Origin: Parvularcula marina
Lineage (GTDB): Bacteria > Pseudomonadota > Alphaproteobacteria > Caulobacterales > Parvularculaceae
Length of the DNA stretch: 64,000 bases
Assembly (NCBI RefSeq): GCF_003399445.1
Contig: NZ_QUQO01000001.1
Coordinates: 1,795,001 to 1,859,000 of the forward strand
Direction of reading: 5' to 3'
This document shows positions 1-64,000 of the stretch, piece by piece. The notes under the pieces were generated by a model that was given only the letters and a program-made list of their open reading frames with translations, did not search any database and had not been told where the DNA came from. Within the stretch, counting starts at the first letter, position 1. Each line of letters starts with the position of its first letter. The position numbers were made by a program, and so were the translations under genes.

Positions 1-1
1 C

Positions 2-157
2 GCGATCGGCAGTTTCATCGGCACAGGGATCATCCCGTTTTTTGCGGGCACACCGCTCACCTATCTGGTTGGGGCGGTCATCGTGTTTTTCGTTGCGGTC
101 ATTCCGGGCATCATCCTGCTTCGTGCAGAGCCTGCGGCGCTCAAGGAGGCAATGTGA
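2..157 (+). CDS. C-terminal end of a membrane protein (partial)
   Basis: An open frame enters from the left edge and ends at TGA 155-157, giving the last 51 residues. It has two very hydrophobic stretches rich in Ile, Val, Phe and Gly separated by a short polar turn, then a basic/acidic tail ending KEAM. This looks like the last one or two transmembrane helices of a polytopic inner-membrane protein. The family cannot be named because the rest lies outside the window. Its stop overlaps the GTG of the next gene, so the two are probably translationally coupled. Confidence 0.6.
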   Translation, partial: AIGSFIGTGIIPFFAGTPLTYLVGAVIVFFVAVIPGIILLRAEPAALKEAM

Positions 158-453
158 TCATGGCCGGTTTCGATGCGGGCAATATTGATGAGACGATTCA
201 TGGCCGGATCCGTCTGGGGATCATGGCCTATCTCGGCTCGGTCTCACCGGCAGGGTTTACGGAGCTTGCGAATGTGCTGGAGGCAACCAATGGGAACCTC
301 TCCGTACACCTCAGAAAACTCGAGGAAGCGGGCTATGTCAGCATCGAAAAAGGGTTCGAGCATCGCCGTCCGGTGACCCATGTGCACCTGACCGAAAAGG
401 GCCGTGAGGCGTGGTCGGTTTACCTTGACGCGATCAAGCCGCTATTCGGCTGA
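154..453 (+). CDS. Winged-helix transcriptional regulator (HTH_34-like)
   Basis: A 99-residue protein made almost entirely of one winged helix-turn-helix. The N-terminal helix is followed by a recognition region (residues about 25-60, with GNLSVHLRKLEEAGYV) and a wing (about 62-80). This matches the small single-domain regulators of the HTH_34 / MarR-ArsR-like group. It has no ligand domain and no cysteine metal site. The start is ambiguous: AAGGAGG at 143-149 lies 4 nt before GTG 154 and 10 nt before ATG 160; I took GTG because it overlaps the preceding stop. It probably regulates the upstream membrane protein with which it is coupled. Confidence 0.75.
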   Translation: MIMAGFDAGNIDETIHGRIRLGIMAYLGSVSPAGFTELANVLEATNGNLSVHLRKLEEAGYVSIEKGFEHRRPVTHVHLTEKGREAWSVYLDAIKPLFG

Positions 454-497
454 AAATTCCCCTATCCAGAACGCCGCTCTTATGGCATCGGCGAAAA

Positions 498-1505
498 ATG
501 ACAGACATTTCCTTCTCTCTGGTGCCTGAATGGGCGCCGCAATCAGCATTGTGGATCGGCTGGCCGCGCCTCGCCCATGACTGGCCCGAGGGGCTCGTCA
601 CGGCGCGCGAGGAAGCGGCTAACCTTATCCGTAACGCCAGTCGTTTCGTTCCCGTAAAGGTTTCCATCGGCGGCCCTCGGTCAATGGCCGATGCGCTTAA
701 ACGCGAGCTGGATGAGGTCGCCGACCTCTATCCCGTCTCCGCGACCGATGTGTGGCTGCGCGACACCGGCCCGATTGTCGGTTTCGATGAGGGAACGCTC
801 TCGGCGCAGGCCTTCCGGTTCAATGGCTGGGGCGGCCGGTTCGGCGCTGCTGACGACCGCTATACCGCAGGCGCGATTGCCGCGATCGAAGGCGCCTATG
901 TAACCTCGCATGACTTTATTCTTGAGGGCGGCTCGATCGAGATCGACGGTGAAGGACGCCTGCTGACGACCAAGGATTGCCTTCTGAACCCCAACCGCAA
1001 TGGCGGATGGGAAAAGCGCGAGGCGGAGCGCACCTTGCGCGATACATTCGGGGTCGATGAGATCCTGTGGCTCGACCGTGGCCTCGTGAACGACCACACG
1101 GACGGTCATATCGATAATATCGCGCGGTTCATCGGGCCGGGCCATGTCGTCTGCCAGCGCGCCTCCGACGAGGATGATCCGCACCGGGAACGCCTTGAAG
1201 AGATCGAGCGGGCCTTGCGTACCTTCAGCCTTGAAGTCTCAACCATCCCCTCACCGGGACGGGTGACCAACAAGGAGGGCGATGTCGTGCCGGCGAGCCA
1301 TTGCAATTTCATCATCACCAATGGCGCGGTCCTGCTCCCGACCTATGATGAGGCGAATGGCGCCGCTGCAGCTGAAGAGCTGGATGCACTTTTCCCGGAT
1401 CGTGAGATCGTGCCCCTGCGCGCGGACCATATCCTGAAAGGCGGCGGCGGCTCCTTCCACTGCATGAGCTGTCAGATCCCCGCATTCGAGGAGGACGTAG
1501 CATGA
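498..1505 (+). CDS. aguA: Agmatine deiminase
   Basis: A 335-residue protein of the peptidyl-arginine deiminase (PAD_porph) family, which hydrolyses agmatine to N-carbamoylputrescine and ammonia in the cytoplasm. The N-terminus has the family's W-x-P pattern (VPEWAPQSALWIGWP). WLRDTGP lies near residue 86, and NDHTDGHIDN near residue 196 carries the conserved catalytic-region His and Asp. The C-terminal GGGGSFHC places the nucleophilic cysteine at Cys322. The length is slightly below the usual 350-370. Its stop overlaps the next start (ATGA), which encodes the following pathway enzyme, so the two form a coupled agmatine-to-putrescine operon. Confidence 0.93.
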   Translation: MTDISFSLVPEWAPQSALWIGWPRLAHDWPEGLVTAREEAANLIRNASRFVPVKVSIGGPRSMADALKRELDEVADLYPVSATDVWLRDTGPIVGFDEGTLSAQAFRFNGWGGRFGAADDRYTAGAIAAIEGAYVTSHDFILEGGSIEIDGEGRLLTTKDCLLNPNRNGGWEKREAERTLRDTFGVDEILWLDRGLVNDHTDGHIDNIARFIGPGHVVCQRASDEDDPHRERLEEIERALRTFSLEVSTIPSPGRVTNKEGDVVPASHCNFIITNGAVLLPTYDEANGAAAAEELDALFPDREIVPLRADHILKGGGGSFHCMSCQIPAFEEDVA

Positions 1506-2344
1506 GCCGGAAAGTCACTGTTGCCGCTATTCAGTATGCGCCGGGTCTAGCAAAGGACTCCTTTGCCGAAGCCGAAGCGCTGGTCCGCGAGGCAGCGAGC
1601 CAAGGCGCGCAGGTGATCCTGCTGCCCGAACTCTTTGAAGGCCCCTATTTCTGCAAGACGCAGGAAGAAGAGCATTTTGCCATGGCGCAACCCTGGCAGA
1701 CGCATCCGGTGGTCACGCGCTTTGCGCCGCTCGCCAAGGAACTGGGCGTTGTCCTGCCGCTATCGATTTTCGAGCGGGAAGGTCCGCACACCTATAACTC
1801 GCTGGTCTGTGTTGATGCGGATGGCGAGCTCTTGGGCGTTTATCGCAAAAGCCATATCCCCGACGGACCGGGCTATCAGGAAAAATATTATTTCCGGCCG
1901 GGCAATACGGGTTTCAAAGTCTGGGCGACCAAATTCGGCAAGATCGGCGTCGGTATCTGCTGGGATCAGTGGTTCCCCGAGGCCGCCCGCGCCATGGCCC
2001 TTCAGGGGGCGGAGCTTTTATTCTACCCGACCGCCATTGGCGCCGAACCGCAGGCCCCGGAGATGGACACCGCCGCGCGCTGGCGCCGCGGGATGCAGGG
2101 CCATGCGGTTGCGAACACCATGCCGGTGATCGCCGCGAACCGCTTTGGAGATGAGGACGGACAGGTCTTTTATGGAACCAGCTTTATCGCTGACCAGACC
2201 GGCGAAATCGTCACCGACTTGAACCGGACCGAGACGGGCGTCATCACAGCGAGCTTTGATCTTGATGAGCTGGCAACCGAACGCTCCGCTTGGGGCCTTT
2301 TTCGTGACCGTCGGCCAGAGCTTTATTCTCCGCTCACCTCTTAG
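1502..2344 (+). CDS. aguB: N-carbamoylputrescine amidase
   Basis: A 280-residue nitrilase-superfamily carbon-nitrogen hydrolase. The Glu-Lys-Cys catalytic triad is visible: Glu43 in LLPELFEGPYF, Lys116 in YRKSHIPDG and Cys153 in GICWDQWFPE. The HIPDGPGYQEKYYFRPG segment is characteristic of AguB, which converts N-carbamoylputrescine to putrescine, CO2 and ammonia. The start ATG overlaps the aguA stop. Together the two enzymes make putrescine from agmatine; no arginine decarboxylase is present in this window. The gene is convergent with the PilZ gene, 7 nt away, with no clear terminator between them. Confidence 0.93.
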   Translation: MSRKVTVAAIQYAPGLAKDSFAEAEALVREAASQGAQVILLPELFEGPYFCKTQEEEHFAMAQPWQTHPVVTRFAPLAKELGVVLPLSIFEREGPHTYNSLVCVDADGELLGVYRKSHIPDGPGYQEKYYFRPGNTGFKVWATKFGKIGVGICWDQWFPEAARAMALQGAELLFYPTAIGAEPQAPEMDTAARWRRGMQGHAVANTMPVIAANRFGDEDGQVFYGTSFIADQTGEIVTDLNRTETGVITASFDLDELATERSAWGLFRDRRPELYSPLTS

Positions 2345-2351
2345 AGAGTGT

Positions 2352-2729
2352 TCAGAGCATGGTCTCAGATGAATGCACGGAGATCAGCTTTCTGATCTTC
2401 GTGGTCATCCGCTGCTGTTCCCACTCGGAGAATTCGAACAAACCACCATATCGCATGCCGATTCGTCCACTCACAATCCTGACACGAAGGGCGAGTTCCT
2501 TGTCGATATCGACCTTATAGATCTTGCCGACTTCCAAAGGGCTCCGAAGGTGAAGCCCGATGCCCGAGAGGCTGATGTCTGTGGTTGAACCGACCGCCGC
2601 CTTATATCCATCGATATAGACCTGTACCGGCAGGTCGACGTCGTACCGGATCTCCTTGCGGCGATTGAAATCGCGCAGGGCACTCGTGCCCTGATGTTTT
2701 ACGACACCTACCATTGCTGCCCACACCAT
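2352..2729 (-). CDS. PilZ-domain protein
   Basis: A 125-residue, single-domain PilZ protein. The c-di-GMP-binding signature is present: an Arg-rich N-terminal element (NRRKEIRYDVDLP, residues about 23-35, RxxxR type) followed by a DISLSGIGL motif (D/NxSxxG) about 30 residues later on the barrel. No output domain is fused, so it probably acts as an adaptor that binds c-di-GMP and touches another protein. AAGG lies 7 nt before ATG 2729, supporting this start. It stands alone, between the agu pair and an oxygenase gene, so its partner is unknown. Confidence 0.85.
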   Translation of the reverse strand: MVWAAMVGVVKHQGTSALRDFNRRKEIRYDVDLPVQVYIDGYKAAVGSTTDISLSGIGLHLRSPLEVGKIYKVDIDKELALRVRIVSGRIGMRYGGLFEFSEWEQQRMTTKIRKLISVHSSETML

Positions 2730-2849
2730 GTTTGCGCCTTGCCGCCACCCGGCAGGACGATTGAAAAGTCACGCAACAAACACCTAAAGTTGAGAATGGC
2801 CATCGATGATTAAGATCGAGGCCACAAAATCAGTAAAACTTTACGTAGG

Positions 2850-2893
2850 CGAAACAAACTCCCGCGCCACCGACGTCTCCTGCAACTCGGGAG
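2850..2893 (-). terminator. Weak terminator-like hairpin after the 2OG oxygenase
   Basis: On the minus strand CTCCCG (2893-2888) pairs with CGGGAG (2864-2859), followed by TTTGTTTC. The stem is only 6 bp with a long loop, so this is a weak candidate. The remainder of the 196-nt gap 2730-2925 shows nothing else that I can name. Confidence 0.3.
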
Positions 2894-2925
2894 CATCAGT
2901 AACGCGCCATAAGTAGCCGGGCAGA

Positions 2926-3567
2926 CTAGCCTCGCTTGCCCTCGAACGGGTTCAGCTTTTTGAGGAAATATTGCAAACCGCCGCGGTTCTCCTTGCGGTC
3001 AAGCTCGTCCTGATTGATCAGGAAGGTCGTCTGGATGACGTACCGCTCACCGCCAAAGGGCGGATGTCCATGCCAACTCGTCTCCGACCGGGCAAAGGCA
3101 AAGACATTACCCGCCAGAGGCTCGACCTCTTCGGCGTAGTCGTCCATTGACTGATCGCCATTCAGGGCACGGATGGCCCCGCCCTCGTCCTTATCCCAGC
3201 TCTCATTCAGATAAACCAGCATGGTGCAGATCTTGCTCTCTGAATCATTATGGATGCGCCCATCGCTTTCCTTTGAAAGCTTCCGTACCGTGATCATGCG
3301 CGGCTTGTCGCGCAGCTCCAGTCCCAGCTTGTCGGAAAGGACATCCGCCAGCTCCGGCGATTGCAGATCCGAGATCAACTCGGCGAAGCGTCCATGGCTG
3401 TCGAGCTTTGACAGCGGCAGATAGCCGGTCTTGGCGATCGCCGGGTAATCGGCGCGGACACCTGCCGCCTCGTCAAGCGAAAGGGCCCCCTCCGCCACGA
3501 TATAGGTGAAGGGTTCGGTACGGGTGCGCGCCGCGCGAAGGGCTTCGAAATTCAGCATATGCGCCAT
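2926..3567 (-). CDS. 2OG-Fe(II) oxygenase
   Basis: A 213-residue non-haem iron dioxygenase of the 2OG-Fe(II) superfamily. The iron ligands are visible as His106 and Asp108 in RIHNDSES and a distal His at 166 or 168 in SWHGHPP; Arg175 in GGERYVIQ is placed to bind 2-oxoglutarate. The sheet motif MLVYLNESWDKDEGGAIR is typical of prolyl-hydroxylase-like folds. There is no signal peptide. The substrate is unknown. It is divergent from a glycosyltransferase-like gene 101 nt away, a combination often seen in surface-polysaccharide or glycoprotein modification loci, which is only suggestive here. Confidence 0.8.
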   Translation of the reverse strand: MAHMLNFEALRAARTRTEPFTYIVAEGALSLDEAAGVRADYPAIAKTGYLPLSKLDSHGRFAELISDLQSPELADVLSDKLGLELRDKPRMITVRKLSKESDGRIHNDSESKICTMLVYLNESWDKDEGGAIRALNGDQSMDDYAEEVEPLAGNVFAFARSETSWHGHPPFGGERYVIQTTFLINQDELDRKENRGGLQYFLKKLNPFEGKRG

Positions 3568-3668
3568 CTAGCGCGGCAGGGGCGGCTCGTCACTATCCCG
3601 CATTGGGCCATTCTGGCGGCACTGAAGATAGCTGGTCCCTTGCGAAGAACATTCTGGTAGAAGGACTT

Positions 3669-4448
3669 ATGACATCTCGCGGCATCGGCATATTGAGCTG
3701 GCGGGCCCATGACGGGCTCGACGACATTCTCGCCGGTTATGGCGCCGCGGGACTTTGGGACCTGTTCGACGAAAAGCTGATCTGGTTTCAGGAAGAGAGC
3801 GATGCAGACCGGGCGCTGGCCGACCGCCATGGCCTGCCCTATGGCGGCACACCCGACAATCAGGGGATATTGGGCGGCTTCCGGAACCTTGCCGCTGCGA
3901 TGAGTTCGGACATCATTCTTCTGCTCGAAAACGATCTGCCGTTGATAGAGGGGCATGAAGAAGTCGCCCGCCAGATTGAGGCCGCCACCGAGATGCTGGC
4001 CAATGGCGAAGCGCAGGTCGTACGCCTGCGGCACCGCAAGCAGCCGGGGCAGAAATTCGACACGCTGGGCAAATACCTCCGCTATCACGGCGAAGGCGCG
4101 ATGCCCTATCTCCGCCGGACGATCCGTGTGGGGAAGGCAAAGCGGCTGGCTGGCACGGCGCTTTATTCAGAAGAATATCCCGACGCCATGTTCCCTGACT
4201 TTATCCAGGCGCGCGATGACGGCGGATGGCTCATCTCATCGGCTTGCCTGCCCTGGACCAATCAATCGATCATGGTACGGCGGGAATTCCTGCTTGATGA
4301 GATCATCGCCTATGCCGAGGCGCACCCCTCCCCGCGCCGGGTCAACGGATTTCCGGATATCGAGAAGGAATGGAACACGCCGCGTTGGCGGCGCTCAGGC
4401 TGGCGGGTCGGGGCGACCGAGGGCCTGTTCACGCATGAACGGCCCTGA
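3669..4448 (+). CDS. Glycosyltransferase-like protein (unassigned family)
   Basis: A 259-residue soluble protein. The start is set at ATG 3669 because AGAAGGA (3659-3665) sits 3 nt upstream; an in-frame ATG at 3603 lacks such a site. The chain has an N-terminal strand (GIGILSWRAHDGL), a segment IILLLENDLPLIEG with an acidic END-type element where GT-A enzymes carry their metal-binding motif, and a late WTNQSIMVRREFLLDE region. These features suggest a nucleotide-sugar transferase fold, but I do not recognise a named family. It may act with the divergent 2OG oxygenase. Its 3' end is convergent with fur, 6 nt away. Confidence 0.55.
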   Translation: MTSRGIGILSWRAHDGLDDILAGYGAAGLWDLFDEKLIWFQEESDADRALADRHGLPYGGTPDNQGILGGFRNLAAAMSSDIILLLENDLPLIEGHEEVARQIEAATEMLANGEAQVVRLRHRKQPGQKFDTLGKYLRYHGEGAMPYLRRTIRVGKAKRLAGTALYSEEYPDAMFPDFIQARDDGGWLISSACLPWTNQSIMVRREFLLDEIIAYAEAHPSPRRVNGFPDIEKEWNTPRWRRSGWRVGATEGLFTHERP

Positions 4449-4454
4449 GGCCGT

Positions 4455-4874
4455 CTACTTTTTCTCTGACTCATCAAGCGGCACGCCATAAAGCTCGAGC
4501 CGGTGATCGACGAGGCGGAAGCCATGCTCCCGCGCGATCTTTTCCTGCAGCGCCTCGATCTCTTCATTGACGAATTCGATGACTTCCCGTGTACGAACAT
4601 TGATTAGGTGATCGTGGTGTTCCTCGGTCGCTTCCTCATAGCGAGAGCGTCCGTCCTGAAAATCATGCCGCTGGACGATCTCGTAATCTTCGAGGAGCTT
4701 CAGCGTACGGTACACCGTCGCAATAGAGATGCGGTCATCAAGCTCTGATGCCCGGCGGTGGATTTCCTCCACATCCGGATGATCGTCAGCCAAAGAGAGA
4801 ACGCGGGTAATGACCCGGCGTTGCTCCGTCATGCGAAGGCCTTTTTCGGCGCAAAGTTTTTCGAGGCGGTCCAT
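4455..4874 (-). CDS. fur: Fur-family metalloregulator (alphaproteobacterial Fur/Mur type)
   Basis: A 139-residue Ferric uptake regulator family protein. The winged helix (residues 10-80, with SIATVYRTLKLLE as recognition helix) and the dimerisation domain with the regulatory-site element HHDHLI (about residue 90) are intact. The CxxC that follows HHDHLI in E. coli Fur is replaced by NVRT, and the C-terminal cysteines are absent. That is typical of alphaproteobacterial Fur/Mur proteins, many of which sense manganese or act with Irr, so the metal cannot be told from sequence. It is last in the operon nfu-tsaB-rimI-fur, 9 nt after rimI. Confidence 0.9.
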   Translation of the reverse strand: MDRLEKLCAEKGLRMTEQRRVITRVLSLADDHPDVEEIHRRASELDDRISIATVYRTLKLLEDYEIVQRHDFQDGRSRYEEATEEHHDHLINVRTREVIEFVNEEIEALQEKIAREHGFRLVDHRLELYGVPLDESEKK

Positions 4875-4883
4875 TCGATGCTT

Positions 4884-5345
4884 CTAGGCGGTATCGTGAT
4901 GTTCGGGCAAGCCGGGACACCACTCCATGATCAGGGCCGGCCGGCCGCTCCCGTAATAGTCCTTGCGCTGGCCGACATTGCTGAACCCTGCGCCCGCATA
5001 AAGCTGGATCGCAGGGTCGTTATCGGTCGCCACCTCGAGGAAGACGCGCGTCACCCCGCTGGCCTCAAGACCTTTCAGCGCCTCTTCGAGGAGAAGCCTT
5101 GCATGGCCCTGACGGCGCTCGATTGCGATGACGCCCAAGGTCAGGATCTCCGCCTCATCGAGAATCTGGCGCGTCGCGATCAGCCCGCCGGGCGTGCCGG
5201 AGGCTTCCGCGATCAGAACGAGACTGCTGTCATCAGTAATCGAGTTATACCAGAACTTCTCATCCCAGACGGAGGTCTCAAAGACAGCGTGATGGAGACG
5301 GGACAGGAGGCCTTCGTCTCCGGGGCGAGCGGTACGGACACTCAT
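4884..5345 (-). CDS. rimI: Ribosomal-protein-alanine N-acetyltransferase
   Basis: A 153-residue GNAT acetyltransferase. The acetyl-CoA-binding motif A is seen as IERRQGHARLLLEEAL near residues 75-90, followed by VFLEVATDNDPAIQLYAGAGF, the conserved RimI-type motif. RimI acetylates the N-terminal alanine of ribosomal protein S18. Its ATG overlaps the tsaB stop (ATGA, 5342-5345); tsaB-rimI adjacency is common across bacteria and supports the name. Confidence 0.85.
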   Translation of the reverse strand: MSVRTARPGDEGLLSRLHHAVFETSVWDEKFWYNSITDDSSLVLIAEASGTPGGLIATRQILDEAEILTLGVIAIERRQGHARLLLEEALKGLEASGVTRVFLEVATDNDPAIQLYAGAGFSNVGQRKDYYGSGRPALIMEWCPGLPEHHDTA

Positions 5346-5965
5346 GCGCGCTTTGCCATCGGCGCCGCATCAGGCGGACGCAAATAGAGCGGATGAAGCG
5401 GGCCTGGGCTGAGCTGGGGGACAGCGGCGAGCAGAAGCCCAAGATCGGGGTACGGACCGGCAACGGGTTTCTGATCCGGCCAGACGATCTCTGCGCCACT
5501 ACCGATCAGGACGCCGCCGCCCTCGATGACCGGCGCCGTGGCGGCACGCGCCGCGTCGATATCGAGCAGGAAAGGCTGTGCCGAGCTGCCATCAAAGACC
5601 TGTCCATAGACCTGCCCGCGCCGCGCATCGATCAGGACCGCGCCCTTCGCGCCTGTCGGCGCAGAAAGCCACAACGCCTCAAGTGTGGTGATCGGCAGGG
5701 TTGGCAGACCGCGCGTCAGGGCAAAGCCGGACGCAAATGAAAGCCCGACACGCACCCCCATGAAAGAGCCCGGCCCGACGGTCACCGCAACCTGACCGAT
5801 ATCGGCAGGCGTCAGCCCGGCTTCCGCCAGCAGCTCTTCGATCATCGGCGCGAGATGCTCGGCATGGCCGACACCGATATGTCGTGTCAGGACGATATCC
5901 TTGCCGCCACCGCCAATGCCGACGCTCAACGCCGCAAGGCATGTATCTATCGCGAGTGTATGAAT
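5342..5965 (-). CDS. tsaB: tRNA threonylcarbamoyladenosine biosynthesis protein TsaB, probable ATT start
   Basis: The TsaB partner of TsaD in t6A37 tRNA modification, an ASKHA-fold protein. It contains VGHAEHLAPMIEELL and VTVGPGSFMGVRVGLSFASG, both diagnostic. The first standard start in frame (TTG 5929) would remove the essential first strand. Reading upstream in frame gives HTLAIDTCLAALSVG, the canonical TsaB N-terminus, and the only initiator placing Met two residues before LAIDT is ATT at 5965-5963, one nt after the nfu stop (TGA 5969-5967). I therefore infer a coupled, rare ATT start giving 207 residues. The function is confident; the start is inferred. Confidence 0.85.
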   Translation of the reverse strand: MHTLAIDTCLAALSVGIGGGGKDIVLTRHIGVGHAEHLAPMIEELLAEAGLTPADIGQVAVTVGPGSFMGVRVGLSFASGFALTRGLPTLPITTLEALWLSAPTGAKGAVLIDARRGQVYGQVFDGSSAQPFLLDIDAARAATAPVIEGGGVLIGSGAEIVWPDQKPVAGPYPDLGLLLAAVPQLSPGPLHPLYLRPPDAAPMAKRA

Positions 5966-5966
5966 G

Positions 5967-6551
5967 TCAGGCCACCGCTTCGACGGCAGTCACTTCGGGC
6001 ACATAATGCTTGAGCAGGTTCTCGATGCCGGATTTGAGCGTCATGGTCGAGGACGGGCAGCCCGCGCAGGCGCCTTTCATGGTCAGAAAGACGATCCCGT
6101 CGCCTTCGACAAAACGGTGAAAGACAATGTCCCCGCCATCGGCGGCCACCGCCGGGCGGACACGGGTTTCGATCAGCTCGATGATCTGCTCGACGATCTC
6201 TCGAGTCTCGCCCTCATAATCATCGGCGGATCCGGCAGTATCTGCGCCGCCCGCCGCCCCCTCATCGAGGACCGGGATACCAGCGGCGAGATAATCCGCA
6301 ATCGTCCCGAGGATCGCCGGTTTGATATGCACCCAGTCGACGCTTGGGTCTTTGGTGACGGTCACAAAGTCCCCGCCTAGATAGACACCGGTGACACCAT
6401 CGACATCGAACAGCGCCGCCGCCAGCGGTGAGGGCTTGGCGGCCTCGATCGTCGGGAAGTCGACGCCCAGCTCACCACGGCCGATCACATCCCGGCCGGG
6501 CAGGAATTTCATCGATTGCGGGTTTGGTGTATCTTCGGTCTGAATAAACAT
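5967..6551 (-). CDS. Nfu-type iron-sulfur cluster carrier
   Basis: A 194-residue protein with an N-terminal Nfu_N domain (starting MFIQTEDTPNPQSMKFLPG, residues 1-85) and a C-terminal NifU-like domain. The latter carries the cluster-binding CxxC in GACAGCPSSTMTLK near residue 165. Proteins of this layout receive 4Fe-4S clusters and deliver them to apo-enzymes such as aconitase. A low-complexity Ala/Gly linker joins the domains. It is the first gene of the operon nfu-tsaB-rimI-fur, and a purine-rich AAGAAAGAG precedes the ATG. Confidence 0.92.
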   Translation of the reverse strand: MFIQTEDTPNPQSMKFLPGRDVIGRGELGVDFPTIEAAKPSPLAAALFDVDGVTGVYLGGDFVTVTKDPSVDWVHIKPAILGTIADYLAAGIPVLDEGAAGGADTAGSADDYEGETREIVEQIIELIETRVRPAVAADGGDIVFHRFVEGDGIVFLTMKGACAGCPSSTMTLKSGIENLLKHYVPEVTAVEAVA

Positions 6552-6722
6552 GAATGAAGCTCTTTCTTCTTAGCCCCCTATGTAGGACGCAAGGGTGTTC
6601 ACGCAAATCGGACACTTCGCCACTGTAAAGATACAGCATTCTGAGGGTTTCGCGTTGCCGCCACGCTAGGTGCATCGTAAGGCGAATTTTGAACGACTTG
6701 CACAAAAAGAAGATAAGGTTCC

Positions 6723-9044
6723 ATGGCCGACGACAGTTCGATCAAACTCACAGATGAGGAAGCCATTGATTTTCACGCGCGCGGCAAGCCCGGCAAGCTG
6801 GAGATCACCCCCACGAAACCGATGGCGACACAGCGCGATCTCTCGCTGGCCTACTCGCCCGGTGTCGCCGTGCCGGTCAAGAAGATCGCAGAAGACCCCG
6901 ACAGCGCCTATGATCTGACGACCCGCGGCAACATGGTCGCGGTGATCTCGAACGGCACCGCGATCCTCGGCCTTGGTAATCTGGGGGCGCTAGCCTCCAA
7001 GCCAGTCATGGAAGGCAAGTCGGTCCTCTTCAAACGCTTTGCCGATATCGACTCCATCGACCTCGAGGTCGATACGGAGGACCCGGACGAATTCATCAAT
7101 GCCGTGAAATATCTCGGCCCGTCATTCGGCGGCATCAATCTCGAAGACATCTCTGCACCTGACAGTTTCGTGATCGAACAGCGGCTCAAAGAGCTGATGG
7201 ACATTCCGGTCTTTCACGATGACCAGCACGGCACAGCGATCATCGCTGCGGCAGGCCTGATCAACGCGCTCGATATCACCGGCAAAAAGATCGGCGATGT
7301 GAAGATCGCCGTTTCCGGCGCCGGCTCTTCGGCGCTTGCCGTGATCGGCCTGATCAAGGCCATGGGCGCTAAGCACGAAAACGTTCTCGTCTGCGACCGC
7401 AAGGGGGTTCTCTATCAGGGCCGCGAAGACGGTATGGACCAGTGGCGCTCCGCACATGCGGTGGATACGGACAAACGCACTCTCGCCGACGCCATGGAAG
7501 GCGCAGATGTGGCGCTTGGCCTGTCGGTTGCCGGGGCGATCAGTCAGGACATGGTCAAGTCCATGGCCAAGAACCCGATCATCTTCGCCATGGCGAACCC
7601 GACACCGGAAATCACGCCTGAACAGGTCCGGGAAGTCCGCGATGACGCGATCATGGCAACCGGGCGCTCTGACTATCCCAATCAGGTCAACAATGTTCTG
7701 GGCTTCCCCTACATCTTCCGCGGCGCCCTTGATGTCCGGGCCCGGACGATCAATGAGGAAATGAAGATCGCCTGCGCCAACGCGCTGGCCGAGCTTGCCC
7801 GAGAGGATGTGCCCGACGAAGTGGGCGCCGCTTACGGCAAGCGCCTGCAATATGGCCCCGGCTATATCATTCCGACCCCGTTCGATCCGCGGCTGATCTC
7901 CAAGATCCCGCCCGCCGTTGCAAAAGCCGCGATGGACACAGGCGTTGCCCGCAAGCAGATCAAGGACCTGCCGGCCTACGCTGCAAAACTTGCGACCCGG
8001 CTCGATCCCTCCGCTGGCTTCCTGCAGAAGATCCATGCGAGCTTGCGTGCCAGTGAAACACCCAAACGCATCGTCTTTGCCGAGGGCGAAGAGGAGGTGG
8101 TGATCCGCGCCGCCTATGCCTTCCAGCAGCAAGAGCTGGGGCAGGCGATCCTGATCGGCCGGGACGAGCTGGTGAACCGCGAAATCGAGCGGCTCGGCCT
8201 GCCGCGGTCGCACAATATCGAAATCTGGAATGCGCGGCATTCTGCGAACACCTCGCTCTATACCCGCTATCTTTATGACCGCCTGCAGCGCGACGGCTAT
8301 CTAGAGCGGGACTGCCGCCGTCTGGTTAATCAGGACAGGAACGTTTTTGCCGCCTGCATGCTGGCCCATGGCCATGGTGACGGCATGGTGACGGGCCTGA
8401 CCCGGCACTACAATGTCGCGCTCAACAACATCAATCTGGCGCTTGACCCGCGTCCTGGCGAGCGGATCATCGGTATGTCGGTGATGCTGGCCAAGGGCCG
8501 CACCGTCTTCATGGCGGATACGACGATCACGGAGCGCCCAACGCCCAAAGAACTCGCCGACATCGCGGTGCAGACCGCCCATGCCGTCCGGCAGATGGGC
8601 TTTACCCCGCGCGTCGCCTTCCTCAGCCATTCGAATTTCGGTAATCCGGAGACGGAAGATGTCGCCCGCATTGCAGAAGCGGTGCGCGTGCTCGACCGGT
8701 TCTATCCGGCCTGCGATTTTGAATATGAGGGCGAGATGACGCCGCGCATGGCGCTCAACTATGACCGGATGGAAGCGATCTATCCCTTCTCCCGCCTGAA
8801 TGGACCGGCCAATGTGCTGATCTGTCCGGGGCTTCACTCAGGCGGCATAGCGTCCAAGCTGATGGCGGAGATCGGCGGGGCAACTGTGCTCGGCCCGCTC
8901 CTCATCGGCCTGCAGCGGCCGGTTCAGATCATGCCGACAGGCGCCCAAGGGACTGATATCGTCACCCTTGCGGCGATTGCCGCCTATGAGCTTGACCGCG
9001 ATCACCGCGACTGGGCCCAGACGGCCGCCGCAAAAGGCAGTTAA
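6723..9044 (+). CDS. maeB: NADP-dependent malic enzyme (MaeB type)
   Basis: A 773-residue fusion of malic enzyme (residues 1 to about 430) and a phosphotransacetylase-like domain (about 440-773). The malic domain has LAYSPGVAVPV, FHDDQHGTA and the dinucleotide-binding motif SGAGSSALAVIGL. The C-terminal part begins RIVFAEGEEEVVIRAA and contains GMSVMLAKGRTVFMADTT, as in Pta; in MaeB proteins it is regulatory and lacks transacetylase activity. The enzyme makes pyruvate, CO2 and NADPH from malate. Start ATG 6723 follows a modest TAAGG. The 171-nt gap upstream shows no clear promoter to me. Confidence 0.96.
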   Translation: MADDSSIKLTDEEAIDFHARGKPGKLEITPTKPMATQRDLSLAYSPGVAVPVKKIAEDPDSAYDLTTRGNMVAVISNGTAILGLGNLGALASKPVMEGKSVLFKRFADIDSIDLEVDTEDPDEFINAVKYLGPSFGGINLEDISAPDSFVIEQRLKELMDIPVFHDDQHGTAIIAAAGLINALDITGKKIGDVKIAVSGAGSSALAVIGLIKAMGAKHENVLVCDRKGVLYQGREDGMDQWRSAHAVDTDKRTLADAMEGADVALGLSVAGAISQDMVKSMAKNPIIFAMANPTPEITPEQVREVRDDAIMATGRSDYPNQVNNVLGFPYIFRGALDVRARTINEEMKIACANALAELAREDVPDEVGAAYGKRLQYGPGYIIPTPFDPRLISKIPPAVAKAAMDTGVARKQIKDLPAYAAKLATRLDPSAGFLQKIHASLRASETPKRIVFAEGEEEVVIRAAYAFQQQELGQAILIGRDELVNREIERLGLPRSHNIEIWNARHSANTSLYTRYLYDRLQRDGYLERDCRRLVNQDRNVFAACMLAHGHGDGMVTGLTRHYNVALNNINLALDPRPGERIIGMSVMLAKGRTVFMADTTITERPTPKELADIAVQTAHAVRQMGFTPRVAFLSHSNFGNPETEDVARIAEAVRVLDRFYPACDFEYEGEMTPRMALNYDRMEAIYPFSRLNGPANVLICPGLHSGGIASKLMAEIGGATVLGPLLIGLQRPVQIMPTGAQGTDIVTLAAIAAYELDRDHRDWAQTAAAKGS

Positions 9045-9046
9045 GC

Positions 9047-9925
9047 CTAGAGCTGGCTGTAGGGCACCTGGAACGTGTCGCAAGCGCCGAATGACCCTGC
9101 GTCAAAGCCGCGATAGAACCAGCGCTTGCGCTGTTCAGACGTACCGTGAGTAAAGGTCTCGGGCTTGATCGTCCCACCTGAGCGGCGTTGGAGCGTATCA
9201 TCACCGATGGCCGCCGCCGCCGTCAGCGCCTCTTCAATATCGCCGGGCTCGAGCGCCTGACGCCGCTCGCCATTGGCCCACAGGCCTGCAAGACAGTCCG
9301 CCTGTAGCTCCATCCGGACCTGCATCTGATTGCTTTCTGACTGGCCCATCCGGCCTTGTGCCGATCTAACCTGATCAGAGATGCCAACGACCGTCTGCAC
9401 ATGGTGGCCGACCTCATGCGCGATCACATAAGCACGCGGAAAATCACCACCCGCATTGAACCGTGTCTCGAGCTCCTTGAAAAAGATCGTGTCGAAATAG
9501 ACCTTGCGGTCGCCGGGGCAATAAAACGGGCCGACCGATGACGGCGCCGTGCCGCAGGCGGTGCTGACGGCACCTGAGAAGATCACGACCTTTGGCGCTG
9601 GATAGATACCGCCATTAAGTCCTTCTTCGCGGAAGACCCGCGCCCAGATGTCTTCGGTACTGGCAACGACTGCAAGGATTTCATCGTCATACTGACCATC
9701 GCCGACTTCAGTCGACTGGGTCGGACTGCCGCCCGCAAGAAGCTGGAGCGGGTCGATGCCGATCTGCTTCAGGCCGAAATAGCCGGCCACCACCACCGCG
9801 ACGCCGACAATGCCGAACTTGCTGAAGATAAAGCGGATCAGCATGAAGATCGCCCCGGCGCCAACTGCCTGGCCCGCCCGGCGCTCCACATTGTCACTGC
9901 GCCGCCGGTTATCCCATCTTGCCAT
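9047..9925 (-). CDS. ypfJ: Neutral zinc metallopeptidase (YpfJ family)
   Basis: A 292-residue membrane-anchored zinc-peptidase family protein (PF04228). One N-terminal transmembrane helix (about residues 27-50) follows the basic MARWDNRRRSDNVERR start motif. The periplasmic domain carries HEVGHHVQ, the HExxH zinc site, near residue 167. It also has the family's CGTAPSSVGPFYCPGDRKVYFD block and the conserved end KRWFYRGFDAGSFGACDTF. The peptide substrate is unknown for the family. It is convergent with maeB (2 nt apart). Confidence 0.92.
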   Translation of the reverse strand: MARWDNRRRSDNVERRAGQAVGAGAIFMLIRFIFSKFGIVGVAVVVAGYFGLKQIGIDPLQLLAGGSPTQSTEVGDGQYDDEILAVVASTEDIWARVFREEGLNGGIYPAPKVVIFSGAVSTACGTAPSSVGPFYCPGDRKVYFDTIFFKELETRFNAGGDFPRAYVIAHEVGHHVQTVVGISDQVRSAQGRMGQSESNQMQVRMELQADCLAGLWANGERRQALEPGDIEEALTAAAAIGDDTLQRRSGGTIKPETFTHGTSEQRKRWFYRGFDAGSFGACDTFQVPYSQL

Positions 9926-9982
9926 CTTACGCTCTCCCGGATGATGTCACATCCCAGAAGAAAGCCCAGTCAGCCGGGGAGT

Positions 9983-10450
9983 TCAATCATTCCCGGCAGG
10001 CAGATCGAAAAGATCATGCCGCACCCGCAATTGCCGAGTAGAAACCCGGATCTCTGCAAGAAAATAGGCAAGCCCGCTGATCAAAAGGCCCATTGCCAGC
10101 ACAAAGAGAAGCGCGATCCCCGCAGCGACTGGCAGGCTTGTGATCTCCCCGAAAAAGGTGATCGCGACCAGCACGCTGACGAGAAGGGCCGCGACAGTGC
10201 AAAGCGTGATCGCCCGGTTCGAATAGTTGATCCGCCGCGACAGGGTTTTCAGCTCATCGACATGGCGGGCGCGTTCCTCGCCGGTCTCGCCAGCCTCAAG
10301 CCCGTCCTCCAGTGACCGCACTCGGTCGACCACCCGACCCAGCCGCGAAGTCATGACATTGAGCAGGCTGCCAATGGCAACGAGCAAAAAGATCGGCGCG
10401 ATGGCCGTCTCGACGACCATGGCGATGTCGGGAGTGAGCATCGAATTCAT
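9983..10450 (-). CDS. DUF2721 membrane protein
   Basis: A small inner-membrane protein of the DUF2721 family. An N-terminal helix (AIAPIFLLVAIGSLLNVMTSRLGRVVDRVR) is followed by a charged cytoplasmic segment and two more helices near the C-terminus. The start is uncertain: ATG 10450 directly follows a GGGGGG run, while ATG 10441 has that run at good spacing; an upstream alternative at 10486 adds a low-quality 12-residue leader. Function is unknown. It lies alone between the zinc peptidase and a DUF2799 lipoprotein. Confidence 0.75.
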   Translation of the reverse strand: MNSMLTPDIAMVVETAIAPIFLLVAIGSLLNVMTSRLGRVVDRVRSLEDGLEAGETGEERARHVDELKTLSRRINYSNRAITLCTVAALLVSVLVAITFFGEITSLPVAAGIALLFVLAMGLLISGLAYFLAEIRVSTRQLRVRHDLFDLPAGND

Positions 10451-10516
10451 CCCCCCGCCTTGCGCGGCTATGGGGGGAGCCGTCAATGCCTTGCCACTTC
10501 GAGCCCGAATGCCGCT

Positions 10517-11155
10517 CTAGTAATTGCGCGAACGGATCTCGGCCTGAATGCGCGAGAGGTCATATTCGGCGCGATCAAAATCGCGCTCGGTATCGCGCAG
10601 CTGGCGCTCCGCGTAATAAAGATCGTCATCGGCCTCGCGCAGATCCCTCCGTGCCCGCTCTATCCGGCGATAAAGCTCTTGGCGCGCATTATCGTCTTCT
10701 TCATTGACGAGCTGGCGGCGTGACCGTTCAATCGTATAGCGGGCCGAGCGGATCTTTGAGAGCAGCGAGTCATAGCGGCTGCGCGCACTGTCAAAGTTGC
10801 TCTTGGCCCGCGCATAGTCGCGGCCGACGCTGAAAGCATCGCGCGTCAGAAGATCCGCCTGAGGACAACTGAGGATATCGCCCCGGCCTTGCAATGCTGC
10901 ATCGAGCGCGCCCTGCGGCGTACAGAAGAGCCGGTTGCCCTCCTCCCAGCCGCGCGCATAGGCGCCGCGATCAAAGGCCAGCTCATAGCGGCTGCACTGC
11001 GCAACGCGATCCTCAACCCGGGTGACCGGATAGCCATTGCGGCCATCTTCATAACCGAACGAGGCCGGATCGCCGCTCTCGCACTGCTCTTCGGAGAGCC
11101 CGCTGGCACAGGCGCCAAGCGCCAGAAGCGCTGCGATTGTCAGGAATTTGCGCAT
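10517..11155 (-). CDS. DUF2799-type lipoprotein with coiled coil
   Basis: A 212-residue predicted lipoprotein. The signal peptide MRKFLTIAALLALGAC ends in a lipobox with Cys16. Residues about 20-110 hold the DUF2799 pattern (FGYEDGRNGY, CSRYELAFDRGAYARGWEEG, FCTPQGALDAALQG). Residues about 115-205 are a long Arg/Asp/Glu-rich coiled coil with regular RRDLREADDDLYYAERQL-like heptads. This suggests a periplasmic or outer-membrane-anchored structural protein. No partner gene is evident. Confidence 0.8.
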   Translation of the reverse strand: MRKFLTIAALLALGACASGLSEEQCESGDPASFGYEDGRNGYPVTRVEDRVAQCSRYELAFDRGAYARGWEEGNRLFCTPQGALDAALQGRGDILSCPQADLLTRDAFSVGRDYARAKSNFDSARSRYDSLLSKIRSARYTIERSRRQLVNEEDDNARQELYRRIERARRDLREADDDLYYAERQLRDTERDFDRAEYDLSRIQAEIRSRNY

Positions 11156-11356
11156 CTTCGTTCCCCCTCTACCCCGGCTTCAAAAACCGGCCCTCACGCT
11201 AGGCGGAAATGGGCCGCCGGGCAATCTCCCGCCCGCTTTTGCCCCTTTATGGTTAATCCGGTGATGCCCGTCACACGTGCCCGCCGCACGAATTGCTATC
11301 TCATCCTTGTCGCCGCGATGAAGCGGCCCCGGAACATCGAATTGAGGAGAGAGACC

Positions 11357-11638
11357 ATGAGCTTCACCATGAAAACCGCCGCCGCCACCGTTGCCGCCGC
11401 TTTCGTCGCCGTTGCTGCCGCCAAGGCCCAAGAGGTTGAGTTCGACCCCAACCAGGTCGGCGAGTTCACCCGTCAGGCAAGCCTGGAGCTGAGCGTCGAG
11501 ATCGCCGCCCCGACCGCCGTGATGCAGGCCCGCTTTGCCGAGCTGGAAGATGACACCACCGTCAAGCCGGACATGCGCTTTGCGCAAAATGATCAGGAAA
11601 CAGAAGAAGAGGCCGTGCAGGTCGCCGCCAACTGGTAA
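11357..11638 (+). CDS. Small secreted protein, unknown function
   Basis: A 93-residue protein starting at ATG 11357 behind GAGGAGAG (11345-11352). Residues 1-25 form a signal peptide rich in Ala and Val with a likely cleavage after AKA. The mature part is acidic, with no cysteines and an EETEEEAVQ-type tail. It does not match a family I know. A strong terminator follows at 11680, so it is probably a single-gene transcript. Reading further upstream in the same frame is only antisense to the DUF2799 gene. Confidence 0.6.
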   Translation: MSFTMKTAAATVAAAFVAVAAAKAQEVEFDPNQVGEFTRQASLELSVEIAAPTAVMQARFAELEDDTTVKPDMRFAQNDQETEEEAVQVAANW

Positions 11639-11679
11639 CCCCCGAGGCCAAACGGCCCCATTCCCCACTGTGCAGAAAT

Positions 11680-11712
11680 CCCCCGCGAGGCCAAACCCTC
11701 CGCGGGGGTTTT
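11680..11712 (+). terminator. Rho-independent terminator after the small secreted protein
   Basis: CCCCCGCG (11680-11687) pairs with CGCGGGGG (11701-11708) around a 13-nt loop and is followed directly by TTTT. It sits 42 nt after the stop of the upstream plus-strand gene. Confidence 0.85.
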
Positions 11713-11722
11713 CATGTTCAGC

Positions 11723-12211
11723 CTACCAATGGCTGCGATAATAGCGGCGGCGCTTATTATAATGCCGGTTATGGCTGTAGCGATGAGAAGACCGGTAGTG
11801 GTGATGATGGTCATTGCTGTCCGCCAGCGCATAGCCGAGCACCGCGCCGACCAGCACGCCTGCGATCACTTCGCCTGAATTATCCTGTCGCGGATAATAG
11901 ACCTCGCCGCGGCGGCGATTGCGGTCATTGTAATAGGCATCCTCATAATACCGGTCACGCGCTGCCTGCTCGCGGTAATAGCGATCCTCGTAATAGCGGT
12001 CGCGATCATCATAATAGGCGCGGTCGTCATAATAACGGTCGTCCCGGTACTGATCGGAAGTCTGGACCGTTACATTGACGTCAACGCGCGTCGAACCGGC
12101 CGGCCCGATGGCGGAATATCCCCGCACCTGAGCTGTGGCAGGCGAAAGCGCGGTCAGGGTGAGCGCGGCGCCAGTGCCAAGAGCGGCAAAGAGCCTTTTG
12201 TTCATTGTCAT
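11723..12211 (-). CDS. Secreted Tyr/Asp/Arg-rich protein with glycine-zipper segment
   Basis: A 162-residue protein with a signal peptide (MTMNKRLFAALGTGAALTLT and on to ATAQ). It then has a strongly biased stretch (residues about 55-100) built from repeated DDRYYDDR and RDRYYEDRYY units. A short hydrophobic glycine-zipper-like segment follows (GEVIAGVLVGAVLGYALAD), and the tail is rich in His, Arg and Tyr. Similar proteins occur widely as envelope proteins of unknown role. An internal start at 12205 is possible. Confidence 0.6.
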   Translation of the reverse strand: MTMNKRLFAALGTGAALTLTALSPATAQVRGYSAIGPAGSTRVDVNVTVQTSDQYRDDRYYDDRAYYDDRDRYYEDRYYREQAARDRYYEDAYYNDRNRRRGEVYYPRQDNSGEVIAGVLVGAVLGYALADSNDHHHHYRSSHRYSHNRHYNKRRRYYRSHW

Positions 12212-12329
12212 GTCCTCCCGGTGATGCCCACGAATGGTAAAAAGGCTAGGAACGAATTGTGGCGGAAAAGTGTCAGCCTTCCCACCCCCGAGTGTCAGTT
12301 CCGTAACGGGATGAAGGGCTTAAGCCTGC

Positions 12330-12764
12330 TCAATAGCACGAATAGGTGCTGTTGCTGATCAGCCAGCGGCGGCCCGACTCATCCGTCCCCTGCACGCCAT
12401 AGGATGGGATCTGCACAGAACCATAAGCATCGAGCCGGATCACCGTCACCCGCCCGTCCTGCCAATAGAGCACGGCATAGCGGCTGTAAGGATCATAGCC
12501 GTAGCGCCCGTACCGCCCAGTCGCGCTGTTGAGCTGGGCGCCCGTGAAAATGCGGGTGTAAACGCGAAAGCGCTGGCCCGTCGGCAGATAGGTGACACAC
12601 GACACCTCCGATCCGCGCGTCTGATAGGGGGTCGGGGTCGCATAGGTAGTACTCGCCTCAAGAAGCGCCTGGTTGATGATGGCCAGGTTCTCCGGCGTGA
12701 TCTCGCAGGCGCTGAGCAGCAATGCTGCGGACGCTAATGCGGCACGGATACGGAATTTGGCCAT
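12330..12764 (-). CDS. Putative lipoprotein, unknown function
   Basis: A 144-residue predicted lipoprotein taken from ATG 12764, which follows a GGGGGTGGGTG stretch; an upstream in-frame ATG at 12800 would put a polar leader before the signal peptide. The signal MAKFRIRAALASAALLLSAC ends with a lipobox. The mature domain has paired cysteines (VSCVTY and a final SCY) and the stretch YDPYSRYAVLYWQDGRVTVIRLD, suggesting a compact beta fold. No family is recognised. Confidence 0.6.
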   Translation of the reverse strand: MAKFRIRAALASAALLLSACEITPENLAIINQALLEASTTYATPTPYQTRGSEVSCVTYLPTGQRFRVYTRIFTGAQLNSATGRYGRYGYDPYSRYAVLYWQDGRVTVIRLDAYGSVQIPSYGVQGTDESGRRWLISNSTYSCY

Positions 12765-12874
12765 GTCACCCACCCCCAGAGGCGATAAGTGTGCCCGCAA
12801 GACGCATCGGCTGTAAAGATGGCCCGACTTGTGAGGGATTGGGGAGGGGCCGCCCTCGTATCTTCCCCCTCTCT

Positions 12875-12999
12875 CCGCTCATGCCCGCGAAGGCGGGCAT
12901 CTGGTCTTCCGTGATGAGGCTGAGGTCTGTCTGTTCGCACCTCGAAAATGAGAGACCAGCGCATCAGAGGCAGATCCCCGCCTGCGCGGGGATGAGCGG
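12875..12999. repeat. REP-like inverted pair forming a 125-nt foldback
   Basis: Two 29-nt units face each other at 12875-12903 and 12971-12999; they match at 26 of 29 positions when one is reversed. Each contains its own hairpin (12881-12900: ATGCCCGC/GCGGGCAT; 12974-12993: ATCCCCGC/GCGGGGAT). The spacer continues the imperfect pairing and ends in a small apex TTCG-CACCT-CGAA near 12935. Units of this type are dispersed intergenic REP/BIME or MITE elements. This one lies 34 nt downstream of lepA on its transcript side. No transposase (RAYT) is in the window. Confidence 0.8.
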
Positions 13000-13032
13000 G
13001 TGGAGGGTAAGTTTAGGAGGAGAGTAAACTAC

Positions 13033-14832
13033 TCACCCATCCATCTTCAGGGCCTTGATGAACGCATCCTGAGGGATGTCGACGCGGCCGAACTGGCGCA
13101 TCTTTTTCTTCCCCTCTTTCTGCTTCTCGAGCAGCTTCCTTTTCCGCGTCGCATCGCCGCCATAGCATTTGGCGGTCACGTCTTTCCGTAAGGCCCCGAT
13201 AGTTTCGCGCGCGATGACCCGGCCGCCGATCGCCGCTTGGATCGGGATCTTGAACTGGTGACGCGGGATGAGATCCTTGAGCTTCTCGCACATCGCGCGG
13301 CCGCGATATTCCGCCTTTGACCGGTGCACGATGATGGCGAGCGCGTCCACCGGCTCCTCATTCACCAGAATCTGCATACGGACCAGATCATCCTGGCGGT
13401 AGCCGGTGATCTGATAGTCGAACGACGCATAGCCCTTGGTGATGGATTTGAGCCGGTCATAGAAGTCAAAGACGACCTCGTTCAGCGGCAGCTCATAAAC
13501 CACCATGGCGCGGGAGCCGGCATAGGTCAGGTCCTGCTGGACGCCGCGGCGCTCCTCACACAGCTTCAGGACTGCGCCGAGATATTCGTCCGGGACCAGA
13601 ATGGTGGCCTTGATCCACGGCTCCTCCAGATGGTCGATCTTGACGGGGTCGGGCATATCGGCGGGGTTGTGCAACTCCTCCATCGTGCCGTCGGTCAGGA
13701 ACATGTGATAGACAACCGATGGCGCGGTGGTGATGAGATCGATATTGAACTCACGCTCGAGCCGCTCACGGATGATCTCCAGATGCAGGAGCCCGAGAAA
13801 GCCGCAGCGGAAGCCAAAGCCGAGCGCGGCGGAGGTTTCCATCTCGAACTCGAAACTCGCATCATTGAGCCGCAGCTTGGCGATGGCGTCGCGCAAATCT
13901 TCGAATTCTGCGCTGTCGACTGGGAAGAGCCCGCAGAAGACGACCGGCTGGGACGGTTTGAACCCGGCAAGGGGCTTGTCCGCGCGGCGGCGCTCATCCG
14001 TAATCGTATCACCAACATTGGTGTCAGCGACTTCCTTGATCGAGGCGGTGATATAGCCGATCTCGCCCGGCCCCATTTCCGCAACCGTGGTGCGGTGGGG
14101 CGTGAACTTGCCCACAGAATCGACCGTGTAGACCGCTTTTGCGTTCATCATCAGGATTTTCTGACCCTTACGGATCTTCCCGTCGATGACGCGGATCAGG
14201 ACTACGACGCCGAGATAGCTGTCATACCAGCTGTCAACCAGCATGGCTTTCAACGGCGCATCGGGATCACCCTTTGGCGCCGGCAGGCGCGTGACAATGG
14301 CCTCGAGCACATCGTCGATGCCGATGCCTGTCTTGGCGGACATCAGAACCGCGTCAGAGGCATCAAGCCCGATCACATCTTCGATCTGCTCCTTCACCCG
14401 GTCGGGTTCGGCGGCGGGCAGGTCGATCTTGTTCAGAACGGGGACGATCTCATGATTGACCTCGATCGCCTGATAGACATTGGCGAGGGTCTGGGCCTCA
14501 ACGCCCTGGCTGGCATCGACCACCAGCAACGAGCCCTCAACGGCGGCGAGGCTGCGGTTCACTTCATAGGCAAAGTCGACGTGACCGGGCGTGTCGATCA
14601 GGTTCAACTGATAGGTCTCGCCGTCTTTCGCGGTATATTTCAGCGAGACAGTCTGCGCCTTGATGGTAATGCCGCGCTCACGCTCGAGCTCCATATTGTC
14701 GAGCACCTGCTCCTTCATCTCGCGGTCGGTCAGCCCGCCGGTGACCTGGATCAGCCGGTCGGCCAGCGTCGACTTGCCGTGGTCGATATGCGCCACGATG
14801 GAGAAATTACGGATCTTGGAAAGCTCGGTCAT
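13033..14832 (-). CDS. lepA: Translation elongation factor 4 (LepA)
   Basis: A 599-residue GTPase of full family length. The G motifs are [18 protein letters not shown] (P-loop), DTPGHVDF (G3) and NKIDLP (G4). [23 protein letters not shown] is the EF4/EF-G domain-III type signature, and the LepA C-terminal domain ends with [16 protein letters not shown], diagnostic of EF4. EF4 binds ribosomes and affects initiation and back-translocation under stress. It is monocistronic here, with a 120-nt gap upstream and a REP-like foldback downstream. Confidence 0.98.
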
Positions 14833-14952
14833 CGCGGCGATTTATAGATGCCGCGGGGCTTTCGCAATGCGGTATCGGGGGGCCAAGGCCCGGTTTAACC
14901 CGATATTTCCCATGTTTCGCTACGAGACAGGCTTCCAAGGAGACGTCCTGTC

Positions 14953-15384
14953 ATGGCTGAACCCGTTCGCCCCCTCCGCCGGCCCTTTGCCGCCGCCGCC
15001 TTTACCGCGATGGCGGCCTATATGCTGTTCTCGCCCGCCCTGCCGCAGCTCTTCGGAACGGGCGCGCCCATGGTCCGGCAATGGACGATGTTTTCAGGCG
15101 TCGGGGTCGGGCTGCCAAAGGGCACATTCCGCATCGAATATGCCGATGGCCGGACGCAAGATCTGAGCCCGCTCGAGGTCGCCGGGATGACCCGCTATCC
15201 TGTGCGGCGACCGATCTACCGCTTTGATGGCTATGCCAAGGGGCCTGAGGGGCTTGCCCATTTTGCCGCCGCGACCTGCACGACCCTGCCCGAAGGCGCG
15301 CGCCTGACCTTTGATGGCGTGTTGGCGGAGCGACGCCACTGGACCCGGATGGAAGCCATGCGAGTCTGTGAGGTGCCGGCATGA
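14953..15384 (+). CDS. Uncharacterised membrane-anchored protein of HTTM/DCC cassette
   Basis: A 143-residue protein beginning at ATG 14953 with one N-terminal membrane helix (AAAAFTAMAAYMLFSPALPQLF). A small domain of mixed strands follows, with TFRIEYADGRTQDLSPLEV and two spaced cysteines (CTTLPEGARLTFDG and RVCEVPA). Its stop overlaps the HTTM gene start (ATGATGA, 15381-15384), so it is the first gene of a three-gene coupled cassette. I do not recognise a named family; its topology fits a periplasmic accessory to the HTTM protein. Confidence 0.65.
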   Translation: MAEPVRPLRRPFAAAAFTAMAAYMLFSPALPQLFGTGAPMVRQWTMFSGVGVGLPKGTFRIEYADGRTQDLSPLEVAGMTRYPVRRPIYRFDGYAKGPEGLAHFAAATCTTLPEGARLTFDGVLAERRHWTRMEAMRVCEVPA

Positions 15385-16232
15385 TGAGAGAGCTACGCGC
15401 CTCAATTGAGGAGATTTCGAGCGTACAGGTTTCGGCCCGGCCCATTGCGCTCTTCCGTATCGGGATTGTTGCCCTGTTGTGGAACCGCTATGGCGCGATG
15501 AACGGCATGTTCGGCGCGGACAGTGACGCCGAGCTTTTCTTAAGCCTCATGTTCTTTGGCACGACGGCGCTGGTGCTGGTCGGCTTCAAGACACGGCTGG
15601 CTGCCGCCTTCCTTTTTGCCACGCTGGCGATGCAGTATTACGTTTTTGGCTATGGCCTGGGCGTCCATGAATACACCCACCACCATGCTTACATGCTGAT
15701 GCTCTCAACCCTGATCATTGCGATGGGGCCATCGGATCGCGCCTATTCGATTGACAGGTGGCTGGCGATCCGCGCCGCAGAGAATGCGGGCAAACCGATC
15801 CCAGATGAGATGGGTCCCGGCTGGGCCTTCCGCCTGATGACGGTGCAGATGGCAGCGCTTTATTTCTGGGCGGCGGTCGACAAGACGAGTGTATTCTATC
15901 TCAGCGGCGACTGGCTCGCCCGGGTTTTTGAATGGGGCTATGCAGGGCACATCCTCTATCCCCTGCTGACGCTCAAGCTGTTCCTGATCACCGCTTCCAT
16001 CATTGTACTGATCGTAGAGTATTATCTGGCTGCTGCGGTGCTTTGCCGCCTGTGGTTACCTGTCACTTGTACGATCGGCATAGCGCTCCATTTATGTTTT
16101 GCGCTGATGCTGAACGTGGACACCTATTCCTTGACCATGATCATTGGATACCTTGCCGTCATTCCCGCCGACCGGATACACGCGGCGATTGACCGCCTGC
16201 AAGGGTATCGCCCAGCAGGGGCGCCCGCATGA
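15381..16232 (+). CDS. HTTM-domain membrane protein (vitamin K carboxylase-like)
   Basis: A 283-residue polytopic membrane protein of the HTTM (horizontally transferred transmembrane) family, related to the membrane part of gamma-glutamyl carboxylase. Visible features are the N-terminal ALFRIGIVALLWNRY, the loop HEYTHHHAYMLMLSTLIIAMGPSDRAYSIDRW and a later MTVQMAALYFWAAVDKTS. At least six hydrophobic helices are present. Bacterial HTTM proteins often pair with DCC thioredoxin-like proteins, as here, and a role in redox or lipid/quinone chemistry is suspected but unproven. It overlaps both neighbours by 4 nt. Confidence 0.85.
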   Translation: MMRELRASIEEISSVQVSARPIALFRIGIVALLWNRYGAMNGMFGADSDAELFLSLMFFGTTALVLVGFKTRLAAAFLFATLAMQYYVFGYGLGVHEYTHHHAYMLMLSTLIIAMGPSDRAYSIDRWLAIRAAENAGKPIPDEMGPGWAFRLMTVQMAALYFWAAVDKTSVFYLSGDWLARVFEWGYAGHILYPLLTLKLFLITASIIVLIVEYYLAAAVLCRLWLPVTCTIGIALHLCFALMLNVDTYSLTMIIGYLAVIPADRIHAAIDRLQGYRPAGAPA

Positions 16233-16609
16233 TCCGTGTCGTTTATGACGGGGAATGTCCCTTCTGTGTGGCGTATACGAAGTATACCCGCCTGAAGGAA
16301 CGCCATGGCAAGGTCGACCTCATCAATGCGCGGGAGAATCCCGACCTCATGGCAGACTATGCGGCCAAGGGATATGAGATCGATGAGAGCTTTATCGTCG
16401 AAGTCGAGGGCGAGACCCTGACACATGGCGCGGCAATGGCCTATATCCATTCCCAGTTGGCGCCGAAATGGACCGGGCTGCCCTTCATTGCCAATGCGAA
16501 ATTCCTGAACACGATCTATCCCGCTTTACGCGGCACACGGAATCTTACCTTACGCGTTCTCGGGCGCAAACAAATCCACAATACCGGCAAGCATAATCGC
16601 ACCGCATAA
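16229..16609 (+). CDS. DCC-family thiol-disulfide oxidoreductase-like protein (DUF393)
   Basis: A 126-residue thioredoxin-like protein of the DCC (DUF393) family. It opens with VVYDGECPFC, giving the family's DxxCxxC-like active site with both cysteines near residues 10-13. There is no signal peptide, so it is probably cytosolic or docked to the HTTM protein encoded just upstream (ATGA overlap). The C-terminal basic tail is longer than the minimal domain. The pair probably forms a functional unit. Confidence 0.88.
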   Translation: MIRVVYDGECPFCVAYTKYTRLKERHGKVDLINARENPDLMADYAAKGYEIDESFIVEVEGETLTHGAAMAYIHSQLAPKWTGLPFIANAKFLNTIYPALRGTRNLTLRVLGRKQIHNTGKHNRTA

Positions 16610-16612
16610 GCG

Positions 16613-17221
16613 CTAGCGCGTGGTCCAGTCTTTCACCGCCATGCGAACCGCCCGGCGCACGACGTCATCGACCTCTCCGCGCGGATTACCGCCAAAAACT
16701 CTCGGCCACAGGAGCGGCTCCTTGATCGCGCCTAGAAACTGCATTCCGGCCAGATAAACATCATCGATGACAAATGTGCCGTCCGCCACACGCCGTTCGA
16801 GATAGGTCCCGAGTGCGCGGAAGGCCGCCGCCTTGCCGTGCCGGAAATAGGCCTCGCTAATCGCAGGGTTTGAGCCGGTAGCCCCGACGATGACCCGCAC
16901 CATGTGAATATGCTCCGGGCTCGTCACAAGCGTGATCAGGCGGCGGCCGAAATCGGCCAGCGCCTCCTCTGGCGGCACGCCTTCATCAAGCTCGCCCAGC
17001 TCCTCAGCCAGTGCTTCATATTTCTCGGCCATCACCTCGGCGAAAAGCGCGTCCTTGTTCTCGAAATGATTATAGAGCGTCGCCTTCGAGATCCCCGCCG
17101 CCGCCGTGATTTGATCCATCGACGTCGCCTCAAGCCCTGCCTCAAGGAACAGCTCCCGCGCCGCCTTCAGGATGAGGGCGCGCTTGCCGGGGCGGGGTCC
17201 GCTGCTTTTTGCCTTTGACAT
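16613..17221 (-). CDS. TetR-family transcriptional regulator
   Basis: A 202-residue TetR repressor. The N-terminal HTH spans about residues 14-60 (ILKAARELFLEAGLEATSMDQI, then AGISKATLYNHFENKDALF). The C-terminal helical domain contains HIHMVRVIVGATGSNPAISEAYF, resembling the AefR-like group. It is divergent from an aldo/keto reductase with 51 nt between the starts. That gap contains a perfect palindrome at 17239-17253, so it very likely represses both itself and the reductase. Confidence 0.92.
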   Translation of the reverse strand: MSKAKSSGPRPGKRALILKAARELFLEAGLEATSMDQITAAAGISKATLYNHFENKDALFAEVMAEKYEALAEELGELDEGVPPEEALADFGRRLITLVTSPEHIHMVRVIVGATGSNPAISEAYFRHGKAAAFRALGTYLERRVADGTFVIDDVYLAGMQFLGAIKEPLLWPRVFGGNPRGEVDDVVRRAVRMAVKDWTTR

Positions 17222-17233
17222 TTGAGCCTCAAG

Positions 17234-17253
17234 ACTGTACTGTACCGTACAGT
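17234..17253. promoter_or_regulatory. Predicted TetR operator
   Basis: A perfect 15-bp palindrome ACTGTAC-C-GTACAGT lies at 17239-17253, with an extra overlapping half-site ACTGTAC at 17234-17240. It sits between the divergent TetR and aldo/keto reductase genes, 18 nt from the TetR start and 20 nt from the reductase start. Position and symmetry are those of a TetR-family operator controlling both promoters. Confidence 0.8.
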
Positions 17254-17272
17254 TTACTTTTGGAGATACAAG

Positions 17273-18259
17273 ATGCGCAAAATTGCCCTTGGCCGCTCAG
17301 GAATGGAAGTCTCCCGTCTGGGATTCGGGTGCATGGGTCTCGCCGAGTTCTATGGCGCCCCGGCCTCGCAGGAGCAGGTCGATGAGGTGCTGACGGCCGC
17401 ACTCGAAGCAGGGATCACCCATTTCGACACAGCCGACATGTATGGCCGCGGCCTGAATGAGGAGCAGATTTCCGGATTTGTGAATGCCCACCGCAAGGAG
17501 ATCGTGCTGGCCACGAAATTCGGCGCGGTACGGACGGACAACCCCGCTGACCGGGTTATCGACAATTCACCAGATTATGTGATGCGCGCCTGCGAGACCT
17601 CGCTCAAACGGCTGGGAGTCGAGGTGATCGACCTATACTACATGCACCGCCGCAATACCGACACGCCAATCGAAGAAAGTGTCGGCGCTATGGCGGAGCT
17701 TGTCCGTGAGGGGAAGGTTCGGCATATCGGCCTGTCCGAGATGAATGCCGACACACTGCGCCGGGCGCACGCGGTTCATCCCATCACGGCACTGCAATCT
17801 GAATTCTCGCTGTCGACACAGGACGTCGCGGGCGAGATGCTGCCGGTCTGCCGAGAGCTTGGCGTCACTTACGTCGCCTATTCACCGCTCGGGCGAGGCT
17901 TGCTCTCCGGCACCTATACGCCGGACACGGAAATGGAGGACAGCGATTTCCGCAAATACCTGCCGCGGTTCGACAAGGACCGGCTGGCTGAGAACCTCAA
18001 ACCCGTCGATGTCCTCAAAGACATTGCCGTCGCACATGAGGCGAGCCCTGCGCAAATTGCGCTGGCCTGGGTATTGGCGCAAGGCGATGACATCCTGCCC
18101 ATTCCGGGCACGACCAAGCCTGAGCGGGTTTGGGCGAATGCAGGCGCTGCCGACCTCACCCTGTCCAAGGATGATCTCGATCGGTTAGCACAGGCCTTTG
18201 AAGGCGCGATTACAGGCGACCGATATCCGCCGATGGGCATGGAAAGTGTCGGGCTTTAA
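17273..18259 (+). CDS. Aldo/keto reductase
   Basis: A 328-residue AKR-superfamily oxidoreductase, closest in style to the YakC/AKR13 group. The catalytic tetrad can be placed: Asp and Tyr in FDTADMYGRG, Lys in VLATKFG and His in YYMHRRN. The NADPH-binding C-terminal block reads LPIPGTTKPERVWANAGA. The start ATG 17273 follows TGGAGA and directly abuts the operator region; a TTG-initiated extension through the operator was rejected. Under TetR control it probably reduces a toxic aldehyde or quinone. Confidence 0.92.
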   Translation: MRKIALGRSGMEVSRLGFGCMGLAEFYGAPASQEQVDEVLTAALEAGITHFDTADMYGRGLNEEQISGFVNAHRKEIVLATKFGAVRTDNPADRVIDNSPDYVMRACETSLKRLGVEVIDLYYMHRRNTDTPIEESVGAMAELVREGKVRHIGLSEMNADTLRRAHAVHPITALQSEFSLSTQDVAGEMLPVCRELGVTYVAYSPLGRGLLSGTYTPDTEMEDSDFRKYLPRFDKDRLAENLKPVDVLKDIAVAHEASPAQIALAWVLAQGDDILPIPGTTKPERVWANAGAADLTLSKDDLDRLAQAFEGAITGDRYPPMGMESVGL

Positions 18260-18264
18260 TCAGC

Positions 18265-19443
18265 TTACAGATAGCTGAGCCACCAGTCCTTGCGGCGTTT
18301 CTTCAAGCCCGCAAACCATTTGCAGGGCCAGTACAGGATGAAAATCGTACTGGCCCACGCAATATAGGCCCGCAACAAATTCGGGGCATACTCCTCCGGC
18401 CATGTCGAGGGATCAAAGAACATCTCCATGATGTCGCCATACTGAATGATCTGCCACAGCCAAGCCGTCGCATGCACGAACGGGATGTGAATGACATAAA
18501 AGAAGAACGGCACCTTTCCGAAGACGGATACGCGATCGGCCCATGCCCCGCTCCATTTCTCAAGGAGGGGAATGAGCAGCAGTGCGGGGCCAAGTGTCAT
18601 CAGCAGGAACTGCAATGAGGGCGGATATTTCAAGACGTTGACGAAGCTAACGACACTCATCGCAAATGAATCCTGCACCGCCCAGGCACCCGGATCGCCA
18701 TAGAGATTGAAGCCCCGCAAGACGAGGAAGAGCGCAATAGCCGCTGCACCCGTCAGATAAAGAATTCGATCCCGCTCTGCTGCGGGCTTGAGAAGAATGG
18801 GCGCAGCCGCATAACCGAGCGCCATAACCCCTGCCCAAGGAATGAGTGGATAGACAAGGAAAATCCCCGGAATCGCGCTGCTCTCACCAACCGGCGAGAA
18901 GGATGGCACATGCAGGATGGACCAGAGCGCGCCAGAGAAGCCATCGCCCGGCGCGATTCCATCAAACAGATTATGTAGGAAAATCAGTGCAAGGCCTATA
19001 AGACCAACCACCCTACGCGGCAGGAAGATAAGTCCCGCAAGGACGATCATGGAAAGTCCGATTACCCAGATCACCTGTAGAAACACAGCCTGATAGGCAA
19101 ACTGCCAAGAGAAGCTCACCACCGTTATTTCGATAAACATGAGCCATAGGCCCCGCGTCACGAGGAACCGAGCAAGATGCGCCTTACTGGCCTGTCGGGC
19201 ATGAGCGTAAAGAAATGCGCTGGTACCAGCGAGCAAGATGAAAACAGGAGCGCAGTAATGCGTGATCCAGCGGGTAAATCCGTATGCGAATGTCGTCTGG
19301 CTCGCATCGAGCGGATCAAATGACGCGATCGACCAGTAGTCCCGCACATGGTCGAGAGCCATGATAATAATAATAAGCCCACGCAGCAGATCGACTGATC
19401 TGATCCGTGGGCGTTCCACACGATCAAGGTGCGGTGAATTCAT
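18265..19443 (-). CDS. DUF1624 / heparan-alpha-glucosaminide N-acetyltransferase-like membrane protein
   Basis: A 392-residue polytopic inner-membrane protein with about ten helices. The N-terminal RSVDLLRGLIIIIMALDHVRDYW is the diagnostic motif of the DUF1624/HGSNAT acyltransferase group, with the conserved Asp-His in MALDHVRD. Such proteins transfer acetyl groups across the membrane to sugars, but the acceptor here is unknown. The gene looks somewhat more AT-rich than its neighbours, which could mean recent acquisition. It is convergent with the aldo/keto reductase (5 nt apart). Confidence 0.85.
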   Translation of the reverse strand: MNSPHLDRVERPRIRSVDLLRGLIIIIMALDHVRDYWSIASFDPLDASQTTFAYGFTRWITHYCAPVFILLAGTSAFLYAHARQASKAHLARFLVTRGLWLMFIEITVVSFSWQFAYQAVFLQVIWVIGLSMIVLAGLIFLPRRVVGLIGLALIFLHNLFDGIAPGDGFSGALWSILHVPSFSPVGESSAIPGIFLVYPLIPWAGVMALGYAAAPILLKPAAERDRILYLTGAAAIALFLVLRGFNLYGDPGAWAVQDSFAMSVVSFVNVLKYPPSLQFLLMTLGPALLLIPLLEKWSGAWADRVSVFGKVPFFFYVIHIPFVHATAWLWQIIQYGDIMEMFFDPSTWPEEYAPNLLRAYIAWASTIFILYWPCKWFAGLKKRRKDWWLSYL

Positions 19444-19474
19444 GGCATATCCCCTCTCGGGGCTAGCTTTGCCT

Positions 19475-19516
19475 TAAATAGAACCCCGGCGATAGTAGAG
19501 AACCGCTATCGCCGGG
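19475..19516 (-). terminator. Terminator-like hairpin after mscL
   Basis: CCCGGCGATAG (19485-19495) pairs perfectly with CTATCGCCGGG (19506-19516) around a 10-nt loop. It lies 7 nt beyond the mscL stop and is followed on the minus strand by a T-rich TTCTATTTAAG. Confidence 0.75.
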
Positions 19517-19522
19517 CGAAGC

Positions 19523-19945
19523 TTATTTTGCCTTCAGAAGATCTCTGATTTCTTCAAGCAGGACTTGCTCTGCCGGAGGGGCGGGCGGCTCTGCTGGAGC
19601 TGCTTCCTCTTTTTTCTTCAGCGAGTTCATGCCTTTGACCAGCATGAAGACAGCCCAGGCGACGATCAGGAATGAAATGACATTGTTGATGAACATACCA
19701 TAGGCGATGACCGGCGCACCGGCTTCGTTTGCCGCCTCTAACGACGCATATTCATTACCGTCCAGCGGAATGATGAGGTCGGAGAAATCGATCCCCCCCA
19801 TGAGCATTCCGATCGGCGGCATGATGATATCGCTGACCAGCGATTTGACGATCGTGCCAAAAGCACCGCCGATGATGATACCGACGGCCATGTCGACGAC
19901 ATTGCCTTTGACGGCGAATTCCTTGAATTCGTTGATAATTCCCAT
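19523..19945 (-). CDS. mscL: Large-conductance mechanosensitive channel
   Basis: A 140-residue MscL. The cytoplasmic N-terminal helix [18 protein letters not shown] and the first pore helix [25 protein letters not shown] are textbook. The second helix ([24 protein letters not shown]) and C-terminal bundle helix ([14 protein letters not shown]) follow. The channel opens under hypo-osmotic membrane tension. The periplasmic loop is of ordinary length. An MscS-type channel lies 2.3 kb away. Confidence 0.97.
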
Positions 19946-20012
19946 TTAATGCACCCCTGCTAAATGTTAATGCGACAGCTTTTTTAGCCGATTTCACTCA
20001 TTCGAGAAGCAG

Positions 20013-20052
20013 GCAAAAGCAGTTGGATCGGATTTAAGTCACCGATCCAACT
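20013..20052 (-). terminator. Hairpin terminator after the VWA lipoprotein gene
   Basis: AGTTGGATCGG (20021-20031) pairs perfectly with CCGATCCAACT (20042-20052), an 11-bp stem with a 10-nt loop. It lies 7 nt beyond the stop of the minus-strand VWA gene; the minus-strand sequence after it is GCTTTTGCC, a short T-run. Confidence 0.7.
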
Positions 20053-20059
20053 CAGGATT

Positions 20060-21703
20060 TTAGCCCCGGTCTTCAGGGCTAAGCTCACCGGCGCGGCGCA
20101 GGAGCTGAACGAAACCAGCGCGGTCGCCATATTCGTCACGGCCCTTCGCGTCATTCGCCTCATCGATCAGCCAGTCATAGGTCAGGCTCTCCGCATAGGA
20201 ACTGCGGGAGAGCTTTTCCCCGAAACCAGCAGCGAGGATCGCAAAGCGGGTATCGTCCGAGGCCGCCGCAAAGCTCCGCACCCGGTCATCAGGCGTTATT
20301 GCCTGTTCGATGAGACGGCTTTTCATCTGGCCGGGTCGTTTGTAGCGGATCCGAAGGAAGCCAAGCTCCGCATCGGGATCATAATCCACCGATGAGGTGC
20401 TGGCATAACGGCGATCCTCCAGCCAGCCTTCCTCGCCCGTCCGGACAATTTCATAGAGCGCGGTCACAGTGTGGCCAGAGCCGATATCGCCTGCATCAAC
20501 TGCGTCATTCTTGAAGTCTTCTTCATTCAGGATACGCGTCTGATAGCCAATCAACCGGTATTCGGAGACCGCCGCCGGATTGAACTCGACCTGAAATTTG
20601 AGGTCCTGCGCAATCGGGAACATGGACGAAGTGAACTCACGCACCAGCACGCGGCGCGCTTCATCCAGCGTGTCGATATAGGCCGCAACGCCGTTCCCAT
20701 TCTGAGCGATGGATTGCATCATCTGGTCGTTGAGATTGCCTGCCCCAAAACCAAGAACGGAGAGGTAGACCCCTTCTTTGCGCTTACGGGCAACGAAATC
20801 CGTTAGCGGATCATCTCCCGTCACGCCGACATTGAAGTCGCCATCGGTTGCAAGGATGATCCGGTTGACGCCGTCCTTGTCGAAATTCTCCATCGCAAGG
20901 TCATAGGCAAGCTGGAGCCCCTGCCCGCCTGCGGTCGAACCGCCCGCGGAGAGCCGGTCGAGCGCCTGCTTGATTTTGACCTTTTCGTTCCCAGGTGTGG
21001 GATCGAGCACGACACCCGCCGCTCCGGCATAAACGACGATCGAAACCGTATCGTCCTTATCCAGTTCATCAACCAGCAGCTTCATGGAGCTAACCAATAG
21101 CGGCAGCTTGTCAGGGCTGTTCATCGACCCCGATACATCAAGCAACAGCACGATATTGGAGTCGGGGATTTCATCGGGCTCGATGTCATATCCCTTGATA
21201 CCGATACGGATGAGTTCGGATTTGTCATTCCAAGGCGTGGGGACGATTTCGATATCCGGCCGGAAGGGCTCATTACTGCTTTTCGGCAGCGGGTAGTTAT
21301 AGTCAAAGGCGTTGACGAATTCCTCGATCCGCACCGCTTCAGAAGGAGGCAATTGCCCATCCGTCAGATAACGCCGCGCGATGGAGTAGGATGCCGTGTC
21401 GACATCTGCTGAGAAGGTCGAGACCGGGTTTTCGCTGACCCGGAAGACAGGGTTCTGCACACCGTTTGAATAGCGCGACGTGTCTGCCGGCTGGGCGTAA
21501 GGCGCAGGCATCGGCGCATAGGCCAGATCCAACTGTGCGCCCGCCGCCATCTCGCGCATCATCTGTGGCGGCGGCGCATATTCCGCGAAGGTCTCATCTG
21601 CCGTCGCATCGGAACGGTTCGACTTGGAATTGTCCTTGTCATGGCTTGCACAGGCGACGAGCCCCGCGGCCATGGCGCATGTGATCAGTAATCTGTATTT
21701 CAT
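20060..21703 (-). CDS. VWA-domain lipoprotein (YfbK family)
   Basis: A 547-residue protein from ATG 21703, which follows GAGGGAGA. It opens with a lipoprotein signal (MKYRLLITCAMAAGLVACAS). Residues about 85-160 carry the YfbK N-terminal block (NPVFRVSENPVSTFSADVDT). Then comes a von Willebrand factor A domain with the MIDAS motif DVSGSMNSPDKLP near residue 190. The C-terminal DUF3520-type region includes LGFLRIRYKRPG. These proteins are thought to be metal-dependent binding proteins on the periplasmic side; the ligand is unknown. Confidence 0.9.
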   Translation of the reverse strand: MKYRLLITCAMAAGLVACASHDKDNSKSNRSDATADETFAEYAPPPQMMREMAAGAQLDLAYAPMPAPYAQPADTSRYSNGVQNPVFRVSENPVSTFSADVDTASYSIARRYLTDGQLPPSEAVRIEEFVNAFDYNYPLPKSSNEPFRPDIEIVPTPWNDKSELIRIGIKGYDIEPDEIPDSNIVLLLDVSGSMNSPDKLPLLVSSMKLLVDELDKDDTVSIVVYAGAAGVVLDPTPGNEKVKIKQALDRLSAGGSTAGGQGLQLAYDLAMENFDKDGVNRIILATDGDFNVGVTGDDPLTDFVARKRKEGVYLSVLGFGAGNLNDQMMQSIAQNGNGVAAYIDTLDEARRVLVREFTSSMFPIAQDLKFQVEFNPAAVSEYRLIGYQTRILNEEDFKNDAVDAGDIGSGHTVTALYEIVRTGEEGWLEDRRYASTSSVDYDPDAELGFLRIRYKRPGQMKSRLIEQAITPDDRVRSFAAASDDTRFAILAAGFGEKLSRSSYAESLTYDWLIDEANDAKGRDEYGDRAGFVQLLRRAGELSPEDRG

Positions 21704-21841
21704 GTGGAAGTCTCCCTCTTCCCAACGTAGCCCGACGAATGAATTGGCCACGCACCCTGCGTCAGGGGCTAAACCGCCTTCCGATTGGGGCGAGAAAAGG
21801 GCTCAGGTGCCCTCGTTGCAGAATGTTCAGATTAAAGAGCG

Positions 21842-22270
21842 CTAAGACTTCGCCGATGACGAGCGGCGGCGCTTTGCTTTTCCCGCGATGGGACGCTGCT
21901 CGAGCAGCACCCCGGCAAGGAGCAGGAAAGCGGCACTCGCCACCCTCCAGGCCATGACAAAGCGGATGATCCGCTCATCCGCACCGTAAGCGAAGGGATA
22001 GGAAAGGAGCAGCACCGCATCCGCAAGAAGCCCGCTGAGAGTGACGACCACCATACCTTCGACGAGTCGGCCCGGCTTGCTCACCATGCGGATGAGATAA
22101 GCGACGAGGAATGCTGCGAGGAGGCTGGCGAGGATCAACCCCGCCATGCCGCCGAAACGCTCCACCGCCCCGCCGACCTGACGCACAGCCAAGAGGCCGA
22201 GCAGCCAGAGGATCAGGCCGCCGCCCAGAAAGACCGGATAGACAATGGTATCGCCAAGCGGACGGCGCAT
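21842..22270 (-). CDS. Small four-helix membrane protein, unknown
   Basis: A 142-residue hydrophobic protein with four predicted membrane helices and a basic cytoplasmic tail (KAKRRRSSSAKS). No family is recognised. It lies 9 nt downstream of the MscS gene on the same strand, so it is probably in that operon and might accompany the channel. Confidence 0.6.
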   Translation of the reverse strand: MRRPLGDTIVYPVFLGGGLILWLLGLLAVRQVGGAVERFGGMAGLILASLLAAFLVAYLIRMVSKPGRLVEGMVVVTLSGLLADAVLLLSYPFAYGADERIIRFVMAWRVASAAFLLLAGVLLEQRPIAGKAKRRRSSSAKS

Positions 22271-22279
22271 GTGGGTGCC

Positions 22280-23152
22280 CTATGACTGTTGCGGGATCTG
22301 ATAGACCGTCCGTGTCGGGAAAGGAATATCGATACCGTCAGCATCAAAGCGTTCCTTGACGGCTTTGGTCAGGGCAAATTTCGTAGGCCAGTAATCTCCA
22401 CTTTTCACCCAGACGCGCATGGTGATGTCGACTGAGCTGTCATTCAGATTACTCACGATGATCTGCGGTGCAGGATCAGAGAGTGTGCGCTCATCTTTCT
22501 CCATCTCGTCGCGGATCAGCGTCATCGCCTTATCGATGTCGCTGCCGTAGGAAATCCCGTAGACAATATCGACGCGCCGCGTGTCGTAAGCGGAATAGTT
22601 CGTGATGGCACCCGACCAGATATCCCCATTCGGCACGATGATCTGGACATTGTCCGGGGTCGCAAGAATGGTCGTGAAGAGGTTGATCTCTTTCACCGTG
22701 CCCGCTTCCCCGCCAGCATTGATATAATCGCCGACATGGAACGGGCGGAACGCTAGGAGCATGACGCCGGAGGCCAGATGCCCGAGCGTGCCCTGCAAAG
22801 CGAGGCCGATGGCAAGACCCGCCGCACCGATAAGGGCGGCAAGCCCAGTCGTCTGTATCCCGAACATCGATAGGACCGCGATGACGACGAAGGCGACGAT
22901 CAGATAATACACAAGGCTGCTGAAAAACCCGGCCAGCGTCTCATCAAGGTTCGGCGCCTTCATGACCGCCTTGCGGGTCAGTTTTTTCAAACGGCCCGCG
23001 AGCCACATGCCGACAATGAGGACGAGAAGCGCGCCCAGCGCCTTAACCCCCCAGTCAACGGCGGTCTCGATCAGCCGCGCACGCGTCTCAGGCGCGAACA
23101 TGCCGTCAAAGCGTCCAGCAGAGGCGGCGGTCAGCATCATCATCGGTGTCAT
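22280..23152 (-). CDS. Small-conductance mechanosensitive channel (MscS family)
   Basis: A 290-residue MscS of the compact three-helix class. The pore-lining helix and following strand read GLAALIGAAGLAIGLALQGTLGHLASGVMLLAFRPFHVGDYI, the classical MscS signature. The beta domain (VQIIVPNGDIWSGAITNYS) and C-terminal alpha/beta domain (DGIDIPFPTRTVY) complete it. It releases solutes on osmotic downshock. AAGGGGA lies 6 nt before its ATG. Confidence 0.95.
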   Translation of the reverse strand: MTPMMMLTAASAGRFDGMFAPETRARLIETAVDWGVKALGALLVLIVGMWLAGRLKKLTRKAVMKAPNLDETLAGFFSSLVYYLIVAFVVIAVLSMFGIQTTGLAALIGAAGLAIGLALQGTLGHLASGVMLLAFRPFHVGDYINAGGEAGTVKEINLFTTILATPDNVQIIVPNGDIWSGAITNYSAYDTRRVDIVYGISYGSDIDKAMTLIRDEMEKDERTLSDPAPQIIVSNLNDSSVDITMRVWVKSGDYWPTKFALTKAVKERFDADGIDIPFPTRTVYQIPQQS

Positions 23153-23224
23153 GGAATTTCCCCTTGATCCGGTTCCTCCCGCGACTGCCGCAATGTGCCC
23201 GAAGGGTCAACGCCCGGCGCTGTT

Positions 23225-23938
23225 TCAGGGACAGTAGGCCGCCGCATGAACAGGGCCCGGTCCCGGCGCCTGAATGATAACAGCGCAGCCCATGCCCTCT
23301 TCGGGCAAGGCGATCTGATAAGTGACCTCGCCCCGAACCTTGCCGAGGGGGACAAGCTTTCGCACGACGTGTCGGCCGCCAAGCTCGCGGCCGTGGTTCT
23401 CGCCGCGCGGCACCTCATTTTCGATATCCCGCACAAAATAGGCGACCCAGCCTTCCGCCGGTTCAGCGGATATGGCTGTCACAGCGAGCCGGTCGCTTTC
23501 CACGCGCGTGAAGCTGAGCGAGGCGTCACTTGCGGAGATGTTCCTGACTGCACCGTATACGGCGCTGCGCCTTGCGCCATTAACCTCCGCCGTGCCGCCG
23601 ATCACCGCCTGGGGCGTATAGACCGCACGCGTGCCGCGGATTTCCGCATTATAGCGGCGCTGGCGTTCGGTGAAGGCCGCGTCCGACCACGGATCCTTCC
23701 ACACGCCATAGCGGCCATAGACAAGGTCATCCCAGTAATCGACATGCCATTCGAGCGTCACCAGCGAGGGATCGTCGGCCAGTTCGTGAAACAGTGCCTC
23801 GGCAGGTGGACAGGATGAGCAGGACTGGGAAGTGAAAAGCTCTGCCAGCACTGGGCGGTCAGAGGGCGCCGCCCCCATCGCGGGAGCGGAGAGGAATGTG
23901 GCCAGCAGGCCGAAGGGCACTAAACGCAGCATAGACAT
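23225..23938 (-). CDS. DUF1223 secreted thioredoxin-like protein
   Basis: A 237-residue protein with a signal peptide (about 22 residues, ending MGA). The DUF1223 domain has LAELFTSQSCSSCPPAE, a thioredoxin-like CxxC motif (CSSC) near residue 40, followed by LEWHVDYWDDL and VYTPQAVIGGT. Its reaction is not known. In many alphaproteobacteria a DUF1223 gene lies near acnA and ccm genes, as it does here, which hints at a role in periplasmic thiol handling. Confidence 0.88.
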   Translation of the reverse strand: MSMLRLVPFGLLATFLSAPAMGAAPSDRPVLAELFTSQSCSSCPPAEALFHELADDPSLVTLEWHVDYWDDLVYGRYGVWKDPWSDAAFTERQRRYNAEIRGTRAVYTPQAVIGGTAEVNGARRSAVYGAVRNISASDASLSFTRVESDRLAVTAISAEPAEGWVAYFVRDIENEVPRGENHGRELGGRHVVRKLVPLGKVRGEVTYQIALPEEGMGCAVIIQAPGPGPVHAAAYCP

Positions 23939-23988
23939 TCATTCGCGCATACCCACCGCCGGGTTACAGGGGCGCCTTTAAGGCCGTG

Positions 23989-24755
23989 CTACGCAAGCTT
24001 CACGACGCCCGGACGTGGCGGCCCAACGCGCGGTGAGCCTTGTCCTGCGATCCAACTGACCAGCGCATATTTGGTGCCCATCGTCACCGGGCGCGCCGCA
24101 TGAGCGTAACGTCCATCGGAAGGAAAGGCGATGAGCATGCCGCGGCGCGGCGGTAGCGAGAGGCCAAAATTGGGAAACTGGATTTCCCCGCCCTGATAGC
24201 CTTCATTCAGATAGATCAGCAGACTGACATCCCGGTTTTCAACCCGGTTCCAGCGCCGCGCCTCTGCGTCGAATACATCTGCATCGGCATGAGGCAGGAA
24301 TTCGCCGCCCACAGGATAGCGAAGGATTTCCGGCTTCTCGAACCATTCGGGCATCACCGCCATAAGCGGCGCGACCGTTTCCATGACCGACTGCCCGACA
24401 ATGCCGGTGATATCGAGGCTAATATCGGCGGGGTCGATATAGTCCGAACGCCGCACATCGTCGCGATAATCCTTATGCCCGGCACCTTCGCCGACCGTGC
24501 TCGACGTACCTTCTTTCTGGGCACACTCCGCAACAATCTGGTCGCAGAGGCCGGCAGGCAGGAAATTCTGGATAATGACGAAACCGGGCGGCACGGCACC
24601 GCGCTGATAGGCGATGCCTTCGGGCTGTTCGCCCGCCACCTCTGCCCAGGCCGTCTGAAGCGCCGGCTTCTGGGTCAGGTAACCCGTTTCACTGAAACTG
24701 AGGCGGTCCTGCCAGCCGGGAGCAACGCCCGGCTGGCCTGGTCTGTTATCCGACA

Positions 24756-24756
<1 letters not shown>
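23989..24756 (-). CDS. Prolyl-4-hydroxylase-like 2OG-Fe(II) oxygenase
   Basis: A 255-residue dioxygenase with the P4H-type catalytic core. Iron ligands are His156 and Asp158 (FLPHADADVF) and His219 (YAHAARPV); Lys229 (GTKYALVSWI) is placed for 2-oxoglutarate. The LIYLNEGYQGGEIQFP block is typical. There is no signal peptide. The ATG overlaps the acnA stop by one base (TAATG), so expression is coupled to aconitase. The substrate is unknown; the Krebs-cycle linkage through 2-oxoglutarate supply is only a suggestion. Confidence 0.85.
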
Positions 24757-27431
<2,675 letters not shown>

Positions 27432-27613
27432 ATATGGGCTCCTCTGTCTGGCGGCGTGGCCTTCGCGGCCGCAACATTTCGAGCGTCTTATGAAGCTGCC
27501 TTGCGGCGGACGCAATCGCGCCATGACAGCGCCGCGACGGAATGCCCAGATCGACAAAAGAGGCGGAACGGCGGAGATTTACCCGGGACGCGGCAAGGCA
27601 GGGAGCACGCGAG

Positions 27614-28522
27614 ATGCGCAAATGGATTTTACTGGCCGGGATCGGCCTTCTGGCAGCCTGTGACGGCGGTGGCCGGGACGAAGCTCGCCTTCAAGCCGAG
27701 ATGGCGCCGGCCATGGAGATGGCCGAAGCGGATGCCGTCGCTGTTTCCTCCGCACGGATGGCGCCCAAGGCCGATATGGCGACGGGTGGCGCCAATTCCG
27801 ACGGTGAGCCGGTTGATGCGAGCGTGCCGCGCCAGCTTGCCTATGAATATGACGCCTCGCTTCGCCTGCCGGCCGAGAATGTCGCCGCGATGATCGCCGC
27901 GCATGAGGCTCGCTGTAACGAGGCCGGCCCGCGCGTCTGTCAGGTCATCTCGAGCTCCGTCGCCGAGCAGAATGAGAATTATGTCTATGGCAGTCTCGAG
28001 ATCCGGGCGGCCAAGGATTTCATGGACAATTTCCGCGAAGGGCTGGCCGGTGATGCCGAGGACGCAAAAGGCAGTCTCGTTTCGATGAATTCGCGGGCGG
28101 AGGACCTGACCCGCCAGATCACCGACACCGAAGCGCGGCTGAATGCGCAAAAGACCCTGCGCGATCGCCTGCTGCGTCTGCTTGAACGCGAGACCGATGA
28201 GGTCGGCGACCTCCTCCAGATCGAGCGGGAGCTTGCGCGTGTACAGAGCGAAATCGAAAGCGCCGAAAGCTGGCTGCGTGTCTTGCGGGCGCGTGTCGCG
28301 ATGGACAGACTGACGCTGAACTATCAGTCGATTCCCAAAGCCGTGACGCCGCAGACGGCCCAGCCCTTACGCGATGCGTTCACGAACTTTTTCGCAGACC
28401 TCGCATGGAGCTTGGCCGCGGTCATCAGCTTTATCGCGCATATGATCCCTTGGTTGATCGTTATTGCGCCGGGCCTGTGGCTCCTGCGCGCCGTGTGGCG
28501 GAACTGGCGGAAGAAGCGTTAG
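27614..28522 (+). CDS. DUF4349 lipoprotein
   Basis: A 302-residue protein starting at ATG 27614, 8 nt after GGGAG. The signal MRKWILLAGIGLLAACDGG ends in a lipobox. The DUF4349 domain (about residues 75-260) starts RQLAYEYDASLRLPAENV and includes a long coiled coil (DTEARLNAQKTLRDRLLRLL, then QIERELARVQSEIESAESWL). A C-terminal transmembrane helix follows (FIAHMIPWLIVIAPGLWLLR). Having both a lipid anchor and a membrane helix could tether two membranes or two faces of one. Function is unknown. Confidence 0.85.
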   Translation: MRKWILLAGIGLLAACDGGGRDEARLQAEMAPAMEMAEADAVAVSSARMAPKADMATGGANSDGEPVDASVPRQLAYEYDASLRLPAENVAAMIAAHEARCNEAGPRVCQVISSSVAEQNENYVYGSLEIRAAKDFMDNFREGLAGDAEDAKGSLVSMNSRAEDLTRQITDTEARLNAQKTLRDRLLRLLERETDEVGDLLQIERELARVQSEIESAESWLRVLRARVAMDRLTLNYQSIPKAVTPQTAQPLRDAFTNFFADLAWSLAAVISFIAHMIPWLIVIAPGLWLLRAVWRNWRKKR

Positions 28523-28526
28523 CGCT

Positions 28527-29402
28527 TTACCGCCAGCCAACATTCTCCGGCACCGGTTCGAGATAAAGCGTTGATAGAAAGGTATGGAGGTCTGAGACCT
28601 CCGTGTCGGTCAGCGCATAGAACCGGTCGCCGCAGACAAGGCCCATCAGTCCGATGTCGCGCGGGCCGCCGGCGGGCTCGCATTCCCGCATGAGCTTGGT
28701 GAAATCCTCAAGCTCATAGCCCGCAACCATGGCAAGGTCAGGTGAATTGCCGAATACCTGATCACCGCGAAGGTCAAAGCCGTGGCATTCATTGCACATG
28801 GTCATGGCCAGATATTCGCCGTGGCGCAGAACGGGGTCATCCGCATCCGAATATCTGAGCGGCGGGACCAAGGCGGCTAGATCGGTTGCCGTCGGATCAT
28901 CCTCATAAATGAGCCGCCAGCGCAATGACCAGCCGAGTTGCCCTTTGGGCAGCTTTTTGTCCGACACCGGAACAGTCCGCAGATACCCGATCAGCGCAGC
29001 AAGGTCGTCGTCAGTGAGGTGTAACCAGTTATAAGACGGCATGGAATACATCGCCCGGCCATCCGTCCCGATACCATGCCGGATCGCCGCCTCGAGCGCG
29101 GATGCGTCATTCTCCTGCACGACCTTCGCAAGGTTCGGCGCCACGGGGCGTTTCGCCCAGTCCCACATATCGGAGAAATCCCGGCCTTCGAGCTGTTGCC
29201 CGTGACAGCCAAAACAGCCGCGCGTGCGGGCGATATGCTTGCCCTTCTCCAACGACGCGGCATCTGTCGGGATCTCCGTGGCGAAGGGCGGAGGCGTCTC
29301 GTAATCCCGAAGCCGGGCCTCGGATCGCCAGTAAACGCTCAGCACCAGCAGTGCCGCTGCAGCCGCAAAGCCGCCGAATATCATCAGAATGATACGGATC
29401 AT
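28527..29402 (-). CDS. Membrane-anchored diheme cytochrome c
   Basis: A 291-residue protein with an N-terminal anchor helix (IRIILMIFGGFAAAAALLVLSVYW) and two cytochrome c domains. Haem-binding motifs are CFGCH (about residue 66) and CNECH (about residue 205). Likely axial methionines are in YSMPSYNW and near the second domain's end. It is probably a periplasmic electron carrier feeding an oxidase or serving a dehydrogenase. ATG 29402 follows GGGGAGAGA. It is convergent with DUF4349, 4 nt apart. Confidence 0.88.
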   Translation of the reverse strand: MIRIILMIFGGFAAAAALLVLSVYWRSEARLRDYETPPPFATEIPTDAASLEKGKHIARTRGCFGCHGQQLEGRDFSDMWDWAKRPVAPNLAKVVQENDASALEAAIRHGIGTDGRAMYSMPSYNWLHLTDDDLAALIGYLRTVPVSDKKLPKGQLGWSLRWRLIYEDDPTATDLAALVPPLRYSDADDPVLRHGEYLAMTMCNECHGFDLRGDQVFGNSPDLAMVAGYELEDFTKLMRECEPAGGPRDIGLMGLVCGDRFYALTDTEVSDLHTFLSTLYLEPVPENVGWR

Positions 29403-29466
29403 GATGTCTCTCCCCGGCAAGGAGATTAGCAGATTAGAACTACGACGTGACTCTCATTTACAGTCG

Positions 29467-30087
29467 CTATGTCCGGACGGCCGTCAGCAGCGTGCGCCCG
29501 GCCGTTTCTTCCCCATGCGGCGTAATCCTGACGTCACTAAATCCTGCTGCGTCGAGACGGGCACGATATTCATCAGGTGAGAGGCTTGCATGATAGACTT
29601 GCTCGCTCGCGACGGTGCCGGTGACTTCACCATCCTCCGGGCCGACCGTCAGCAGGAGCGGCGCTCCCGGCACCATCAACGGCGCGAGAGTAGCAAAGAA
29701 CGCCCGCTGCTCTTCCCGTGAGAGGTGGAAGAATCCGTCCCAGCTGATCACCCCGTCATAGCGGCCGCAGAGGTTGAGATCCCGCATGTCGCCGACGAGC
29801 CACTCACCTTCCTTGTACTGTGATTTTGCAAGCTCGATCATCGCAGGCGCATAATCGAGGCCGGTCAGCCGGTAGCCCTGCTCAAGGAACCAGCCGCCTA
29901 TCGGCGCACCGGACCCGCAACCAAGATCAAGAACATGCCCGCCCCTAGGCAGCTTTGCTGCGAATTCTTCAAGGCAGGGACGCTCATGCAATGAAAGAGG
30001 CCGCTGCGCATTCCACGCAGCGGCCTGCCGGTTATAGACAGCTTTCGTTTCGGCCCTGACGGTATCGAGATCGTCTCTAGACGTCAC
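29467..30087 (-). CDS. Class I SAM-dependent methyltransferase
   Basis: A 206-residue Rossmann-fold methyltransferase. Motif I is HVLDLGCGSGAPIGGWFLEQG, with the SAM-binding glycines near residue 55. Motif II follows as LTGLDYAPAMIELAK, and WLVGDMRDLNL gives the adenine-contacting acidic residue. No substrate domain is visible, so the acceptor cannot be predicted. It lies 16 nt downstream of the next minus-strand gene and is probably co-transcribed with it. Confidence 0.85.
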   Translation of the reverse strand: MTSRDDLDTVRAETKAVYNRQAAAWNAQRPLSLHERPCLEEFAAKLPRGGHVLDLGCGSGAPIGGWFLEQGYRLTGLDYAPAMIELAKSQYKEGEWLVGDMRDLNLCGRYDGVISWDGFFHLSREEQRAFFATLAPLMVPGAPLLLTVGPEDGEVTGTVASEQVYHASLSPDEYRARLDAAGFSDVRITPHGEETAGRTLLTAVRT

Positions 30088-30103
30088 GACTGGGGCCGCT
30101 GGA

Positions 30104-31111
30104 TCAGGCAGGATCCGGCGCCGGAGTATCAGGCCCGTCCGAAAGTTTATCCTTGTCCTTGCCGAAGCCGGGGACGAAGTCGCGAGCCTTTTTCGTCAGC
30201 TCCCGGAATTTGTCGGAAGCTTTCTCAAGACGCGCTTCCCATTCGGGATCCGGCACCTGGCCTTCGGTCTTCTCGAAAAAGACCTGCATCAGAGAGAACA
30301 TCGCAATCGGCTCGATGATCGCAGCCTTGAATGACCACGCAAGAATGAAAGCGATGATGAAGGACCAAAAGCCGAGGTCACCGGGGATCAGCGCCATAAT
30401 GGCAAAGGTCGGTGCCAGCAGGATCACGAAGATGAGGAAAGTCAGCCCCCACATCATCAACGACAGCCAGACGGCATTCTTGATGAAGGATTTGTAGTTC
30501 TGACCATAAAGGACCAGCGCCTCACGCGCCGTCGCCCACATATTGTCCGAATTCGTCCGAATGGCATGCGCAAGGATGATCTCATCCACATACGTCAGCG
30601 ACATACGGATGACCGAGTTCACGAGCTTCATGAGGTTTTCGAGACCAGGGATCGGCAGAACCCATGCGATGCCGCCAAGCAGGCGGGTGATCGCCTTGAG
30701 GACGCCTTTCACCAGCTGGTCGACCGCGAACATGATTGACGCTTCCTTGAATTTCGCCTGAACGACATCCTTGGCGTAGGTCACCTGACCTTTGCCTTCC
30801 GGGAATGGCTCATTGTCGTAGAGCTTGGTCAGGACAGCGATGTGACCGGCCTTGACGACATAAAGAATGTATTCGCGCAGCCAGTAGAGAACGCCTGACG
30901 CGCCGGCAAAACCAAACAGCGCGCCGTAGAAAGCGCCCGCGCCCTCACCATCCCCGAAGGAGGTGACGCCATAGCCGACCGCGCCACCCGTGCCGGTCGC
31001 AAAGATATAAAGCAGTGCAATGCCGAAATAGACGACCATGCGCGTCACGATGAACGGCGTCGTCTTGATCATGGCATTGATCGATCGAGATAGACTGAAA
31101 TCCCATCCCAT
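30104..31111 (-). CDS. Polytopic membrane protein, unknown
   Basis: A 335-residue protein with several hydrophobic helices: residues about 20-45 and 60-85, and three more between 215 and 285. The C-terminal part is charged and helical (VPDPEWEARLEKASDKFREL), ending in an Asp/Pro-rich tail. The middle YVDEIILAHAIRT segment recurs in uncharacterised bacterial membrane proteins with weak similarity to choline-transporter-like proteins, but I do not assign it. It lies upstream of, and probably in an operon with, the methyltransferase. Confidence 0.6.
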   Translation of the reverse strand: MGWDFSLSRSINAMIKTTPFIVTRMVVYFGIALLYIFATGTGGAVGYGVTSFGDGEGAGAFYGALFGFAGASGVLYWLREYILYVVKAGHIAVLTKLYDNEPFPEGKGQVTYAKDVVQAKFKEASIMFAVDQLVKGVLKAITRLLGGIAWVLPIPGLENLMKLVNSVIRMSLTYVDEIILAHAIRTNSDNMWATAREALVLYGQNYKSFIKNAVWLSLMMWGLTFLIFVILLAPTFAIMALIPGDLGFWSFIIAFILAWSFKAAIIEPIAMFSLMQVFFEKTEGQVPDPEWEARLEKASDKFRELTKKARDFVPGFGKDKDKLSDGPDTPAPDPA

Positions 31112-31296
31112 AATGTATTCTCCCCTCTAGTCAGTTTGCAGCACTAGCGGGATTTCAGCGGATTCTCAAAGTCCTGATGGTAGATGCTGGAGGTTGCAGC
31201 CCGTCTTTGCCGCAGCGCAACCGGTGCACGCTGCATATAGTTCACGCTGCCCGACTGCTTGACCCCCCACCCCTACCCGCCGCAAAGGCAGCGGTC

Positions 31297-31932
31297 ATGG
31301 AGATGGACCACCACACGCTATCGCTGACCATTGAGGGCCTTGCTGCCGAGCGGGGTGGACGCGTCGTGGTCGCGGGGCTCGCGTTCTCGCTGTCGCCCGG
31401 TGAGGCGCTGACGCTGCGCGGCGCGAACGGGACAGGCAAGACATCGATCTTACGCGCTGTGGCCGGGTTTTCAGACCCTGCTGAGGGCACAGTCCGCTTT
31501 GATCTGTCCGGTGAAGAGGCCGACGCGAGCGAGACGCGAGCAACCGCGATCCACTGGCTCGGCGGTGATGATGCGCTGGCTGACAAACTCACCTTAAAGG
31601 AAAGTCTGTCCTTCTGGTCGTCCCTGCTGGGTGGCGGCGCAACGGATGAGTTGCCCGCGCGGCTGGGGCTTTCAGGTTTGGAAGACACGCCGCTTGGCAA
31701 GATGTCGACGGGCCAACGGCGGCGCGCCGGGATCGGCCGGCTTCTTTGCGCGCCTCGTCCGCTCTGGCTGCTTGATGAGCCAATGAGTGGGCTGGATGAT
31801 CAGGGCAGGGAGCTTTTGCTGTCGATCATTGCCGAGCACCGCGCAACGGGCGGCATCCTTTTAATGGCAAGTCACGACGAAGGCATTCCGGGCTGCCCGG
31901 TCCTGCGCCTCTCCCCGGCGGTGGCGGCATGA
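31297..31932 (+). CDS. ccmA: Heme exporter ATPase CcmA
   Basis: A 211-residue ABC ATPase of CcmA size. Walker A is LRGANGTGKTSILRAVAGF; the signature is MSTGQRRRAGIGRLL in place of canonical LSGGQ, as is usual for CcmA; Walker B is LWLLDEPMSGLD. The start ATG 31297 is preceded by AAAGG; in-frame sequence further upstream is not conserved in character. CcmA drives release of holo-CcmE during cytochrome c maturation. It overlaps ccmB by 4 nt. Confidence 0.92.
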   Translation: MEMDHHTLSLTIEGLAAERGGRVVVAGLAFSLSPGEALTLRGANGTGKTSILRAVAGFSDPAEGTVRFDLSGEEADASETRATAIHWLGGDDALADKLTLKESLSFWSSLLGGGATDELPARLGLSGLEDTPLGKMSTGQRRRAGIGRLLCAPRPLWLLDEPMSGLDDQGRELLLSIIAEHRATGGILLMASHDEGIPGCPVLRLSPAVAA

Positions 31933-32570
31933 GCGCGGCGTCGGCAGCTTTTTTACGCGAATGGCGGTTGAAGGCGCGCGGCGGCGGCTGGGCGGCGGCG
32001 GTCGGACTTTTCGCCGTGGCGGGTGGTCTCGCTCCCCTCGCGCTGGGACGCGATCCAGAATTTCTTGCCGCGGCGGGCCCCGCAATATTGTGGCTCTCGG
32101 CGATCCTCTCTCTCCTCATCGGGCTTGACGGTCTTTATGAGGAGGATTTCCGCACCGGCGGGCTTGCCATTTATCGGCTCTCGCCACTGCCCTTTCCGCT
32201 CGTCATGCTGATCAAGACGGCAGCCGCTTGGTGCGCAACCTGCCTGCCCCTCGTCCTGATTGCCCCGGTCCTTCTGATCGCCTTTGGCGCGGAAGATCCG
32301 GTCTCGGGCACACTTGGCTTTTTGCTCGGCACGCCGGGGCTAGCCTTACTGGCCGCTGCGCTCGGGGCGCTTTGCGCCGGTATGCGGCGCGGCACGGCGC
32401 TCATCGTCTTTCTCGCGCTGCCGCTGCTCACCCCGGCGCTTGTCTTCGGACCGGCCAGTGCGGGCGCATCACCGTTGGTCCCCCTTCTCATCCTCGGTGC
32501 GTTCAGCCTTCAGGCGCTCGCCCTTTCGCCTTTTATTGCATCCGCCGCCCTGAAGGCGCAGATGGCATGA
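31929..32570 (+). CDS. ccmB: Heme exporter membrane subunit CcmB
   Basis: A 213-residue inner-membrane protein with six hydrophobic helices. It shows the CcmB pattern FLREWRLKARGGG at the N-terminus and ILSLLIGLDGLYEEDFRTGGL, followed by LPFPLVMLIKTAAAW and FGPASAGAS. It forms the CcmAB transporter. CcmC, D, E and the later maturation genes, which normally follow ccmB, are not in this window; an IalB-like gene follows instead, so the rest of the system must lie elsewhere. Confidence 0.92.
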   Translation: MSAASAAFLREWRLKARGGGWAAAVGLFAVAGGLAPLALGRDPEFLAAAGPAILWLSAILSLLIGLDGLYEEDFRTGGLAIYRLSPLPFPLVMLIKTAAAWCATCLPLVLIAPVLLIAFGAEDPVSGTLGFLLGTPGLALLAAALGALCAGMRRGTALIVFLALPLLTPALVFGPASAGASPLVPLLILGAFSLQALALSPFIASAALKAQMA

Positions 32571-32639
32571 TTGTCAGGTGGGGAGCCTTTTATCCTTCCC
32601 GCGCCTTTGCCATAATGACAGACGTCAAAAGGAGCCGAC

Positions 32640-33143
32640 ATGACACTCACCCTGACTGTTCTCGCCGCACTCGTCAGCACCACGACGAATTCCGCCATGA
32701 TGCAGGAGCCCGAGGCTGTTGCGAATTACCGCGACTGGACCGTCTACAAGGCCGAAGTCGGTGGCGATACAGTGTGTTATGCCGTGACCGAGCCGACCGA
32801 TCGCGACCCGGCAGGCGTTGATCACGGCGAAGTCTATTTCGCTGTTTCAACATGGAAAAGCGGCAAGGCTGCCGAGCAACCGAGCCTGATGGCCGGTTAT
32901 GACCTGCGCGAGCGGCCCAAGCCGCTGGTCCGCATCGGCTCGAACCGCTGGGACATGTTCACTGCTGGCGATGAAGCCTTCATCGAAACCGATGGCGATG
33001 AAAGCCGTCTGGTGGGTGCGATGAAGCGCGGCTCGGACATGCGGATTTCGGCGATGTCCGAGCGCGGCACCAATACCGAATATTCCTTCTCGCTCTACGG
33101 CATCACCAACGCGCTTGAACGCGCCGCACGCGAGTGCCGCTGA
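32640..33143 (+). CDS. IalB-like secreted protein
   Basis: A 167-residue exported protein resembling the invasion-associated locus B (IalB, PF06776) family. After a short signal region (about residues 1-20) comes YRDWTVYKAEVGGDTVCYAVTEPT, the usual IalB opening with one cysteine, pairing with the C-terminal cysteine in ARECR. The fold is a small beta sandwich. In free-living alphaproteobacteria it is a common periplasmic protein of unknown role. AAAAGGAG lies just before ATG 32640. Confidence 0.75.
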   Translation: MTLTLTVLAALVSTTTNSAMMQEPEAVANYRDWTVYKAEVGGDTVCYAVTEPTDRDPAGVDHGEVYFAVSTWKSGKAAEQPSLMAGYDLRERPKPLVRIGSNRWDMFTAGDEAFIETDGDESRLVGAMKRGSDMRISAMSERGTNTEYSFSLYGITNALERAARECR

Positions 33144-33240
33144 CGCTGACGCGCGCAAGTTGAAAAACTCGCGCGCACCTTGCTGTCCCCGCCCGCTGTG
33201 AGCATGATCCTTTAGGTTTAGGGATCGCGGGGCATCGCGC

Positions 33241-34011
33241 ATGGGTGGAATATTGGAGAAGGCTGCGCTGGCAGCCAGCCTTCCTGTAGTGTTTTTTGCT
33301 GACCATGCCGCAGCCTCGCCATGGGGCCAGCCCGATCAGGACAGCTTCCGCAGCATCAAGACCGATTACTATCGCAGCGGCGAGGATGACCGTCAGTTCG
33401 AGCAGATGGTCCTCGAGACCTATGCGGAGCAGGGGTTTTTCGACCGCTGGTCACTGGGCGGCAAGCTCGGCTCGACCTGGCAGCGGGTCGAATTCGGCGG
33501 CATGACCGATATCCGCACCGGCTTGTCGGATGCGGAAATCTTCATCCAGCGGCAAATGTATGGCACCGAAACTCAGGCTGCCGCGATCCAGCTCCTCTAT
33601 GGTTTTGAGACGACGACGCGCTCGGCACTTTTCGCTGAAGAGATCGACGGGCGCTCCGCCGCCATCGAGCTCTCAGGCTTGTGGGGCGCTGGGAACGAGG
33701 CCGCCTTCATATCGACCCGAGGCGGCTATCGCGCGAGCCTTGGTGATGACGCTGACCAGCTCAAACTCGATGTCACCTTCGGGCTTCATACCGATGAGAC
33801 GAGCATGTTCCTCCTCGACATCTACTCAGCCTTTGCCGCAGGCGATGCCGAGCCCGGCGGCGCAGAGTTTGACCTCGTCACTGTTGCGCCCTCGCTGGTC
33901 ATGCGGGCCTCTCCCCATGTGAGGATCCAGTTTGGCGCCCGGCGTGACGTGGTAGCTGATGGACTTGATGCAGGGACGGGGGGCTTTATTGCGTTGTGGG
34001 TAGAGCCATGA
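33241..34011 (+). CDS. Outer-membrane beta-barrel-like protein of the GT2 cassette
   Basis: A 256-residue exported protein with a signal peptide (cleavage likely after HAAA, near residue 25). The mature part alternates short aromatic and polar strands (DRWSLGGKLGSTWQRVEFGG, then AAIQLLYGFETTTRSALFAE, and VTFGLHTDETSMFLLDIYSAF). It ends with strand-like RIQFGARRDV and GGFIALWVEP. This pattern fits an outer-membrane barrel of about 10-12 strands. The stop overlaps the next start, making it the first gene of a coupled cassette with a processive glycosyltransferase, where it could be the export pore. Confidence 0.6.
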   Translation: MGGILEKAALAASLPVVFFADHAAASPWGQPDQDSFRSIKTDYYRSGEDDRQFEQMVLETYAEQGFFDRWSLGGKLGSTWQRVEFGGMTDIRTGLSDAEIFIQRQMYGTETQAAAIQLLYGFETTTRSALFAEEIDGRSAAIELSGLWGAGNEAAFISTRGGYRASLGDDADQLKLDVTFGLHTDETSMFLLDIYSAFAAGDAEPGGAEFDLVTVAPSLVMRASPHVRIQFGARRDVVADGLDAGTGGFIALWVEP

Positions 34012-34196
34012 TGAAGCGGCTCTGCATCTATACCCTTGTCCTGATCGGGATCGGCGCGCTCGGAGAGGCGGGAAGCAGCGCTTTTGCAGCCCTTCCGGCA
34101 GAGTTTACGGCGGCGGCCCTGCCCTGGCGGATTCTCCTTATGATTGCCCTTCCGGTCGTCGGCATCTATGGCCGACGTAGAGATGGCCGAAGATAA
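34008..34196 (+). CDS. Tiny membrane protein linking the cassette
   Basis: A 62-residue protein with two hydrophobic segments (CIYTLVLIGIGALGEA and ILLMIALPVVGIYG) and a basic tail (GRRRDGRR). Its ATG overlaps the stop of the barrel protein, and its own 3' end overlaps the start of the glycosyltransferase gene in another frame. The double overlap and the good hydrophobic pattern suggest a real small gene that couples translation. It is too small to name. Confidence 0.5.
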   Translation: MMKRLCIYTLVLIGIGALGEAGSSAFAALPAEFTAAALPWRILLMIALPVVGIYGRRRDGRR

Positions 34197-35697
34197 GCAG
34201 TTATCAGCCCTGATGGCGTTCCGAAACGAACTGCTTTCCCACGAAGGCAGCGTCTCGATGTTCCGCGCGCAGCATCAGGATCTCTTGACCCGCGGCGCAT
34301 GTGAAGCCCTCGCCGAAGCCTCGCCAGAGCTCTCCGCCAAACGCCGGTTTTCGAGGCCTCAGCTCATAACTTTATGGAGTATCGGCGTCCTGATCCTCAT
34401 TGCCGCGCTCTTCTCCTTTCGCGGCGTGCTGGTCGGGCTGAACGCGGCCTTCATTCTTTACGGGCTGGCCCTCTGCCTCTTCCGACTATCGCTGGTCGCC
34501 AATATCATCCGCGAGGCACGGCCCCGGCGGATCCGCAATACCGAGCCCCTGAGCGATGACGCCCTACCGTTGATCACGATCCTCTGTCCTCTTTACAAGG
34601 AGGAAGAGAGCCTACCCAATCTGCTCGGCGCGCTCGACCGGCTCGATTACCCGCGCGAGAAGCTCGATATCAAGATCGTTCTCGAAGCCGATGACGAGTT
34701 CACCCGCAAGGCCGCGGCCAAAGCCTGCAAGCCCGGCAAATATGACGTGGTCATCGTTCCGGAAGGGCAGCCCAAGACCAAGCCAAAGGCGTGCAACTAC
34801 GCCCTCTGGAGCGCGCGCGGTGAATACATCGTCATTTATGATGCAGAAGACCGTCCGGCCCGGGATCAATTACGCCGCGCCGCCGAAGCCTTTGCCGTCC
34901 TGCCGCCGACAGTTGCCTGCCTTCAGGCACGGCTCAATTACTATAACCGTGAGGCCAGCTGGCTGACGCGCATCTTTGCCGCCGAATATGCCTATATCTT
35001 CGATATCCTGCTGCCCGGCCTGACATCGCTCGGCGCACCGCTGCCACTCGGCGGCACCTCCAACATCTTCCGCACAGAGGCCCTGCTTGCGATTGGCGGC
35101 TGGGATCCGCACAATGTCACCGAAGACGCCGATATCGGCATGCGGCTGGCCGCCAAGGGCTACACCAGCCGGATGCTGGATACGACGACGCTGGAAGAAG
35201 CAACCAACGGCCTTGGGGCCTGGTTCCGTCAACGGACGAGATGGATCAAGGGCTATATGCAAAGCTGGGCCGTACATTCGCGATATCTGCCGAAGAGCCC
35301 GGCCCATGCACTCACCCTGCATCTGGTCATTGGCGGCGTGATCGTCGCCTCACTGTTCAACCCGATCTTCTGGGTGCTGTATATTGTCTGGCTGAGCGGG
35401 ATTGTCGATCTCGACTGGCTGTTCCCCGCTCCCCTTGGCGCGCTTGCGACCATCGGTTTTCTTGCCGGCAATCTGATCCTTCTCTGGCTCTATATGCTCG
35501 CGCCGATGCGGCGGCGCTGGCACGATCTTGTCCCCTACGCCCTGACCTCGCCCGCCTATTGGGTGCTGCAGATGGCCGCCGGATATCGCGCGGCATGGCA
35601 GTTCATCACGAGCCCACATTACTGGGAGAAGACCGAGCACGGCGCCGGGCTCGCCCATGAAGAGATCGCCGAGCGCGACCTTGAGGCGAGCACATGA
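34168..35697 (+). CDS. Processive family-2 glycosyltransferase (cellulose synthase-like)
   Basis: A 509-residue membrane glycosyltransferase. Two helices near residues 70-120 precede the GT-A domain, opening PLITILCPLYKEEESLPNLL. The UDP-sugar motif is YIVIYDAEDRP (DxD type), the acceptor motif TEDADIG, and the processive-enzyme signature QRTRWIKGYMQSW. Further helices follow at the C-terminus. This set defines polymer-forming enzymes such as cellulose or hyaluronan synthases; the sugar is unknown. The start is uncertain (34144, 34168 or 34183), since no clear Shine-Dalgarno is present. It overlaps the next gene by 4 nt. Confidence 0.85.
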   Translation: MADVEMAEDKQLSALMAFRNELLSHEGSVSMFRAQHQDLLTRGACEALAEASPELSAKRRFSRPQLITLWSIGVLILIAALFSFRGVLVGLNAAFILYGLALCLFRLSLVANIIREARPRRIRNTEPLSDDALPLITILCPLYKEEESLPNLLGALDRLDYPREKLDIKIVLEADDEFTRKAAAKACKPGKYDVVIVPEGQPKTKPKACNYALWSARGEYIVIYDAEDRPARDQLRRAAEAFAVLPPTVACLQARLNYYNREASWLTRIFAAEYAYIFDILLPGLTSLGAPLPLGGTSNIFRTEALLAIGGWDPHNVTEDADIGMRLAAKGYTSRMLDTTTLEEATNGLGAWFRQRTRWIKGYMQSWAVHSRYLPKSPAHALTLHLVIGGVIVASLFNPIFWVLYIVWLSGIVDLDWLFPAPLGALATIGFLAGNLILLWLYMLAPMRRRWHDLVPYALTSPAYWVLQMAAGYRAAWQFITSPHYWEKTEHGAGLAHEEIAERDLEAST

Positions 35698-36677
35698 GCC
35701 TGACCACTATGCAGCAGCGCAGTTTCTGGCAATGGCCGGAGACCCAAGGCTTCGCCATTGTCCTTGCCATGGCGGGCGCCTTGGCGCTGACCGGGTTTGA
35801 GGACTGGACCGCCCATGTCTTTCATGGCCGCCTGACCCTGCTTGAAGGCGAGACGGGCTTTGCGCCCGGCATGGATCTGACCTTGTGGTTCGGACGGTTG
35901 CTCGCAAGCCTGCCGGGCACATCGGAGGCCGCAGGCCTATCGATTGCCACCGCCATGGCCGTGCCGATCATTGGTCTGACAAGTTTCCTGACAGCACCCA
36001 AGCGCCCCGGGCGGCTGATGCGCGCGCTGCTTCTATGCACCCACCCCCTGACGCTTGCCCTTGTTCTTGGCGGCGCCGGATGGGCCGTGATCGGATTATA
36101 TGTGTTGTGGCGGGCCCTCGCAGCATTACCTCGGCGCAGGCCGCATCAGGGCATGGCGGGATCGGGCCTCGCCATTGCCTTTGCGTGGCTGGCCGTCCCC
36201 GGCTTCAGCGCCTTCCTGCTGCCGCTCGGCGCGACCCTGTGGCTCTGCGCCCCGCGGCATATGCAAAAGCGTTTCATGCTCTCTTATTATCTTGCGCTGT
36301 TTGCGCCCGTGGCGATGCTGGCCGGCGCCAATGCCTATGCCGCATGGGCCTTCGGGCTTGAATGGGTGGAGACCCCGCTGACCGCGCCGATGACCTCCGG
36401 CCTGCCGGTCGCGATCCTCTTCTCTCTTTGCGCGACGATCCTGAGTGGACCCGGCCTGATGCGGATCACCTCGATGTCAGGCACCGCAACGCGCCTTGCC
36501 GCCCTCGTCGCCAGCGCCTTTGCCGCAACCGCCACAGGCGCCGATCCGCTGGCCGCCGCCGCGATGGCCGCCACCGCGCAATATGCCCTTGCCGCCCGGC
36601 GGGGCGAGCCCAGCATGCTCAGCGTCCTGTCCTTTGCAGGCGGCGCGGCAGTCGTGATAGGCCTCGGCGCGCTTTAG
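35694..36677 (+). CDS. Polytopic membrane protein of the GT2 cassette, unknown
   Basis: A 327-residue protein with roughly eight to nine hydrophobic helices and short loops. No catalytic motif or known family is evident. It starts inside the end of the glycosyltransferase gene (ATGA overlap), so it belongs to the same translation-coupled cassette. A flippase, polymerase or modification role for the product of that enzyme is possible but is inference from position only. dapF follows 13 nt later. Confidence 0.65.
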   Translation: MSLTTMQQRSFWQWPETQGFAIVLAMAGALALTGFEDWTAHVFHGRLTLLEGETGFAPGMDLTLWFGRLLASLPGTSEAAGLSIATAMAVPIIGLTSFLTAPKRPGRLMRALLLCTHPLTLALVLGGAGWAVIGLYVLWRALAALPRRRPHQGMAGSGLAIAFAWLAVPGFSAFLLPLGATLWLCAPRHMQKRFMLSYYLALFAPVAMLAGANAYAAWAFGLEWVETPLTAPMTSGLPVAILFSLCATILSGPGLMRITSMSGTATRLAALVASAFAATATGADPLAAAAMAATAQYALAARRGEPSMLSVLSFAGGAAVVIGLGAL

Positions 36678-36690
36678 GATCACCGCCCCC

Positions 36691-37554
36691 ATGTCCGACC
36701 TTCCGCCCGCCCTTGCCGGTCTTGATGGCTGCCCGTTCTGGCAGATGGACGGCGCGGGCAATGATTTTGTCATTGTCGATTTGCGCCGGGGCGGCGAGCT
36801 GACACGTGAAGCCGCGCAATATCTCGGCGACCGCGAAGGCCCGTTCGGCTGTGACCAGATCATAGGCCTTGTCCGCGACAAAACCGGCGGCACAACGATG
36901 ATCATCTATAATACCGATGGCAGCTTTGCGGGTGCCTGCGGGAATGCCTCGCGCTGTGTCGGCTGGCTCCTGATGGAGGAGACAGGCGAGAACGAGCTGA
37001 CTTTTGGCTCACCGTCAGGTCCGCTTCATGCCACCCGCGCAGGCGAGGCCCAGATTACGGTTGATATGGGTGAACCAAAGCTCGGCTGGGAAGATATTCC
37101 GCTGGCGGAAGAGATGAATGATACCCGCTATATCGACATCAAGCTCGGCCCCATCGACAAGCCGGTCCTGTGGGGGCCGTCCGCCGTCAGCATGGGCAAT
37201 CCGCATTGCGTCTTTTTCGTGGAAGACGTGGACACCCAGGCGCTCGACCGCTTCGGGCCGATGATCGAGCATCACCCGCTCTATCCTGAAGGCGCCAATG
37301 TCTCGGTCGCCCAAGCCGTGGATCGGGAGACCCTCCGCGTGCGCACATGGGAGCGCGGCGTGGGTCTCACCCAAGCCTGCGGGACCGCCGCCTGCGCCGC
37401 CCTCGTCTCTGCCGTGCGGCGGCGCCTGACCGACCGTAAAGCCACTGTTCACATGCCGGGCGGCGCGCTGATCATCGAATGGGATGAGGCGACGAACCAC
37501 GTCTTCAAGACCGGGCCGATCAGGCTGTCCCGGCAGGGGGTTTTCGGCGATTAG
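36691..37554 (+). CDS. dapF: Diaminopimelate epimerase
   Basis: A 287-residue DapF that interconverts LL- and meso-diaminopimelate for lysine and peptidoglycan. It has the N-terminal FWQMDGAGNDFVIVDLR and the two catalytic cysteines in FAGACGNASRCVGW (first, near residue 86) and LTQACGTAACAA (second, near residue 231). GNPHCVFFVEDV is also conserved. It lies immediately after the glycosyltransferase cassette; the common alphaproteobacterial order dapF-mtaB-ftsY-yciB is broken here only by the gdx insertion. Confidence 0.96.
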   Translation: MSDLPPALAGLDGCPFWQMDGAGNDFVIVDLRRGGELTREAAQYLGDREGPFGCDQIIGLVRDKTGGTTMIIYNTDGSFAGACGNASRCVGWLLMEETGENELTFGSPSGPLHATRAGEAQITVDMGEPKLGWEDIPLAEEMNDTRYIDIKLGPIDKPVLWGPSAVSMGNPHCVFFVEDVDTQALDRFGPMIEHHPLYPEGANVSVAQAVDRETLRVRTWERGVGLTQACGTAACAALVSAVRRRLTDRKATVHMPGGALIIEWDEATNHVFKTGPIRLSRQGVFGD

Positions 37555-37640
37555 CGCGTGCAGACGGTCTCGTGATCGGACCATATCCACAAGGATTAGG
37601 TGCAGTGCAATTCAGTTATCTGGGAACCTCTCCAAAGCTG

Positions 37641-37961
37641 TCAGGCCGGGGAAGAAATTCTCATCATGATTAGGCCCGCCATGATTAGCATTGCGGCTAT
37701 GATTCGTAACATTGTGAATGCTTCGCCCAGAATAGCGATACCCACCAGAAAAGTCCCGATGGTGCCTATACCTGTCCAGATTGGATAAGCTGTCCCTAGA
37801 GGCAATGTCTTCATAGACAAAGAAAGTAGGCCGAAACTTCCGATCATAGCGACAAGCATCACAGCAGTAGGCACGACGCGCGTAAAACCACTCGACTGCT
37901 TCATGCTATAAGCCCACAGGATTTCGAGAATTCCGGCAAGAATGAGATAGACCCAAGCCAT
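37641..37961 (-). CDS. gdx: SMR-family guanidinium exporter (Gdx/SugE type)
   Basis: A 106-residue, four-helix small multidrug resistance protein. The first helix holds the essential Glu in LAGILEILWAYSMK (Glu13). GFTRVVPT and LPLGTAYPIWTGIGTIGTFLVG are the motifs that separate Gdx-type guanidinium exporters from EmrE-type drug pumps. A guanidine-II riboswitch directly upstream supports this substrate. CGGAGGG precedes the ATG. The gene is more AT-rich than its neighbours and interrupts dapF-mtaB, so it may be a transferred unit. Confidence 0.92.
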   Translation of the reverse strand: MAWVYLILAGILEILWAYSMKQSSGFTRVVPTAVMLVAMIGSFGLLSLSMKTLPLGTAYPIWTGIGTIGTFLVGIAILGEAFTMLRIIAAMLIMAGLIMMRISSPA

Positions 37962-37978
37962 TTGGCCCTCCGAAAAAG

Positions 37979-38031
37979 AGCCAGGCCGTCCTGGTCATGC
38001 GTACCCTGTTGGGAGAGGTCGTCCTCTCCTT
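37979..38031 (-). promoter_or_regulatory. Guanidine-II (mini-ykkC) riboswitch
   Basis: On the minus strand two hairpins precede gdx. The first is GGAGAGG-ACGA-CCTCTCC (38029-38012), the second CCAGG-ACGG-CCTGG (37994-37981), joined by a 17-nt linker. Both loops are ACGR tetraloops, the defining feature of the mini-ykkC class, in which paired hairpins dock and bind one guanidinium each. The second hairpin ends about 10 nt before the CGGAGGG Shine-Dalgarno, consistent with translational control. The downstream Gdx exporter is the class's usual target. Confidence 0.9.
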
Positions 38032-38034
38032 CAC

Positions 38035-38062
38035 TATTTAGAAGGTGAGACAATCAGCACAA
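38035..38062 (-). promoter_or_regulatory. Candidate promoter for the gdx riboswitch transcript
   Basis: On the minus strand TTGTGC (38062-38057) and TAAATA (38040-38035) are separated by 16 nt. Transcription would then begin about at the first riboswitch hairpin. The match to the sigma-70 consensus is moderate. Confidence 0.4.
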
Positions 38063-38159
38063 GAGCGCTTTACTTTTTCACCCGCGAAGTCGCTTCGCCA
38101 TATCGCCGCTAATTGCGCCCCTTGCCGCAGCGAAGCCGGACCGTCACATAGGCCGTTCC

Positions 38160-39437
38160 ATGACCCAGACCCCGCATATCGTCAGCCTCGGCTGCCGCCT
38201 CAATACCTATGAGGCCGAACGCATGGCGCGGCTGGCCCGTGAGGCAACGCCTGAAGGGGAGCTTGTCGTCATCAACACCTGCGCGGTGACCGGCGAGGCC
38301 GTGCGCCAGAGCCGTCAGGCGATCCGGAAGGCACGCCGCCAGCATCCCGATGCCCGCATCCTTGTTTCGGGGTGCGCGGTGCAGACGGACCCGGACGGCT
38401 TTGCCGAGATGCCCGAGATTTCCGCCCTGATTGGCAATGGCGAGAAGCTCGCGCCCGAAGCCTATGCCGCGCCCGGCGAGGTCGCCGATGTCTTTGCCCG
38501 CGAACACCTGCCCAAAGGCCCTGCGCCCATGGCGACCGTCGAGGCGCGTGCACATCTGGAAGTCCAGAATGGCTGCGATCACCGCTGCACCTTCTGCATC
38601 ATCCCGTTTGGCCGGGGCAAAGCGCGCTCGAAACGGCCCGAGGACTGTGCCGCCGAAGCGCTGGAGCTGGCGCAAGCGGGCGCGCGGGAGATTGTCCTGA
38701 CCGGGGTCGATCTCACCTCTTACGGGCCCGACCTTGGCGAGGGCATGACGCTGGCCGATCCCATCGAGGCATTGCTGGACGCATTGCCGCAAGAGATCGG
38801 CATCCGGCTTTCTTCTATCGATGGCGCAGAGATCGATGACAGGCTTTTCCGTCTGGTCACGGAGGAGGCGCGCATTGCGCCCCACCTGCATCTGTCATTG
38901 CAGGCCGGGGACAATATGATCCTGAAGCGGATGAAACGGCGGCATTCCCGCGAAGACGCCATTGCGCTCTGCCAGCGGCTGAAAGCCGCGCGGCCCGAAA
39001 TTGCCTTTGGCGCGGATCTGATCGCTGGCTTTCCGACCGAAACCGAAGAGATGTTCGAGAACTCGCTACGCCTTGTTGAGGAATGCGGGCTTGCCTTTGT
39101 GCATGTCTTCCCTTTTTCGCCGAGGGTCGGCACGCCGGCGGCAAAAATGCCCCAGCTTTCCCGCGACGAGGTCAAGTCTCGCGCCGCGCGTTTGCGCGAC
39201 TGCGCCGACCTTGCCTTGCGCGATCATCTGGGCCGCCATCTGGGCGAGACGCGGTCCGTCCTTGTCGAGATGAACCGGCACGGACAGGCGATTGGCAAGC
39301 TGAACGATTTCACCGACATCGTACTCGATATCCCTCTGCCCAAGGGCGCGCGCGAAGAGGTGCGTATCAGCGGGCATGACGGACGGCGCCTGACGGGCGA
39401 GATGATCACCGATGAACTGGAGGCCGCCTGTGGCTGA
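38160..39437 (+). CDS. mtaB: tRNA ms2t6A methylthiotransferase MtaB
   Basis: A 425-residue radical-SAM methylthiotransferase that converts t6A37 to ms2t6A in tRNA. The N-terminal UPF0004 domain has SLGCRLNTYEAERM, VVINTCAVTGEA and LVSGCAVQ, giving three cluster cysteines. The radical-SAM motif is NGCDHRCTFCIIPFGRG (CxxxCxxC). The shortened first motif CRLN is characteristic of MtaB as opposed to MiaB. Its 3' end overlaps the GTG start of ftsY. It complements TsaB in the same window, which supplies the t6A substrate. Confidence 0.94.
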   Translation: MTQTPHIVSLGCRLNTYEAERMARLAREATPEGELVVINTCAVTGEAVRQSRQAIRKARRQHPDARILVSGCAVQTDPDGFAEMPEISALIGNGEKLAPEAYAAPGEVADVFAREHLPKGPAPMATVEARAHLEVQNGCDHRCTFCIIPFGRGKARSKRPEDCAAEALELAQAGAREIVLTGVDLTSYGPDLGEGMTLADPIEALLDALPQEIGIRLSSIDGAEIDDRLFRLVTEEARIAPHLHLSLQAGDNMILKRMKRRHSREDAIALCQRLKAARPEIAFGADLIAGFPTETEEMFENSLRLVEECGLAFVHVFPFSPRVGTPAAKMPQLSRDEVKSRAARLRDCADLALRDHLGRHLGETRSVLVEMNRHGQAIGKLNDFTDIVLDIPLPKGAREEVRISGHDGRRLTGEMITDELEAACG

Positions 39438-40899
39438 GAAAAAAGGTCTGTTCGGACGGCTCTTTGGCCGCAAGCCGAAAGCCGATGCCGAAGAACCCGC
39501 CGAAGAGGTCGTTGCGGAAGACGCGCCGGCGGCGGTTGAGGAAGAGCCCTCTTCTGACGTGAACGCGGAGGATTTCGCGCCGCGAACGGAAGAAGAGGAG
39601 ATGGAAGACCTCGATGCGGCACACAGCACCATCGAGAAAGGCGAAGAGCCAGTCGTCCTTGTCCCTGAAAGTGAGCCCGGTCCAGAACCTGTCGCCGAGA
39701 CGCCTGCGGATGATCATGATGACATCTCGCACGCTATGGCGCCGGAAGTCGCCGACGAAGACGATCTTCACGCCGTAGAAGAAGAGGCCGAACGCGAGGC
39801 CGAAGCCGAGATATATAACGAAGAGCTGACCGAAGGGGAAGAGCCGGAACCTGAGGATGACCCTGCGCCTCTTCGCAGTGAGCATGACGTGCCCGCCGCT
39901 CTCGCGCCCGAAATCGCCGATGAGGACCAGCAGGTCGCAGACACCCCCGCAGAGCCGGCACCCGAAAAGCCCAAAAAACGCGGCGGCCTTTTTGCGCGCC
40001 TCCGCGAGGGTCTCGCCAAGACTTCCGCCAAACTGTCCGGCGGAATCGGCGACATCTTCACCAAGCGCAAGCTCGATGACGAAACGCTCGAGGAACTCGA
40101 AGACCTTCTGATCACGGCGGATCTCGGCCTGCCGGCAGCAACGCGGATCATCACGACCCTGTCAAAGACCAAATATGATCAGGAGATCAGTGACGAAGAG
40201 GTCCGCGCGATCCTCGCCGAAGAAGTCGCCTCGACCTTAAAGAACCTCGAAGCGCCGCTGGAGGTGAACCCCGCGCACCGGCCGCATGTCATCCTGATGA
40301 CCGGGGTCAATGGCGCAGGCAAGACAACGACCATCGGCAAGCTCGCCAGGAAATTCTCCGATGAGGGACAGTCGGTCCTCCTCGCTGCGGGCGATACGTT
40401 CCGTGCAGCCGCGATCGAGCAGCTCACCGTCTGGGGCGAGCGCGTCGGCGTGCCGGTCGTTGCCAAGGAGCAGGGCGCGGATGCGGCAGGCCTTGCCTTT
40501 GATGCAATCAAGCGCGCGCAGGAAGAAGACATCGATGTCGTCCTGATCGACACGGCCGGGCGACTGCAGAACCGCAAGGAGCTGATGGAGGAGCTGGGCA
40601 AGATCGTCCGGGTCATTAAAAAGCTCGTGCCCGATGCGCCGCATGACACCGTGCTCGTGCTCGATGCGACAGTCGGCCAGAACGCGCTGAGCCAGGCGGA
40701 GAATTTCCTTCAGACTGCGGCGGTTTCGGGTCTGATCATGACCAAGCTCGACGGCACGGCGCGCGGCGGTGTGCTGGTCGCGCTGGGCGATAAATTCGCC
40801 CTGCCCATCCATTACATTGGTGTTGGCGAAGCGGTAGAAGACCTTCAGGCCTTTGACGCCGAGGAATTTGCAAAAGCCCTGACGGCTCGGGGGGAGTGA
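39430..40899 (+). CDS. ftsY: Signal recognition particle receptor FtsY
   Basis: A 489-residue SRP receptor. The start is taken as GTG 39430, 6 nt after GGAGG (39419-39423), giving MAEKKGLFGRLFGRK, the usual lipid-binding opening; the ATG at 39412 lies before that site. Residues about 15-185 form a long, very acidic A domain rich in Glu, Asp and Pro. The NG domain follows with GVNGAGKTTTIGKLA (G1), DTFRAAAIEQL, DTAGR and TKLDGTARGG. It docks ribosome-SRP complexes at the membrane. It overlaps mtaB and is followed by yciB. Confidence 0.96.
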   Translation: MAEKKGLFGRLFGRKPKADAEEPAEEVVAEDAPAAVEEEPSSDVNAEDFAPRTEEEEMEDLDAAHSTIEKGEEPVVLVPESEPGPEPVAETPADDHDDISHAMAPEVADEDDLHAVEEEAEREAEAEIYNEELTEGEEPEPEDDPAPLRSEHDVPAALAPEIADEDQQVADTPAEPAPEKPKKRGGLFARLREGLAKTSAKLSGGIGDIFTKRKLDDETLEELEDLLITADLGLPAATRIITTLSKTKYDQEISDEEVRAILAEEVASTLKNLEAPLEVNPAHRPHVILMTGVNGAGKTTTIGKLARKFSDEGQSVLLAAGDTFRAAAIEQLTVWGERVGVPVVAKEQGADAAGLAFDAIKRAQEEDIDVVLIDTAGRLQNRKELMEELGKIVRVIKKLVPDAPHDTVLVLDATVGQNALSQAENFLQTAAVSGLIMTKLDGTARGGVLVALGDKFALPIHYIGVGEAVEDLQAFDAEEFAKALTARGE

Positions 40900-40906
40900 C
40901 CATCAG

Positions 40907-41599
40907 ATGACAGACGTAACCAGCACCGCCCCAGCGAAAGCAAAACTCGATGGCCGCGAGAAATTCGCTGTCGAAATGGGCCCGATCGCCGTCTTCCTGA
41001 TCGGCTTTTTCCTGCACAGCCGGTTGGGGCCGGTGGCCGACCGCATCGTCGGCACTGAGTTTTTCGGCATGGAAGGTCACGAGCTTTATTTGGCGCTGGC
41101 CATGATGCTGCCCGTGCTGATCATCGCGCTCGGCTATTCACTGATCAAGACACGGCGGATCGCGCCGATGCTGCTGGTTTCCAGTATGATCATGATCGTC
41201 CTCGGTGCGCTGACCTTCATTTTCCAGTCCAAGACTTTCTTCTATATCAAGCCGACAATCATCTATGGCTTCTTCGCCGCGCTATTGGCGGGCGGACTGC
41301 TCTCGGGCCGGACTTTTCTTAAATCCGCCTTTGATGGGGCTTTTGATATGCCGGAGGCCGCATGGCGTACGCTGAGCTGGCGCTTCATCGGCTTTCTTGT
41401 TGTCGCCGCTGTGATGAACGAGATCTTCTGGCGCACCCTGACGTCTGGTTGTGTGCCCGATGCCTTCTGTGACGGCGAAGGCACATGGGTGAAGATCAAA
41501 TCATTCGGCTATCCGATTGCGTCCTTTGCCTTCATCGCCGCCAACATGCCCTTCATTATGAAGCACACCGCTGCAGAGGAAGAAGGCGACAAGGCGTAG
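40907..41599 (+). CDS. yciB: Inner-membrane septation protein YciB (IspZ)
   Basis: A 230-residue protein with five to six membrane helices. The family pattern is seen in the N-terminal ELGP-like segment (VEMGPIAVFLIGFFL), then FQSKTFFYIKPTIIYGFFAALLAGG and the conserved WRTLSWRFIGFLVVAAVMNEIFWR. YciB family proteins help maintain envelope integrity and cell division. It lies 7 nt after ftsY, as in many alphaproteobacteria. The long N-terminal leader and acidic C-terminal tail are lineage features. Confidence 0.9.
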   Translation: MTDVTSTAPAKAKLDGREKFAVEMGPIAVFLIGFFLHSRLGPVADRIVGTEFFGMEGHELYLALAMMLPVLIIALGYSLIKTRRIAPMLLVSSMIMIVLGALTFIFQSKTFFYIKPTIIYGFFAALLAGGLLSGRTFLKSAFDGAFDMPEAAWRTLSWRFIGFLVVAAVMNEIFWRTLTSGCVPDAFCDGEGTWVKIKSFGYPIASFAFIAANMPFIMKHTAAEEEGDKA

Positions 41600-41626
41600 G
41601 CCCAGCCTGCCTTTCGCAACAGATCC

Positions 41627-42205
41627 CTAGAGCCCGTCGGCGGGATTACTCCGTACGGCAAAGTCCGCCTGTCCTTCGACCGCACGCCAGTCTCTGAGCG
41701 CCCAGGACACGGAGGGAAAGGCGAGGTCCGGCCAGGGAATATCCTCGAACGACACCAGCATCAGGTCTTCGCTTTCCGGACCCGCCGCAATGGTATCCGG
41801 GTTGGTCAACCGGGCACGGTACATCAGCTGGACCTGGCTGATGCGAGGCAGCGAATAGACCGCGAGCAGACGGTCAATCTCGAGCTTCGCTCCCGCCTCT
41901 TCCCGCGCTTCGCGGCGAGCACCCGCTTCGGCACTTTCATTCGTCTCCAGATAGCCCGCAGGCAGTGTCCACCAGCTTTTTCTGGGTTCGATCGCCCGCT
42001 GACAGAGTAGAATCCGGCCGGAATCGTCCGTGGCCACGCTACCCACCACAATGCGTGGATTTCGGTAGTCGATGAAGCTGCACCGGGTGCAGACGGACCT
42101 TTCCCGATCGTCTCCAGAAGGGATCTCGAGACGAAATGACGGGGACAAATCTTCCTTATGGGCCAAAAATTGCCTCCAAAGGTGCTCCGAATCGTGAGAA
42201 TCCAT
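41627..42205 (-). CDS. NUDIX hydrolase
   Basis: A 192-residue NUDIX protein. The Nudix box runs from GYLETNESAEAGARREAREEAGAKLEI (about residues 82-108; GX5EX7REUXEEXGU). A half zinc-ribbon (VCTRCSFIDYRNPRIVVG) precedes it, as in NudC-like and nucleoside-diphosphate-sugar hydrolases, but only one CxxC pair is present. The substrate cannot be told. It is convergent with yciB and divergent from the MarR-H1 fusion gene. Confidence 0.88.
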   Translation of the reverse strand: MDSHDSEHLWRQFLAHKEDLSPSFRLEIPSGDDRERSVCTRCSFIDYRNPRIVVGSVATDDSGRILLCQRAIEPRKSWWTLPAGYLETNESAEAGARREAREEAGAKLEIDRLLAVYSLPRISQVQLMYRARLTNPDTIAAGPESEDLMLVSFEDIPWPDLAFPSVSWALRDWRAVEGQADFAVRSNPADGL

Positions 42206-42416
42206 CGTTTCGGCAGCAAAAAGTCTTGCATCCGTACCCGAACCTCATCATTTTGCAAGCGTTCTTTAACTGAACCGTGCCATCTATCCTGCGTTCAATG
42301 CGCCATGACACGGCACAAAGAACTTCTGGGGGCGGCCAATCCGCTCTCGTTATGTCAAACCCGAAGGCGGACCATTTAAATAACCCCGCCCAGAAAGAGA
42401 CCAAAGAGCGATCCCG

Positions 42417-43073
42417 ATGGCGAAATTCGACCTCAAACAATCCCCCGGCCACCTTCTGCGCCGTGCTCAGCAATATGCTGATGATCTGTACAAAAGCGGT
42501 GTTGGCGCCGGTGGCCCGACTCCGCGTCAGTTTGCCGTGCTTCACACGGTGGCCCAGGACGAAGGCCTGAGCCAAACCGATCTCGTCCGCCGCACCGGTA
42601 TCGACCGGTCGACACTGGCTGACATGATCGCCCGTCTGACGAAAAAAGGCCTCCTGGCTCGTCAGCGTACCAAAGACGATGCCCGCGCAAACGCAGTCAA
42701 ACTGACCGCAGCTGGCAAGAAAATGCTCAGCGCTGCTGAAGGCAAAGTGATGTCGGCTGAAGATAAAGCCCTCAACATGCTGCCGAAAACGCAACAGGGC
42801 GCTTTCATGAAGGCTCTGCAGTCCTACGCTGAAGCTCTCGACAAGATCGAAGCTGAAGCTATGGCGCCGCGCCGCGCTCCGGCTAAGAAAAAAGCTCCGG
42901 CCAAGAAGAAGAAAGCTCCGGCTAAGAAGAAGAAGGCTCCGGCCAAGAAAAAAGCTCCGGCTAAAAAGAAAGCCGCTCCGGCCAAGAAGAAAGCTGCTCC
43001 TGCGAAGAAGAAAGCTGCTCCGGCCAAGCGTAAGGCTCCGGCCAAGCGTAAGACGGCTGCCAAGAAGCGCTAA
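42417..43073 (+). CDS. MarR-type winged helix fused to a histone H1-like tail
   Basis: A 218-residue protein with two clear parts. Residues 1 to about 143 are a MarR-family winged helix, including GLSQTDLVRRTGIDRSTLADMIARL (recognition helix) and the wing LLARQRTKDDARANAVKL. Residues about 147-218 are a Lys/Ala/Pro tail built from repeated APAKKK units, as in histone H1 and bacterial H1-like proteins. The tail has net charge above +30 and should bind DNA non-specifically, turning a sequence-specific regulator into a chromatin-like protein. Start ATG 42417; a good terminator follows. Confidence 0.85.
   Translation: MAKFDLKQSPGHLLRRAQQYADDLYKSGVGAGGPTPRQFAVLHTVAQDEGLSQTDLVRRTGIDRSTLADMIARLTKKGLLARQRTKDDARANAVKLTAAGKKMLSAAEGKVMSAEDKALNMLPKTQQGAFMKALQSYAEALDKIEAEAMAPRRAPAKKKAPAKKKKAPAKKKKAPAKKKAPAKKKAAPAKKKAAPAKKKAAPAKRKAPAKRKTAAKKR
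42883..43067 (+). repeat. Tandem APAKKK-coding repeats
   Basis: An in-frame imperfect tandem repeat of about 15-21 nt units (AAGAAGAAAGCTCCGGC-like) codes for the basic tail of the MarR fusion. The units differ mainly by one or two extra lysine codons and by Ala insertions, as expected for slippage-driven expansion. Confidence 0.8.
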
Positions 43074-43124
43074 GCTTCCCGCACTGATGGCCGGACACCC
43101 TCCGGCCATTAAGGCAGAAATCAG

Positions 43125-43154
43125 AAACGCCGCTCCTTTCGGGGCGGCGTTTTT
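43125..43154. terminator. Bidirectional terminator between the MarR-H1 gene and xthA
   Basis: AACGCCGCTCC (43126-43136) pairs with GGGGCGGCGTT (43141-43151) around TTTC, followed by further Ts on the plus strand and TTTCTGATTT on the minus strand. A second perfect 8-bp hairpin (43088-43108, TGGCCGGA/TCCGGCCA) lies just upstream. Confidence 0.85.
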
Positions 43155-43167
43155 CGTTAGGGGTCAG

Positions 43168-43968
43168 CTATTCTGCAAAATCGAGCGTGACGGGCACGTG
43201 GTCGGAGGGCTTCTCCCAGCCGCGCGCATCCTCATGGATCGTGAAGGCGCCCGCGCCCGCTTTCATCGCCCGCTCACGCAAGGGTTCGGTCACCCAGATA
43301 TGATCGAGACGGCGACCGCGGTTTGAGGCCTTCCAGTCGCGCGCGCGATAGGACCACCACGTATAAAGCTTCTCATCCTCGGGCGTCAGCTCTCGCATGA
43401 CGTCAATGAAGGGCGCCGCCTTGATGAGTTTCGCCATCCGCTCGGTTTCGGGCGGTGTGTGCGAGACGACTTTGAGAAGCTGTTTGTGCGACCACACATC
43501 GTTTTCATGCGGCGCGATGTTGAGATCCCCGACAAGGATCTGCGGACGCTTGCCGGTGCGCCGGAACATCTTCGTCATCTCCTCGACGAAGGCCAGCTTG
43601 TGCGCAAATTTCGGGTTCTTCTCCGGGTCCGGCTCATCGCCGCCCGCGGGGACATAGAAATTGTGAAGCAGGGTGTCGTCCTCGAAGGTCACTGCGACAT
43701 GGCGGCAATCCGCCTCGCCGCAGAACTGTCGGGTCTCGACCTCTTTAAACGGAATGCGAGAGACGATGGCGACACCGTGATAGCCTTTCTGGCCGTGCAC
43801 GGCGTGGTGCTCATAGCCCGCCTTGATGAAGGCTTTGGCCGGGAACTGATCGTTCTGACACTTGATTTCCTGCAGGCAGAGAACGTCAGGCGACGCCTCT
43901 TTCAGGAAACGTTCAACAAGACCAATACGTAAGCGGACGGAATTAATGTTCCATGTGGAGAGGCGCAT
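43168..43968 (-). CDS. xthA: Exodeoxyribonuclease III
   Basis: A 266-residue AP endonuclease/exonuclease of the EEP fold. The motifs STWNINSVRLRIG, VLCLQEIKCQND (metal-binding Glu), VGDLNIAPHENDVW and RRLDHIWVTEPL appear in the order expected for XthA, and the final SDHVPVTLDF carries the catalytic His. It repairs abasic sites and 3'-blocked ends. It lies alone between two terminator-like regions. Confidence 0.95.
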   Translation of the reverse strand: MRLSTWNINSVRLRIGLVERFLKEASPDVLCLQEIKCQNDQFPAKAFIKAGYEHHAVHGQKGYHGVAIVSRIPFKEVETRQFCGEADCRHVAVTFEDDTLLHNFYVPAGGDEPDPEKNPKFAHKLAFVEEMTKMFRRTGKRPQILVGDLNIAPHENDVWSHKQLLKVVSHTPPETERMAKLIKAAPFIDVMRELTPEDEKLYTWWSYRARDWKASNRGRRLDHIWVTEPLRERAMKAGAGAFTIHEDARGWEKPSDHVPVTLDFAE

Positions 43969-44018
43969 CCGGCGGGCCTACACCAAGGTTCCGCCGCATG
44001 CCAGTCTGACGAACCACC

Positions 44019-45236
44019 TTACTGGATGGCGGCGCGTGAGCAGGCCCGCTCAACGAACAGGGTCTGCGGTGTGCCGAATTCCCGAAGGTTGAAGCCGGCA
44101 ATGCTGGAGCCTTGTGAGCGCAGGAAGTCCTCGATCAGCGCCCGATGCTGGCGTTCCGCACGGGCACGGCGCTCAGCCTGAGTTTCGTTTTTCGGGACGA
44201 TCTCGCTTTTCTGCAGATAGCGTACACCGAACAGGATCGGTGCCGACTGGCGCGTCAGTTGAGCAACTGGCGTACCGGCGCCAACCATCTTGCGCGTGGC
44301 TTCAGCGACATTCTCGGCCGCTGCGGTCGAGCCGCCCGGCTGGTACTGACCAACGGAAAGCGCATAAACGACAGCCGGGCTGCGGCAGTCATTGGCGTCT
44401 TCTTCGCCGCGCAGTTCTTCAAGCACATAGCGCGCAATGTGGAAGCCGCGATTGGCGGCGCGCTGATCCGCAACACCGCTTTCGATGTCCCAGCCAGCAA
44501 GACCAATCGCGAGGAACAGGTCGTAGTCGGAAACATTCGAGCCCGGCCCTGCGACCATGTTGAACTCATCCCGAGACAGTGCGAATTCCCGCTTGTAGTA
44601 GAACTCGTCATTCCGTGTACCCAGCACCGGCAGGTCGACCGGATGCCAGACCGGTTCGAAGATGAAGGCGCCATCTTCTTCGGCCATGAAATCAATCACA
44701 TCAAACTGAGCCGACTGACGGCCCGCACAGATGACATAGGATTTGATCGGCTCACGCTCGATCCCGACGATCACGTCGCGGTCTTCATCGCGCTTGGTCC
44801 AGACCGGGCCTTCATCGCAATCGACGAGAACCGGAGCGGAGGACGGCACGGAGGCGGTATTGATCGGGTCATCCGCAGGCGTATTATTCGCCGCGCTCTG
44901 CGCCCCGGCCTGCTCACCGCCGCGGCCGATCGCGAATTGCGCGCCGATGATCACGGCGACAATGCCGATGATGGCGATGACGATATTGCGAAGGCCGCCA
45001 TCAGCGCCGCTGCCAACGCTGGTCTGGATCGCGGGGCGCGTCACATTCGGATTGAGCATGGGCGGCGCGACAGGGGTCAGCGGCATGTTGGTCGCAGTGG
45101 CGGAATGTCCGGCGCGCTGCTTGTCCCAGAAAGCCCAGGCGATGGTTCCGGCAATGCCCAGAAACGCCAATATCAGCACCATCATTCCCAGTGGCGACGA
45201 GAACACATCAACCAGTCGCATCGGCAAGTCAGCCAT
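44019..45236 (-). CDS. Membrane-anchored protein, unknown
   Basis: A 405-residue protein from ATG 45236, preceded by GAAGGGGAAAAG. It has two membrane helices: residues about 12-32 and about 80-97 (IVIAIIGIVAVIIGAQFAIG). A disordered Ala/Ser/Pro linker leads to a soluble C-terminal domain with several cysteines (VDCDEGPVW, YVICAGRQ, ANDCRSPAVVYALS, ERACSRA). The domain is probably periplasmic and disulfide-bonded. I recognise no family. Confidence 0.65.
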   Translation of the reverse strand: MADLPMRLVDVFSSPLGMMVLILAFLGIAGTIAWAFWDKQRAGHSATATNMPLTPVAPPMLNPNVTRPAIQTSVGSGADGGLRNIVIAIIGIVAVIIGAQFAIGRGGEQAGAQSAANNTPADDPINTASVPSSAPVLVDCDEGPVWTKRDEDRDVIVGIEREPIKSYVICAGRQSAQFDVIDFMAEEDGAFIFEPVWHPVDLPVLGTRNDEFYYKREFALSRDEFNMVAGPGSNVSDYDLFLAIGLAGWDIESGVADQRAANRGFHIARYVLEELRGEEDANDCRSPAVVYALSVGQYQPGGSTAAAENVAEATRKMVGAGTPVAQLTRQSAPILFGVRYLQKSEIVPKNETQAERRARAERQHRALIEDFLRSQGSSIAGFNLREFGTPQTLFVERACSRAAIQ

Positions 45237-45401
45237 CACTTTTCCCCTTCGCCCGACGAGCGGCGTACACCGCATCCCGACGGCACCCCCAAATGGGCCA
45301 TTAAGACGCTGTTAACGGCTTACCACAGCGGTGGGGAAGCGCCAACAGATGCGCAACGTGCCAGAATTGCCCGAAAGCCCGGTCGTGGCTAATCGGCCAC
45401 G

Positions 45402-46160
45402 ATGAACTTCCCGGATCTGGCCCCTAATCTCGGCACATTCGCCGAAATTACCGTCATCGTGGTCAGTTTCCTGGCTGCAGGCGTCACTGCGACCTTCTCG
45501 ATCGGCGGCGGATTGCTGCTGATCGGGGTCATGGGTGTGCTTGCACCGGTGACCGCCGTCGTGCCGGTCCATGGCGCGATCATGATGGGTGGAAATGCCG
45601 GAAGGGCCTTTGTTTTCAGGCGCGGGCTCGATCTGCCGATCTTTGGGGCGGTGTTTGCCGGCGCCCTCTTGGGGGCGCTGATCGGTGGACAGATCGTGAC
45701 AACCCTGCCTGCCGCCGCGCTGCGGCTGTTGATCGCGGGGTTTATCCTGTTCTCCCAGTGGGGGCCGAAACTGCGTCTGCCTTTCGGGCGAAAATCATTT
45801 TTCCTCGCCGGCACCGTCTCGACCATCCTCAACCTCTTTGTCGGGGCGTCGGGCCCGTTCATCACGGCGCTTCTGGCGGCCGTCCCGCGGTATGACCGGA
45901 TCAATCTGCAGGCCACCGCTGCGGCCTGTATGACTGTGCAGCACGGGCTGAAAATTGTCGTGTTCGGGCTCGCCGGCTTTGCCTTTGCGCCCTGGCTGCC
46001 GCTAATCCTGCTCTCGATTGCGGCAGGCTTCGCCGGCACGCTGCTGGGCGCGAAGCTCCTCTCACGGTTTGACGAGAACCAGTTCCGCAGCGCCCTCAAA
46101 TGGATCCTGACGGCGCTTGCGATCTATATGATTTTACTGGTGATTCTGAAGCTGTTCTAG
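45402..46160 (+). CDS. Sulfite exporter TauE/SafE-family permease
   Basis: A 252-residue inner-membrane protein with about eight helices and the TauE/SafE pattern: an N-terminal FLAAGVTATFSIGGGLLLIGVMG, then PVHGAIMMGGNAGRAFVF, and in the second repeat STILNLFVGASGPFITALL. These permeases move organic or inorganic anions such as sulfite, sulfoacetate or thiosulfate; the substrate cannot be told. It overlaps the convergent gene at its 3' end. Confidence 0.88.
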   Translation: MNFPDLAPNLGTFAEITVIVVSFLAAGVTATFSIGGGLLLIGVMGVLAPVTAVVPVHGAIMMGGNAGRAFVFRRGLDLPIFGAVFAGALLGALIGGQIVTTLPAAALRLLIAGFILFSQWGPKLRLPFGRKSFFLAGTVSTILNLFVGASGPFITALLAAVPRYDRINLQATAAACMTVQHGLKIVVFGLAGFAFAPWLPLILLSIAAGFAGTLLGAKLLSRFDENQFRSALKWILTALAIYMILLVILKLF

Positions 46161-46783
46161 AACACGCTGCAGCTAGAGCCGATCACTGTGACAGGCCAAC
46201 GCCCCTGCTCGAAGAGCCTCAGCTTCCAGACAAAAGCATGGTCGTCAGCCTCTTCTTCACCCGCAGCGGCCGCAATCAGCGCGAGCGCAGCGCCATGGGC
46301 CGCCTGCACCGCCGCCCCGACCGCCAGATTTAGCGCGGCCTCATCAGCCATATCCCAGAGGGCGGCCTGCTCTTCAGCCGCCGCTTTTGCCGCATCGCCA
46401 GCTTCCTGCGCGACGAGTTTAAGCCCTACTTCGAGGGCTTCCTCGGACATCACCGAAAGAGCCGTTTCTGTCAGGTTAGAGCGCAGGAGTTCTTCGGCCT
46501 CCCAGGCAGGTGAGGACCAATCATGGGTCTCCGCCGCGGAGGCAGCATCGTCATAATCGGCAAGGATGGCCAGATCCGCCTCGGGAAACCCCAGCCGGTC
46601 GAGATATTCGACGGCTGTTTTGCGCAGCTCTGGCGTTGGCGGCTCACCCAGATGGGCAAACCACGAAATACGCTCAAGCCCCTGCGCAAAGCGCCGGAGT
46701 CGCACCAGAATAGGGGTTTCCTGTTCGAGAGATGCGAAGGCGGCGGGATCGATAGTGGGGGTGGGGTCGTCGCCCGTTACCAT
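46157..46783 (-). CDS. Hypothetical Ala/Glu-rich protein
   Basis: A 208-residue soluble, largely helical protein rich in Ala and Glu, with no signal peptide. Its C-terminus carries a KLRLFEQGRWPVTVIGSSC segment. I recognise no family. It overlaps the TauE/SafE gene by 4 nt tail-to-tail. The 203-nt gap beyond its start (46784-46986) shows no gene or site I can support. Confidence 0.55.
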   Translation of the reverse strand: MVTGDDPTPTIDPAAFASLEQETPILVRLRRFAQGLERISWFAHLGEPPTPELRKTAVEYLDRLGFPEADLAILADYDDAASAAETHDWSSPAWEAEELLRSNLTETALSVMSEEALEVGLKLVAQEAGDAAKAAAEEQAALWDMADEAALNLAVGAAVQAAHGAALALIAAAAGEEEADDHAFVWKLRLFEQGRWPVTVIGSSCSVF

Positions 46784-46986
46784 TTTCCGCCGCCTTCCGC
46801 CCGTTGGGGATCGAAGGGCTGATGCGGCGCGGGTGAACCGTCAGCGGGGGGGCAACGCCGGCCCACCAGTTCGCGCCACATTGTCAGATTACGCTCTTTC
46901 ACGGCCAATTCCAGTTACGCCTCGTAAATGTTTGACTGTGATATCATCGCAACTAGTCGAGGATGCAAGGGGGAATACCTGCCCCC

Positions 46987-47778
46987 TTAATCCCGCAGGA
47001 AAGTGCCGCCTGCATCAGGTGCACGGAACAGACGGTTGTTCAGCTTCGCGCCGATCTCAACTTCACTGAGTTCGACCGTCGTGACGGCGTTGTTCGGCTC
47101 GCGCACACCCCAGCCGATCAGCTCCATGTCGGGTGCGGTAAAGGCCAGCGCCAGCTCGCCTTCCATCTCGCTGTCGGTCGCCGCGATGATCAGGCTGACC
47201 CGGTCTTCGGAGCGCATGACATCGACAAGTTCCGCCGCCTCACGGTCTAGGCTTTTCGAGAGCAGGAATTTGAGCGGTGTCTCGCTGACCGGATAGCTGT
47301 CGGTCGTCTCAAGATCCGCGTCATGCACATAGACGAGGCCGTTGGTCGCAACGATCAGCTGCGGCGAGGGATCATCATAATCAAAGCGCAGCTGGCCCGG
47401 CCGGCGGATCGAGACATCGCCTTCATAGACGCTGCCGGACGGCGAGACCTGCAAGAAGCGGGCTTTGAGGGTTTTCATGCCTTCGAGCGCCTCGGCGGCG
47501 CGGTCGAAAACCTCATCATCGCTGAGATCGGAGAACGCCACCGCGTTGGCGGCAATCGTGACGGGTGCAGCCTCGGTTTCGAGCGCGACGGTCGCTTCCG
47601 CAATCGGGGCCGGCTCAGTCGTCTCCACCGTCATTTCGGTGGAGGTATCCTGCGCAATTTCAGTCACTGCCGCCGCTTCAATCGTCACGGCGGTGGTCCC
47701 GCTATTTACCATCAGCGGAGTCGACGAAACGGAGCTCATCAGCATCGCCGCGACGGCGGAAAATGGGGTCATAAACAT
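46987..47778 (-). CDS. lolA: LolA-like outer-membrane lipoprotein carrier
   Basis: A 263-residue periplasmic protein from ATG 47778, 9 nt after GGAAGGA. A signal region is followed by an unusual long low-complexity segment rich in Thr, Glu, Ala and Val (residues about 25-85). The LolA fold follows, with LEGMKTLKARFLQVSPSGSVYEGDVSIRRPGQLRFDYDDPSPQLIVATNG, its diagnostic block. It carries lipoproteins from LolCDE to the outer membrane. In alphaproteobacteria it commonly sits next to ftsK, as here, with one small gene between. Confidence 0.88.
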   Translation of the reverse strand: MFMTPFSAVAAMLMSSVSSTPLMVNSGTTAVTIEAAAVTEIAQDTSTEMTVETTEPAPIAEATVALETEAAPVTIAANAVAFSDLSDDEVFDRAAEALEGMKTLKARFLQVSPSGSVYEGDVSIRRPGQLRFDYDDPSPQLIVATNGLVYVHDADLETTDSYPVSETPLKFLLSKSLDREAAELVDVMRSEDRVSLIIAATDSEMEGELALAFTAPDMELIGWGVREPNNAVTTVELSEVEIGAKLNNRLFRAPDAGGTFLRD

Positions 47779-47967
47779 TCTGGGGTCCTTCCTCGTCACC
47801 CGAACAGAGGACGTAATGCACGCCAATGGCCCGTGAAAGGCCCCATTTCGTTACGTTCTGGTGGGCCGAGAATTCGCCACAATTCCGCCGTTTACCTTGC
47901 CAAAGGCAGTATTATTGCTGTTCCGAAATAAACCTTCGGGAAATAGTTTTCCCCAATAATGGTGACT

Positions 47968-47976
47968 TATCCACAA
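47968..47976 (+). other. Single perfect DnaA-box-like 9-mer
   Basis: TTATCCACA lies in the 261-nt gap between lolA and the next gene. It matches the DnaA box consensus exactly but is isolated, with no second box or AT-rich unwinding stretch nearby, so it is not an origin. It could titrate DnaA or couple the neighbouring genes to replication. Confidence 0.35.
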
Positions 47977-48039
47977 CGCCTGTTCGTGGAAATGATTTGT
48001 TTAACTCGGTCCCTGGTTGCGGGACCAAAAGGAGAAGAA

Positions 48040-48435
48040 ATGGACATCCCAGGCCTGTCCCCGTCACAGGCCCCCGCGCGAGCAGATTTGCGTCTAGGGG
48101 CCTCTTCCGCTGCCCCGGCGGCAGCGAATACTCAACCTTTGCGCACGGATGTTCCAAATCCGGTGCCGGAAGTCTCCCGCAGCGCAGAAGCCGCAAGCCT
48201 GCGCAAGACGCAGGAAGGCGAGGCGATCATCGCCTCCTCACCTTCTCCTCAGCCTTCTGCAGAATCGCTTTTTGCAGATGTGTTCCCAGAGCCCCTGCCG
48301 GCCGATCTCAGCGCAGCTGAACGAAGCGAAGTCTATGCGCAGATCTTCGGGAATGTCGAAGGGCCTCTGCCCAATGAACGCGCCAACGCCGCGGAGCGAT
48401 TGTTTCTGACGACCGCGAACCTGTTCCGAGGCTGA
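48040..48435 (+). CDS. Small Pro/Ala/Ser-rich protein, unknown
   Basis: A 131-residue protein starting at ATG 48040, 5 nt after AAAGGAG (48028-48034). The N-terminal two thirds are low-complexity (Ala, Pro, Ser); the C-terminal part ESLFADVFPEPLPADLSAAERSEVYAQIFGNVEG is helical and better structured. There is no signal peptide and no known family. It is convergent with ftsK, with 3 nt between stops. Confidence 0.6.
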   Translation: MDIPGLSPSQAPARADLRLGASSAAPAAANTQPLRTDVPNPVPEVSRSAEAASLRKTQEGEAIIASSPSPQPSAESLFADVFPEPLPADLSAAERSEVYAQIFGNVEGPLPNERANAAERLFLTTANLFRG

Positions 48436-48438
48436 GGA

Positions 48439-50877
48439 TCAGGCGGCATCCTCGCCGACGAGGATCTCACGTTTGCCCGCGTGATTGGCGGGGCCGACAA
48501 TGCCCTGCTCTTCAAGCTGCTCCATGAGAGTTGCAGCGCGGTTATAGCCGATCTGCAGCCGCCGCTGAATGTAGCTGGTCGAGGCCTTCCGGTCACGGGC
48601 GATGATCGCCACCGCCTGATCGAACATGGCGTCCCCTGACGAAGTGTTCCCGCCAATATCAAGCCCGAGCTGCTCGGCCGTCTCGTCATCGCCTTCGGTG
48701 ACTTCCTGAACGTAAGACGGCTTACCCTGTTTCTTCAGATGGCTGACGATCTTTTCGACTTCGTCATCCGCCACAAAGGCGCCGTGCACGCGCGTGATGC
48801 GCCCGCCGCCCGCCATATAGAGCATGTCCCCTTGACCGAGGAGCTGTTCGGCGCCTTGCTCACCGAGAATAGTGCGAGAGTCGATTTTCGAGGTCACCTG
48901 AAAGGAAATTCGTGTCGGGAAGTTCGCTTTGATCGTGCCGGTGATGACGTCAACGGAAGGCCGCTGGGTTGCCATGATCAGGTGGATGCCTGCCGCCCGC
49001 GCCATCTGCGCCAGACGCTGGACCATCGCCTCGATATCCTTGCCCGCCACCATCATCAGGTCGGCCACCTCGTCGATCACGACAACGATGAACGGCATTT
49101 TTTCGAATTCGAGTTCTTCTTCCTCATAGACCGGCTCGCCGGTATCAGGATCATAGCCCTTGTGCTCGCGACGGGTCAGGGGCTCGCCCCTTGCCTCGGC
49201 CTCAGCCACACGCTCGTTGAAGCCATGGATGTTCCGCACACCCATCTGCGACATCTTGCGGTAGCGGTCCTCCATCTCCTTGACCGTCCATTTGAGCGCA
49301 ACCACGGCCTTGCGCGGATCGGTCACGACGGGCGCGAGAAGATGCGGGATCCCCTCATAGACCGAGAGTTCGAGCATTTTGGGGTCGACCATGATCAGCT
49401 TACACTGATCAGGAGGCAGACGATAAAGCAGTGACAGGATCATGGTGTTGATCCCGACCGATTTACCTGAGCCCGTGGTCCCGGCGATCAGGAGGTGAGG
49501 CATCTTGGCAAGGTCGGCATATTGCGGTTCGCCGCCAATATCCTTGCCAAGCGCAAGGGTCAGGTTGCGGCCCTGATGGAAACCGTCCGAGGCCAGCATT
49601 TCGTGGAAGAGGACGAATTCCCGATCGTCATTGGGCAGCTCGATGCCGATGGCGTTCCGGCCGGGCACGACAGCCACCCGCGCGGCAACCGCTGACATCG
49701 ACCGGGCGATGTCGTCGGCAAGGCCGATGACGCGCGAGGATTTGACCCCTGCGGCTGGCTCCAGCTCATAAAGCGTGACGACCGGGCCGGGCCGGACATT
49801 GATGATCTCGCCCTGGATCTTGAAGTCGGCGAGCACGCTCTCAAGTTGGCGAGCGCGCTCCTCCAGTTCCTCGTCCGAAACGACGCGAGCGTGATTGGGG
49901 TTCGGGGCCTTGAGGAGTTTGAGAGAGGGGAATTTGTAATTGCCCGGATCATATTCCGGCGCCTCGTCGAGCACGCGGCGCGGCTGGACCTTTTTCACCT
50001 CACGGATGATTTTCCGCTTAGGCGCCTCGTCCTCATCTTCCTCATATTCGTATTCTTCGCCGTCTTCATATTCGTACTCTTCCTCATACTCCGCCTCGTC
50101 CTCGGCTTCATATTCGGCTTCGTCCTCATATTCGTATTCTTCTTCCGCCTCGGCTTCGGCCTCCTCATCGAAGGTCGGCTCCTGGCGTTCGCCGCGGGCT
50201 TCACGCCACTGGTCCAGCAGAACAGTCGCTTGTGCAGCGACATAATCATAGCACCAGAAGAAGGCATCGAGCCCTGCATCGACGTGGTCGCGGCGGATAT
50301 TGAGCGCGTGTGCACCGGCCCATGCGCCGGCAAAAATCAGAATTGGCGCGGCGAGCAACAGGCCCAGCCAAGAATGGATCCAGCTGAGCGGCAGTGCAGC
50401 CAAGGCTTTCACCGGGGCACCGATGAGCCCGCCCATACCGACAAGATAAGGCCAGTCCGCCGGCACCGGCAGGCAGGCACCAAGACCGGCTGCAGCAAGG
50501 ACAGCCCCGATATAGGCGCCAAGCTTTACCCATGCGCTGAGCGGCGTGTGCCCCTCCGGCGCGCCATGGCGGAATGCTTCCCACCCCCAGACGGCGGGAA
50601 TCAGGACCACGACAAGCGCGGCACCACCAAACATCTGCAAAAGGACATCCGAGAGAACCGCGCCCGCTTGCCCGCCCCAATTGGCGACATAGGTGCGGCC
50701 CGTTGCGACTGACCAGCTGGGGTCGGAAATGTCGTGGGTCAGGAGGCTGACAAAGGCAAAAAGCCCCAGCGCGATCAGCGACAGCCCGCCTGCGCGGACA
50801 ACCAGGAACCGCACCCCGGCCATGAAACGGGCAAGAGCTGTATATTCGGTTTCGGCAGTTTCAGCGTATCGGGACAT
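48439..50877 (-). CDS. ftsK: DNA translocase FtsK
   Basis: An 812-residue FtsK. Four N-terminal membrane helices (to about residue 200) anchor it at the septum. A Glu/Asp/Tyr-rich linker follows at about 225-300. The motor has Walker [15 protein letters not shown] and Walker [19 protein letters not shown], with the conserved [21 protein letters not shown]. The C-terminal gamma winged helix ([22 protein letters not shown]) recognises KOPS. It pumps chromosome termini during division and activates XerCD. ATG 50877 is preferred; GTG 50889 is possible. Confidence 0.96.
50022..50172 (-). repeat. Low-complexity repeat coding the FtsK Glu/Tyr linker
   Basis: Reiterated GAA/GAG and TAT/TAC codons encode overlapping EYEYEDE and EAEYE units. 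The stretch is in frame with ftsK and shows repeat-slippage character. Confidence 0.75.
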
Positions 50878-51188
50878 GGACGGCGGCACTCACGCGAAGA
50901 CAATAGTTTCTGATGCGTGTAATTTTGTCCGCCTCAGGGTTAAGCCTTCTTTACGAAATGGCCGGTTTGCCCGCCCTGACGGCGTGAAAATTCAGCCATA
51001 GTGACCAGATTGAGAAGCATCCGTCTCATTTTTGCTACTTTCTGGTGTCATCTCGCCTGCATCATTCACCACATGACCGGACTTCCGATTCCTTCATTCT
51101 TCCGCTGACGGCTGATCTGACAGCCCGAAAGCCAGCATTGCGGAATCGGATCTGCCATCACCCCGGGGGGGGCGTGCAGGAGACCTTC

Positions 51189-52490
51189 ATGGCGACGAAT
51201 TCGGCTTACGCGCAGCTGGTTCTGGAACTGATCAATCGTTACCGGCTCGACCCCGCCGGAGAATATGACCGCCTCATCAATTCGAATGGACAGGCCGTCC
51301 AGTCAAACATCCAGTCAGCACTGAATTATTTCGGTGTCGATCTGGAGGCGCTGGAGGACCAGCTTGATGATGCCTCGCCCGTTGCGCCCCTCGCATGGAA
51401 CGCCAATCTTGCTGCGGCGGCTCTGACCCACAGTGAGCTGATGATCGAATATGATCAGCAGAGCCACCGTGTGCAGAATTCGAATGGTAATTATGTCGAG
51501 CCGGGCCTTGGCGACCGGATCAGCGATGCGGGCTATACCGGCTGGAGCAATCTGGCCGAAAATATCTATGCCTATGCGAAAGATCCGTTGCACGGCCATG
51601 CGGGCTTCGTCATCGACTGGGGCTTTGACGCCGGTGACAATAGCGGCAATTTCCAGTCAAATGGCGACGGCATTCAGGATCCGCCGGGCCACCGGATCAA
51701 TATTCTGTCGGCAAACTATACGGAAATAGGGATCAGTTTCGTTGCCGAGAACAACAGCTCCACTGATGTCGGTCCGTTCGTCACGACCCAGAATTTCGGT
51801 AACCGGTTCAGTTATGACCCGCAGGTTCTAGGCGTTGTCATCAATGATCAGGACGGCGATGCCTTTTATGATATCGGCGAAGGGCTGGGCGGCGTTACCG
51901 TCACCCTGACGGGCTCGAATGGCACCTATACAACGACCACGGCGGATGCCGGCGGCTATCAACTCGAAGTCCCTGCCGGGAGCTATGAGATCACCTTCTC
52001 TGGCGGTAGTCTTGGCGGCATTGTCACGAAATCGGTTTCGATCAGTGGCCAGAACGTCAAGGTCGATGCCCGCGCCGACGAGGCAGAAGGGGCTGTGGCC
52101 ACCCCGACCTCAGGCAATGACAACCTGATGGGCACGATGGGGGATGACATGATCTCGCTGCTCGGCGGGCATGACCGCTATGACGGACTGGCCGGCAACG
52201 ACACCATCTATGGCAATGGCGGTAGTGATACGATTTTCGGCGGTGATGGCAGTGACATCATCTATGGCGGCAATGGCAATAACGTCATTTATGGCGATGG
52301 CCCGCCGACAGCCGTGTCGGCAGAGAGCCCCGGCGCAGCCCCTGCGCCCCTGAGTGAAGAAATCGCGAGCGACGAGATCACCCAGATGCTCATCGATGCA
52401 GGGCTCTACGGCAAGGATGGCCTGCCCTCGCTGCAGGAGGATCCCATCCCGCTGGTTGAGTATTTCGATCCCGAGACTTTCCTCATCTGA
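51189..52490 (+). CDS. CAP-domain, SdrD-like and RTX calcium-binding exoprotein
   Basis: A 433-residue protein from ATG 51189, preceded by AGGAGA. Residues about 1-205 are a CAP/SCP domain (LAWNANLAAAALTHSELM, NLAENIYAY, PPGHRINILSANYTEIG). About 210-300 is a carboxypeptidase-regulatory or SdrD_B-like domain (NDQDGDAFYDIGEGLGGVTVTL, DAGGYQLEVPAGSYEITF). About 315-370 holds RTX nonapeptides (GGDGSDIIYGGNGNNVIYG). It lacks a signal peptide, so type I secretion is expected, but no T1SS genes are in the window. The 299-nt gap upstream holds a G8 run (51165-51172) and no gene. Confidence 0.88.
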   Translation: MATNSAYAQLVLELINRYRLDPAGEYDRLINSNGQAVQSNIQSALNYFGVDLEALEDQLDDASPVAPLAWNANLAAAALTHSELMIEYDQQSHRVQNSNGNYVEPGLGDRISDAGYTGWSNLAENIYAYAKDPLHGHAGFVIDWGFDAGDNSGNFQSNGDGIQDPPGHRINILSANYTEIGISFVAENNSSTDVGPFVTTQNFGNRFSYDPQVLGVVINDQDGDAFYDIGEGLGGVTVTLTGSNGTYTTTTADAGGYQLEVPAGSYEITFSGGSLGGIVTKSVSISGQNVKVDARADEAEGAVATPTSGNDNLMGTMGDDMISLLGGHDRYDGLAGNDTIYGNGGSDTIFGGDGSDIIYGGNGNNVIYGDGPPTAVSAESPGAAPAPLSEEIASDEITQMLIDAGLYGKDGLPSLQEDPIPLVEYFDPETFLI

Positions 52491-52556
52491 ACACTGCGAC
52501 GACATCGCCGCATGCCGGCAGTGGACGGCTGAAGGGCGAAGGACTAGCTCTAGCCC

Positions 52557-53801
52557 ATGGACAAGAACCGTCACGATGTCGCGATTGCCGGGGCCGGGCT
52601 GACTGGCCAGCTGATGGCACTGGCCTTGAGCCAGCAGGGCTTTTCCGTCGCGCTGATCGACCCGCATCCGGCGGACGCGCAGGCCGATGATCCGCGCACC
52701 ACGGCCCTCGCCTATGCGAGCGTTCGGCTGTTCAAGCGCCTCGGCCTGTGGGAGGCGCTCGAATACAGGGCGGCGGCGATCAATGACATCCTCGTGACCA
52801 ATGGCCGCCCGGCGGACCGGTTCCGCAAGGGCGGACTCTCCGGCGGCAGGCTTCATTTCCCATCCTCACTTCTGCCCGAGCACAGCGCCGGGCCGGAGGG
52901 CACGCCGCTCGGCCATATCGTGCGCAATGCGGACATGCTGGAAGTCTTCCGTGCCCGCCTTAAAGAGGATGAGAATGTCGATCTCATCACCGACCGGATA
53001 GAGGTGGTGGAGAACAAGCGAGGCAATGTTACCCTGCCGCTAGGCGGGGGACGGACGATTGAGGCTGCGTTCCTGATCGCCTGTGACGGCAAGCAGTCGC
53101 GCCTGCGCGAAACCCAAGGCTTCCGTACCCGCAAATGGGGCTATGACCAGAAGGCGCTGGCCTTCAATTTGAAAACCGAAAAGCCGCATCACGGTGTGGC
53201 GCAGGAGATTTTCTATCCGCAAGGCCCTTTCGCGATCCTGCCTCTTCAGGGCAATGAAGTCTCGATTGTCTGGACCGAGAAAAATCCGGGAGCAGATCAT
53301 TATGCGCGGCTGCCTGAGGACGAGCTGATTGCGGAAGTCCGCGCCCGTGTTGGCGACCATCTGGGGCAGCTTGAATTATCTTCCAAGCCTGCCGTCTTCC
53401 CGCTGACTTTTGTTTATGTGAACAATCCGGTCGAGGGGCGGATCGTCCTTGCCGGTGACGCCTATCACGGCATTCACCCGATTGCGGGGCAGGGCTTTAA
53501 TCTCGGCATCAAGGATATCGCCGTCATGGCCGATGTCCTTCATGAGGCCCGTTCGCACGGCCTTGATGTCGGCGCGCCCGATGTGCTCGCCAATTATGTC
53601 CGTTGGCGGCGCTTTGATTCAGCAGCGCTCTCCTTCGGCACCGATGCGATGACCCGTCTGTTCTCGAATGATATCGCGCCGGTCCGCTGGGCACGTGGGG
53701 CAGGGCTCGGCCTTGTCCAGCATTTCGATCCAGCAAGAGTGCTCTTCATGCGTCAGGCAGGCGCCGACACCGGCGAGCTGCCGCGCCTGATGCGGCCTTA
53801 A
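52557..53801 (+). CDS. ubiH: Ubiquinone biosynthesis FAD hydroxylase (UbiH/COQ6 family)
   Basis: A 414-residue flavoprotein monooxygenase. The N-terminal dinucleotide fold has VAIAGAGLTGQLMALALSQQG, the mid-motif LIACDGKQSRLRE and the FAD ribityl motif VLAGDAYHGIHPIAGQGFNLGIKD, the UbiH/UbiF/VisC/COQ6 signature. It hydroxylates the ubiquinone ring. Which ring position it uses (UbiH, UbiF, UbiL or UbiM type) cannot be decided here. It starts 66 nt after the RTX gene, and the ftsK-ubiH neighbourhood is common in the class. Confidence 0.9.
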   Translation: MDKNRHDVAIAGAGLTGQLMALALSQQGFSVALIDPHPADAQADDPRTTALAYASVRLFKRLGLWEALEYRAAAINDILVTNGRPADRFRKGGLSGGRLHFPSSLLPEHSAGPEGTPLGHIVRNADMLEVFRARLKEDENVDLITDRIEVVENKRGNVTLPLGGGRTIEAAFLIACDGKQSRLRETQGFRTRKWGYDQKALAFNLKTEKPHHGVAQEIFYPQGPFAILPLQGNEVSIVWTEKNPGADHYARLPEDELIAEVRARVGDHLGQLELSSKPAVFPLTFVYVNNPVEGRIVLAGDAYHGIHPIAGQGFNLGIKDIAVMADVLHEARSHGLDVGAPDVLANYVRWRRFDSAALSFGTDAMTRLFSNDIAPVRWARGAGLGLVQHFDPARVLFMRQAGADTGELPRLMRP

Positions 53802-54325
53802 TTGACGGCGATCGTCAGCCCTTCACTGTCAAAGGACACGCGCCCGAAACGCCGCAACACGTTCATCCCGAGCAGGCTGACCTCCAGCCTGTCATCAGGC
53901 AGGACAAAGACGGTGACCTTTTCGATCCGGCCGGGGCCGAAATCGACGATCTCCGCTTCCGCGCGCGCGGCCATGACATAGCCATTGGCGGTCGAGAACC
54001 GGCTGTTGAAATCATCCGGAGACAGTAAGATCCCGGCGCGCTTCGCATCGCTTTCGCGCAATGTCAGGAAACTGGCGCCGGTATCCACCAGCACCGTCAC
54101 ATCTGCGCCATCGATAATGGCTTCGGCAATGAAAGAGCCGCCCGCGCCGGAGCGGATGAACAATTCCTCGCGGCCATCTTCAGAAATGATGACGGCGGGC
54201 GCATCGGCACGATAGGAGCTGCCGACCGTGAATTTTCCATGCTCATCGAAGGATCGCGCAACCACGAGTGCAATCACCGCTGCGACCGTGAAAAGCGCAT
54301 AAAACCCTGCGTGTCTTTCCATCAC
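53798..54325 (-). CDS. Retropepsin-like membrane aspartic protease (TIGR02281)
   Basis: A 175-residue clan AA aspartic protease. An N-terminal membrane helix (FYALFTVAAVIALVVA) precedes a pepsin-like half domain with the active-site motif VLVDTGASFLTLRES (DTGA, Asp near residue 82) and the flap/hydrophobic motif VSLLGMNVLRRFGRVSF near the C-terminus. It would act as a homodimer on the periplasmic face. Its start overlaps the amidase stop (54322-54325), and its 3' end overlaps ubiH. Confidence 0.88.
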   Translation of the reverse strand: MMERHAGFYALFTVAAVIALVVARSFDEHGKFTVGSSYRADAPAVIISEDGREELFIRSGAGGSFIAEAIIDGADVTVLVDTGASFLTLRESDAKRAGILLSPDDFNSRFSTANGYVMAARAEAEIVDFGPGRIEKVTVFVLPDDRLEVSLLGMNVLRRFGRVSFDSEGLTIAVN

Positions 54326-55974
54326 TCGCCTCCTTCCCCGGGCGCTGCATAGGGCCGCATGGCCCCAGCGGTCTCCTCCAGCACAAAAGAGTTTGCCGCG
54401 AAACCGGGCGAAACAATGGCACGGGATTGCTGTTCGAATCCATAGGCAGCGCGGATCATTGTCGCCTCGTCCCAGGCGCGCGCCATGAAACTCATGCCGA
54501 CCGGCAAGCCGCGCACGGTTCCCATCGGCACTGTCATGTTGGGCGTGCCCGCAATCGCCGCGATATAATCCGCGCCGGTGCCGCCTGGATATTCATCGCC
54601 ATAGACCGCATCGATCAGGAAAGCGGGCGGGCGTGAGGGCGCAACCAGCACATCGACATCATACTCCTTGAGCAGGTGATGGATGCCCTCATCCCGCGAG
54701 GCTTTACGCAAAGCGGCATAAGCGCCCTTGTAACGCGCTTCTTCCATGCCGCCCGTCTCTTGCGACATGAGAAGAATTTCCTGTCCGAAAAGAGCCAGCT
54801 CTCGCGCGGCGTTTACCTCGTTATAGGCAATGAGGTCATCGAGCGAGCGCACGGTGACGGCAGGGGCCGCATCGGCAAGATAGGAATTAAGCGCAGTCTT
54901 GAACTCCGCCTGCAGAATATAGAAGGATTGCGAGAAGGCCTCGCCCGACTCGAAAGCGTCGATATCAACAAGGGTGGCCCCGGCAGCTTCGAGATCGGCA
55001 AGGCCGTCTGCAAAGACCGCGCCGATCTCTTCATTCTCACCTACGGCAAAACGCAACACACCGATGCGTAAACCCGAAAGGTCACCATCGAGCTCTGCGA
55101 GATAATCCGTCACATGATCATCTGCCTTGGCTGTTGCGGGATCAGCAGGGTCCTCGCCTGCCATGACCGCCAGCATGAGCGCCGCGCTTTTCACATCGCG
55201 CGCCATGGGGCCTGCCGTATCCTGTGTCGGGGAAATCGGCACGATATGCGTCCGGGAGAGAAGCCCGACCGTCGGCTTGATCCCGACAATCCCGTTCATC
55301 GCCGAAGGGCACATGATCGAACCATTGGTCTCTGTGCCAATCGCCAGCGGGACGAGCCCTGCAGCAACCGCGACCGCCGAGCCCGAAGATGATCCGCAAG
55401 GGGAACGGTCAAGGCTGTGCGGGTTCTTTGTCTGCCCGCCAACGCCGGACCAGCCGCTCATCGAATTGGTCGAGCGGAAATTTGCCCATTCGGACAGATT
55501 GGTCTTGCCAAGGATGATCGCGCCTGACGCGCGCAACCGCGCGATGATCGGCGCATCCCGGCCAGTCCTGTTCTCAAGCAGCGCAAGCGAGCCCGCCGTC
55601 GTAGGCAGCTCCCGCGTTTCGATATTGTCTTTGACGAGAACCGGCACACCATGGAGCGGGCCGCGAAGGGCACCATTCCGCGCCTCCTCATCAAGCGCTT
55701 TTGCTTGCGCCATGGCCTCGGGATTGATCGAGAGAACTGACTGGAGCGTCGGGCCCGACCGGTCGAGGGTCTCGATCTGCCCAAGAGAGAAAGCGACCTG
55801 GTCTGCGGCACTGAAATGCCCCGCCGCAATGCCTGCGGCCATATCCATGGCATCAAGATTGGGCGCGTTGATGATTTCGATGCTGCTGCTGGTGCCGGTC
55901 GAAACCGCCGGGTCACTCACGCAAGCGACAGCCGAAAGACCCGCCAGAGCGGATACCAAGACGCGACGCTTCAT
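54322..55974 (-). CDS. Amidase-signature lipoprotein
   Basis: A 550-residue amidase from ATG 55974, preceded by GGGGGAGAA, with a lipoprotein signal (MKRRVLVSALAGLSAVAC). The Ser-Ser-Lys catalytic set is visible: Lys in VPVLVKDNIET, and the serines in DRSPCGSSSGSAVAVAAGL and GTETNGSIMCP. The substrate is unknown; exported amidases of this type may hydrolyse peptides or amides in the periplasm. An upstream in-frame ATG (56079) would cover the signal peptide with a polar leader. It is coupled to the aspartic protease downstream. Confidence 0.9.
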   Translation of the reverse strand: MKRRVLVSALAGLSAVACVSDPAVSTGTSSSIEIINAPNLDAMDMAAGIAAGHFSAADQVAFSLGQIETLDRSGPTLQSVLSINPEAMAQAKALDEEARNGALRGPLHGVPVLVKDNIETRELPTTAGSLALLENRTGRDAPIIARLRASGAIILGKTNLSEWANFRSTNSMSGWSGVGGQTKNPHSLDRSPCGSSSGSAVAVAAGLVPLAIGTETNGSIMCPSAMNGIVGIKPTVGLLSRTHIVPISPTQDTAGPMARDVKSAALMLAVMAGEDPADPATAKADDHVTDYLAELDGDLSGLRIGVLRFAVGENEEIGAVFADGLADLEAAGATLVDIDAFESGEAFSQSFYILQAEFKTALNSYLADAAPAVTVRSLDDLIAYNEVNAARELALFGQEILLMSQETGGMEEARYKGAYAALRKASRDEGIHHLLKEYDVDVLVAPSRPPAFLIDAVYGDEYPGGTGADYIAAIAGTPNMTVPMGTVRGLPVGMSFMARAWDEATMIRAAYGFEQQSRAIVSPGFAANSFVLEETAGAMRPYAAPGEGGE

Positions 55975-56026
55975 GCGGAGTTCTCCCCCTACCTGCCCGG
56001 ACGGAAGACTGCCTTTTTGAGGCGCG

Positions 56027-56785
56027 TCAGTCGAGCCCCAAGACATCGCGCATGGTGTAAATGCCCGGTGCCTTGCCATTCACCCAAAGGGCCGCACGCA
56101 AGGCACCTTCAGCAAATAGCCGCCGGTCGAGCGCCCGGTGGCTGAGAGAGATGACATCATTTTCACCAAAGAAGCTGACCGTGTGATCACCCTTGATGCC
56201 GCCGCCGCGCTGGACCGAGAAGCCGATCTCGCCTTCCTTACGCGGGCCAGTCTGGCCGTGCCGGTCAAAGACGCCGCGTTCGGAGAGGGTGACCCCTGCA
56301 CCGCGCGCCGCCGCCTCTCCCAGCATGAGGGCCGTGCCGGACGGCGCGTCAACTTTTCGCCGGTGATGGGTCTCGGTGATTTCGATGTCATAGCCATCGA
56401 GCTTGGCCGCTGCTTCCTCGACCAGCGCGAGGAGCATGTTGACCCCTAGCGAGAAATTCCCCGAACGGACGATCGGGATAAGCGCGCCAGCTTCCCGGAT
56501 CTCATCTTCCTGCTCGTCCGACAGGCCGGTCGTGCCGGTGACGACCGCCATGCCGCGCTTGGCCGCATCACGGATCAGGGCAACGCTGGCCCCCGGCAGG
56601 GTGAAATCAATGAGGACATCCGCATCCGGTGCATCAGCAACCGTGCGGGACATCAGACAGCCCGCAACTTCCTTTTTCGAAGAAGAGATCCCGCCGACAA
56701 GATCGAATCGGTCATCACTGCGCGCCGCCTCAAGCGAAGCGCCACCTGTCTGCCCCGTGGCGCCGGCGACAAGCAGCCGGATCAT
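56027..56785 (-). CDS. dapB: 4-hydroxy-tetrahydrodipicolinate reductase
   Basis: A 252-residue DapB of the lysine/DAP pathway. The NAD(P)H motif is [16 protein letters not shown] near the N-terminus, and the catalytic block [22 protein letters not shown] contains the general acid His and the substrate-binding Lys. The start overlaps the dnaJ stop (56782-56785), so it is expressed with the heat-shock gene, an arrangement seen in other alphaproteobacteria. dapF lies 19 kb away in the same window. Confidence 0.96.
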
Positions 56786-57951
56786 CCCTGTCCGGCTCCG
56801 GTGTCACGGATATTGTCCCAGAAATCCTTGGCGCGATCAAAAAAGCTGTTTGATTGCGGACAATCCTTGCCGCCGCCTTCGGCGCAGAATTCCTGCAGCA
56901 GTTCTTTCTGGCGAGGGGTGAGGTTGGTCGGTGTCTCGACCCGCAGCTCGACAAACATGTCGCCGCGCTGTTTCCGGCGAAGCTGGGTCATGCCCATATT
57001 CCGCAAGCGGAATTTACGGCCCGTCTGGGCGCCTTCGGGGATCTTGATCTTGACCCGGCCGCCATCAATGGTCGGGGTTTCAATCTCCCCGCCAAGCGCG
57101 GCTTTTGCCATCGGCACATGGACATCGCAGTAAAGATCCGGCCCGTCCCGCTCGAAAAGCTCGTGATCGGAAATCCGTACAAAGAGGTAGAGATCGCCAT
57201 AGGGCGCGCCGCGCACACCCGCTTCGCCCTGACCGGTCAGGCGGATCCGCGTGCCGTCCTCAACCCCTGCCGGGATATCGACCGCCAGTGTCCGGTCGGA
57301 GCGCACCCGCCCCTGTCCGTTACAGCTCTTACAAGGGTCGGAGATCACCTCGCCCGCGCCGTGGCAGTTCGGGCAGGTCCGCTCGACCGCGAAAAAGCCC
57401 TGCTGCATCCGCACCCGGCCCGCGCCGTTACAGGTCGCGCAGGTCTTGGGCGTCGTCCCCGGTTCTGCGCCGGATCCTTCGCAGCTATCGCAGGTCTCGG
57501 ATGAGGGGACGGTGATTTCCTTGTGGATGCCATTATAGGCCTCGCCCAGCGAGATCTCGACTTCGTATTTGAGATCCGCGCCGCGGCCCGATGCCTGACG
57601 GCCCCGTCCGCCACCGCCCCGGCCACCCATGAACTCGCCGAAGATATCTTCAAAGACATCCGAGAAAGCGCCCGCGGAGAAACCACTGCCGAAGCCCGCG
57701 CCGCCGGGGCCTGCCCCGCCATGGCCGTTCTGGAAGGCGGCATGGCCGAAGCGGTCATAAGCCGCGCGTTTCTGCTCATCGGACAGGACCTCATAGGCCT
57801 CGCCGATTTCCTTGAATTTCATTTCCGCTTCTGCGTCGCCCGGATTGCGGTCCGGGTGGTATTTCATCGCAAGCTTGCGGAAGGCGGATTTGATCGCGGC
57901 GCCATCGGCACTCCGCTCAACACCCAGAAGCTGATAATAATCCTGCGCCAT
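56782..57951 (-). CDS. dnaJ: Chaperone protein DnaJ
   Basis: A 389-residue type I Hsp40. The J domain (residues 1-70) has the HPD motif in [11 protein letters not shown], followed by a Gly/Phe-rich region (about 75-125). The zinc domain contains four CxxCxGxG repeats ([32 protein letters not shown]). It stimulates DnaK ATP hydrolysis and delivers substrates. It is separated from dnaK by a methyltransferase gene on the same strand and overlaps dapB at its 3' end. Confidence 0.97.
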
Positions 57952-58118
57952 CTTTCGTGTCGCACTGCCTCATCTATTCACTCAGGTGGGCGCCCGCCCA
58001 CGGGATCTGGTTTGCCCGGAAGGGCCAAAGCTAACCCCTCACATATGAAGTCATTCGCCCCTGTTGAACCCCGCCCCCGAACAGAATTCAGGCGCGCCGG
58101 GGAGGCGGAACGGGCCGC

Positions 58119-58859
58119 TTAGCGTTTCTTCAGGAAAATATACAGGCATTGCGAAAGGAAAGACGGGGTCACCGCCATATATCCAAGCCATACCCGCGCG
58201 AGGAACGCCGAGCCAAAATTATAGGCGGGCTGGGCGTTGTAGTAAAAACTGTGGTCCTCAAACGCCTCGCCTGGGAAATAGCGCCGGATCGCGAATCTTG
58301 TGTTGAGGCGAAAGGCGGTGGGGAAGACATCCGCCTCGCCGCGCTGGCCGGGCTGACCCTCCAACATCTTGGCGTGCCGGTCATTGGGGATGAGCCGTGC
58401 GCCGATCGCGCCATAGCCCCATTTGTTCGGCGTCCACGCACAGAGCCAGCCGCTGGGTTTGAGGACACGAGAAAGCTCCGCCGAGACCCGATCGGGGTCC
58501 GCGATATGCTCGAAGACGGCATAGGAATAGATGAGGTCGACGGAATTGTCGGGCAGCGGAATGGTGCCGTCGGCGCCGATGAGATGGGTCTCGTCCATCG
58601 CGTCATTGGTCATGACGGCCTCATCGACATCGACGCCGATGATCCGGGCGCAGCGCCCCTTATAGGTCGAGATGCGGTTCAGATGTGGTCCGTATTCGGC
58701 AAAGCGGTTCCGGCCCGCGCCGTAATCGAGGACGGTCATGTCTTCGGTCACCAGCTCATCGACCATGGAGAAGAACAGCAGGCGGTCCTGCCGCCGGTGG
58801 AACTTCACGATCCGCCGTTCGGGGAAGAGTTGCTGCATGGGGCCGCGCGCGTCAGCCAT
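58119..58859 (-). CDS. Class I SAM-dependent methyltransferase
   Basis: A 246-residue methyltransferase from ATG 58859, with GAGGGCGAGG just before it. Motif I is MTVLDYGAGRNRFAEYG, motif II IIGVDVDEAVMTND, and the motif-IV region DNSVDLIYSYAVFEHIADPDRVSAELSRVLKPSGWL is typical of methyltransf_11 proteins acting on lipids, sugars or small molecules. YFPGEAFEDHSFYY and an aromatic C-terminus resemble enzymes in glycan loci. It sits between dnaK and dnaJ. Confidence 0.85.
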   Translation of the reverse strand: MADARGPMQQLFPERRIVKFHRRQDRLLFFSMVDELVTEDMTVLDYGAGRNRFAEYGPHLNRISTYKGRCARIIGVDVDEAVMTNDAMDETHLIGADGTIPLPDNSVDLIYSYAVFEHIADPDRVSAELSRVLKPSGWLCAWTPNKWGYGAIGARLIPNDRHAKMLEGQPGQRGEADVFPTAFRLNTRFAIRRYFPGEAFEDHSFYYNAQPAYNFGSAFLARVWLGYMAVTPSFLSQCLYIFLKKR

Positions 58860-58921
58860 GTACCTCGCCCTCAATGATCAGAGGACCTCTGATACGTCAG
58901 AAGCGTTAAGAGGAATTATGC

Positions 58922-59113
58922 TCAGATTTTTTGCCCGCGGGTCAGACGCGGTGGGCGGGGTCTGATCATGTCTGGAATCGTCATTGTAGTCCCACAACCA
59001 CCAGAACAACTGCAACCTGAATAAGCTGGCTCTGAGCTCGGGCGCTGCCGCCAGGTACCGAGAGACGCCAGGCCCATCATCGCAGAGCAAATAACTTTGA
59101 GGATGAGCATCAT
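58922..59113 (-). CDS. Possible small Cys-rich ORF (uncertain)
   Basis: A 63-residue open frame starts with a mildly hydrophobic stretch (MMLILKVICSAMMGLASLG) that could be a weak signal peptide, and contains a CSCSGGCG cluster. The upstream AAAGAGA is only a fair Shine-Dalgarno. It lies in the 347-nt gap between the methyltransferase and dnaK, which otherwise holds only the dnaK terminator. It may be spurious. Confidence 0.25.
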   Translation of the reverse strand: MMLILKVICSAMMGLASLGTWRQRPSSEPAYSGCSCSGGCGTTMTIPDMIRPRPPRLTRGQKI

Positions 59114-59149
59114 ATTCTATCTCTTTTCGAAATTCAGCACGCCTGCGCT

Positions 59150-59186
59150 GACCGAAAATGAAAGAGGCCCCCTAATGGGGGCCTCA
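59150..59186 (-). terminator. dnaK terminator
   Basis: GAGGCCCCC (59164-59172) pairs with GGGGGCCTC (59177-59185) around a 4-nt loop. On the minus strand, in dnaK direction, it is followed by TTTCATTTTC. It begins 22 nt beyond the dnaK stop and separates dnaK from the methyltransferase-dnaJ genes. Confidence 0.85.
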
Positions 59187-59206
59187 ATCAAGTAGATTCC
59201 GTACGC

Positions 59207-61132
59207 TTACTTCTTCTCGTCGCCGTCGACTTCTTCGAAGTCGGCATCGACGATTTCAGCATCCTGCGCTGCATCGGCAGCCGCATCAGCGGCGGCGGCC
59301 TGTTCCGCCGCATCGGCGGCTTCGCCCTGACCGTAGATGGCTTCGCCGAGCTTCATCGAGGCGGTGGCGAGCGCCTGAACCTTCTCGTTGATCTGCTCTG
59401 CGGTCGCATCTTCACTTTCAAGCAGCGAGCGGGTGTCGGCGATGGCCGCCTCGATCGCTTTCTTGTCGTCGTCGCCGATCTTGTCGCCATGCTCTTTGAG
59501 CGAATTTTCGGTCGAGTGGACGAGGCCTTCGGCCTGGTTCCGGGCTTCGACCTTTTCGCGGCGTTCCTTGTCCGCCTCGGCATTCGCTTCGGCGTCCTTG
59601 ACCATCTGTTCGATATCGTCATCCGACAGACCGCCAGAGGCCTGAATCCGGATCGATTGCTCCTTGCCCGTCGCTTTGTCTTTGGCGGACACGTTGACGA
59701 TGCCGTTGGCGTCAATGTCGAAGGTCACCTCGATCTGCGGTACGCCGCGCGGGGCCGGTGGGATGCCGACGAGATCGAACTGGCCGAGATTCTTGTTGTC
59801 CGCGGCCATCTCACGCTCGCCTTGCGCAACACGGATGGTCACGGCCGACTGATTGTCCTCAGCGGTCGAGAAGACCTGAGATTTCTTGGTCGGGATCGTC
59901 GTGTTCCGGTCGATCAGGCGGGTGAAGACACCGCCGAGCGTTTCAATACCGAGCGACAGCGGGGTCACATCGAGGAGAAGAACGTCTTTGACGTCACCCT
60001 GAAGGACACCGGCTTGGATCGCCGCGCCTTTCGCGACGACTTCGTCCGGGTTCACCCCTTTATGCGGCTCCTTGCCGAAGAAGCTTTTCACCGTTTCCTG
60101 GATTTTCGGCATCCGGGTCATGCCGCCAACGAGCACGACTTCGTCGATATCGTTCGGCGTGAGGCCGGCATCTTTGAGCGCGGCCTTGCAGGGCTCGACC
60201 GTGCGCTTGACGAGATCCTCGACGAGGCTTTCGAATTTCGCGCGGGTCAGTTTCAGGTTGAGGTGTTTCGGGCCCGAGCTGTCCGCCGTGATGTAAGGCA
60301 GGTTCACTTCATACTGGCTGGCAGAGGAGAGCTCTTTCTTGGCCTTCTCAGCCTCTTCGCGAAGACGCTGCAGCGCGAGTTTGTCAGAGCGCAGATCAAT
60401 GCCCTGCTCTTTCTTGAACTCGTCCGCGAGGTAATCAACGATGCGCAGGTCGAAATCTTCACCGCCGAGGAAGGTGTCACCATTGGTGGCCTTCACCTCG
60501 AAAACGCCGTCGCCGATTTCGAGAACCGAGATATCGAAGGTACCGCCGCCAAGGTCATAAACGGCGATGGTTTTGCCTTCCTGCTTGTCGAGGCCATAGG
60601 CGAGCGCAGCGGCTGTCGGCTCGTTGATGATCCGCAGGACTTCGAGGCCCGCAATCTTGCCGGCGTCTTTGGTCGCCTGACGCTGGGCGTCGTTAAAGTA
60701 GGCAGGGACCGTGATCACGGCCTGCGTGACGGTCTCACCGAGATAGGCCTCGGCGGTTTCCTTCATCTTGGTCAGTACGAAGGCGGAAATCTGGGAGGGC
60801 GCGTATTTCTCACCGCGCGCTTCGACCCAAGCATCGCCATTGTCGCCTTTGACGATGGAATAAGGGACCATGCCCTGGTCTTTTTTGACCGTGGGGTCTT
60901 CAAAATTGCGGCCGATGAGGCGCTTGATCGCGTAGAACGTATTATTCGGGTTCGTCACCGCCTGACGGACGGCGGGCTGACCGATGAGGCGTTCGCCCGC
61001 ATCGTTGAACGCCACGACGGACGGGGTGGTGCGGTTACCTTCCGCATTTTCGATGACTTTGGCTTCCTTGCCTTCCATCACCGCGACGCATGAGTTGGTC
61101 GTTCCGAGGTCAATGCCAATCACTTTGGCCAT
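59207..61132 (-). CDS. dnaK: Chaperone protein DnaK (Hsp70)
   Basis: A 641-residue Hsp70 of full length. The nucleotide domain opens [18 protein letters not shown], with [21 protein letters not shown], and [15 protein letters not shown] near residue 335. The substrate domain begins [19 protein letters not shown]. The C-terminal lid ends in an Ala/Glu/Asp tail ([14 protein letters not shown]). It folds nascent and stress-denatured proteins with DnaJ. A class-typical RpoH promoter precedes it and a strong terminator follows. Confidence 0.98.
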
Positions 61133-61256
61133 AGGTCATTTTTCTCCATTGCAAGCAGACAGCGTTGCCAGTGTGCTTTATCTTCGGGCCAAGCCACGAG
61201 ACACCCCTGACGGTACAGTCTCTTCAGAAAATGGCAGGGCTTACCCTCACCGGGAG

Positions 61257-61288
61257 GGCATATAAGCAGAGCTGATCGCGGCTTCAAC
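61257..61288 (-). promoter_or_regulatory. Predicted RpoH (heat-shock) promoter of dnaK
   Basis: On the minus strand GTTGAA (61288-61283) and CTTATATGCC (61266-61257) are spaced by 18 nt between GTTG and the -10. The alphaproteobacterial RpoH consensus is CTTG, 17-18 nt, CYTATNTNNG; the -35 has one mismatch and the -10 matches 9 of 10. The overlapping TTGAAG-17-TATATG also fits sigma-70. The 5' leader would be about 115 nt. No CIRCE-like element was seen. Confidence 0.65.
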
Positions 61289-61404
61289 GCCCCTCTTTTG
61301 ATGAAACTCAATTCAAGGTCTGCCATCAGGCTTAAGCGCCCGTTCACTTTGCTGAGCTAGGTAATCCCTCGATTTTTAGTGTGTCCTTGAGAGGATTGAC
61401 GCCG

Positions 61405-62652
61405 ATGGCTGGCCGTTTTCTGACCGCGAGCGCCGCTCTCGCCCTTGTCGCTGCGTGCTCGAGCACGGGCGGGGGTGATTTCACCGAAACCCCGACCCCT
61501 GTCGTTGACGGGAGCACCGGGCAGACCGGGCCACAGCGGAACCTCCTGCTCTCTGACATGTCTTATGGCTCCCCGGGACGGGGCCGCGCGATCAATGAAA
61601 CTTTCGAGCTTCAGGTCTCAACCTTTCAGGTCGCCCCTGACGCAAATGGCTCGACCGGCCCAAGCGGCAATGCTGTCCTCGGCCTTGTTGCGAATTCCGC
61701 CGACATGGAAGGCTTCAGCGAAGGCAACACGCTGACCTTTACCGCGGCGACTGGCGAATTCGTCTTCGACATCAACACCGACACGGGCGCCTTCTCGCGC
61801 TCGGTCTTCGACATTCTGATCGACGATCCATCCGAAATTGCGGGCCTCGAGAATTCGCGGACCGCAAAGCTGTGGGGGTCGAACCCGACGCTCAGCTTCT
61901 ACTCGAATGGCACGCCTTATAATTTCCAGGATGCCTATCCGCTAGCCGGGATCAACGGCAACTCCTCCGTGGCCGCCATTGCCAACGCCCTGACCGCACT
62001 GGCTGAGTCCGATGTTGATGCGGACCAGGATTATTATGATGCGATCACGACGGCGGCGAACCAGCTGATCGATAATCCGGACCAGTTCCATTACGGCTAT
62101 AATTTCGCGGGCGGCTACGGCTATTACACCGCAACGAATCAGACGGGCACCAATGGCGAAACCGAGACGGTCGCAATTGGCGAGTTCTCGGAATTTGCCG
62201 ATACGGGCGAGCAGACCTACGGCTTTTTCGTCTACGGTCACCGCACGCCACTGGGCGAGATGCCGGCGACCGGCACGGCGCTTTATGAAGGCAAGGTCTC
62301 GGGCGCGGTCCTGACCAACAACTCCGTCCGCTCCCTGACGGGTTCTGCCAATATGGATGTCAACTTCTCAACCGGGCTGCTTGATTTCTCGATCGCGACC
62401 CTGATCCGTGAAGGCGGGAACAATGAGGGCGGCACGACTTTCCTTCCCTATAAGGATCTCAACGGCACGGGCACGATCAACGATACGATCTTCTCGGGCA
62501 ATCTGATCGAGCCGAATGGCGATTCCTCAGGGGACTTCCAGGGCGCTTTCTTTGGCCCTGTCGCCAATGAGGCGGGCGGCACGTTCCGCTTTGGCAATGG
62601 CGCCTCTTACGCTGCAGGCGCCTTCACCGTCGCGCAGCCGACCGACAATTAA
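61405..62652 (+). CDS. TbpB-like surface lipoprotein (putative Slam substrate)
   Basis: A 415-residue predicted lipoprotein from ATG 61405 (AGAGGA at 61390-61395). The signal MAGRFLTASAALALVAAC ends in a lipobox followed by STGGG, the flexible anchor typical of surface lipoproteins. The C-terminal part (about residues 295-410) resembles the transferrin-binding-protein-B beta-barrel domain: YEGKVSGAVLTNNSVRSLTGSANMDVNFSTGLLDFSI, then GTINDTIFSGNLIE and GAFFGPVANEAGGTFRFG. Its convergent neighbour is a Slam translocon, so it is probably displayed on the cell surface. The ligand is unknown. Confidence 0.8.
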   Translation: MAGRFLTASAALALVAACSSTGGGDFTETPTPVVDGSTGQTGPQRNLLLSDMSYGSPGRGRAINETFELQVSTFQVAPDANGSTGPSGNAVLGLVANSADMEGFSEGNTLTFTAATGEFVFDINTDTGAFSRSVFDILIDDPSEIAGLENSRTAKLWGSNPTLSFYSNGTPYNFQDAYPLAGINGNSSVAAIANALTALAESDVDADQDYYDAITTAANQLIDNPDQFHYGYNFAGGYGYYTATNQTGTNGETETVAIGEFSEFADTGEQTYGFFVYGHRTPLGEMPATGTALYEGKVSGAVLTNNSVRSLTGSANMDVNFSTGLLDFSIATLIREGGNNEGGTTFLPYKDLNGTGTINDTIFSGNLIEPNGDSSGDFQGAFFGPVANEAGGTFRFGNGASYAAGAFTVAQPTDN

Positions 62653-62658
62653 GGGGTA

Positions 62659-63987
62659 TCAGAACGATTTGGCGAGACCGACATCAACAGCATGTCGGTC
62701 ATAGTCAAAGAGGCTGATCGTCGATTCATTATCCGTATAGCGATAACTTAAAGACGGCGCGAAGCCGCGCACCGCAAAATCGCGGATCGACAGGCTGGTC
62801 GTCAGATCATAGGTGACGTCCTCGCGCCGCTCTCCGCCATAGAACTGCGTTGCTTTGTCAAAACGCCGGAAGGTCACCTCGGGGCGGATCCCCAGATTGA
62901 TCCGGTAGGGCAGCGCGACCAGCGCGCCGAGATTGACCGCAAATTGAGTATTCGCAAGGCTTTCAGCCTTTGCCGCCTCCCGGATCGCCGCAACACCGCC
63001 TGACAACCGCAGCCGCTTGGCCGCCGCCACCGTCACCTGCGTTCCTGCCAGAAAGACAGGGCCATCGCGGTCAGGCTGCTCGTCATAGGTCACATGTCTG
63101 GCGGCCACTTCCCCCGCGAGAAGCACGCGCTTGTTCATCGCCCGCTGAAGGGCAAGACGCCCACCGACACTTGCCGCATAAGGATCACCGGCAAAATAGC
63201 GCCGGTCGGCAGTCGCCGCGATGACGCCTGTCACACCGTTCTCGCTGCCCAGCCGCACACCGAGTTCCGCCGCAAGGGTTGCCTGATCGAATTCAATATT
63301 GCCGTAATCGGCGACTTCTCCGCGTACCGCGAAATGCCCGCGCACCCCCTCGCCGATCTTGGGCGTTACCGCCCCAGAGAGCGCATAAGTGACACCAAGC
63401 CCTGACTGCTGGCGGGCCTCATCATCAAGCTGGGCGGGCAGGAAGCCGAAAAGGTTGAAGGTCTCGTCGCTGGTCGCAGAATTCACATTCGTCGTGGGCG
63501 CGGCGGCGGCCCGGAAATCGACATGGACGACGCGCCGCTCCTCAAGCATCCGCATGTCCGATTTGGCCTGCGTCGCGACAACATCAGGCGGGTTCTGTTT
63601 CAACATCGCGCGGATATGGCGGCGGGCCTCGCGATCGCGCTTTTCCTGGATCAGGAGCTGGATCAGATCATTCTGGCGGCGCCAGTCGGCAGGGTCGTAG
63701 GCGACCATCGCCTCAAGGATGCGCAAAGCTTCCTCCTTGTCCCCCCTTTTATAGGCGATCTTGGCGGCCAGCGCATCGACGGGCCGCATATCGAAATCGT
63801 CCGGGTTCGCTGCAGACAGCGTGCGAAGGATCGCCTCCGCCTCTCCCAGCTTCCCCTCATCCACTAGCCGCGAGGCGATGACGAGCGCGCCCTCTCCCGT
63901 CGTTTTGATCTTGTCAGCCGCAAGCGCTCCGCCCGCGCAAAGCGCGGTCGTTGCCATCAGGCCAAGAAGGAAGGAACGGTGAGCCAT
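62659..63987 (-). CDS. Slam-type outer-membrane lipoprotein translocon (DUF560)
   Basis: A 442-residue outer-membrane protein. A signal peptide (MAHRSFLLGLMATTALCAGG and on to ALA) precedes a periplasmic TPR domain (about residues 30-155, with LGEAEAILRTLSAANPDDFDMR and KEEALRILEAMVAYDPADW). The rest (about 190-442) is a beta barrel of about 14 strands, ending in the outer-membrane C-terminal Phe (VDVGLAKSF). This layout is that of surface lipoprotein assembly modulators, which move lipoproteins across the outer membrane. It lies 6 nt from the convergent TbpB-like gene. The start has only 13 nt of upstream sequence in the window. Confidence 0.85.
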   Translation of the reverse strand: MAHRSFLLGLMATTALCAGGALAADKIKTTGEGALVIASRLVDEGKLGEAEAILRTLSAANPDDFDMRPVDALAAKIAYKRGDKEEALRILEAMVAYDPADWRRQNDLIQLLIQEKRDREARRHIRAMLKQNPPDVVATQAKSDMRMLEERRVVHVDFRAAAAPTTNVNSATSDETFNLFGFLPAQLDDEARQQSGLGVTYALSGAVTPKIGEGVRGHFAVRGEVADYGNIEFDQATLAAELGVRLGSENGVTGVIAATADRRYFAGDPYAASVGGRLALQRAMNKRVLLAGEVAARHVTYDEQPDRDGPVFLAGTQVTVAAAKRLRLSGGVAAIREAAKAESLANTQFAVNLGALVALPYRINLGIRPEVTFRRFDKATQFYGGERREDVTYDLTTSLSIRDFAVRGFAPSLSYRYTDNESTISLFDYDRHAVDVGLAKSF

Positions 63988-64000
63988 CGGGCGGACATTC

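Follow-up and report, generated by a model that had tools for sequence, protein, structure and literature searches.

A probable reduced XagB/Sfz2-type exopolysaccharide synthase and exporter in Parvularcula marina

Synthases of the XagB/Sfz2 type have been linked to biofilm formation and to the stalks of iron bacteria. The extra biofilm formed by an rpfG mutant of Xanthomonas oryzae pv. oryzicola needs both xagA and xagB (PMC3609779), and in Ferriphaselus the cluster runs in the order bcsB-xagB-xagC-xagD, with no xagA-like gene reported (PMC4643136). Within the sfz cluster, sfz1 encodes a BcsB-like protein and Sfz2 is an EpsE_N(MshEN)-GT2 protein with TED and QxxRW motifs (PMC8250860); the MshEN domain of NfrB has been shown to be a c-di-GMP receptor (PMC8669469). 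No outer-membrane exporter has been assigned in the published stalk clusters.

The window analysed here, the whole 64,000-nucleotide stretch of P. marina DNA, contains a cassette of four genes that probably represents a reduced exopolysaccharide synthase and exporter of the XagB/Sfz2 type, in which a beta-barrel would provide the exit and the synthase would be free of direct control by c-di-GMP. The features are:

33241..34011, + strand: 12-stranded outer-membrane beta-barrel, 256 aa, with a signal peptide and a mature start at about ASPWGQ; proposed outer-membrane exit pore.
34008..34196, + strand: protein of 62 aa in which two hydrophobic segments precede a basic tail (..LPWRILLMIALPVVGIYGRRRDGRR); candidate for a small subunit that accompanies the synthase in the inner membrane.
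34171..35697, + strand: processive-type GT2 synthase, XagB/Sfz2-like (PF13632, motifs, tree), without MshEN, 508 aa from the ATG at 34171.
35694..36677, + strand: membrane protein of polytopic type (327 aa); a shortened form of the ~490-aa, possibly GT-C-like protein found 3' of the GT2 in fuller loci (hhalign).
36691..37554, + strand: dapF, a housekeeping neighbour, 13 nt 3' of the polytopic gene and syntenic family-wide; regarded as lying outside the system.

The initial annotation described four ORFs at 33241-36677 joined by overlaps of at least 4 nt, and both the ORF calls and the recurring gene order confirm this. The barrel stop and the start of the 62-aa ORF share an ATGA, as do the GT2 stop and the start of the polytopic protein, and the 62-aa ORF overlaps the GT2 by 26 nt if the latter starts at ATG 34171 (TTG 34144 and ATG 34186 are the other candidate starts). 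The order barrel - GT2 - dapF is seen again in relatives, so the arrangement is not due to chance. A scan for sigma-70-type promoters returned three sites, all weak and none of them 5' of the barrel, which on its upstream side adjoins an IalB-like gene (PF06776; window 32640-33143) that is syntenic in the genus and not known to be connected with the cassette.

The GT2, a single-copy gene in its own genome, matches PF13632 (97 bits) and carries EADD at residue 172, DAED at 224, TEDAD at 317 and RQRTRW at 353, so that the DxD, TED and QxxRW motifs attributed to it are all located, DxD as the variant DAED. All 30 Caulobacterales sequences checked, 23 from Parvularculaceae and seven from elsewhere in the order, retain these motifs. 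The nearest named homologue in the genome contig collection is from P. dongshanensis (54% identical); homologues occur in 124 of 150 Caulobacterales genomes (E <= 1e-60), and loci were also recovered from Aquificota, Nitrospinota, Cyanobacteriota and Bacillota. Scores fell far below the equivalog cut-offs for both CelA/BcsA (TIGR03030; 72.7 bits against 699) and PgaC/IcaA (63.4 bits against 422). The protein combines TED and QxxRW with full-length similarity to the XagB/Sfz2 type, as defined here from fuller homologues and the published motif description rather than from a named XagB sequence; a plasmid tblastn search for a record annotated XagB returned only matches labelled generic 'glycosyltransferase'. 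The GT2 belongs to a widespread family that fits the published XagB/Sfz2 synthases, the name resting on agreement with their description. Although the cassette had been put forward as one for which no known name could be given, both its GT2 family and the fuller locus correspond to xag and sfz/sfb clusters in the literature (PMC3609779; PMC4643136; PMC8250860). As its motifs and family suggest, the enzyme would bind nucleotide sugar in the cytoplasm, polymerise it processively and push the chain through its own transmembrane part.

The AlphaFold model of the first protein is confident (pLDDT 91) and has 12 long strands, in line with the outer-membrane-like barrel originally proposed. Its nearest folds are FapF, COG4313, NalP, NanC and KdgM (VIA Z of 22.6 for FapF, 22.2 for the COG4313 channel and ~20 for NanC/KdgM), and its profile gives a weak match to 4rl8 (COG4313; E 1.1e-5). 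With an iterated profile the barrel family was found in 73 of 111 GT2 loci (a few genomes being counted twice), its place being 5' of the GT2 in Parvularculaceae and, in other groups, mostly 2-5 kb 3' of it, and the homologous ~270-aa 12-stranded barrel near the MshEN-GT2 loci was matched at E 7.7e-68. The same iterated profile found no barrel at any of the four Paenibacillus GT2 loci, as expected of an outer-membrane part in bacteria with one membrane. No TPR scaffold or lipoprotein lies beside the barrel. A linear polysaccharide chain would leave the cell through this pore, given its predicted fold and its genetic association with the GT2.

That association extends across the order, as the initial annotation's reading supposed it would in other genomes. 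At thresholds of E <= 1e-5 for the barrel and E <= 1e-60 for the GT2, 104 of the 150 Caulobacterales genomes hold both genes, 20 the GT2 only, six the barrel only and 20 neither (Fisher p = 3.3e-9, a value that ignores kinship apart from a genus-level count and so overstates independence), giving the barrel in 110/150. By family, co-occurrence was 26/26 versus 1/5 in f1 and 21/21 versus 0/7 in f3. In f3 the two genes are on different contigs or ~10 kb apart, so close linkage does not explain their co-occurrence. Joint absence was seen in about nine genera (g2, g5, g7, g15, g17, g19, g25, g27 and g28). A relaxed search reduced the barrel-only genomes to three and, in many genomes scored as GT2-only, brought up weak matches to the barrel; most of these genomes belong to family f2, in part of which the GT2 is present and the barrel weak or undetected. 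The pore and synthase genes are therefore kept or lost together across the order, even where they stand apart, and with the GT2 motifs and the barrel model this supports the idea of a compact synthase plus pore. In two loci of families f3 and f4 (L124 and L126) the unlinked barrel directly follows a class II aldolase-like gene, near RND-efflux genes. In genome G134 (L133:7440-8330) the barrel adjoins dapF with no close GT2 there; a distant GT2 (30% identity) lies elsewhere.

With 12 strands the barrel is narrow next to the exporters of cellulose, PNAG and alginate, which have 16-18. Its small size for polymer export, the closeness of the oligosaccharide-uptake porins NanC and KdgM to its fold, and the presence of non-processive families such as MftF, at low score, among the GT2 profile scores would all fit a GT2 whose product is not a secreted polymer but an envelope glycolipid or short glycan, with the barrel serving some other envelope task such as oligosaccharide uptake or recycling in the manner of KdgM and NanC. 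This seems unlikely to us, as TED and QxxRW are invariant in the Caulobacterales sequences, the nearest characterised enzymes are PgaC, cellulose synthase and NfrB, and deletion of xagA and xagB abolishes the extra biofilm of the rpfG mutant (PMC3609779).

If the cassette is indeed a reduced synthase and exporter, the fuller loci indicate what has gone. In most Alphaproteobacteria outside Parvularculaceae these run from a BcsB-like gene (~640 aa) and a GT2 with MshEN at its N-terminus (~630 aa) through a polytopic protein of ~490 aa to a response-regulator/GGDEF gene and a ~270-aa barrel. The first gene of one such locus (L044) matches the BcsB family (PF03170; 39.8 bits, cut-off 21), and the GT2 of another (L084) carries MshEN (50.9 bits). 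An N-terminal HMM built from 62 fuller homologues (244 positions) recovers residues 487-637 of E. coli NfrB, its MshEN region (E 8.6e-19). The N-terminus of the window GT2 aligns to positions 142-221 of this HMM only, beyond the MshEN part, and has no Pfam match to MshEN, whereas the GT2s of L008 and L013 begin to align at position 67-69 and, keeping the second half of the domain, stand between the two forms. Judged from these alignments the loss of MshEN is graded, with just the end of the region left in the window. The initial annotation's suggestion of c-di-GMP dependence is accordingly unlikely to hold at the synthase, which would not be switched directly by c-di-GMP because the domain is missing. 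Nor does the PilZ gene of the window offer the link that had been suggested: this PilZ-motif ORF (2352-2729, minus strand) lies ~31 kb from the cassette, nothing ties it to the four genes, and a direct c-di-GMP connection through it was rejected.

The cassette does lack BcsB/C/Z and AlgE/X, as stated. Profile searches found no BcsB-like gene at the window locus or in its own genome; this null came without a separate positive control, but the fuller profile does detect the gene in related genomes. That profile matches 8 of the 150 Caulobacterales genomes and none in the window's family. Eight genomes of family f5 have an unlinked BcsB-like gene; in the one such locus read (L129:5479-9475) it stands beside a different GT2 (656 aa, opposite strand, weak chitin-synthase match), and it was therefore rejected as a partner of the cassette and left out of this system. 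A quick tree, with several long branches and an arbitrary root, places the Parvularculaceae GT2s between the fuller type and the GT2s that stand unlinked in other Caulobacterales, and therefore MshEN and the BcsB-like gene were likely lost along the Parvularculaceae line, although, the root being arbitrary, the BcsB-like gene may less probably have been gained in the opposite direction.

The 62-aa protein has hydrophobic segments at 5-23 and 35-53, consistent with the two-helix protein first described, and gave no match to PgaD in Pfam. ORFs of the same form (a hydrophobic start, often PW, a hydrophobic stretch and a basic tail; 43-92 aa) occupy the same place in nine of ten genomes of the genus and in three genomes of genus g5, and none was found in other genera of the family. 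A string LPWR, picked out by eye, is common to the 62-aa protein and the MshEN region, and prompted the idea, not adopted here, that the small protein derives from that region. The 62-aa protein probably lies in the inner membrane next to the GT2, where it may take, as a small subunit with a stabilising role, the position that the BcsB membrane tail or PgaD has elsewhere. A sharper version of the preferred explanation, compatible with it, would make it a true BcsB cut down to a signal peptide and C-terminal membrane tail, and the cassette a minimal BcsAB-like machine. Its gene lies directly 5' of the GT2, a position that BcsB-like genes take in many fuller loci, the PW-hydrophobic-basic tail pattern is shared, and the small protein of the relative L006 scores 13.1 bits against a BcsB-tail HMM (best control 5.4). 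The window protein itself has no match to the tail HMM, however, the profile-profile probability is 3.3 (not significant), and in some fuller loci it is the barrel rather than the BcsB-like gene that stands directly 5' of the GT2. Homology to the BcsB tail was thus rejected for the window protein, whose likeness to it is, in these comparisons, one of form only, and we hold the sharper version to be quite improbable.

For the polytopic protein, an HMM from the fuller ~490-aa proteins clearly matches Parvularculaceae relatives (L006 at E 2.8e-11, L005, L002, L008 and L007) but the window protein weakly (E 0.04; control 0.23), while the two families align strongly profile to profile (hhalign probability 98.2, E 3.5e-14), so the homology rests on the family and not on the window protein alone. 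The fuller proteins continue for ~130 C-terminal residues that the window protein does not have. The window protein models poorly (pLDDT 69), and Foldseek gave nothing significant, but the top VIA rows are nearly all GT-C enzymes (Z 8.4-6.3); a PDB profile search with the family found no match. In several relatives dapF follows the GT2 with no gene in between, so the polytopic protein is not core; it would be a truncated GT-C-like accessory, lost in many relatives and not essential.

Some relatives have an interrupted GT2, with intact copies in other genomes. In three Parvularculaceae loci (L130:3090-6754, L131 ~2780-6160 and L132:2978-6621) the gene is broken by an element with a transposase-like ORF of 325-340 aa, with inverted ends of 23-26 nt in L130 and L132; the break falls at the same codon in L130 and L131 (after NWLTR, near window residue 267) and near residue 301 in L132. 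The GT2 matches of G063 and G117 are split near residues 291-320.

Interruption implies that the product is dispensable in those relatives, which counts against the preferred explanation. The missing BcsB-like gene and MshEN domain, the shortened polytopic protein, the IS-type insertions and the absence of one or both genes from some genomes might suggest that the cassette is a decaying remnant of an xag/sfz-type locus, scarcely or no longer functional in the lineage. This is nevertheless very improbable, since the frames are open, the translational overlaps kept, the catalytic motifs invariant and the barrel fold confidently modelled, and barrel and GT2 persist together in 104/150 genomes despite deep divergence.

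A barrel kept or lost with its synthase is a concrete candidate for the outer-membrane exit, and the graded loss of MshEN and the BcsB-like gene provides naturally reduced forms in which to study the minimal needs of a processive synthase. More tentatively, and with some doubt on our part, the barrel family might be a general, so far unrecognised outer-membrane exporter of XagB/Sfz2-type synthases, and the Parvularculaceae cassette the smallest complete machine of this kind, with a ~60-aa protein replacing BcsB and c-di-GMP control at the synthase removed.

Compared with BcsABC, the window GT2 has a BcsA-like core, and a BcsB-family protein is present in the fuller loci, but the window lacks the PilZ domain, BcsB, BcsC and BcsZ and scores far under the CelA cut-off. 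PgaABCD likewise combines a barrel, a GT2 and a small two-helix protein, and of the E. coli proteins set against the window GT2, PgaC matches best (25% identity across 243 residues), whereas the window has no PgaB deacetylase and its barrel no TPR part. NfrBA-YbcH of E. coli also pairs a GT2 with an outer-membrane protein, and NfrB carries MshEN as the fuller homologues do, in reversed domain order; NfrA, however, is a 990-aa TPR barrel (window barrel profile E 0.07, not significant), and the window shows neither MshEN on its GT2 nor a TPR barrel of the NfrA type. FapF and COG4313 (4rl8) share the barrel fold at Z ~22 and 6-10% identity, but FapF exports an amyloid protein and COG4313 is a channel of another kind. 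The full xag/sfz form has MshEN(EpsE_N)-GT2, with a BcsB-like neighbour in sfz/sfb, whereas the window is without both, its polytopic gene is truncated and its barrel is placed first; likened by their published description, xagABCD of Xanthomonas and sfz/sfb of Mariprofundus and Ferriphaselus share with the window a GT2 bearing TED and QxxRW.
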